33,968 nt of DNA. Origin: Planctomycetota bacterium. Its GTDB lineage: Bacteria > Planctomycetota > Phycisphaerae > UBA1845. Shown in pieces: positions 1-33,968 of this stretch. Position 1 is the stretch's first letter, and every line of letters begins with the position of its first letter. The position numbers and the translations under genes are program-made. The notes below the pieces were generated by a model. It ran no database searches and had not been told where the DNA came from. It saw nothing but the letters and a program-made list of their open reading frames with translations. The DNA lies in assembly GCA_024276605.1 (NCBI GenBank), contig JAJRWX010000032.1:1-33968 (forward strand), given 5' to 3'.

Positions 1-1
1 G

Positions 2-145
2 CATGGCACAAAAATGCGCTCGGGCAAGCAACTTGGTCGTGACTACAAGGCGTTTGAGCAGACAAATCCTGCAGTTATGCTCGTTATCAATGGTTTTTTC
101 TCGAATATTTTTTGGAATCGTCAACTACTGCGTAACTTGGGCTAA
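2..145 (+). CDS. 3' end of an unrecognised gene (partial)
   Basis: An open frame runs from the window edge to a TAA at 143-145 and gives 47 residues. The composition looks like real protein: charged and mixed at first (GKQLGRDYKAFEQ), then hydrophobic and aromatic (NPAVMLVINGFFSNIFWNR). No start codon is needed, because the gene would begin outside the window. It lies upstream of, and on the same strand as, the S9 peptidase, with about 130 bases between them. I do not recognise the family and assign no function. A chance open frame of this length is possible. Confidence 0.4.
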   Translation, partial: HGTKMRSGKQLGRDYKAFEQTNPAVMLVINGFFSNIFWNRQLLRNLG

Positions 146-274
146 GATTTTCTGTAGTTGTATGCCCCTAGCTTTCTCCCAGGCCAAGCGTTGCTGAAGC
201 TGTCTGTTGCGGTTAGCCTGCTTTTTGTGTGGTTAGCTTTGATCTGGCGCGTTCTTTTTTTAAGCGGGGTTATC

Positions 275-2335
275 ATGATGACGAAGCGATACGGTTCAAT
301 CATCCTATGGACGATGACGGCGCTGATGGTGTCGTGGCCTACACTTACGTCGGCTGGGGAATCGCATCCATTTTCAGTGCACGATATGCTGACGATGGAT
401 CGTATTGGCGACCCCCAAGTTTCACCGGACGGTACGACCATTGTGTTTGTATTGCGTAAGACCGATAGGGAGGCCAATCGGGGGCGCACGGACCTTTACT
501 TGATCGGCGTGGATGGCCGCGGTCTGCGGCGATTAACCTCGCACCCAGCCGGCGACAGTAATCCGCGTTGGTCGCCGGATGGGCGAACCATTTACTTTCT
601 TTCAAGTCGCAGTGATTCATCGCAAGTGTGGCGTATCAGGGTGGATGGTGGTGAAGCGCAGCAAGTGACCAAGCTCCCCCTCGACATTTCAGCTATGAAT
701 CTTTCCCCCACGGGGAAGCACGTAGCTGTTGGTGTAGATGTATTTCCGGATGCCGATGGTATGGCATCAACCAAGCAGCGTCTTGACGAAGTGTCATCCC
801 TCACGACGACTGGTCGTGTGTATGATAAACTGTTCATTCGCCATTGGGATACATGGAAGGACGGTCGGCGGGCGCATGTGTTTGTTGTAGCTATTGATGG
901 CGGTGAGCCTGTCGATGTGATGCAAGGCATGGACGCGGATTGTCCCACCAAACCGTTTGGCGGCGCAGAAGATTTCACCTTTTCACCCGATGGTCAATCC
1001 ATTGTATTTTCTGCGCGTGATGCCGGGAAAGCGGAGGCGTGGTCAACAAACTATGATTTATTTGTTGCACCGATTGATGGCTCATCCAAGCCACGATCCT
1101 TAACGAAAGATAACCCGGCATGGGACACGGGGCCTGTTTTTTCGCCGGACGGAAAAACACTGGCTTATTTGGCGATGCGTAAGGCAGGGTATGAGGCGGA
1201 TCGATACCGTATTGTATTGATGTCATGGCCCGGGGGTCGGAAGCGTACACTGACAGAGGATTGGGATCGCTCTCCGGGATCGTTGACTTGGGCTAACGAT
1301 GGGCAGTCGATCTACGTGACGGCCGCCAATCTGGGGCAGCGGTCTTTATTTGCTATCGAGGTAGCTGAGGGCAAAGTGCGTACGGTGGTTCGAGATGGAA
1401 CGATCGGAGCGATGGGCGTGGCTGGGAACCGCGTTGTCTTTGGTATGGACCATTTGCAATCTCCGGTTGAACTCTATTCGATCAAGCCGGATGGTAGTGA
1501 TCGAAAAACGATCACGAATATCAATTCAGAAAAGATCGCAAAGACACGCATGGGGGAGGCGTCACAGTTTACTTTTAAGGGGTGGAACGATGAAAAGGTA
1601 TATGGTTATGTAGTCAAACCGGTAGACTTCGACCCTAACAAAAAGTACCCGGTGGCCTTTTTGATCCATGGCGGGCCGCAGGGATCGTTTGGAAATCATT
1701 TTCACTATCGCTGGAATCCACAGGCCTATACGGGGGCCGGGTACGCGGCTGTCATGATCGACTTTCATGGTTCGACGGGTTATGGGCAATCGTTTTGCGA
1801 CTCGATTCGTGGGGATTGGGGCGGTAAACCGTTTGAGGATTTGCAGAAAGGTCTGGCGGAGGCTTTGCGGCTGAATCCCTGGATGGATAGTGACAGAGTT
1901 TCGGCACTAGGTGCTTCCTTCGGTGGTTACATGATTAACTGGATCGCCGGTAATTGGCCTGATCGTTTCCGTTGCCTGATTAATCACGACGGCAACTTGG
2001 ACGAACACCTCGCCTATTATGATACGGAAGAATTATGGTTTCCTGAATGGGATCACAACGGTACGCCTTGGGATAATCCTCAAGGTTATCAAAAGCATAA
2101 CCCCATCAACCATGTAAAAAACTGGAAGACGCCCATGCTTGTGATCCATGGTGCGCTGGATTTTCGAGTGGTCGAGACGCAGGGTATGTCGACATTTACA
2201 GCATTACAACGCCGTGGTATTCCCAGCAAGCTGCTTTATTTCCCCGACGAAAACCATTGGGTTCTACAACCAGCCAATAGCGTGCTTTGGCATGAAACCG
2301 TGTTATCCTGGTTGGATGAGTGGACCAAGAAATAA
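275..2335 (+). CDS. Secreted S9 family (prolyl oligopeptidase / acylaminoacyl-peptidase type) serine peptidase
   Basis: The protein has 686 residues. Residues 1 to about 27 form a signal peptide ending near TLTSA, so it is probably exported to act on peptides in the periplasm. The N-terminal half has repeated SPDG/WSPDG motifs typical of the TolB/DPP-IV-like beta-propeller that gates access to the active site. The C-terminal alpha/beta-hydrolase domain carries the nucleophile Ser548 in GASFGG, Asp629 in HGALDFRV and His661 in DENHW, so the triad is complete. A longer frame opens at 158, but the ATG at 275 starts directly at the signal peptide and has a purine-rich AAGCGGGG just upstream; the ATG at 278 is also possible. 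The 3' end converges on the next gene with only 9 bases between stops. Exact substrate preference cannot be read from the sequence. Confidence 0.93.
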   Translation: MMTKRYGSIILWTMTALMVSWPTLTSAGESHPFSVHDMLTMDRIGDPQVSPDGTTIVFVLRKTDREANRGRTDLYLIGVDGRGLRRLTSHPAGDSNPRWSPDGRTIYFLSSRSDSSQVWRIRVDGGEAQQVTKLPLDISAMNLSPTGKHVAVGVDVFPDADGMASTKQRLDEVSSLTTTGRVYDKLFIRHWDTWKDGRRAHVFVVAIDGGEPVDVMQGMDADCPTKPFGGAEDFTFSPDGQSIVFSARDAGKAEAWSTNYDLFVAPIDGSSKPRSLTKDNPAWDTGPVFSPDGKTLAYLAMRKAGYEADRYRIVLMSWPGGRKRTLTEDWDRSPGSLTWANDGQSIYVTAANLGQRSLFAIEVAEGKVRTVVRDGTIGAMGVAGNRVVFGMDHLQSPVELYSIKPDGSDRKTITNINSEKIAKTRMGEASQFTFKGWNDEKVYGYVVKPVDFDPNKKYPVAFLIHGGPQGSFGNHFHYRWNPQAYTGAGYAAVMIDFHGSTGYGQSFCDSIRGDWGGKPFEDLQKGLAEALRLNPWMDSDRVSALGASFGGYMINWIAGNWPDRFRCLINHDGNLDEHLAYYDTEELWFPEWDHNGTPWDNPQGYQKHNPINHVKNWKTPMLVIHGALDFRVVETQGMSTFTALQRRGIPSKLLYFPDENHWVLQPANSVLWHETVLSWLDEWTKK

Positions 2336-2344
2336 AGATCTAAG

Positions 2345-3184
2345 TTACTTCGGTGGGGTTGCGCTCTCTGCACCAGGTGTACTTGCAGGACGCACAAGCG
2401 CTGTTGGCGTGGGTGTGGTGTCAGCTTGTGATAATCGAGACCGGGCGATCATCGATAGCGTAATCAAAGCGATCACTACCAAACCAGCTGCTATCCACGC
2501 GGTGGATATGCCGCCTACGCGTGATGGCTCATGCCATACGGTAGGCTGCTTGGAAAATTCTCCCGACGCTAGGGCCGCAGAAAGGTCATGAAGATTGTGG
2601 TTGGCGGTGTGTGGGGGGGATGATGTAGGCGTCAAAACAGGCGTCGTTTCAGACGGGTTTGATTGATCTGTGGGTAAACTTTGATAGTGCAGCGCAATCT
2701 GGCACGATTTACATGTCGTATCGGTCGGAGCGACATCGCCGTGGCAATGCCAACAATGAGAAAAGAATAAACAAAGGCCTGGCGTTTCGATGGTAAATCG
2801 CCACTGATGGTCGGTCCACGGTCCGCGAACGATCGACGTGTCGGTAATGACACCGCGACGGATCTGACGAACAATACGGTCAAGCGTGACACCGGGGAAT
2901 TGGCGTACGTGCTCCAGAACGTACCAGGGGCCGGCGTGGGCTTTCATTTTGGCGATCATCTGTTCGCTGAGATCCTGTTCACATTCATCGCACTGCTGAG
3001 CATTACGCGGGACTAATTGTCCACACGAAACGCAGGGGATGGTATGGCCGTGCCAGATTGATTGGCCTTGAGGACTCAAAGGCCCAATACCTTTTCGAGC
3101 GGCAATTTCGAGCGGATGAAAGCCGGGTGGTACGTCAGCCTCGGGGGCGGATGGTGGTTGCGTTGGGTTTGATTCGTTGTTCAC
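2345..3184 (-). CDS. Hypothetical membrane-anchored zinc-ribbon protein
   Basis: The protein has 279 residues. It carries two likely zinc-binding knuckle pairs: C51xxC54 with C65xxC68, and C134xxC137 with C148xxC151. Between them, residues about 86-130 (GPWYVLEHVR...VRGPWTDHQW) resemble a GYF_2-like fold. A Pro/Thr/Ser-rich linker follows, then one membrane helix at about 217-238 and a short Thr/Pro-rich tail. There is no N-terminal signal peptide, so the zinc-binding part should face the cytoplasm. The start is GTG, with AGGGGAG nine bases upstream. Similar proteins occur as hypotheticals in Planctomycetota as far as I recall; the function is unknown. It is divergent from leuS and convergent with the S9 peptidase gene. 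Confidence 0.8.
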   Translation of the reverse strand: MNNESNPTQPPSAPEADVPPGFHPLEIAARKGIGPLSPQGQSIWHGHTIPCVSCGQLVPRNAQQCDECEQDLSEQMIAKMKAHAGPWYVLEHVRQFPGVTLDRIVRQIRRGVITDTSIVRGPWTDHQWRFTIETPGLCLFFSHCWHCHGDVAPTDTTCKSCQIALHYQSLPTDQSNPSETTPVLTPTSSPPHTANHNLHDLSAALASGEFSKQPTVWHEPSRVGGISTAWIAAGLVVIALITLSMIARSRLSQADTTPTPTALVRPASTPGAESATPPK

Positions 3185-3196
3185 TCGTTACAACTC

Positions 3197-3226
3197 CCCT
3201 ATTGACTCCCTATTGACTCCCTATTG
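3197..3226. repeat. 11-bp tandem repeat (2.7 copies) overlapping a ribosome binding site
   Basis: CCCTATTGACT occurs twice in a row and is followed by CCCTATTG. Read on the minus strand this puts AGGGAG-like sequences every 11 bases ahead of the GTG start of the zinc-ribbon gene. Only the copy nearest the start is well placed as a Shine-Dalgarno sequence. Confidence 0.75.
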
Positions 3227-3309
3227 TAGGAGGGCTGTAAACGTCCGACAACCGACAACTTACATGGCTTGACGGTTAGATGCGCTAAGTTGTTTGCGAA
3301 AGACCCTGG

Positions 3310-3326
3310 CGAGAGCTAAACTCTCG
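3310..3326 (+). other. Small hairpin in the leuS leader
   Basis: CGAGAG and CTCTCG form a perfect 6-bp stem around a CTAAA loop, 25 bases before the leuS start. There is no T-run, so it is not an intrinsic terminator. A regulatory role is possible but unsupported. Confidence 0.35.
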
Positions 3327-3351
3327 TCTTTACTGGTGTGATATAGAGAAA

Positions 3352-6300
3352 ATGGCAACTAAGGACATTATGACTGAGGTAACCCAAAGGATCAAACTGG
3401 GCCGATACGACTTTACGTCGATCGAGTCTCGATGGCAGCAGTATTGGGATCAGCACCGCACATTTAGAATGGAAAACCCAAGCGAAGCGGACGCTTGTGC
3501 GGATAAACCTAAGTACTACATTCTCGATATGTTTCCCTATCCCAGCGGTAGTGGGCTTCATGTTGGACATCCACTTGGCTACTGCGCGACGGATATTATT
3601 GCCCGTTACAAACGCATGTGCGGGTACAACGTGCTTCATCCTATGGGATTTGATTCTTTCGGTTTGCCCGCCGAGCAGTACGCCATCCAGACAAATGTTC
3701 ATCCCGCGGTGACGACCAAGAAGAACATCGACACCTACCGCCGTCAAATGAAAATGTTTGGCTTTAGTTATGACTGGCATCGGGAAATCGCCACGTCGGA
3801 TGCTCGATTCTACAAGTTTACGCAGTGGTGCTTCATTCAGATGGCGCAAAGCTGGTACGACGACCAAGCTACGTGGACCGCACCGGATGGTTATACCATC
3901 AAAGGGCGTGCTCGTCCTATCGCTGAGTTGGAAGCGGCTCTGAAGTCCGGTCAATGGGGCGTAGACGAATCGTTGAATCTCGTGCGCCATGCTGATGATG
4001 AGCAGTTCTGCGTGTGGGGTGATCTGTCGGAGCCGCAGCAGCGAGAAGCCATCGATCGTCATCGTTTGGCATTTATCGATGAAATCCCAGTCAATTGGTG
4101 TCCTGCGCTTGGCACTGTTCTGGCAAATGAAGAAGTGGACAGCGAAGGACTCAGCGATCGTGGTAGTCACCCGGTGTATCGACGACCGTTACGTCAGTGG
4201 ATGTTACGCATTACGAAGTATAGCGAACGATTGATCGATGATCTGGCCGAGCTTGATTGGCCAGAACCCATAAAGCTGATGCAACGGAATTGGGTGGGGC
4301 GAAGCACCGGGGCGGAAGTTGTGTTTCCGCTGGCGAATATGTGGAATTTGAAGGATGGTCAGTGGTCTTGCAAGGACTCGGCCACAACGATACCGGCTTC
4401 GCTGAATTACGATAACTTTCCCCATGCCATACGTGTGTACACGACGCGGCCTGATACGCTTTATGGTGCGACATATATGGTGCTTGCGCCGGAGCACGCC
4501 ATGGTCGAGCAAATCACGACGCGGGCGCAGAAACAACAGGTTGATAATTATATCAAAGAAGCCAGCCACCGTTCGGACCTTGATCGCACGGCTGATATGA
4601 AAGAAAAAACGGGTGTATTTACCGGAGGGTATGCGATCAATCCCGTTACTGGCCGACCTATTCCCATCTGGATTGCGGATTATGTACTTATGGGATACGG
4701 CACGGGGGCGATCATGGCTGTCCCCGGTGGTGATTCACGTGATTTTGAGTTTGCATGTACATTTGACCTTCCTATTGTCCCTGTAGTTACACCTACATCG
4801 GAATGGATTCAGCAACGGTTAACGGCGATGACGGCGCGGATCGATCAGCGTGCGCTGGATGGGTTCGACGATTTAGCCAAAGAATACCCGCAGCTAGGTG
4901 AAGAAATTGCGAAGTGTCGGCAACGCAGCACTGGACTGGGTGAAAAGACGTTATCGGTACTTCGTGATGATGTTGGTATGACGAAACTGTTGCATCATTA
5001 TATTTGTCATCCGCAAGCGTGGGGAGAGGCTTTTACCGGGGAAGGGGTTGCGGTCAATTCTCCAGGTGATATGGACGTAGACGGCGTAGATAATCCTTGC
5101 GTGCTGGATGATATGCCTACGGCTGAGGCAAAATCGGCGATCATTGAATGGCTGGAGGCTCGGGGTTTGGGGCGTGGTGCGGTTAACTATAAGTTGCGTG
5201 ATTGGGTGTTTAGTCGTCAGAAGTATTGGGGAGAGCCGATTCCCGTGTTGCACGGTGAGGACGGAGAAGTGGTTGCTATCGATGTGGATGAGTTACCGCT
5301 TGAGCTTCCGGAGATGGAGGATTTCAAACCGACGCCTGTAGCTGGAAGCGACGAACAGGTACCCACCCCGCCGTTAGGTCGAGCTAAGGATTGGGCGAAG
5401 GTTGAGAGAAACGGCAAGACGTACCGTCGAGACCTTAATACCATGCCCCAATGGGCGGGATCCTGCTGGTATTACCTGCGATTTATCGATCCAGATAATG
5501 AAACGCGCATTTGCGACACTGATGCTGAACGATATTGGATGCCCGTTGATTTATACGTGGGGGGTGCAGAGCATGCGGTGTTGCACCTGCTTTACGCCAG
5601 GTTTTGGCACAAAGTGCTTTACGATTTGGGGTATGTTTCCACGCGTGAACCGTTTAAGAGACTATTTAATCAGGGGATGATCCAGAGTTTTGCCTATCGC
5701 GATGCGCGTGGTCTGGTTGTTGGTCCGGATCAAGTTGATGCGCTTGCGGGCGATCAGTTTGTCATGAAGGAGACCGGCGAAAAGGTCGAACGCATCGTTG
5801 CGAAAATGAGTAAGGGATTGAAAAATGTGGTCAATCCCGACGAGATCATCTCCCAATACGGCGCTGACACCTTTCGTTTATACGAAATGTACATGGGGCC
5901 TTTGGATGCGGCTAAGCCTTGGAGTACGCGCGACGTACCTGGATTGCACAAACTCTGTCAACGTATTTGGCGGTTGGTGGTGGATGAAAATACCGACGAG
6001 CTTTCACCGGCGTTATGTGAAGATGCCCCTTCTCCCGACGCGCTTCGTGCCTTACACAAGACCATCAAACGCGTGCAAGCGGATGTGGAATCGCTAAAGC
6101 TCAACACAGCGATTGCGGCTATTTTTGACTTTGTGAATATCTTAACGCCACTCGAAAAACGGTCGCGTGCGGTGATTGAACCATTCGTACTCGTACTTGC
6201 ACCCTTTGCGCCTCATCTGGCCGAGGAGCTTTGGCATCGGCTCGGGCACGATTCGACCTTGGCCTATGAGCCTTGGCCAAGCTATGACGAAGTGCTGACG

Positions 6301-6498
6301 CAAGACGAAACCGTCGAAATCGTGGTACAAATATGCGGCAAAGTTAAATCCCGCATGATGGTCCCGGCTAACCTAGAGGATGAAGCGCTGAAGGATGCAG
6401 CGATGGCGGATGATCGTGTGGCGCGTGCGATAGAAGGAAAAACGATTCGCAAAGTGATCGTCGTGAAAGGTCGGTTGGTTAACATTGTGGCTACCTAG
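3352..6498 (+). CDS. leuS: Leucyl-tRNA synthetase, long form
   Basis: It charges tRNA-Leu with leucine in the cytoplasm. The class I signatures are present: HVGH at 70-73 and KMSKG at 818-822 (KMSKS is usual). The CP1 editing domain is marked by TTRPDTLYGATY (from about 364) and GTGAIMAVPGGDSRDFEFA, and the C-terminal tail ends VIVVKGRLVNIVAT as in bacterial LeuRS. At 1048 residues it exceeds the usual ~860. Two extra segments account for much of this: about 170-240, before VNWCPALGTVLANEEV, and about 481-560 inside or next to the editing domain. A conserved AH in the editing motif (VPAHD) reads GG here. ATG 3352 gives the longest frame; ATG 3370, with AAGGA four bases upstream, is an equally plausible start. 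The TAG stop lies in the terminal inverted repeat of a MITE-like element. Confidence 0.97.
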   Translation: MATKDIMTEVTQRIKLGRYDFTSIESRWQQYWDQHRTFRMENPSEADACADKPKYYILDMFPYPSGSGLHVGHPLGYCATDIIARYKRMCGYNVLHPMGFDSFGLPAEQYAIQTNVHPAVTTKKNIDTYRRQMKMFGFSYDWHREIATSDARFYKFTQWCFIQMAQSWYDDQATWTAPDGYTIKGRARPIAELEAALKSGQWGVDESLNLVRHADDEQFCVWGDLSEPQQREAIDRHRLAFIDEIPVNWCPALGTVLANEEVDSEGLSDRGSHPVYRRPLRQWMLRITKYSERLIDDLAELDWPEPIKLMQRNWVGRSTGAEVVFPLANMWNLKDGQWSCKDSATTIPASLNYDNFPHAIRVYTTRPDTLYGATYMVLAPEHAMVEQITTRAQKQQVDNYIKEASHRSDLDRTADMKEKTGVFTGGYAINPVTGRPIPIWIADYVLMGYGTGAIMAVPGGDSRDFEFACTFDLPIVPVVTPTSEWIQQRLTAMTARIDQRALDGFDDLAKEYPQLGEEIAKCRQRSTGLGEKTLSVLRDDVGMTKLLHHYICHPQAWGEAFTGEGVAVNSPGDMDVDGVDNPCVLDDMPTAEAKSAIIEWLEARGLGRGAVNYKLRDWVFSRQKYWGEPIPVLHGEDGEVVAIDVDELPLELPEMEDFKPTPVAGSDEQVPTPPLGRAKDWAKVERNGKTYRRDLNTMPQWAGSCWYYLRFIDPDNETRICDTDAERYWMPVDLYVGGAEHAVLHLLYARFWHKVLYDLGYVSTREPFKRLFNQGMIQSFAYRDARGLVVGPDQVDALAGDQFVMKETGEKVERIVAKMSKGLKNVVNPDEIISQYGADTFRLYEMYMGPLDAAKPWSTRDVPGLHKLCQRIWRLVVDENTDELSPALCEDAPSPDALRALHKTIKRVQADVESLKLNTAIAAIFDFVNILTPLEKRSRAVIEPFVLVLAPFAPHLAEELWHRLGHDSTLAYEPWPSYDEVLTQDETVEIVVQICGKVKSRMMVPANLEDEALKDAAMADDRVARAIEGKTIRKVIVVKGRLVNIVAT

Positions 6499-6671
6499 TG
6501 CTATGTCACAGCTAAGAATTCGGGTGGCATGGGCAAGTTCCGATGTATCCCGACCTTACGTCGGGGTACATCGGGACTTGCCCGTGTAGTTCCGGAGACC
6601 GCCACGGGCAAAAAAAGCCTTACCCATGCCACCCTCGATGAACCCGAAAAATAAGCTGTGACACAGCACTA
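6496..6671. mobile_element. MITE-like palindromic element, complete copy
   Basis: The 176-bp element has near-perfect terminal inverted repeats: TAGTGCTATGTCACAGCT at the left and AGCTGTGACACAGCACTA at 6654-6671 (one mismatch). Both ends carry TA, as expected for a TA target-site duplication. Inside, 6531-6583 forms a stem of about 24 bp with one wobble (GGGCAAGT...ACTTGCCC outside, a GATGTATCCCGAC stem inside). GGGTGGCATGGG at 6523-6534 also pairs with CCCATGCCACCC at 6626-6637. A second copy, inverted and cut by the window edge, lies at 33829-33968 and matches at about nine of ten positions. It has no coding capacity. TA targets suggest mobilisation by an IS630/Tc1-type transposase, but that is inference. 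Confidence 0.85.
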
Positions 6672-6699
6672 ATGCCGAGTTAAAGTCAGAGAACAACAC

Positions 6700-7269
6700 A
6701 TGGCCCTGGAAATCGAACTTAAACTTCAGGTCGAGTCGCACGACGTGGTACGTGAGAGGTTGCGCGAGTTGGGCGGTTTGTTTGATGGTGTTTATCTCGA
6801 AACGAACTGTATGTTAGATCGACCTGATGGCACGCTTAGAAAGTTAGGCAAAGGGCTACGCATTCGGTCGATGGTCTGCGAGCAGGGGCAGCCGTTACCG
6901 GCTACGCTAACTTTCAAGGGGCCTAGGCAGATGGGTACGGTTAAGACACGTGAAGAAATTGAGGTTGAAGTATCAGACCCGACTAGTGCTCGATGTATGT
7001 TTGAATCGTTAGGGTTTATATGCGTATTCGAATATCAAAAACGCCGAGAGCGATGGCGGATGGCTTCTTGTCGCATAGAATTGGATCAACCGCCTTATCT
7101 AGGGTATTTTGTAGAGATAGAGGGGCCGGATGAGCAGGCCATTCGCGCGGTACAGCGTGAGTTGCTACTAGATTCACTGTCGGATGTATCGCCCTCGTAT
7201 GTGCATATGCTACTGAGTTATTGCAAAGCACACGATATCGTGGATCGAAAGATACCATTACATGGTTAG
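6700..7269 (+). CDS. CYTH domain protein (CyaB / thiamine-triphosphatase-like)
   Basis: The protein has 189 residues, a typical length for a single CYTH domain. The diagnostic ExExK motif is right at the N-terminus (E4, E6, K8 in LEIELK). Basic and acidic strands of the triphosphate tunnel follow: RPDGTLRKLGKGLRIR, TLTFKGPR, KTREEIEVEV, YQKRRERWR and VEIEGPDEQAI. Family members bind triphosphates with divalent metal and act as class IV adenylate cyclases, thiamine-triphosphatases or inorganic triphosphatases. The sequence does not decide among these. It is cytoplasmic, with no signal peptide. It follows leuS on the same strand but is separated from it by the MITE-like element, so it may need its own promoter. 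No strong Shine-Dalgarno sequence is visible. Confidence 0.88.
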   Translation: MALEIELKLQVESHDVVRERLRELGGLFDGVYLETNCMLDRPDGTLRKLGKGLRIRSMVCEQGQPLPATLTFKGPRQMGTVKTREEIEVEVSDPTSARCMFESLGFICVFEYQKRRERWRMASCRIELDQPPYLGYFVEIEGPDEQAIRAVQRELLLDSLSDVSPSYVHMLLSYCKAHDIVDRKIPLHG

Positions 7270-7322
7270 GGGAACATTGGCTGAGATTATTTTCACAGTG
7301 TTTGAATTGAATAGAGCTTGCT

Positions 7323-8336
7323 CTAGTGACCGGTTAAGCCAGGTGCCCATAGGTAAAGAAACTCGGGTGAGGCGTGCTCAAAAAGCCCGGCGGCGTCGAT
7401 GTTGAGAAAATTAATGTCGATACCGGGTTGGGGCATATGGGCATAGTAGTTTGGCTTGTACTCAGCCGGACGATGGTAGGTGATGACACGTACCGATGTC
7501 GTGTTTACCTGAGATTTTAGTGCTTCGATGGTATCGCGCATCGTAGCTATGCGATCCACCAGTCCCCATTCAGCGGCCTGGGTGCCCGTGAAGACACGGC
7601 CATCTGCCAGTTTACGCACGACATCTTCTTCCATGTGTGGTCGTCCCGTAAGCACTACGCTTACAAAGCGCTCATACATGTCGTCGACAATGTGTTGAAA
7701 AAGTTCTCGATGTTCGTCAGACAAAGCACGAAACGGCGAACCCGCTTCTTTGTTTGGACCGGAGGTGATCGCCTCGTTCTTGATTCCGAGCATGCCCAGC
7801 GTGCCGCTCATATCAAACAACTGCATAATCACACCGATGCTACCCGTCACCGTGGATGGTTGAGCGATTATTTCATCGCACGCACATGCAATGTAATAAC
7901 CACCGCTCGCCGCGACATCCATCATCACCGCCACGATCGGCTTGCCGGATTTTTTGAAATGCACAATCTCATCATGAATCAGTTCACTGGCAACGACGGT
8001 GCCTCCGGGGGAGTTAATGCGCAGGATAACCGCTTTGACGCTGCGGTCCCGTCTCGCCTTATCTAACTGTTCGCTGATAAAGCTGACCGGGTGTTCACCC
8101 GTGCCAAATAGCTGAGTTTTGGCCGCATTCGTGAGCACGCCGCTTGCGTGGATGACGGCAATTTTGTCACTGGCGAGGAAACTATCGCGACTCAATTCGG
8201 TTTCCACGAGTTTACGACTACCGGATACCGGTGTGATGAGCAGGCTTGGTGCCTGACAACCTATGGTTGCTATACAAACTAAGAAAGCAACCAAACAAGA
8301 AATCGGGCCACGTATTGTACGGTGCGAAATCCTCAC
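7323..8336 (-). CDS. sppA: Signal peptide peptidase SppA, lipoprotein form (S49 family)
   Basis: This membrane-bound Ser/Lys protease degrades cleaved signal peptides. The frame opens at 8414, but GTG at 8336 has a strong GGAGGT five bases upstream and begins directly at a signal peptide, giving 337 residues. The signal ends in a lipobox (IATIGC) with the lipid-modified cysteine at 27, so the protein is probably lipid-anchored rather than a multi-pass form. The catalytic core is clear: INSPGGTV, Ser144 in VAASGGYY, and Lys196 in GPNKEAGSP. The Ser-Lys spacing of 52 residues equals that of Bacillus SppA (Ser147/Lys199), so this is the single-domain short form. It is the last gene of the minus-strand ABC cluster, 119 bases after the permease; that link may be only transcriptional. 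Confidence 0.92.
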   Translation of the reverse strand: MRISHRTIRGPISCLVAFLVCIATIGCQAPSLLITPVSGSRKLVETELSRDSFLASDKIAVIHASGVLTNAAKTQLFGTGEHPVSFISEQLDKARRDRSVKAVILRINSPGGTVVASELIHDEIVHFKKSGKPIVAVMMDVAASGGYYIACACDEIIAQPSTVTGSIGVIMQLFDMSGTLGMLGIKNEAITSGPNKEAGSPFRALSDEHRELFQHIVDDMYERFVSVVLTGRPHMEEDVVRKLADGRVFTGTQAAEWGLVDRIATMRDTIEALKSQVNTTSVRVITYHRPAEYKPNYYAHMPQPGIDINFLNIDAAGLFEHASPEFLYLWAPGLTGH

Positions 8337-8455
8337 ATCAGACCTCCTATGTCTACGGTTTTCATAGCTACGCCGTCTTTTTAAGGCGACATCGATGCGC
8401 CGAAGGTAACACATTTATGCTAAGTCTGCGAGTCAATATATCATACAAGACGACG

Positions 8456-10279
8456 TTACAGGCCTGTCTGCTTACGTACGATCATGTCAAAGTTGCGCAC
8501 CAATCCGGTATAAACGCTCCAAACGACAAAGCTGTAGACGACCGTAGCTATCCCCGTGCCGAGAAGACCTGCTATTCTTGCAGCTTGCACACCTTCCGCA
8601 AACTCCTTGGGCGAATCAAACAGATTGTTGAGATCGACGAGATAGAAAATCGCGGTGAACGGCGTAAACGGTGCGAGGAATGCGCCTACTTCGCCGCCAC
8701 CTGCGCCTTGTACGATGGCTTGTCCAATCAAAGTAGCCACGATCGATAGCACGATAACCAAACCTACGCTGTACATGACAGCCGTGACGGTTTTTCTGGT
8801 GACTAAAGAAATGCGCAGGCCGATCACGCAAGCACAGCCTGTATAAATGATGAGTAGCGCAGTCATCTCGATTGAAGTTTCGAACCAGATAGCCGGGGTG
8901 GTATTCGACTGCGTAAGACCATATAAGCAGAAAACCAACAGGAACACGACAGGCCCGATGAGTAGGGGTAAGGCAAAAGTGACAAGCCCACGCAGTTTAC
9001 CCCAGAGAATATATTTACTCGTGACTAGTGTTGTTAACAAAATATCCATCGTTTTGGATTCTCGTTCTTTGGTCATGGAAGTCGCGGCGGTGTTTGTGGC
9101 GATGATAAGTGCGATGCCGAATTGGATGATGATGAGCAGAGAGAGCGACTTACGCGCAGTATCAGCGTTAATGTGTCCCATCATGTGATAGAGCAATAAC
9201 GCTGCGCATCCAAAGACACCCCCTGCGATTAACGTCCAGCGCAATAATGCGCCACTTCCCCCGCTTCTGGTCTTGGCTTCTCGCCACGCGACCGGATTAA
9301 CCCATACCGTGCGCGCGGGACGAGAACGCTCTTGTAAAGAGACTTTGCGGAAACGGTCGGTAAACTTTGTCCAGAAGGTCGCGTCACTGGAAACAACGCT
9401 GCGCCTCACAAACAAAATACTTGTCAGCGTAAGCAGTAGCGCTGTGATGAGCGTCCAGCAAACGTAGGCTGCTGAGGGATAGGCCAGAGCAAAGCGGACC
9501 ATGCTCGAGTATTCTGTGAGTCTGGCGTAATCAGGTGCGTGTATACGATTAAGGGCTACATCTAACGCGAGAAACGGATGCAGCGGCGTTAGCCAGCTCA
9601 TTTGTTTGCCTGCCATGTTTGGTTGTGAAGCTTCAATCCAAGTACCTGACCATTGGCCAAATAGGTAGACGCAAAGCAGGTATAAACCGATCAAAAGAAA
9701 AAAAGAAAAAATCGTACCACGCGTACCGACACGTCGCATGGCAATAAAAATCGCCAGCGCACCTGTAAGAATCGCCGTCGAACCGGACAGTGCAAAGCTC
9801 TCAAACACTTGGGACGTCGTCACGCCACCGTAAGCCATGGTCATGAGAAAAATCGGCAAACCCGCAATCAGTAGCATGATGACGAAATACAACCGACTCA
9901 GGAGTGATCCAAACACGATTTGACCATTACTCAGTGGCGTGGAAAGTAAAATGTTAAACGTCTGTGCATCGCGTTCTTGTGTGATCGCCGCGGCGGTGAA
10001 TACGGGAGCCAGGAAACACATCAGTGCGAGTTGGGTGATGGATGTATGGGCAAACGTTTGAGAAGCAGCTTTGGCTAACTCTGCCAGCGAACCACGTTGA
10101 TTATTACCGCTTAGAATCAACGAAAACAAGACAACAAGAATCAAAGCAGCCAGATAGCCGGCGCGCAGCCATAGATGGCGCGTGCGCTTGGACGATCCCT
10201 GTACAACGCGCACGAGAATGGGGTTAGCCGGGATCAACAGCCAAATCCATAGCCACAATTTGTGAAGCACTTGTCCCAT
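8456..10279 (-). CDS. ABC-2 type transporter permease, internally duplicated
   Basis: The protein has 607 residues and about 12 hydrophobic segments. It is two permease modules joined head to tail. Residues about 19-290 and 328-600 each begin with NP(I/V) followed by a basic stretch and a membrane helix. Each also carries the same cytoplasmic loop: ERDAQTFNILLSTPLSNGQI at about 102-121 and ERESKTMDILLTTLVTSKYI at about 405-424. This loop (TxERExxTxxxLLxTP) is typical of ABC-2 permeases of the NosY/GldF kind. The fused form would supply both membrane halves of one transporter. The neighbouring ATPase gene, 48 bases upstream, should provide the energy. The substrate is unknown. The ATG at 10279 has no obvious Shine-Dalgarno sequence, so coupling to the upstream gene is likely. 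Confidence 0.9.
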   Translation of the reverse strand: MGQVLHKLWLWIWLLIPANPILVRVVQGSSKRTRHLWLRAGYLAALILVVLFSLILSGNNQRGSLAELAKAASQTFAHTSITQLALMCFLAPVFTAAAITQERDAQTFNILLSTPLSNGQIVFGSLLSRLYFVIMLLIAGLPIFLMTMAYGGVTTSQVFESFALSGSTAILTGALAIFIAMRRVGTRGTIFSFFLLIGLYLLCVYLFGQWSGTWIEASQPNMAGKQMSWLTPLHPFLALDVALNRIHAPDYARLTEYSSMVRFALAYPSAAYVCWTLITALLLTLTSILFVRRSVVSSDATFWTKFTDRFRKVSLQERSRPARTVWVNPVAWREAKTRSGGSGALLRWTLIAGGVFGCAALLLYHMMGHINADTARKSLSLLIIIQFGIALIIATNTAATSMTKERESKTMDILLTTLVTSKYILWGKLRGLVTFALPLLIGPVVFLLVFCLYGLTQSNTTPAIWFETSIEMTALLIIYTGCACVIGLRISLVTRKTVTAVMYSVGLVIVLSIVATLIGQAIVQGAGGGEVGAFLAPFTPFTAIFYLVDLNNLFDSPKEFAEGVQAARIAGLLGTGIATVVYSFVVWSVYTGLVRNFDMIVRKQTGL

Positions 10280-10327
10280 TGAATGTGTTAACCCAGGTAA
10301 ATTTCTCGCCGTACCAAGTCACGACTT

Positions 10328-11257
10328 TTATTGCACCATACCCTTCGTGAGTTGCATAAACGCAGTCTCAAGGTTGACCGGTTCTTCCTTGATTTCACGA
10401 ATCTTGAAATTATTTTTGATAAGCAGCTTGGTAAGCGGTGTGAAGTCGTGTGTTTGTTTTTCCAAATCCACGATGATCGCACCATTATCCTGGGTGACGG
10501 AGCGAATACCACTTACGCGTTGCAATAGCGTGATGGCTAAGTCCTGCTGTTCCGTGACTCGGATGTGTACTTTGGTACCGGACTTTACCCGCTGCAACAC
10601 CTCAGCAATAGAGCCGTGAAATAATAATTCGCCGCGCTCGATGATTCCGATGGTAGAACATAGTTCCGCTAGTTCGTGTAAAATGTGTTAACTGATGACA
10701 ATGGTTTTACCCATGTGGCGAAGTTCTTTCAGTAGCTCACGAATTTCGATGCGCGCCCGTGGATCAAGACCGCTAGCCGGCTCGTCTAAAAGTAAAACTT
10801 TCGGGTCATGCAATAGCACGCGGGCCAGGCTTAATCGCTGTTGCATTCCGCGCGACAGTGAGTCTACCAGTGCTTCTTTTTTGTACTCCAAGTCTGTTAA
10901 TTCAAGCACATCGCCGACGACACGCGTTCGTTGTTTGCCTGTAATGTTGTAGGCACTGGCGAAAAACTCGAGATATTCCTGAACAACCATGTCTTCATAG
11001 GCGCCGAAAAAGTCCGGTACATAGCCAATGAGTGGGCGAATTTTTCGAGATTCGTATCCGACCACATGTCCACAGATGCGGGCTTCTCCCCATGTCGGTT
11101 GTAAGAGCGTGGCCAGAATTTTAATCGTCGTGGTTTTACCGGCTCCGTTAGGTCCGATGTAGCCAAAACATTCACCTTCTTCGAGATTGAGTTCGAGATT
11201 GTTGAGCGCGACTAACTTACCGTAGCGCTTAGTCAGGTTGATAGTTTGAACGATCAA
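10328..11257 (-). pseudogene. ABC transporter ATP-binding protein interrupted by one in-frame TAA
   Basis: Two open stretches in the same frame (11257-10691 and 10687-10328) together encode one normal ABC-2 ATPase of 309 residues plus an internal stop. Walker A GPNGAGKT is at 35-42, signature LSRGM at 134-138 and Walker B VLLLDEP at 154-160. Codon 190 (10688-10690) is TAA, exactly where the H-loop serine of ISSHIL should be. The frame resumes at once as HILHELAELC and continues to the usual C-terminal VNLETAFMQLTKG. A single base change (TCA to TAA) explains it. The start is TTG with AAAAGGT upstream; no ATG or GTG is available in frame. The 189-residue product would lack the switch histidine and should not hydrolyse ATP normally. 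A sequencing error, a recent nonsense mutation or readthrough are all possible. Confidence 0.85.
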
Positions 11258-11301
11258 TGGGCTACCTTTTCTACTGTGACCATGTCACACATGTTACCCG
11301 G

Positions 11302-13797
11302 TTAATTCGGATCAGACGATGTCGTTGTCGCCTTTGATGCTAAATGAGACACCGGTATACGAAAACGGTACATCGTGGTCGCATATTGATCATCAGGCTC
11401 GATAGGACGAAAGTTATCTTCTCCTTGCTTGGAGAACAAGCGGATCGGTCCTGCACTATCTGAAAAGCCGATGAGTATGACATTGCCCGAACGTTTGGGA
11501 GCAGCCATAACCCGATATCCGGTTTTATCGTCGGATGAAGCGGCAGTAGCGGGCGCACCGGCGATCAACGAGTCGGTCAGATCGAGTTGCCGCAGTCGGT
11601 CGCGTGAAATGGCGTAAAATGATGATAAGCCCATAATGCCTAAACCGCCGGTATCTTTGGCGCTGAATTCACCCACCGTCGATGCGAGAAGTAGTGCTAG
11701 TTGTTCCTGTCCACCCGCGTATTGTGCATCAGGCGTGGAGCCTAAGCCAATGCTGCTAAGTAATCCCTTGAAGTTGTCTGCCCATCGATCTTGAGCATAA
11801 ACTAACTTACTTTTTTCACGAATCTGAATCGCTGTTTCCCCAGAGGCATTCAAGAAACAACGATCGTATAACATGACACGCGACCCGTCGTTAGGCAGTT
11901 CGCCGATGTTGTACACGAAGGTAGACTGGTCGCGCAATTGGTTCGAGGCGTTGATGCTATCCGTATCGGCGAAGTCGATAGTTGAATGAATTAGCCGACA
12001 CCGCTCTAATGGCACGCTGAGACTATTGACCACATAACTTTCTTCCGAGATCAGGCGATTATTAATCACAATGTTTCCGTCAATCGTTCCATCGATCGTT
12101 CCATCCCAACGACCCTCGAATTGTTTTAGCGTGCCACGGATACGCACGTTTCTAATTTCCGCACTGCCGGGTATCAAGCGATAATCACCGGGATCGGCAA
12201 AGCTTGTGATGCCGGAGGAAACGTCGTTTCTACCGGGTATGGGTTTGATCCAGCAGGTGCTCGGACCGGGGCTGATCGCCCCTACCGGGTCACTCGGTAA
12301 CCATACATCCATGCGTTTGTCCGTGTTGGTTTTTAGACCAAACAAGACCGTGGCGTGCGCTCGCTGTGAACCGGCTTCGACGTCAATGATGGACAACTGG
12401 TGAATCGTATCGCCAAAACCGCGCATCCAGTTAACGACAACTACTGAGAGGACGCTACTCGCGAGTGCCGTTACGGAAAACATAGTCCAGCTATACCGCC
12501 GCCATCCCCTACGCGATAAAAACGTCCACGAGCCAAAGGTCGCAATGAATACATACGAGAGTGTGAACGTGCCGGCAAGTAGAAGGTACGTACTACTAAA
12601 CGTTGGAAACGACACCGCGCCGGATACTCTATCATATACGGAAAGTGGATAAGGTCGACCTCTCTCGGCGTCTTCGATGGGATTGAGGTGAAACAACTTA
12701 ATGAACAAGTCCTTGGCTTGGCCCTCACCGCTAAACAGGTCGCGTAATGCGATGCCGAAAAATATGACGTGTCCCTTTCCCGCCGTGCGACGAGACACGA
12801 CCTCGGCACTTAGCGATGGCTCATAGGCAATGCGTGTTGCTGACTCTCGCAGTGTACACTTAGTTAAGGGCACTGTGACAGGAAAGCCGTTTTGAAGCCA
12901 CAAATCGCCAAGGTCCATGCGATCTTCGGACGCGGGTCTACCCAACAGTTTTTCACGAACATCCCAAAGATTATCAATGGCTATGGTTTCGCCAATGTCA
13001 ACCGGAAGCATGTCATACAATGTTGGGGATAGCGTAACGGAACCAGCCGTTCGCGACGCGGCCAATAGCAGCACGCCGCCTTGATGCACCCATTCAATGA
13101 TGGCTTCGAGTTGTCGTTGTGTTAACTCTTCCGGTTTGGCGTTATCCCAAACGATGTAATCGATACTTTCCAGGCCATGCCAAAGTTCTGGTAGGTCTAT
13201 CGGGCTGATATGCCCCACATGAATCTGTCTTCGCAGCGATTCGCGTGTGTTACTGTTCATAAGGTCTTGTACGCGACCAGCCGTGCTTTTGCCGATGGAT
13301 ATGATCAAAACATTATCGTCTGAGATGATGATAGGAGGCTCGGTCGGTACGGCGCGATAACCAAGTAGACCTTGAGATAATACTTGCGCAGCCTCGCCGT
13401 GAGCATCAAAAAATTCAACGTATAGTTTCATTTCCCCGCGGATAGAACGGGCGGGTACATATAACTGAATGCGCTGTGTGCCACCGTTATCCTGACGAAG
13501 GTGAATCTCTACCGTGTCGTAGCATTCATCGCCATCACCATCCAATTGGGCCATGCGGGCTGAGCCGTCGAAGGATGACTGTTCGATGAGCGATAGGTCG
13601 ATTGTGACGGGTGTCCAATGTCCATTTCGAACTGCGTGGCCGCCGGGAAATACGGGGAAACCGACGTGCGTGATATTGGCCTCGACCACAGCCCATGCAA
13701 CACAGGGGGGCATCCACGCCATCATGCCTATCAAACAACAGGCATACCGCCAAGCGCCCGCGCTGGACCATCGACTTGTTGTTCTCGTTATGCGCAT
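11302..13797 (-). CDS. Large membrane-anchored protein of the ABC cluster, function unknown
   Basis: The protein has 831 residues. An N-terminal signal peptide (about 1-36, ending PCVAWA) leads into a long exported domain with an acidic patch, LDGDGDECYD. Around 230-260 is a GATase-like segment (IIEWVHQGGVLLLAASRTAG) of the kind seen in DUF4350/GldG-type proteins. Two membrane helices lie at about 400-420 and 435-457, and a second large domain follows. It is the first gene of the minus-strand cluster, 44 bases before the ABC ATPase. By position and build it may be the auxiliary subunit of that exporter, as GldG is for GldA/GldF; this is inference. The frame extends to TTG 13857 and contains an ATG at 13845-13843. 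ATG 13797 was chosen because it begins at the signal peptide, though its Shine-Dalgarno sequence is poor. Confidence 0.8.
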   Translation of the reverse strand: MRITRTTSRWSSAGAWRYACCLIGMMAWMPPCVAWAVVEANITHVGFPVFPGGHAVRNGHWTPVTIDLSLIEQSSFDGSARMAQLDGDGDECYDTVEIHLRQDNGGTQRIQLYVPARSIRGEMKLYVEFFDAHGEAAQVLSQGLLGYRAVPTEPPIIISDDNVLIISIGKSTAGRVQDLMNSNTRESLRRQIHVGHISPIDLPELWHGLESIDYIVWDNAKPEELTQRQLEAIIEWVHQGGVLLLAASRTAGSVTLSPTLYDMLPVDIGETIAIDNLWDVREKLLGRPASEDRMDLGDLWLQNGFPVTVPLTKCTLRESATRIAYEPSLSAEVVSRRTAGKGHVIFFGIALRDLFSGEGQAKDLFIKLFHLNPIEDAERGRPYPLSVYDRVSGAVSFPTFSSTYLLLAGTFTLSYVFIATFGSWTFLSRRGWRRYSWTMFSVTALASSVLSVVVVNWMRGFGDTIHQLSIIDVEAGSQRAHATVLFGLKTNTDKRMDVWLPSDPVGAISPGPSTCWIKPIPGRNDVSSGITSFADPGDYRLIPGSAEIRNVRIRGTLKQFEGRWDGTIDGTIDGNIVINNRLISEESYVVNSLSVPLERCRLIHSTIDFADTDSINASNQLRDQSTFVYNIGELPNDGSRVMLYDRCFLNASGETAIQIREKSKLVYAQDRWADNFKGLLSSIGLGSTPDAQYAGGQEQLALLLASTVGEFSAKDTGGLGIMGLSSFYAISRDRLRQLDLTDSLIAGAPATAASSDDKTGYRVMAAPKRSGNVILIGFSDSAGPIRLFSKQGEDNFRPIEPDDQYATTMYRFRIPVSHLASKATTTSSDPN

Positions 13798-13963
13798 ACG
13801 CAAAATGTAAGTTAAGAGAATAGAAGCGTCACTCACCAACCCCATGCCAACTGACAAATCGTCGGCAACTCAAACAACCTACCGCATTGTATTCAGCTGC
13901 CTGCTATACATCAACAACAGACGGATGTGACAGAATGCAAGACAGATTAGGCGGGATTGAGTG

Positions 13964-14130
13964 GGGTGGCATGGACAAGCGTCGCGTTGAAGGAATCGCA
14001 GATGAAAAGAGATGTATGGAGCGACGCTTGCCGGTGCTTTTCCTCGCTTGCGCCTGTACGGGCAAACGCCGCGCGTAGCATCCATTGGACATTCGACAGC
14101 CCGATTTCGCGGCGTTTGTCCATGCCTCCC
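13964..14130. repeat. Intergenic palindromic repeat element
   Basis: The outer arms 13964-13986 (GGGTGGCATGGACAAGCGTC...) and 14108-14130 are inverted copies matching at 20 of 23 positions. A second, weaker inverted pair lies inside (about 14019-14033 and 14060-14074). The left part, reverse-complemented, matches 31063-31146 over about 85 bases. The arm also shares GGGTGGCATGG with the MITE-like element at 6496-6671. Several overlapping open frames here are by-products of the repeat and were not called as genes. Confidence 0.7.
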
Positions 14131-14235
14131 ATCCGCCAATTTTCTCTTGCACGCGATGTGACGGTGGAGCCGGTAAATGGCCGAGGCTTGGCATGCCCAC
14201 GAGGTGCTCGACCACAAGAAATAAGTATCAGCGCG

Positions 14236-14262
14236 AAAAAAAGGACCTGCATACGCAGGCCC
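14236..14262 (-). terminator. Rho-independent terminator of clpC
   Basis: On the minus strand, GGGCCTGC and GCAGGTCC form an 8-bp stem (one G-T pair) around a GTAT loop, directly followed by a run of Ts. It lies about 62 bases beyond the clpC stop codon and on the right strand. It is the clearest intrinsic terminator in the window. Confidence 0.9.
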
Positions 14263-14324
14263 TGGTGTGTGTGATGAATGTATGCGTTTCTGTTGTACCG
14301 AACGCGCCTTTGCGTGTCCGCCTT

Positions 14325-16841
14325 TTAGGTCTCGTCGCCCTGGCCGGCGCCGACAGGTTCAGGTTTATCCTCTTCGACGGTGACACCTTCGAGCTTTAAG
14401 CGAGGCTCATCGTCGTCGGATTTGATAGGTCTTACGGTGACAATGACTTTGTTCTTGCCGGTGAATTCGCCGCGTAACATCGATTCCGAAAGGGCATCTT
14501 CGAGATGATGCTCAATCGCACGACGTAGCGGTCTAGCGCCGAATTTTTCATCCGTGCCATGATCGATCAAGAAGTCCTTGGCCTCGGTCGTGACTTCAAG
14601 CGCGTAGCCTTGTTCTTGCAGTCGCGTAGCCAATTTGTTGAGTTCGAGATCAACAATACTGACCATGTCATCGTGCGCCAACTTGTGGAACACAATGGTT
14701 TCATCAAGACGGTTTAGGAATTCCGGTCGGAAGTAATCTTCCAATTCGATCTGTAGAACGTCCTTCATCTTCTGGTACGTTACATCTTCATCACGCTTTT
14801 GGAATCCGAATTCGTCTTGTTGTGTAATGCGATGGGCACCTACGTTACTGGTCATAATCAAGATGACATTCTTGAAATCAACATGGCGTCCGAACGAATC
14901 GGTCAGTCGTCCCTCTTCCATAATCTGCAACAACATATTGAAGCAGTCGGGATGGGCTTTTTCGATTTCATCCAACAAAATGACGGAGTACGGTCGTCGA
15001 CGAATGCGCTCGGTAAGCTGGCCACCTTCTTCGTAACCCACATATCCCGGAGGGGCACCGATCAATCGCGAAACATTGTGTTTTTCCATGTATTCCGACA
15101 TGTCCAACACGAACAGTGCGTCCGGATCACCAAACATGAACTCCGCAAGACATTTAGCCAGGTAGGTCTTACCCACACCGGAAGGACCAACGAAGATAAA
15201 GCTACCCATAGGACGATTCGGATCTTTCAAGCCGCTACGACTACGTCGCACCGCTCGAGCCACCGCTCTGACCGCTTCATCCTGCGAGATAACCTTTTTG
15301 TGAAGTTCATCTTCCAGGTTAAGCAAGCGTTTGGCTTCATCTTGACCCATGCGTGTAAGCGGTATGCCGGTCATGGAGCTGATGACTTCGGCGATAATCT
15401 CCTCGTCAACTACGCCGTCCGTCTCTTTCGTCCGGTCACGCCACTCTTTTTGCAGGTTGCGTTTTTTAAGCTTGATCGAATCAATCTGATCGCGAACCTG
15501 GGCAGCACGCTCGTAGTCAGCATTTTTGACGGCCTCATCTTTTTCCGAGGAGAGCCTATCGAGTTGATGTTCAAGGTCCGTCAGGTCCGGCGGTTTGGTC
15601 ATCGATTTCAACCGCACACGTGCGCCGGCTTCGTCCATCACGTCGATGGACTTATCAGGTTGGACACGGGTGATGTAACGATCGGACAAATCCACCGCTT
15701 GTTCGATGGCTAAGTCGGTAATACGAACCCTATGGTGCGCTTCATAACGATCGCGCAGACCCTTCAATATCGAAACAGCCTCCTTGCGATTGGGCGGATC
15801 GACAATAATCTGTTGGAACCGTCGCTCTAACGCTGAATCTTTCTCGATGTACTTGCGGAACTCATCCAACGTCGTCGCACCGATACATTGAATCTCACCA
15901 CGGCTCAGCGCCGGTTTGAGTACGTTGGATGCGTCGATGGCACCTTCCGCACCTCCCGCGCCCACCAACGTATGCAACTCATCGATAAACAAGATGACAT
16001 TGCCCGCGCGACGGACTTCATTCATCACGGCTTTAATGCGTTCTTCGAACTGTCCGCGATACTTCGTACCCGCCACCATCATAGCCAGATCGAGTACCAC
16101 GATTCGATGATCCGCCAACAATTCCGGTATGTCGCCGGTATTGATACGTGTAGCTAAGCCTTCGACAATCGCTGTCTTGCCAACACCGGCTTCACCGAGC
16201 AATACAGGATTGTTCTTTTGGCGACGGCAAAGAATCTGAATAATGCGCTCAATTTCTTTTGACCGACCGATGACCGGGTCAAGCTTGCCTTGTTTACCCA
16301 TAGCCGTCAGGTCTCGACCGAACGAATCCAACGCAGGCGTCTTGCTCTTACCCTTTTTACCCGGCTCGCCGCCGACCATAGCTGCCGATTCATCCGTATC
16401 TTCGCTGGCACCAAGAAGGTTGAGCACTTCCTCACGCACATCTTCGAGCTTCAAGCTCAAGTTCATCAACACCTGTGCCGCTACGCCGTCTTGCTCGCGT
16501 AATAGGCCAAGCAACAAATGCTCCGTGCCGACATAGTTATGGTTAAGGTTACGCGCTTCCTCAATGGCGTATTCGATGACTTTTTTAGCGCGCGGTGTCT
16601 GTGGAAGCTTGCCCATCGTGACGGTTTCAGGACCGCTCTTGACTAGCTTCTCCACTTCCAACCGAACCTTGCGTAGATCGACTTCGAGGTTCTTTAACAC
16701 ATTGGCGCCAACACCTGATCCTTCCTTGACCAAGCCGAGCAGGATATGCTCCGTGCCAATGTACTCATGGTTGAAGCGCTGCGCCTCCTGGTTAGCTAGC
16801 GCCATGACTTTCCTTGCACGATCTGTAAAACGTTCAAACAT
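14325..16841 (-). CDS. clpC: ATP-dependent Clp protease ATP-binding subunit ClpC
   Basis: A AAA+ unfoldase that feeds substrates to the ClpP protease in the cytoplasm. It has 838 residues, normal for ClpC. Domains in order: a double Clp_N repeat (about 1-145, [11 protein letters not shown] and [11 protein letters not shown]); AAA domain 1 with Walker A GEAGVGKT at 216-223 and Walker B ILFIDE; a middle region with a UVR motif (about 428-460, [20 protein letters not shown]), which separates ClpC from ClpA and ClpB; and AAA domain 2 with Walker A GPSGVGKT at 552-559 and [13 protein letters not shown]. The ATG at 16841 starts the conserved [18 protein letters not shown] about 15 bases upstream is a poor Shine-Dalgarno sequence. 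It appears monocistronic, with a long untranslated upstream region and its own terminator. No mcsA/mcsB or ctsR neighbours and no clear CtsR box were seen. Confidence 0.97.
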
Positions 16842-17475
16842 AATTCGCGCGTCTCCGCTGTCTGCTGGGCGACATACCTTAGCCGCTGTCAGCTGATCAT
16901 TTTGATTTCGAGTCCATTCGTTCGTCTCGCGTTCATCGCATTTTCGTAAAGCTAAAGCAAAAACTAAACTGTGCTGCGATCATCCCTATAGGAATGTTAG
17001 CACCGTCACATAGGACCAGCAACTTACGAGAATGCTATAACCCACGATCCGCACGGGTATAGCGAGAAGCCGTGCAAAAAAGCCGCGGTAGGTGGACGCC
17101 AGGGCATCCCATGGCCGCGACGATCTGCGTTACCGCTACCCTATTCTATCGACCGGTCATCGCATGGAATCCAAGGTCGATCTACCCTGGCTAACCATAA
17201 GAAATCAATGGGTTTACGTCCGAAACGATGCCGCTTTTCGCATACCATCGACGATCCGGCTATCACGGACTACAATACTGGACTGGCCGGTGTGGCCGCA
17301 ATAACAGGTGCTGGGTATCGGTCGATAATGATCTTACGGCGTTTATGTTTGTTGCCATAGCGTTGCATTCACGGAAATGTCGAGACGGAGCGAGTCGCTG
17401 GCGTAAAGAAATCCCGATCTGTCAGGATCCCGCTCGGATTGTGGACTAATGTGAGCAACCGATGGGTAACGTCGA
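16842..17475. other. Gene-free stretch upstream of clpC
   Basis: About 630 bases without a convincing gene. Short open frames have no ribosome binding site and no family resemblance. One hairpin (GCACGG at 17051-17056 with CCGTGC at 17070-17075) is followed by As on the plus strand, so it is not a plus-strand terminator. The clpC promoter should lie at the left end, but I could not pick out convincing -35 and -10 boxes. Confidence 0.5.
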
Positions 17476-17551
17476 GTGGCCCCTGTCCTTCCTTTTGGAC
17501 ATGGGGGAGACGATGATATACGCTTAGTGCCATGCTCATGCATCTGCGCAG
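17476..17551 (+). repeat. Dispersed hairpin repeat, copy 1
   Basis: The core runs TGTCCTTCCTTTTGGACATG, then GGGGAG and GATGATATACGC; TGTCC and GGACA form a stem. The flanks (GCCATGCTCATGCAT...CTGCGCAG) match those of the 258-bp array units, so the shared segment is at least 75 bases. Other copies: 17813-17894, 19875-19930, three inside 21881-22602, and an inverted diverged one at 22681-22725. All lie between genes. Confidence 0.75.
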
Positions 17552-17631
17552 ACATGACGACGAGTGACATGGGTAAGCGATAGCTTCCCCGTGTTTAGCT
17601 CCAATGTATCTTGGGATGCAGGACAGTTGAC

Positions 17632-17802
17632 ATGCTAAATAGCTACATCGTGTATTACAAATACCAAAACCCCGGGGACAAAAAGCCCGGGCCTGTACGC
17701 CAGTTCCGCGTCTACGCCAATTCCTACGACGAAGCAAAAACCCTGGCTGACCAACAAGGCAACTACCCCAACATGCAGGTTCTTCGTATCACGGCCATTT
17801 AA
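17632..17802 (+). CDS. Small 56-residue protein, function unknown
   Basis: The ATG at 17632 has AGGACA about 7 bases upstream. The product is compact and soluble-looking: a strand-rich start (MLNSYIVYYKYQNPG), a basic turn (DKKPGPVRQFRVY), a helix (NSYDEAKTLADQQGN) and a final strand (MQVLRITAI). This alternation and the good codon composition suggest a real folded protein rather than a chance frame. The frame can be extended to TTG 17611, but that adds only MGCRTVD and lacks a better ribosome binding site. It stands alone between repeat copies 1 and 2. I do not recognise the family. The pattern YxxSYDEAKxLAxxQ could reflect a small adaptor or RNA/protein-binding fold, but that is a guess. 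Confidence 0.65.
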   Translation: MLNSYIVYYKYQNPGDKKPGPVRQFRVYANSYDEAKTLADQQGNYPNMQVLRITAI

Positions 17803-17812
17803 CTAACAAGCG

Positions 17813-17894
17813 TTCATCGTTTCCTCCACCTCGAACAGTGATGGGTAGGTTGCCCGTGTCCTTTCCTTTGGGGCATGGGGTAGCCGATGATACA
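17813..17894. repeat. Dispersed hairpin repeat, copy 2 with a facing inverted copy
   Basis: A diverged forward copy (CGTGTCCTTTCCTTTGGGGC, ATGGGGTAGCCGATGATACACG at 17855-17896) faces an inverted partial copy (TCATCGTTTCCTCCACCTCG at 17814-17833). The two could fold into one long imperfect hairpin. It lies just downstream of the 56-residue protein gene (stop 17802) and could serve as its transcript end, although no T-run follows. Confidence 0.6.
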
Positions 17895-18065
17895 CGACCA
17901 TTACGTTGGGTTTTATCCGTCTCTACACTGTACCGTTTGAAGATGCCGCACCGCACATTCGTCATTCGTGCTCAAGAGAAAACCCAGCCACGGATGTATA
18001 CCCCCATGAATGGCAAGAGGTCTATTGTCTCATAATGTTATGAGTAAATAGTCAATGATACGACT

Positions 18066-19649
18066 CTAGGGGCAATTTGGTATACAAGTCCCCGTAAGGC
18101 AATTAGTGGTACCGTAGCCAAATGCATCAGCGGCGAATCCACGTACGGTCCGCAGAATATCATTAGATGCGACTATGGCATTGACATCCTTGCCGTCAGT
18201 ATCGATACGGACACGGTGAGGGGGACCGCCGGCATCGGAAAATTTTTGCACGGCTGCTATGATATCGTTGGTCGTCACGATACCATCCGGCGCAGACCAC
18301 ATACCACCACCAAAGGATCCGACGCTATCCCCGAATTGCCGCGACGTGCCAATGTCCGGCTGAGTTGTGTTCACTGTGATCGCTGATGTCACGGTAGTAC
18401 TGTCATACATCGCTTCGATAGTATACGCGTTTCCAGGAACAATTTCGCAGCCATGTATATGAAGCATGGGGGAGGCACTCCAATCGCAGAAAACCGGTGT
18501 TTGTGTTAATCCTGCAATAAGTCCTTCACTTCCGCCATCGACTACATTACCACAGTCGGCGTACCACGCACTACCACCACCTAATCGAGTCACACGATAT
18601 GCAATGTTATTAGAACCTTGGCCGGACGTATCGAACGAAATATAGCGATCCTTTGTCATCAAATCTTCAGCCGAAGTAGGTAATGCCGGGGCTACAGGGC
18701 GAGCGTTAACCAACTCCGCCAACGCACCGCCTGACATTTTTACGATATTGAAGCCAAACTCGAAATCTGCATTGGTATATGACGAGTAGACATCAGTTGG
18801 CTGATGATAATGAGGATTACTACCGTTTAGAATTTCAAGTTGGTAGCGATTTTCGCGGACAACAACAGCCGGAATAGAATCAGCGAACAAATCAGAATCA
18901 GTGCAACACATGTCATTCGAAACTTCAGTGGGAATAGCCCCATATCTAGCCATAGCCCCGCTGACAAAATTTGCCAATGTAGCAGCGCCACCACTGGGAT
19001 CATGCGAAGCATTATAGGCTACATCGGCATCTGGAACGGCGGAACGATCGTATAGAATCATGTCGGCATGGATATTAGCAATCCAGTTAGGTTCATTCGG
19101 CGTACCTTGCAACGCCAGATGTGACGCAGCATATCCCACACTTCCATCTAGTCCGTTCTCACCATCATTAAATAGTGCAAAACGAATGCTAATGTCCGTA
19201 TCTACACCGGCAAAAACACGCGCTAATTCAAGTACAAAGGCGATGCCCGATGCATCGTTGTCAGCACCACCTGCATCAGTAACATCAACTACACTAATGC
19301 TGTCCAAATGTGCGCTGATAATGTACATCTCTAAAGGTTGCACGGTTCCAATTTTTGTTGCGTAGACATTGTTATTTGGCATCCCTCCCCCGAAAGCGGT
19401 GTAAGGGTCTAACGTGACATTCGTATATCCATAGGATTCCAGACGTTGCTTGATTAAATCAATGGCTTGTGCATTTCCCGGCTCAGTGACATATCGGGAG
19501 CTAAAAGCTGAAAAGTCTGCAATAGTCTGTTTGAAGTTTTCTATGTTGAGCTGATTAACCAAAAAATCCGCAGGTCCAGCCGCCCAACATATCGGGTTAA
19601 TGGATAAGGAAAATATAACACCGGCGACAAAGCGACGTATAGATCGCAT
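18066..19649 (-). CDS. Secreted M28 family peptidase with C-terminal dockerin-like module
   Basis: The protein has 527 residues. The signal peptide is residues 1-23 (ends CWA). The M28 zinc-peptidase domain (about 30-320) keeps all five expected metal ligands: His114 (SAHLDS), Asp130 (GADNDASG), Glu164, Asp196 (HADMI) and His282 (HYHQPTD). In this family the motif reads EExGLxGS, the first Glu being the general base. Here it reads G163-E164-NGLDGS, so that Glu is Gly. A middle domain (about 325-435) follows, then two dockerin-like repeats (APDGIVTTNDIIAAVQKF and VNAIVASNDILRTVRGF) and a Cys-rich tail. Dockerin-like C-termini are frequent on planctomycete secreted proteins and may mediate surface attachment. 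The ATG at 19649 has AGGAGG seven bases upstream. It is a stand-alone gene. Altered or lost peptidase activity is possible. Confidence 0.9.
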   Translation of the reverse strand: MRSIRRFVAGVIFSLSINPICWAAGPADFLVNQLNIENFKQTIADFSAFSSRYVTEPGNAQAIDLIKQRLESYGYTNVTLDPYTAFGGGMPNNNVYATKIGTVQPLEMYIISAHLDSISVVDVTDAGGADNDASGIAFVLELARVFAGVDTDISIRFALFNDGENGLDGSVGYAASHLALQGTPNEPNWIANIHADMILYDRSAVPDADVAYNASHDPSGGAATLANFVSGAMARYGAIPTEVSNDMCCTDSDLFADSIPAVVVRENRYQLEILNGSNPHYHQPTDVYSSYTNADFEFGFNIVKMSGGALAELVNARPVAPALPTSAEDLMTKDRYISFDTSGQGSNNIAYRVTRLGGGSAWYADCGNVVDGGSEGLIAGLTQTPVFCDWSASPMLHIHGCEIVPGNAYTIEAMYDSTTVTSAITVNTTQPDIGTSRQFGDSVGSFGGGMWSAPDGIVTTNDIIAAVQKFSDAGGPPHRVRIDTDGKDVNAIVASNDILRTVRGFAADAFGYGTTNCLTGTCIPNCP

Positions 19650-19874
19650 GAGAAACCTCCTATCAGCAAAGGGTTGAAGCGTACCAATTGACGCATATGG
19701 GAGGAGTTCCGGCCCACACCCACATCTGGAAGGCTATGCTATCAACATTTGATACGTAATACAAAATAAATTTGAAAATACTTATAAATAACGTAGTCGA
19801 ATCCACATGAATCGGTATTGCCAGCCTTAAAACGGCAATCAGAAACGCAGAAAAGAAAACGTACGGTGTGTGGC

Positions 19875-19930
19875 TAGTGGCACATATCCTTACTTTTGGA
19901 CATGGGGGAGATGATGATATACGCTCATCT
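19875..19930 (+). repeat. Dispersed hairpin repeat, copy 3
   Basis: Contains CATATCCTTACTTTTGGACA, then TGGGGGAGATGATGATATACGC and TCATC, matching copy 1 and the array units. It lies between the divergent M28 and M2 genes. Apart from it, the 340-base gap 19650-19991 shows only an AT-rich patch at 19741-19800 where the divergent promoters may be. Confidence 0.75.
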
Positions 19931-19991
19931 GAAGTAGCGCGGGTTTTACTCGCCTCCATAATTTTATCATTATTTTCGTAAGGGCTAGCAT

Positions 19992-21824
19992 ATGAATAAG
20001 ATCGCGCGTATCAAACTGACATGGGTGATTATCGTGGGGGGCGTCCTGATACCGGCATTGTCCGGATTACATGGCGCATACGCCGACACCATTAAAGGTA
20101 AGCCAACCGCTGGCGAGGCTCGTGCCTTTATGGAGTCACTCGAAAAAGAGTTGCTCGATTTACTTATTGCCTCAGAACGTAGCGAATGGGTTAAAACGAC
20201 ATACATCACCCACGACACGGATCTAATAGCCGCCCGGGCCAACGAAGCGCTCATGGGCTTCGTGTCTGCGAAAGCCGATTAAGCCAGACGCTTTGACGGA
20301 CTTACGCTCGGCGCTTCCCTGCAACGAAAATTCAATCTTCTAAAACTTCGATTATCCCTACCCGCGCCGTCGGATAGTGCCAAGCGTGCAGAGCTGGCAA
20401 AACTGGCTACTGAGATGAGTAGTATGTACGGCAAGGGCAAGTTTTGTCCGCAGGGTCAGTCCGGCGATTGCCTCACACTGGGCGATCTATCCAAAATTCT
20501 GGCTTCCTCTCGTGACTACGACGAATTGAAACAGGCTTGGGTCGGCTGGCGTACAACTTCCAAGCCCATGCGTGAAAAATTCGTTCGCTTTGTCGAGTTA
20601 GCCAACGAGGGGGCAGGCGAATTCGGTTTTCGCGATCTCGGCGATCTCTGGAAAACCCGTTACGACATGCCCCCTGATGAGTTTGAAAAGGAACTCAATA
20701 GACTATGGGAGCAAGTTCGTCCGCTTTACGAACAACTCCATTGTTATACGCGCACCCAATTAGCCAAGAAGTACGGCTCTGACAAAGTGCCGACAGGTAA
20801 GCCGATCCCCGCACATCTTCTCGGCAACATGTGGAGTCAGGACTTCGCCAACATCTTCGACCTACTCGCCCCGGAAGAAAAAAGTGCCTTCGACGTGACA
20901 GGTATCCTTCGAGAAAAAAAGATTGACGAAAGGGGTGTCGTACGCCAAGCCGAAGCGTTTTTCGTCTCTCTCGGACTCGACCCGCTACCGGATACTTTCT
21001 GGGAGCGGTCCATGTTCACCAAGCCCCGCGACCGAGAAGTAGTCTGCCATGCCAGCGCTTGGGATATCGATTGGCTCGACGACCTGCGCATTAAAATGTG
21101 CATCGAAATCAACGCCGAAGACTTTACCACCGTACACCACGAACTAGGTCACAATTATTACCAAAGAGCCTACAAGCACCAATCCGCGCTTTTTGCGGAT
21201 AGTGCTAACGACGGTTTTCACGAAGCACTCGGTGATACAATCGCACTATCCGTCACACCGGCTTACTTTGTCAAAATCGGCTATCTCGACAAGCTACCAG
21301 CCGACAGCTTGAATCCGCTCATGCAGCGGGCGTTGGATAAAATCGCTTTTCTACCGTTTGGTCTGTTGGTTGATCAGTGGCGTTTCGACGTCTTCTCCGG
21401 TCGGGTCACCCCGGACCAATACAACGCCCACTGGTGGAAACTACGGACCAAGTATCAAGGCGTTGCGCCGCCGATTGCTCGATCGGAAAAAGATTTCGAT
21501 CCCGGCGCCAAATACCACGTCGCAGCTAATGTTCCTTATACGCGTTATTTCCTCGCCACGATTTTGCAGTTCCAGTTACATCGCGCGCTTTGCGAAGTTG
21601 CCGGTCATGAGGGTCCGTTGCATACTTGCTCTATTTACAATAATAAAGAAGCTGGCAAGCGGCTCAATGACATGATGGAGATGGGCTTATCAAAGCCCTG
21701 GCCCGACGCCCTCGAAGCCTTGACCGGCCAAAGACAAATGGATGCTACAGCCATCATCGATTACTTCCAACCACTACTTGATTGGCTAAAAGAGCAAAAC
21801 AAAGACGCCGTCTGCGGCTGGTAG
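19992..21824 (+). pseudogene. M2 family (ACE-like) peptidyl-dipeptidase interrupted by one in-frame TAA
   Basis: One continuous frame of 611 codons encodes a bacterial angiotensin-converting-enzyme-like zinc dipeptidase, broken only by TAA at codon 97 (20280-20282). Before the stop: a signal peptide (1 to about 31, ends AYA) and the helical start of the domain (TAGEARAFMESLEKELLDLL...NEALMGFVSAKAD). After it, the same frame continues at once with ARRFDGLTLGASL, as M2 proteins do. The active site HHELGH (zinc ligands His383 and His387, catalytic Glu384) and GFHEALGD with the third ligand are intact, as is the C-terminus. ATG 19992 has TAAGGG at good spacing. The second part has no ribosome binding site or signal peptide of its own; its first Met is codon 142. 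Nonsense mutation, sequencing error or readthrough are the options. Confidence 0.87.
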
Positions 21825-21844
21825 TCTTGACGCCTGTGTACGTC

Positions 21845-21863
21845 ATTCCCGCAAGGCGGGTAT
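21845..21863. repeat. ATTCCC/GGG-type short palindrome
   Basis: ATTCCCGCAAGGCGGGTAT, preceded by GTC and followed by CCAG. It resembles the widespread short intergenic palindrome GTCATTCCCGC...GCGGGAATCCAG. A related site is at 31178-31197. Confidence 0.5.
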
Positions 21864-21880
21864 CCAGCCGGGTAGGTCAG

Positions 21881-22602
21881 TAACTATCACGCATGGACTT
21901 GTCTTTGAGTTGCGATGTTAGGTTACGCAACGAGTCAGAGCACCACGGCGCAAGCCTGGTGACACGCTGACATGTTGGCGTGGGTGGACTTGATGACGCT
22001 GCTGGATGAGTGTCCCATATCCTTCCTTTTGAACATGGGGGAGCCGATGATAGACGCTCATCGCCATGCCCTTGCATTTACGCAGCCCGTAGGGCAGGTC
22101 GTTCTTTCGCCCTTCAAGGCGAAAGGTTGACCTGCCTGTAACTATCACGCATGGACTTGTCTTTGAGTTGCGATGTTAGGTTACGCAACGAGTCAGAGCA
22201 CCACGGCGCAAGCCTGGTGACACGCTGACATGTTGGCGTGGGTGGACTTGATGACGCTGCTGGCTGGGTGTCCCATATCCTTCCTTTTGAACATGGGGGA
22301 GCCGATGATAGGCGCTCATCGCCATGCCCTTGCATTTACGCAGCTCGTAGGGCGGGTCGTTCTTTCGCCCTTCAAGGCGAAAGGTTGACCTGCCTGTAAC
22401 TATCACGCATGGACTTGTCTTTGAGTTGCTATGTTAGGTTACGCAACGAGTCAGAGCACCACGGCGCAAGCCTGGTGACACGCTGACATGTTGGCGTGGG
22501 TGGACTTGATGACGCTGCTGGATGAGTGTCCCATATCCTTCCTTTTGAACATGGGGGAGCCGATGATAGGCGCTCATCGCCATGCCTTGCATGTACGCAG
22601 AT
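21881..22602. repeat. 258-bp tandem repeat array, about 2.8 copies
   Basis: Units start at 21881, 22139 and 22397 (TAACTATCACGCATGGACTT each time), exactly 258 bases apart, and are almost identical. The third breaks off near 22602. Each unit holds one copy of the dispersed hairpin repeat (near 22008, 22266 and 22524). The first two also end in a long hairpin (22093-22136, 22351-22394). Because 258 is a multiple of three, the same 76-residue frame appears in every copy on the minus strand. It has no family resemblance and overlaps the hairpins, so it was not called as a gene. The near-identity indicates recent amplification. Confidence 0.93.
22093..22136. other. Strong stem-loop at the end of array unit 1
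   Basis: GGCAGGTC pairs with GACCTGCC and, after a symmetric GTT/GTT internal loop, CTTTCGCC pairs with GGCGAAAG around CTTCAA. Sixteen base pairs in 44 bases. The unit 2 copy at 22351-22394 has one change (GGCGGGTC) that still pairs through a wobble. Confidence 0.85.
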
Positions 22603-22680
22603 ACCACGAACCGGGTGATGCCCGCTTCCAGACAATCTCCTACCATTGATGTCTGACGTTCATTCACGATGTGATTAACC

Positions 22681-22725
22681 CGCGATCATCGCTTCCCCCA
22701 CCTCCAAAGGAGATGGGCCACCCAG
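22681..22725 (-). repeat. Dispersed hairpin repeat, inverted diverged copy
   Basis: Read on the minus strand: GGGTGGCCCATCTCCTTTGG, then AGGTGGGGGAAGCGATGATC. This keeps the order and spacing of the family (GTGKCCCAT, TCCTTT, GGGGGA, CGATGAT) with many changes. It lies downstream of coaD (stop at 22780). Confidence 0.55.
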
Positions 22726-22779
22726 ACCAGCCCTATAGTGTCACAATAATGACATGTGTCTCCGCAATGCCCGCACAAA

Positions 22780-23289
22780 TCACTTTGCCTTACCGCCGAG
22801 TCTTTGGCGTAGTTTTTCTGCGATGTCCAGGGGAACGAGTTTGCACAGGTGTTGAGGGTCGTACTCGCCAATTTCGACGATTTGTCGGATGAGTGCGCTC
22901 GAAGTGAGAATATGTTGGCCGCAGGTCAACAGAAACACCGTCTCAATGTCGCCAATGATACGGTTGGTGGTAGCTATTTCCAATTCGGCGTGTAAATCTA
23001 CCGTGTCTCGAATGCCACGCAGGATAACACCAGCACCAATTTTTCGTGCGAACTCCACCGTCAATCCGTCGTAAGTTTGCACTTCGATATTAGACATATC
23101 GCGCGTGTGATCTTGGACCATTTCGAGACGCTCATCCGCAGAGAATACAGCCTTTTTAAGTGGGTTATCTCCCACCGCGACGATGAGTTTTTTATATAGC
23201 AGCGAAGCCCGGCGAATGATGTCAAGATGGCCATGAGTGACCGGATCAAACGAGCCGGGGAATATTACGATGTCGTGGGATTTTCCCAT
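22780..23289 (-). CDS. coaD: Phosphopantetheine adenylyltransferase
   Basis: It catalyses the fourth step of coenzyme A synthesis, ATP + 4'-phosphopantetheine to dephospho-CoA, in the cytoplasm. It has 169 residues, the usual length (about 160). The nucleotidyltransferase motif is FPGSFDPVTHGHLD with THGH at 18-21; NPLKKAVFSADERLEMV, GLTVEFARKIGAGVILRGIRD and the LTSSALIRQI motif follow in the family order. The open frame extends to 23334, but ATG 23289 begins at the conserved N-terminus and has TTGGAG nine bases upstream. Its neighbours are unrelated. The C-terminal RQRLGGKAK tail is ordinary. Confidence 0.96.
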   Translation of the reverse strand: MGKSHDIVIFPGSFDPVTHGHLDIIRRASLLYKKLIVAVGDNPLKKAVFSADERLEMVQDHTRDMSNIEVQTYDGLTVEFARKIGAGVILRGIRDTVDLHAELEIATTNRIIGDIETVFLLTCGQHILTSSALIRQIVEIGEYDPQHLCKLVPLDIAEKLRQRLGGKAK

Positions 23290-23872
23290 AAGCTTACTCC
23301 AATGGTTAGCGACCATCCATACGTTCGCGCCCAATTGAGAGCCGCAAGCGACCGGTGCTTTCGCATGTGATCCATGTGATTTAAGCCACCTCTAAAAAAG
23401 CGCTTAGTGGGACTTATCCCAACCTCGAAGCACGTTAATCACTTACGCCGCCATGCCAACCGATTTCGGAAGATTGTGACTAAGACAATCTTATCAATGA
23501 TACGTTTACTGTATTGATTACAGCCGTATCGACGTATTGGTGGGCAACTGTCAGTCGTTACAGTTTCATCATTGTGTCAACTCGGGGCGACTGGATGATC
23601 ACCAGCGACTTTCTGCTCTCGAATCAGCACAAGAGTTACTTGGCCATACGTAAGAACGTATTTCTAAACCGTCAGGGTTGTTGTGAAACACAGTAATCAC
23701 AGTCCAAACGACCAAGCACAGCCGCAAAAGTGTAGTCAATAGTGTTGTAAATGCAAGCCTGCTAATACGCGACGATGATTCCAAGCTTCATCTCACGAAT
23801 AATGCAACTCGGATAAGTGGGGGGCTTGAGTGTCGTAATAATGACGCTCACAGGTGGTGATGAGGCTAAAAC
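23290..23872. other. Gene-free stretch upstream of coaD
   Basis: About 580 bases. A short perfect hairpin TGGGA-CTTA-TCCCA lies at 23408-23421. Remaining open frames are short, lack ribosome binding sites and resemble nothing. Part may be decayed IS66 flank, since the transposase remnant adjoins on the right, but I see no recognisable IS66 sequence here. Confidence 0.45.
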
Positions 23873-23875
23873 CTA

Positions 23876-24064
23876 TTTAGCAGTGCGGCTATCGTTATCC
23901 GAGCCGGCCAAGAGTCAATTCTTGCGGCCTACAGCCACACGGCGCAAAGTCTTATCGGCGGCGTTGTTATCGATGGGCAACCGACCATCCGTGGTGTACG
24001 TACACAAAGCGTCCCACTGGTTGAGCACGTATCGGATCACCCGACTCATCGGACTGTTGGAATG
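23876..24064 (-). pseudogene. Decayed C-terminal fragment of an IS66 family transposase
   Basis: The minus-strand translation reads SPMSRVIRYVLNQWDAL, then DGRLPIDNNAADKTLRRVAV and GRKN-stop-LLAGSDNDS. This matches the conserved end of IS66 TnpC (xxIRYxLNQWxAL, DGRLPIDNNxAE, GRKNWLFAGS). The Trp of GRKNW is a TGA stop, and another stop follows at 23873-23875. The fragment begins, in the same frame, immediately after the stop codon of the Cys-rich protein gene. No upstream transposase part, tnpA/tnpB or terminal repeats were found. Confidence 0.82.
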
Positions 24065-26050
24065 TCATGGACACGTTTGCGAGATATTCGCATCCAGCCA
24101 AACAGCAAATTGATCAGCACCTATTAGAAGGTTGATGGACTCAATCAAATCGAGCGTCGTTGCTCCGCCGTCACGGTTAATGTCAGTTTCAGCAAACGAT
24201 CCCATCGAATTATTCAGAAGCGTAGTTAAGGTTGTGATATCAAGTGTTGTAGCAAATTGATCTCCGTCGATATCAGATGGGAGTGCACCGATACAGCGCT
24301 GCTCGCCATTGAACTTTAAGGTTACACATGTCCATTGATCGGTTGGTATAGGCGCTGCGAATTCAATCGTGCATAAATTTCCAGTACCGCCGGTGACGCC
24401 GGTGATGACCGCTTGCCCCGAAACGTCATTTCTATCCGGTAAACCGGGTACGTCGCTGATGGATAGGTCCGCGATACTAAGAGAGTCGCATGTGCAACCG
24501 ATGTTAAAGTCTAGGTCAATACTATCCCAACCCAGCAGGGATGTGCTTTGCGTTCGTTGGTGAGGAATTCTAGCATCGCTGGCACAACTTGAAGGTGTAC
24601 TGTTAACCATGGTTGTACATACACAACTAACTTCATCGTTGATGCAAGTTTGTAGCGCTTCATCACACGAATCCGTTGTGCATGGAATAGCGTCGCTACA
24701 ATCTCGTGCAGCGCCAATGCAGATGCCCGCTGCACATGTCTCTCCTACGGTGCAGAACAAGCCGTCGTCACATGCTGTCCCTTTGGATAGATCGTTGGAC
24801 CTACACAGGCCAAATCCGTCGCAAGAATCCGGGTTGGAACATGCGGTTGTGCTTGGGTCACCGCAAGGTACGCCTAAGAATGCGAATTTCTCTACGCATA
24901 CTCCCGAAAAGTTGCACGTATCTTGTGCATCGCATTCATCAACCGGGGGAATGCCGCACGGCGCACCGGAATTGATGCTGTGTGTTACAACACCCGTGGT
25001 GGGGTTGCATTGATCTCTCGTGCATTCATTGCCATCATCAATCATGGTGATCGTACCATTCGATGGATTGCAGCATTCTACGCCACCGGTGAAATTGGGA
25101 ACGTTGGAACAAGTCATATCAGGATTGAGCGTGTCGTTCGTGCAGGCGTTGCAGTCTTCACAAGTTAAATTGTTGGGTGTACAGGGAATGACGATAAAAG
25201 CGGGGTGACTATTGGCATCAATAATAGCAAAGCTGGCGGCTCCTCCGTCACCAGAAAAGGTGCGTTCGGTGTCGTTGGTGATATCGATCGTGTACGTTCC
25301 TTTAGCCCCCGGAGGCACGACTACAAGTAGTGTGGCGAAATAAGCACTTACAGGAGGTCCGGTACATGTGCCTGTCCCACAATCTCCTTGAGGCCCGCAA
25401 GGCAGGCCATCTCGACCTATACCCCCTCCCACGCACGTCGCGTCAACTTTCCCCCCCGCTTGGGAGACGCCGGCGAGTTCATAACTTAGTCCTGGATATG
25501 CTATTGGCGCGAGCGGACTAAACCCGGTAAACACGTAGTCGGGATTATCCACACAGAATTCATTTGGACAATCTGACTGTATATTACATCGGGCACCCCT
25601 GCCTGTTGCCACAAAGTTTTCCGTACATCTCTTAGTGACTATAAATCCTCCTTGATCGCATGTGATGCCATCGGCAGGGCACCCGCTGCCTTGAGGACAA
25701 CTGAGAACGGGCGAACCTGGATAGCCGACCGGGTATAGTGAGTCGCCAAGACCGCTACAATAGCTATTGCCATCTACGGTCGTCTGGATACTCTGAATAA
25801 GCCCGTCTCCAGTCGCGCCCCAATTGGACACGCGAAACTCAAACTCAACCACCACACCACCGCTGGTGAGTTCCACTGTGTCGCCGTTGATTACACCAGC
25901 GCCTGTGTCTACGCTGACGGGGAGAATGTCAATCACTGTATTACCCAAAGGGTTTTGAGCGTGGGCGCTATCAAGATGGGTGCTCAACATAGCCATGGCC
26001 ACACCGTAGCACGCAAACACCTTCAACACATTAATCAAAGCGGATTTCAT
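24065..26050 (-). CDS. Secreted Cys-rich protein with dockerin-like C-terminus
   Basis: The protein has 661 residues. The open frame extends to 26089, but ATG 26050 has AAGGAGAAGG just upstream and begins a signal peptide ending SAHA (about residue 31). A beta-sandwich-like region (about 35-275) contains Cys-rich insertions such as CNIQSDCPNEFC and CGPQGDCGTGTC. Residues about 290-480 form a run of short Cys-rich repeats (CTNDTLNPDMTC, CTRDQCNPTTG, CDDGLFCTVGETC, CTTDSCDEALQTC) like those on secreted myxobacterial and planctomycete proteins. A cohesin-like stretch (about 510-590) follows. The last ~60 residues hold two dockerin-type calcium loops, DIDGDQFATTLDITTLTTLL and DINRDGGATTLDLIESINLL. 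It is probably a surface or extracellular structural protein; no enzyme domain is visible. Confidence 0.85.
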   Translation of the reverse strand: MKSALINVLKVFACYGVAMAMLSTHLDSAHAQNPLGNTVIDILPVSVDTGAGVINGDTVELTSGGVVVEFEFRVSNWGATGDGLIQSIQTTVDGNSYCSGLGDSLYPVGYPGSPVLSCPQGSGCPADGITCDQGGFIVTKRCTENFVATGRGARCNIQSDCPNEFCVDNPDYVFTGFSPLAPIAYPGLSYELAGVSQAGGKVDATCVGGGIGRDGLPCGPQGDCGTGTCTGPPVSAYFATLLVVVPPGAKGTYTIDITNDTERTFSGDGGAASFAIIDANSHPAFIVIPCTPNNLTCEDCNACTNDTLNPDMTCSNVPNFTGGVECCNPSNGTITMIDDGNECTRDQCNPTTGVVTHSINSGAPCGIPPVDECDAQDTCNFSGVCVEKFAFLGVPCGDPSTTACSNPDSCDGFGLCRSNDLSKGTACDDGLFCTVGETCAAGICIGAARDCSDAIPCTTDSCDEALQTCINDEVSCVCTTMVNSTPSSCASDARIPHQRTQSTSLLGWDSIDLDFNIGCTCDSLSIADLSISDVPGLPDRNDVSGQAVITGVTGGTGNLCTIEFAAPIPTDQWTCVTLKFNGEQRCIGALPSDIDGDQFATTLDITTLTTLLNNSMGSFAETDINRDGGATTLDLIESINLLIGADQFAVWLDANISQTCP

Positions 26051-26695
26051 TCCCCTTCTCCTTCGCAACAAACAACTACTCGTAGCCAATGGGTTGGCTT
26101 ACAGGTGACGTTACCTAGTGCATGGCCATGGATGATAAGTCATTGCCAATGACTCGAAATTCCAACACGCCAAAACGATCTTTACGGGGAATGTAACTGG
26201 CATAACTTAAACTACAGTTGAGCAGATCCGATAGTAGCGATCGCTCTCTGTACTAAGCTGAAATGTGCTTCTCCACCCCTAGAATACACAAGTCACCCCC
26301 TCAGGATTCGCGCTTCCCCTTTTTCATTCATGCCGGGCACCGATTGTCTGAACACTAAGTTCAACGGATTACCCAGCGATGCTGATTATTGACGGAATAT
26401 GTGCTGGAGTCCATCGTCATTTTTGCACTTTTTTAGTTATCGGAATTAGATATTATGGTGTGTCGTAGCGCCCGCATATAGGCCGTGATTACGATACTGG
26501 CAAGATGTCCACGCTACGAGTTGATGATGACTTATTTACTGTAGCTTTTGTTGGGGGGGCGGCTTTGTGGTGCAAAGAGGCACTTTTTGTAGGGATTTGG
26601 GAATATCCCAGTACGAGCATAAGCGTCATGGTATGGAGGTGCCTCGAAATGGTTATCGGGCGATAGGGCGGCGAATCCAAACTAATCAGCATAGG
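26051..26695. other. Gene-free stretch
   Basis: About 645 bases between the Cys-rich protein gene and the 3' end of the PilZ gene, both on the minus strand. Short open frames have no ribosome binding sites or recognisable products. A long upstream region for the Cys-rich gene would fit its own regulation, but no clear promoter or repeat was identified. Confidence 0.5.
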
Positions 26696-27061
26696 TTAGG
26701 ATGGAAACAAAAAGTAAAGTCCTACGTAATAACCTTGGTCTATCTGTGTACTGTGCCGCACGATGGCGCGACCGTGAAAGCTGACTTCCGGCTCATGGAT
26801 GGCGATGCTGATTTCTTCATTTTCAGTGAGCATTTCATCGTGGAGTATTCCCAGGCCATACAAACTCAAATTCAGGCAGGTCGCCAGCGCGTATTGTTCA
26901 ATGCCATTCTCGTCTTTGATCCAAAGTTCTACGGTGGCAGGGAATGGCCAGCGCTGTGTCTCACGACGTTCGGATAGTCGGTGACTTTCAATGCCTATCT
27001 GACTCAATAGGAATTCATGTACGGCCTCTTTTGTCAATGGTACTATTTCAGCGGTATTCAT
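26696..27061 (-). CDS. PilZ domain protein (probable c-di-GMP binding)
   Basis: The protein has 121 residues, a single PilZ domain. The two c-di-GMP contact motifs are both present: RxxxR as R33-ETQ-R37 and (D/N)xSxxG as N64-LS66-LYG69. The fold continues through GLGILHDEML, VSFHGRAIVRHS and the final strand YYVGLYFLF. An N-terminal helix (about 8-30) precedes the domain. It should bind cyclic di-GMP in the cytoplasm and act as a stand-alone effector; its partner is unknown. GGGAGAG lies about 9 bases before the ATG. It is isolated, 230 bases downstream of rseP on the same strand, and no motility, pilus or cellulose genes are nearby. Confidence 0.88.
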   Translation of the reverse strand: MNTAEIVPLTKEAVHEFLLSQIGIESHRLSERRETQRWPFPATVELWIKDENGIEQYALATCLNLSLYGLGILHDEMLTENEEISIAIHEPEVSFHGRAIVRHSTQIDQGYYVGLYFLFPS

Positions 27062-27291
27062 GTGGATGCACTCTCCCTGTCGCGAAACTTACGAGCAGCA
27101 TTAGAGCAGACAATTTAGCTACGATTCGTTCCCGACTACGAAACTATGATTGTTAGCTGCGTCATACACTAATGAACCTTCTAATCCAGCGAACCAAAAG
27201 GCAAACATGACGGATAACCTGTTCCTATAAAAAGGGCATAGGCGCAGGTACACTACGCTTACGATTCGAGTGAATAGTAGTTTGCGCGGGA

Positions 27292-29784
27292 TTATCCCCA
27301 AATGCGCATGGCATCGTTGTAGGTCACGAACAGAAACGTTCCCATAAGTAGGAAGATGCCGATCATCTGTGTGGCTATCTGTACGCGCAGGCTTACCGGG
27401 CTGCCCTTGATCTTTTCAATGATGAGAAAGACCATCAGACCGCCATCCACGATGGGCAGCGGAAGGAAATTGATGACTGCTAAATTGGCGGAAATGATGG
27501 CTAGAAAATAAAGATACGCGACGAGACCGGCACGAGCGATCTGTCCACCGATAGAAACAATACCCAACGGACCGGACATATTGTCCAAATCAACCGTACG
27601 CGAAAAAGCCAGGGCACGGATGGTCTGGTACACCTGTAAAATGAAGTAGTATGTTTTGTGCGCTCCAATTTCGATGGCATCCAGCGCGTTAGTTCCTTTA
27701 AGGAGTACCATTTCCGAGGCGACATTGATATTCGGAGCAAAAGCCACACGCCCCAGCCAAGGATCTACCATGTCCTCTGTGACATCGATGAACTTAGTGA
27801 TTGGTTCGGAAAGTGGGTTGGGCCGGAAGACGACGGGTACATTGGTCTGTCCCACAAGCTCTTTCAAGAGCGTACGCACACCGTCGTGATATCCTATGTG
27901 TACTTCCTCCATGCCCCGTCGTGTCATGGTTTCGACACTACGCTTTCCGTCGATGGATAACAATCTTGCTTCAGGTCCGACGTCCAACAACGTGCGCAGG
28001 CAGTGTGGAATACGGAAATCGACCGTGTGAGACTGCCCGTCGGCAGTTTCATAGGCTAATTCGACGGTCTTGCCCGCCCCCATGCGAAATCGGAAGATCA
28101 GTTGGCGCCAGTCTTTTACCGGTCGACCACTGACCGAGACGATGCGTGCGCCTTTGGGAATACCGGCTTCAGCGGCGGGGCTTGGTTTGCCGTCAATCAA
28201 CTCTTGAATGGCGCCAACGACGATCGAATCATTGGCTACTAAGTTGTATGTGGCGTCGATGGACCCAGGTGACTGTGGGTAGACCGTCGTCCAGATTTTT
28301 TGGCCATCTTTTTTCTCGACAAATAAGGCAAGGCTTTCACCGGCATGCTCTCTCACCTTCTTGCTAAATACACCGATGGAAGGGCGTGCGACACCATCGA
28401 CATTCAAAATGCCGTCTCCAGGCTCCAATCCCGCCTGATCTGCGGCTCCGTATGGTCGTATACTAACGAGTCGCGTTTTCGGTCCATCAGCGGTACGCGC
28501 CTCGGCAGAAATAGCTTCGTAGGTGGCCTGGATGGTGCCGCCTCCACGCTTGTTTTTCTTTGGCCTGATAAATCCTTCCAGGATGCGCTTGCTTGGCTTG
28601 TGTACTTTGAAATGTATGTCTCGCTCAGCGGAGTCTCGAATAGCGCGGGCAATGTCGGTTCTGCCGGGAAATAATACATCGTCCCAACTTAATATGGTGT
28701 CTCCCAATTCGATGCCGGCCAGCGCTGCACGACCGTCCGGGTCTACGGCTCCGATGCGCATCAGTGGTGTTAGTCCTAGAACATTTACGGAATTAGGATC
28801 CTGTACGTCCGTTGGATATAATGCCAACTGTGGAGGAACGTCGATTCGAATTCTTTCAGCTGGTTCATCAGGATGGCCGGGGTTTTTTCGCTCCACAATG
28901 ATCTTGGTGGCATACACGATCATTTCGCGGATTTCGTTTGCGTTTTCATCCGTAGCCTCGATACCGTCAACCTCCACAATCATATCACCGATGCGCGGGC
29001 TAATGGGGTTGCTTTTGTCGACATCTGGGCCAATGGCGACTATTTCGCGCGTAACACCTGGGAGTATACCGATGATCTGTCGTCTAGGTTGTGAGGTGCT
29101 ATCCGGACGCCGATAGTCCGGCGTCACCATCAGATGTTTTTCTTCTCCATTTTCGCGGCGTAGGAGAAAATCGACTGGCTCATGCAGTGGTGCGAGGGTG
29201 ACAGCCATGCTGACACCTTGCCATTCCAGAATGCGCTCACCATTGATTTCCAATACCTGATCGCCGGGGACGATGCCTGCGCGATGGGCGGGGCTATCAG
29301 GTTCTACAAAGCCGACGCGCGTCGCCATGGTGTTCATTCCGATCATAAACACAGCCATAAATAATAGAGCGGCGAATATGATATTCATGATGACGCCGGC
29401 AGAGACAATGGCCATGCGATGCCCGACGGGTTTATTCACAAACGAACGCGGGTCATCATTAAATTTCAACTCTTCGGATTTGTCGTCGAAGTCTTCCTGC
29501 CCGAGCATTTTTACATACCCACCAAGCGGGAGTAAGTTGAATGAGTATCGCGTCTCACCTCGGGTGAATCCGATAAGTTCCTGACCAAAGCCAATGGCGA
29601 ATCGTTCGACTTTCACGCCTGCCCACTTGGCGACGAGAAAGTGTCCCAATTCGTGGACGAACACAATGGCGGAAAATCCAGCCACCATGAGCAGGTAAGG
29701 CCATACGCCTTCCCATATGGATAAGAGCGAAATCTGCATCAGCAGACCATAGGGTTGAATTGTCGTTGTTAGCAAGTCGTGCAT
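27292..29784 (-). CDS. rseP: RIP metalloprotease RseP (M50B) with expanded PDZ region
   Basis: An intramembrane zinc protease that performs site-2 cleavage of anti-sigma factors and clears signal peptide remnants. HELGH is at 44-48 in the first membrane helix, and the second metal site is NFLPLPIVDGG at 772-782, near four helices in total. RseP usually has about 450 residues and two PDZ domains; this one has 830. The periplasmic part shows four clear PDZ-type loops: DSPAHRAGIVPGDQVLEING (~163-182), GRAALAGIELGDTILSWDDV (~351-370), GAADQAGLEPGDGILNVDGV (~446-465) and SPAAEAGIPKGARIVSVSG (~535-553). A weaker fifth is at ~245-300. ATG 29784 has GAGGT six bases upstream and overlaps the end of dxr by 16 bases, so the two are translationally linked, a classic gene pair. 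Confidence 0.95.
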   Translation of the reverse strand: MHDLLTTTIQPYGLLMQISLLSIWEGVWPYLLMVAGFSAIVFVHELGHFLVAKWAGVKVERFAIGFGQELIGFTRGETRYSFNLLPLGGYVKMLGQEDFDDKSEELKFNDDPRSFVNKPVGHRMAIVSAGVIMNIIFAALLFMAVFMIGMNTMATRVGFVEPDSPAHRAGIVPGDQVLEINGERILEWQGVSMAVTLAPLHEPVDFLLRRENGEEKHLMVTPDYRRPDSTSQPRRQIIGILPGVTREIVAIGPDVDKSNPISPRIGDMIVEVDGIEATDENANEIREMIVYATKIIVERKNPGHPDEPAERIRIDVPPQLALYPTDVQDPNSVNVLGLTPLMRIGAVDPDGRAALAGIELGDTILSWDDVLFPGRTDIARAIRDSAERDIHFKVHKPSKRILEGFIRPKKNKRGGGTIQATYEAISAEARTADGPKTRLVSIRPYGAADQAGLEPGDGILNVDGVARPSIGVFSKKVREHAGESLALFVEKKDGQKIWTTVYPQSPGSIDATYNLVANDSIVVGAIQELIDGKPSPAAEAGIPKGARIVSVSGRPVKDWRQLIFRFRMGAGKTVELAYETADGQSHTVDFRIPHCLRTLLDVGPEARLLSIDGKRSVETMTRRGMEEVHIGYHDGVRTLLKELVGQTNVPVVFRPNPLSEPITKFIDVTEDMVDPWLGRVAFAPNINVASEMVLLKGTNALDAIEIGAHKTYYFILQVYQTIRALAFSRTVDLDNMSGPLGIVSIGGQIARAGLVAYLYFLAIISANLAVINFLPLPIVDGGLMVFLIIEKIKGSPVSLRVQIATQMIGIFLLMGTFLFVTYNDAMRIWG

Positions 29785-30920
29785 CGAGTTACCTCAGTCC
29801 GCGCCCAACGATCAGCTTCGAGGATGTCCTGCATGGTAGGATCAGCCACGAAACAGTGGTCTTGAAGCGCTTGCTGTGTGAGTGTTGTGATATCCGTAAA
29901 TCGTATTCGTGCGTCACGAAACAGTTGTACCGCAGCTTCGTTGGCTGCATTGAGTACCGCCCCAGCTGTACCTCCACGATGGGCGACCTCATGCCCTAAC
30001 GCCAGGGCGGGAAAACGCGTTTCGTCCGGAACTTCTAATCGTAGCGTTATAGACGCTGTCAAGTCCAATCGTCGAGCCGGCCCTTTTTTTCGGGCTGGAT
30101 ACGTCAGTGCATATTGTATCGGTGTACGCATGTCCGGTGCCCCTAACTGAGCCATCACCGAGCCGTCACAAAATTCTACCATCGAATGAATGATCGATTC
30201 TGGATGAATAACTACTTCAATTTTGTTGGGGTCCAGATCGAACAGCCAGTGAGCTTCGATAATTTCAAGTGCTTTGTTCATCATGGTAGCTGAATCGATG
30301 GATATTTTCGGCCCCATATCCCATGTGGGGTGAGCTAGAGCATCTTTCAAGCTAGCTTTGGCCATATCTTCTATGGACCAAGTCCGAAAAGGTCCACCTG
30401 AAGCTGTGAGCACTACACGAGTCACTTCTTCGGCTTTGCCGGTATGGAGGGCCTGGAAAATGGCTGAGTGTTCGCTATCGACCGGAATGATGGTCGCCCC
30501 GGTTTCTTTAGCCAAAGGCATCATCAGCGAGCCGGCTATTACAAGTGCCTCTTTATTCGCTAACGCCAGTCGGCGACCCAGTTCAACCGCGCGTAGCGTA
30601 GCGGGCAACCCGTCAGTCCCGACTACCGCACTAATGACACAGTCACAATCCGTTTCGTTGACAAGTTTGTACAAGGCGTGGTTGCCCGTATGGACGTTGG
30701 GGGCGTAGTCAAGGGCATCATGGAGGCTTCGGCCAGCCTCGGTATTCGTAAGGGCAATCGCCTCAGGACGCCAAGCATTAGCCTGTTGGGCCAGTTCCAC
30801 GCTTCGCGAGCCGGCGGCTAGACCTACAACGTCCCACTCTTTGGTCAGCGCAGCCAGGACGTCCAGCGTGTTTTGGCCAATCGAGCCGGTTGATCCGAGT
30901 ATGATGACGCGTTTCTTCAT
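29769..30920 (-). CDS. dxr: 1-deoxy-D-xylulose-5-phosphate reductoisomerase
   Basis: It catalyses the NADPH-dependent committed step of the MEP isoprenoid pathway (DXP to MEP) in the cytoplasm. It has 383 residues, normal length. The nucleotide-binding start is VIILGSTGSIGQNTLDVL (glycine loop 9-15). Further motifs are LALANKEALVIAG, the metal-binding PVDSEHSAIFQAL, SIDSATMMNKALEIIEAHWLF and HPESIIHSMVEF, all as in the family. No Shine-Dalgarno sequence precedes the ATG at 30920. However, a small upstream frame ends in an ATGA overlap with this start, which could provide coupling. The 3' end overlaps rseP. The usual neighbours cdsA, uppS and frr are absent upstream; repeats take their place. 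Confidence 0.96.
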   Translation of the reverse strand: MKKRVIILGSTGSIGQNTLDVLAALTKEWDVVGLAAGSRSVELAQQANAWRPEAIALTNTEAGRSLHDALDYAPNVHTGNHALYKLVNETDCDCVISAVVGTDGLPATLRAVELGRRLALANKEALVIAGSLMMPLAKETGATIIPVDSEHSAIFQALHTGKAEEVTRVVLTASGGPFRTWSIEDMAKASLKDALAHPTWDMGPKISIDSATMMNKALEIIEAHWLFDLDPNKIEVVIHPESIIHSMVEFCDGSVMAQLGAPDMRTPIQYALTYPARKKGPARRLDLTASITLRLEVPDETRFPALALGHEVAHRGGTAGAVLNAANEAAVQLFRDARIRFTDITTLTQQALQDHCFVADPTMQDILEADRWARTEVTRCTTC

Positions 30921-31045
30921 GCTGGCTTAATGTCTACGTTAACTGACCCGTAATAGGCGGATATCGCCGCCATCATAAGTGGGGCGAGCAGGACGGACAA
31001 CCGTAGGTATAAATTCTCCGGTGGTGTGGGTGTGGTTGGGTGCAT
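30917..31045 (-). CDS. Possible 42-residue membrane peptide coupled to dxr
   Basis: A short frame begins MHPTTPTPPENLYLRL and has one hydrophobic helix (SVLLAPLMMAAISAYY). It ends in TGA overlapping the dxr ATG as ATGA, which is typical of translational coupling. Upstream the frame runs back into a repeat element, so the true start is uncertain, and no good ribosome binding site is seen at 31045. It could be a leader peptide for dxr, a small membrane protein or a chance frame. I do not recognise it. Confidence 0.35.
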   Translation of the reverse strand: MHPTTPTPPENLYLRLSVLLAPLMMAAISAYYGSVNVDIKPA

Positions 31046-31062
31046 GTCAAAATTAGCGCAAT

Positions 31063-31146
31063 CGAGGAAAAGCACGGGCAAGCGTCGCTCCAGACATCCT
31101 CCTGAATCCGCAACGCCTTTGCCGCGACGTTTGCCCATGCCGCCCT
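31063..31146. repeat. Intergenic repeat matching 13964-14047 in inverse orientation
   Basis: It begins CGAGGAAAAGCACGGGCAAG and ends GACGTTTGCCCATGCCGCCC. The reverse complement of the element near 13964-14047 has the same sequence at both ends and a diverged middle. An inverted pair (GGCAAGCGTCGC / CGCGACGTTTGCC) allows a hairpin. It replaces the expected neighbours upstream of dxr. Confidence 0.7.
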
Positions 31147-31177
31147 ACTAAAGGACGCATAAACTGTCACATACCCG

Positions 31178-31197
31178 ATTCCCACTCGGATGGGAAT
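31178..31197. repeat. 20-bp palindrome ATTCCC-N8-GGGAAT
   Basis: ATTCCCACTCGGATGGGAAT has perfect 7-base arms when the adjacent A/T pair is counted. The form ATTCCC-N8-GGGAAT is the same as the Neisseria dRS3 repeat. It is shared form only; no common origin is claimed. Confidence 0.55.
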
Positions 31198-31264
31198 GAC
31201 GGATATGCTACTACTGATTTAGGCTATGATTGTCTGTATGTATCGACGGACCTATAATCACACC

Positions 31265-31819
31265 ATGCACGCGGGTTCGGAGTTTAGTCAAAGGTCAGGG
31301 TCTAGTAACGCCAGACAGTTGTGCCGCACGCCGATCTTTTCCGTAGAGCATCGTGAATTTAATGAGCCGGGGCACGCGATGGTCGCACGTGATGTCGTGG
31401 TGCATCCCGGCGCAGTTGTGATTTTACCCGTACTGGCCAACGGCAACATTGTGATGATTCGTAATTATCGCTGGTCCGTTGGGCATCAGCTTTGGGAATT
31501 ACCGGCTGGGACGCGCGAACCGAACGAGTCTCCAGAGCAAACGGCCCGTCGTGAACTTAAAGAGGAAACGGGCTATCGGGCGGGCCGGTTACAGCCGTTG
31601 GCGACATTCTTCACCTCGCCCGGTATTATGACGGAAGAGATGTTGGCTTTTGTAGCTACTGATCTAACACCCTCCAAGCCATCGCTCCAGGGAGATGAAC
31701 GGATTGTGGTCGAGGTGGTAGATGCGGCAGTCTTGCGAGATCGACTGGTAGCGGGCGATTTGCATGACGGCAAAACGATGGCGGCGTTGGGTATATATTT
31801 TTTGAATCAACAATTGTAG
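31265..31819 (+). CDS. Nudix hydrolase (ADP-ribose pyrophosphatase type)
   Basis: The protein has 184 residues from ATG 31265. The Nudix box matches the consensus Gx5Ex7REUxEExGU exactly: GTREPNE, seven residues, RELKEETGY, at about 82-104. The preceding strands (VVVHPGAVVILPVL, NGNIVMIRNYRWSVGHQLWELPAG) and the later TFFTSPGIMTEEMLAFVA resemble ADP-ribose pyrophosphatases of the NudF type, which hydrolyse ADP-ribose to AMP and ribose 5-phosphate; the substrate is inferred. The frame also opens at ATGs 31226 and 31241. None of the three has a strong Shine-Dalgarno sequence, and 31265 was taken because conserved sequence starts soon after it. The stop is 15 bases before the rhomboid gene, so the three genes to 33780 probably form one operon. 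Confidence 0.88.
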   Translation: MHAGSEFSQRSGSSNARQLCRTPIFSVEHREFNEPGHAMVARDVVVHPGAVVILPVLANGNIVMIRNYRWSVGHQLWELPAGTREPNESPEQTARRELKEETGYRAGRLQPLATFFTSPGIMTEEMLAFVATDLTPSKPSLQGDERIVVEVVDAAVLRDRLVAGDLHDGKTMAALGIYFLNQQL

Positions 31820-31834
31820 CAGGAACGTTGCGAT

Positions 31835-32737
31835 ATGGGTTGGCAAGATCGAGATTATGCTGCGTCGCCTCCACGTCGACCGTCTTGGGGCAGTCCAGCG
31901 CCGTTATCCGGCGGTGGGCATAGTATTGTCACGAAGATCATTATTGCCAATGTGATCGTTTATACCGTACCGCGATTGTTCGTTTCGTGGTATGAGCCGG
32001 TTTATGCCTATGGACAACTGCAAGCCGGTCTAGTGATGCGGGGGCAAATCTGGCGTTTGTTTACAGCCATGTACCTACACGCGAGCATGGGGCATATTTT
32101 TGTCAACATGCTTGGTCTTCATTTTCTCGGCAGGCCATTAGAGCGTCTGTGGTCGCCGCGTAAGTTTTTTACGATCTACACGCTATGTGGTCTAGCGGGG
32201 AATATCTTCTTCACAATCCTTGGTGCCAGGGGCATTATTCATCCGATGGCACCTGCGGTGGGGGCATCGGGTAGCATATATGGATTGCTCGGCGTGGTCG
32301 CCGTGATGTTTCCACATGCCACGGTGTACATCTACTTTTTGTTTCCGCTAAAAATTCGCACCGCAGCCTATATCTTCGGCGGTATCGCTATTTTTACCAT
32401 CTTCGAGCGTGGCAGTAACTTCGGCGGAGAAGCTTGTCACTTAGCCGGTTTGGTGCTTGGTGTTTGGTGGGCTATGAAGGGTGAGGCGTGGTGGGCGCGG
32501 ACGCAGTGGCGCATCCCAAGTATGCCATCCCGCCCGCGCGAAAAAAAAAGCGCGAGTTCATTTCAGCGAAAAGTGAAGCAGCGCCATGATGATGCCGACC
32601 TGATCGACGACATACTACGCAAAGTGTACGAAGGTGGTATACACAGTTTGTCTGAGGCTGAGAAACGCCATTTACACGAAGCGTCGCAACGACAGCGCGA
32701 ACGTGAAGCCGGTAGTGGTCGCGTGGATCGATTGTGA
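31835..32737 (+). CDS. Rhomboid family intramembrane serine protease
   Basis: The protein has 300 residues. It has a short cytoplasmic start rich in Pro and Gly, then about six membrane helices. The catalytic dyad is visible: Ser145 in GASGSIYGLLG and His202 in ACHLAGLVLGV. The helix-2 motif MGHIFVNMLGLHFLG and the loop QIWRLFTAMYLHASM are typical. The basic cytoplasmic tail (about 225-300) ends in DDADLIDDILRKVYEGGIHS, then LSEAEKRHLHEASQRQRER. This tail resembles the DUF6576-like extension of rhomboids in Bacteroidota and recurs in the next gene product. It cleaves membrane proteins within or near the lipid bilayer; the substrate is unknown. AGGA lies about 10 bases before the ATG. Its stop overlaps the start of the site-2 protease gene (TGATG). 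Confidence 0.93.
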   Translation: MGWQDRDYAASPPRRPSWGSPAPLSGGGHSIVTKIIIANVIVYTVPRLFVSWYEPVYAYGQLQAGLVMRGQIWRLFTAMYLHASMGHIFVNMLGLHFLGRPLERLWSPRKFFTIYTLCGLAGNIFFTILGARGIIHPMAPAVGASGSIYGLLGVVAVMFPHATVYIYFLFPLKIRTAAYIFGGIAIFTIFERGSNFGGEACHLAGLVLGVWWAMKGEAWWARTQWRIPSMPSRPREKKSASSFQRKVKQRHDDADLIDDILRKVYEGGIHSLSEAEKRHLHEASQRQREREAGSGRVDRL

Positions 32738-33780
32738 TGTTTGGTACCGACAAACCCATGGACAATCCGATCAACTGGTCGTTCAAAGTCGGCCAATTGT
32801 TCTCCATTGATATTCGCGTACACATTTTGTTTGTCCTGTGTGCAGTATTTCTCATAGTGCAGGCATTGCCCGATGCTGATGCCGGCGTTTCGATACCCAT
32901 CAGCAAGGTTTTAATTCAAGCGTTAGGTACCTATGCCATTTTATTTGGCATCGTGCTGCTGCATGAGTTTGGTCATTGCTTTGGATGTCGCCGGGTTGGG
33001 GGTGAAGCGCACGAGATACTCATCTGGCCTTTGGGTGGTTTAGCTTCAGTAGCGCCGCCTCATAATCCAAGTGCGCACATGGTGACAACTGTCGCGGGTC
33101 CGATGGTTAATGTCATCATTTGTGGCTTATGTTCATTGGGTTTGGTCGCTTGGACAGGGCAACTTGGTGCAGTGCCTTGGAATCCTCTCCATCCGTTCAC
33201 GCCTGTATCGCAGGCCATTTTACTAAGCGAAGGACAGTGGTGGCTCTTGCAGGTCTATGGGCTGAGCTATTTCATTTTGTTGATCAATTTGCTGCCGGTG
33301 TTTCCGTTTGATGGGGGGCGGGTATTACAAGCTTGGTTGTGGCCTCGCAAGGGTTATCGTGCGTCGATGGAATTGGCGACAGGTATTGGCATGGGGGGCG
33401 CGATTGTCATCGGATTGTGGGGTATTGTATCCGGAGAAACGCTTTTACTGATGATTGCGGTATTTGGTTATCTCACTTGCTGGCAATCGAAGCGTATGGC
33501 GAAGTATCAAGATGATTTCGGTGGTGGGGGTTTTTCGCCCTATGGTAGTGGTGAAGAATCGTGGGATGTACCTGAACGCAAACCGGGATTTTTTGAACGC
33601 CGCCGAATCCGTAAAGCCAGTCAACAAATAGCCCGTCAGCGTGAACGCATAGCGGCACATGAAAAAGAGGTGGAACGCATACTTGCCAAAGTTTCGCAGT
33701 CCGGTTTGGCCTCGCTGTCACCACGAGAACGCAACGTACTAGAAGAAGAAACCAAACGGCAGCAATCGATTGAGCCGTAA
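32737..33780 (+). CDS. Site-2 protease, M50 family (SpoIVFB-like)
   Basis: The protein has 347 residues from ATG 32737 (GTG 32734 adds one residue). It is an intramembrane zinc protease without a PDZ domain: HEFGH at 76-80 in a membrane helix (LFGIVLLHEFGHCFGCRRVG), the glycine-rich WPLGGLA turn, and the second metal motif NLLPVFPFDGGRVLQAW. About six membrane segments end near residue 250. A cytoplasmic coiled, basic tail follows (FFERRRIRKASQQIARQRER). The last 39 residues (VERILAKVSQSGLASLSPRE, then RNVLEEETKR) align without gaps with the rhomboid tail. The start overlaps the rhomboid stop, so synthesis is coupled. A joint role in regulated intramembrane proteolysis is inferred. Confidence 0.93.
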   Translation: MFGTDKPMDNPINWSFKVGQLFSIDIRVHILFVLCAVFLIVQALPDADAGVSIPISKVLIQALGTYAILFGIVLLHEFGHCFGCRRVGGEAHEILIWPLGGLASVAPPHNPSAHMVTTVAGPMVNVIICGLCSLGLVAWTGQLGAVPWNPLHPFTPVSQAILLSEGQWWLLQVYGLSYFILLINLLPVFPFDGGRVLQAWLWPRKGYRASMELATGIGMGGAIVIGLWGIVSGETLLLMIAVFGYLTCWQSKRMAKYQDDFGGGGFSPYGSGEESWDVPERKPGFFERRRIRKASQQIARQRERIAAHEKEVERILAKVSQSGLASLSPRERNVLEEETKRQQSIEP

Positions 33781-33828
33781 ATGCGTTCCGACCTCCGGTA
33801 TTCCCGTATGGTTTGACTGTTGGTGCGC

Positions 33829-33968
33829 TAGTGCTGTGTCACAGCTTATTTTTCGGGTTCATCCAGGGTGGCATGGGCAACGTTTTTTTTGCCCGTGTCG
33901 GCCTCCGGAACTACACGGGTAAGTCCCGATGTATCCCGACTTTACGTCGGGATACATCGGGACTTACC
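33829..33968. mobile_element. MITE-like element, second copy, cut by the window end
   Basis: It starts TAGTGCTGTGTCACAGCT, identical to the reverse complement of the right end of the 6496-6671 element, and runs 140 bases with about 90% identity by eye. The internal stem (CCCGATGTATCCCGAC / GTCGGGATACATCGGG) is perfect here. It lies about 50 bases downstream of the site-2 protease gene, in the opposite orientation to the first copy. Confidence 0.85.

Follow-up and report, generated by a model that had tools for sequence, protein, structure and literature searches.

Why should two intramembrane proteases with unrelated membrane domains, encoded by overlapping genes, end in the same short tail? 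The question is raised by a locus near one end of a 33,968-nucleotide stretch (contig JAJRWX010000032.1, hereafter the window) from a Planctomycetota genome of the Phycisphaerae type, whose family is labelled f1. We write R for rhomboid and S or S2P for site-2 protease, and label families f1, f2 and so on, genomes G and stretches L. The locus comprises the following features:

31226..31819, + strand: NUDIX hydrolase gene ahead of the protease slot (Pfam; start of gene approximate)
31835..32737, + strand: predicted rhomboid intramembrane serine protease with a DUF6576 C-terminal tail, 300 aa (Pfam and Foldseek)
31835..31858, + strand: N-terminal motif MGWQDRDY of the rhomboid, conserved among paired rhomboids and present in some S2Ps
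32267..32269, + strand: rhomboid Ser145 in a GASG motif, predicted catalytic, placed from the translation and invariant in alignment A5
32438-32440, + strand: rhomboid His202, predicted dyad partner of Ser145, placed from the translation and invariant in alignment A5
32582..32692, + strand: rhomboid DUF6576 tail, residues 250-286, within a predicted helical hairpin (H240-267 / H274-293)
32737..33780, + strand: predicted site-2 protease (Peptidase M50) with a DUF6576 C-terminal tail, 347 aa from ATG 32737 or 348 aa from GTG 32734
32962..32976, + strand: S2P zinc-site motif HEFGH (residues 77-81), read from the sequence, with H77, E78 and H81 invariant in alignment A2
33310-33312, + strand: S2P distal Asp193, read from the sequence and invariant in alignment A2
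33652..33750, + strand: S2P DUF6576 tail, residues 307-339 of the 348-aa ORF, within a predicted hairpin (H286-323 / H330-346)

Both protease reading frames adjoin as the first-pass annotation had described them (31835-32737 and 32737-33780). The rhomboid stop codon TGA occupies 32735-32737 and the S2P can begin at the ATG at 32737, giving a one-base overlap (TGATG). The GTG at 32734 is an alternative start; the ATG is where the S2P stretch common to close relatives begins, as MFGTDKP in L033. At 33919-33968, the last bases of the window and of the contig, a long inverted repeat (GTAAGTCCCGATGTATCCCGAC...GTCGGGATACATCGGGACTTAC) was spotted by eye.

The rhomboid scores 91.8 bits against PF01694 in the Pfam scan (cut-off 22.6) and its predicted fold is GlpG-like (Foldseek, 2irv, E 6.7e-7). 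The S2P scores 51.2 bits against Peptidase_M50, PF02163 (cut-off 27.2), and its predicted fold resembles those of the M. jannaschii S2P and SpoIVFB (Foldseek, 3b4r, E 1.4e-11; also 8vjm). These two families and separate fold matches bear out the initial observation that the membrane domains are unrelated. Judged from fold, score and the Ser (GxSG) plus His dyad, the first protein is a predicted rhomboid protease; fold, score, HExxH and the distal Asp (DGG) make the second a predicted site-2 protease. Active-site residues are intact in both (alignments A2 and A5).

The likeness of the two tails is real. They align without gaps, as first noticed, with 13 identities in 32 positions, and when one tail was shuffled 200,000 times the score was never reached, which rules out chance likeness. 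Both tails belong to DUF6576 (PF20216). In the Pfam protein scan the S2P tail scores 29.6 bits (E 7.7e-7, cut-off 27.3) and the rhomboid tail 25.5 bits (E 1.5e-5), slightly below the cut-off; in the genome search the rhomboid tail reaches 29.0 bits, above it. A six-frame search of the whole host genome at E up to 10 returned these two copies, both above the cut-off, and none further. AlphaFold2 models each tail as a long helix followed by a short one, with block pLDDT mostly 80-93 for the tails. Both tails probably lie on the cytoplasmic side, a placement that follows the topology of GlpG and of S2P relatives. Searched by sequence against the Protein Data Bank, the S2P tail found a best E of 0.54, and the SHOCT profile gave no row for either window protein at E up to 10 (filters drop most rows above about 0.1).

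The tail and the gene pair both extend well beyond this genome, and neither of the two conditions that the first-pass annotation named as refuting it (no such motif on S2P homologues, no conservation of the pair) holds. Relatives were collected by scanning for two peptide patterns of the S2P core; ranking the 372 by likeness to the window S2P and retaining the best 80 tilts this sample towards close relatives. The tail is present on 78 of these 80 S2Ps, the other two being cut by contig ends. A partner rhomboid was detected in 59 of the 80 best-ranked loci and is tailed in 58 of the 59; it lies upstream (R->S) in 38 of the 80 loci and downstream (S->R) in 21. In another 21 the stretch contains no rhomboid; in nine of these the S2P lies close to the end of its contig. 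The existence of two gene orders indicates that the neighbourhood was made, or maintained through rearrangement, more than once. Most of these relatives are Phycisphaerae and other Planctomycetota metagenome-assembled genomes, with a few odd names such as Alphaproteobacteria.

Within f1 (36 genomes), both genes occur in 30 genomes and, by our own reading of the gene coordinates, lie less than 2 kb apart in 26 (the exceptions being G009, G021, G026 and G035). Three further f1 genomes have one gene and three have none, the completeness of these six ranging from 63 to 91%; in G025, scored as having none, the rhomboid core is present and the tail stretch consists of unknown bases. The same spacing is found in all three f2 genomes and in none of the six f4 genomes, all six of which hold both tailed genes, yet not adjacent to each other. 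For f3, f6 and f7, each represented by a single genome, and for five of six f5 genomes, the only tailed proteases detected are rhomboids. Taking the window's genome together with 59 relatives, DUF6576 is present in 57 of 60 genomes with 97 matches, all on rhomboid-like or S2P proteins (four of the f4 rhomboid calls are weak, 22-36 bits); a sub-threshold S2P tail in G020 raises the total to 98, made up of 54 rhomboid-like and 44 S2P proteins. Across the phylum it was detected in 227 of 246 sampled genomes, part of these matches having been fetched and classified. Bacteroides ihuae was the sole match at stricter thresholds among 14 named control genomes.

Could the tail be a recent copy from one neighbour to the other? 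Paired R tails show identities of 0.55 and 0.54 to other R tails versus 0.46 and 0.46 to their partner S tails, and recent copying is therefore not supported. In adjacent pairs R tails and S tails each keep type-specific letters (12 of 316 tailed frames, those without a tail by regular expression, are left out of the comparison). For R->S, membership of the same pair brings no extra likeness between the two tails (the observed value is reached in 627 of 5000 shuffles); for S->R, the within-pair likeness is reached in 150 of 5000. The type-specific letters and the lack of excess within-pair likeness in R->S pairs suggest that R and S tails may not bind identically.

The rhomboids share a second element, missed by the first-pass annotation, at the opposite end. 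The motif M[GS]WxDR[DP]Y or a close variant, detected with a loose regular expression, is present on 63 of 64 paired rhomboids (39 of 39 that come first in the pair and 24 of 25 that come second) and on 45 of 63 rhomboids whose stretch shows no tailed partner. The corresponding counts for S2Ps are 9 of 25, 3 of 40 and 10 of 46, so some S2Ps bear both rhomboid-type ends; the window S2P has the tail only. With a simpler pattern, the motif was found on seven of eight S2Ps and seven of eight rhomboids of the related family f8.

The genes also share a position. A NUDIX gene directly precedes the protease gene or genes in 36 of 41 hand-picked stretches, the window included (L062, L154, L158, L303 and L307 have no NUDIX match). 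The slot downstream of it has four contents: R-S (f1, f2, f11), S-R (f9 and others), R alone (f3, f5, f7, f12) and S alone (G051 of f4, G052 of f5). Two f5 genomes, G052 and G055, have the same RseP-Dxr-NUDIX flank, with S in the former and R in the latter; G052 encodes a further tailed rhomboid elsewhere in its genome. In f11, stretch L107 (G257) has two different tailed rhomboids in tandem and L108, from another genome, has a rhomboid followed by an S2P. On the other side of the NUDIX gene in the window, an RseP-type site-2 protease in which the PDZ profile matches repeatedly (PDZ_6 in 5 stretches; 27292-29784, - strand) and Dxr (29769-30920, - strand) lie divergent beside the slot. The same divergent genes adjoin it in stretches of f1, f2, f3, f5 and f7, which brings three intramembrane proteases close together.

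In f8 the content of the slot differs between close relatives. Of the 17 f8 genomes, 16 encode a single DUF6576 copy, on exactly one tailed protease each, a rhomboid in eight and an S2P in eight; G312, at 75% completeness, gave no match. When core alignments without the tail served as queries, the eight S genomes and no others gave S2P cores at 281-380 bits (181 for the next hit), and the eight R genomes and no others gave rhomboid cores at 283-354 bits (85 for the next hit); these searches found no orthologue of the alternative core in any of the 16. The NUDIX gene is ahead of the protease gene in 16 of 16. Between G042 (R) and G046 (S), members of the same genus with matching neighbours on both sides, the DNA is homologous across 6.5 kb of upstream sequence and the NUDIX gene as far as codon 6-7 of the protease gene, and again from the point where the tail begins into the downstream sequence, with 82-91% identity; the cores in between are unrelated. 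A second pair from one genus, G305 (S) and G307 (R), likewise has homologous flanks and tail around unrelated cores. There the left break is at the 3' end of the NUDIX gene, so that the N-terminus differs too. An assembly artefact is unlikely, given that G042, G046 and G305 have the locus on single contigs of 3.9, 4.3 and 5.5 Mb; the G307 assembly has about 350 contigs.

On a species tree built from five sense proteins of the ribosomal operon, the R and S states of f8 require 6 changes, at least 4 of them forced by starred branches. A single clade of S genomes is rejected (p-AU 4.3e-41), and R and S labels are no more clustered than shuffled labels. Another tree, from all conserved ORFs and probably including antisense ones, gives 5 changes with at least 4 forced; we rely on the ribosomal tree. 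Tail identity is 0.60 between proteins with different cores (64 pairs) versus 0.59 between proteins with the same core (56 pairs), and the S2P tail of G053 has its nearest counterparts on rhomboids, those of G315 and G059, next to it on the tree. The f8 tail tracks the species and the site, not the core, and the core is the variable part.

Two histories would fit the f8 cores: loss from an ancestral pair, or allele-like exchange within the family. Under either, one protease suffices and each can be that one. In quick trees the f8 rhomboid cores form one clade (SH-aLRT 95) and the S2P cores nearly so, in a broadly vertical order, and the trees show neither a core arriving from outside f8 nor a close outside donor. 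This pattern would fit an ancestral tandem pair that repeatedly lost one gene, the shared ends being mere recombination homology, the survivors doing different jobs and the exchange carrying no functional meaning; f1 and f2, where R->S still follows the same NUDIX gene, are in keeping with such a pair. Such a history would require 12 independent losses by our own count on the ribosomal-protein tree, against 6 state changes, and among the 16 f8 genomes none keeps both genes and none has lost both. We regard it as unlikely, and repeated loss of either gene with one always kept would itself suggest that one is enough. Our tentative reading, which falls somewhat short of an even chance, is of a single cellular post that either protease can fill, the cores being exchanged in frame like alleles, in the manner of idiomorphs, the tail evolving with its host and partner, and the window lineage keeping both enzymes.

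A two-step cleavage complex had been suggested for the window pair. In one form of it the rhomboid would make the first cut in a substrate and the S2P the second, with the tails joining the enzymes. The overlap of the window genes, the conservation of pairing in two orders, and intact active sites in the window pair and in most tailed proteins checked are all compatible with this proposal. As an obligatory, general mechanism it is not supported: both enzymes are not present wherever the system occurs, 16 of 17 f8 genomes having one tailed core each, and adjacency is dispensable too, the f4 genes not being adjacent. Single-protease genomes are common in some families, and because they occur in several, an obligatory rhomboid-then-S2P relay is unsupported. 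Moreover, the f4 rhomboid has no dyad in five of six genomes. We judge a joint two-step complex very improbable.

The f4 rhomboids are not the only carriers that look inactive. Among 149 deduplicated tailed rhomboid-like proteins, 25 fail the alignment check for the dyad, 22 of them full-length and three truncated pieces; they include L025, L061, L064, L068 and L070 in f4 and L077, L079, L087, L095, L099, L115 and L121 in f35. These may be pseudoproteases retained with their tail. Three of the five f4 pseudo-rhomboids score above the Pfam cut-off for Rhomboid, and L064 and L070 have no Rhomboid row. An active-looking S2P accompanies the dyad-less rhomboid in five of six f4 genomes. HExxH and Asp are kept in 112 of 116 tailed S2Ps, and of the other four one is frame-split and one truncated. 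L085 (G211) and L143 (G236) are tailed S2P-like proteins without HExxH, and each of these genomes also encodes a tailed rhomboid whose serine motif looks intact (L137 and L369). A rule that one partner is always active fails in f35, where the clear rhomboid carriers that were fetched have no dyad and the seven second carriers are not recognisable as proteases (four were scanned with Pfam, and one of them gave Rhomboid at E 0.077).

The tail could also be a generic oligomerisation or stability hairpin with no specific partner. Its predicted form, a helical hairpin, and its occurrence on pseudo-rhomboids as well as a few other proteins would suit such a role; a generic module should, like SHOCT, spread widely, and in the 60 genomes DUF6576 occurs on two protease folds only. 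This explanation seems improbable to us. Profiles assigned 33 further stretches to rhomboid-like proteins (15), S2Ps (9) or neither (9), the last group comprising the seven f35 membrane proteins, one SRP M-domain protein and one protein without a convincing tail. The SRP protein, a non-protease DUF6576 carrier, is encoded in G237 (L372:2078-4426, - strand) and has an SRP_SPB M-domain (E 1.3e-15) followed by DUF6576 (24.6 bits, below the cut-off); its frame adjoins one that resembles full-length Ffh. G058 presents the reverse case, a second rhomboid core whose frame ends before any tail.

What, then, would the tail do? We consider it moderately probable that DUF6576 is a helical-hairpin docking module that assigns a rhomboid or an S2P to one cellular job. 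In this model the small cytoplasmic hairpin would act as a docking or assignment tag that brings an intramembrane protease to one common partner or place, and the catalytic core would supply the intramembrane cut, by serine chemistry in the rhomboid or by zinc in the S2P. The window lineage keeps both cores as an overlapping gene pair behind the NUDIX gene; in the related family f8, either core fills the same slot between the same ends. A shared docking partner had been proposed from the window alone. The part of that proposal concerning the tail stands, this being a real shared domain on genes paired in two orders, and the exchange of cores between kept ends fits the rest; from this we infer the docking partner itself, the functional equivalence of the cores and a common client. 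Weighing against the model are the usual difference in topology between substrates of rhomboids and those of S2Ps, the type-specific letters of the two tails, the carriers that look catalytically inactive and the few that are not recognisable as proteases. If serine and zinc proteases are indeed interchangeable behind the same tail, specificity would reside largely outside the catalytic core, and the common partner could be sought by a pull-down with the 35-residue tail. Sister-species pairs with the same flanks and tail and a different core would offer a natural experiment.

Rhomboids, S2Ps and DUF6576 are all already known. The window rhomboid shares with GlpG-type rhomboids (PF01694) the fold and the Ser-His dyad, and differs from them in the DUF6576 tail, the MGWQDRDY motif and the overlapping S2P gene. 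The window S2P resembles the MjS2P and SpoIVFB type (PF02163) in HExxH, DGG and the fold matches, and differs in its C-terminal DUF6576 hairpin; SpoIVFB has a CBS domain at its C-terminal end. A genetic parallel to the f8 locus is offered by the mating-type idiomorphs of fungi, unrelated sequences that occupy one locus between homologous flanks. They are alike in placing unrelated alternatives in one site, whereas in f8 the flanks include an end of the protein, so that the core changes in frame. Searches of the open-licence literature turned up no paper that mentions DUF6576 and none that brings rhomboid and site-2 protease together with Planctomycetes; titles and abstract openings among the papers listed had nothing on the pairing. 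A term search of a 2025 rhomboid review (PMC12615303) did not return 'site-2', 'operon' or 'planctomyc'.

SHOCT, as described in excerpts of PMC3581485, is likewise a short two-helix C-terminal domain on unrelated proteins; it occurs in 63 architectures, whereas DUF6576 is found here almost exclusively on two membrane-protease folds. Self-association was not supported for the one SHOCT domain tested (PMC3581485). The functions of bacterial rhomboids are described as largely elusive, and YqgP, a bacterial rhomboid, acts as an adaptor of FtsH (excerpts of PMC7231995). That system resembles the window in pairing a bacterial rhomboid with a membrane metalloprotease. It differs in that FtsH is an ATP-dependent protease and not an S2P, and the excerpts of PMC7231995 mention neither a shared tail nor an exchange of cores. 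In Shigella, cleavage by a rhomboid licenses the further degradation of orphan membrane proteins (excerpts of PMC7232013). By analogy with this rhomboid-licensed degradation and with the adaptor role of YqgP, a part in membrane quality control is plausible for the tailed proteases described here.
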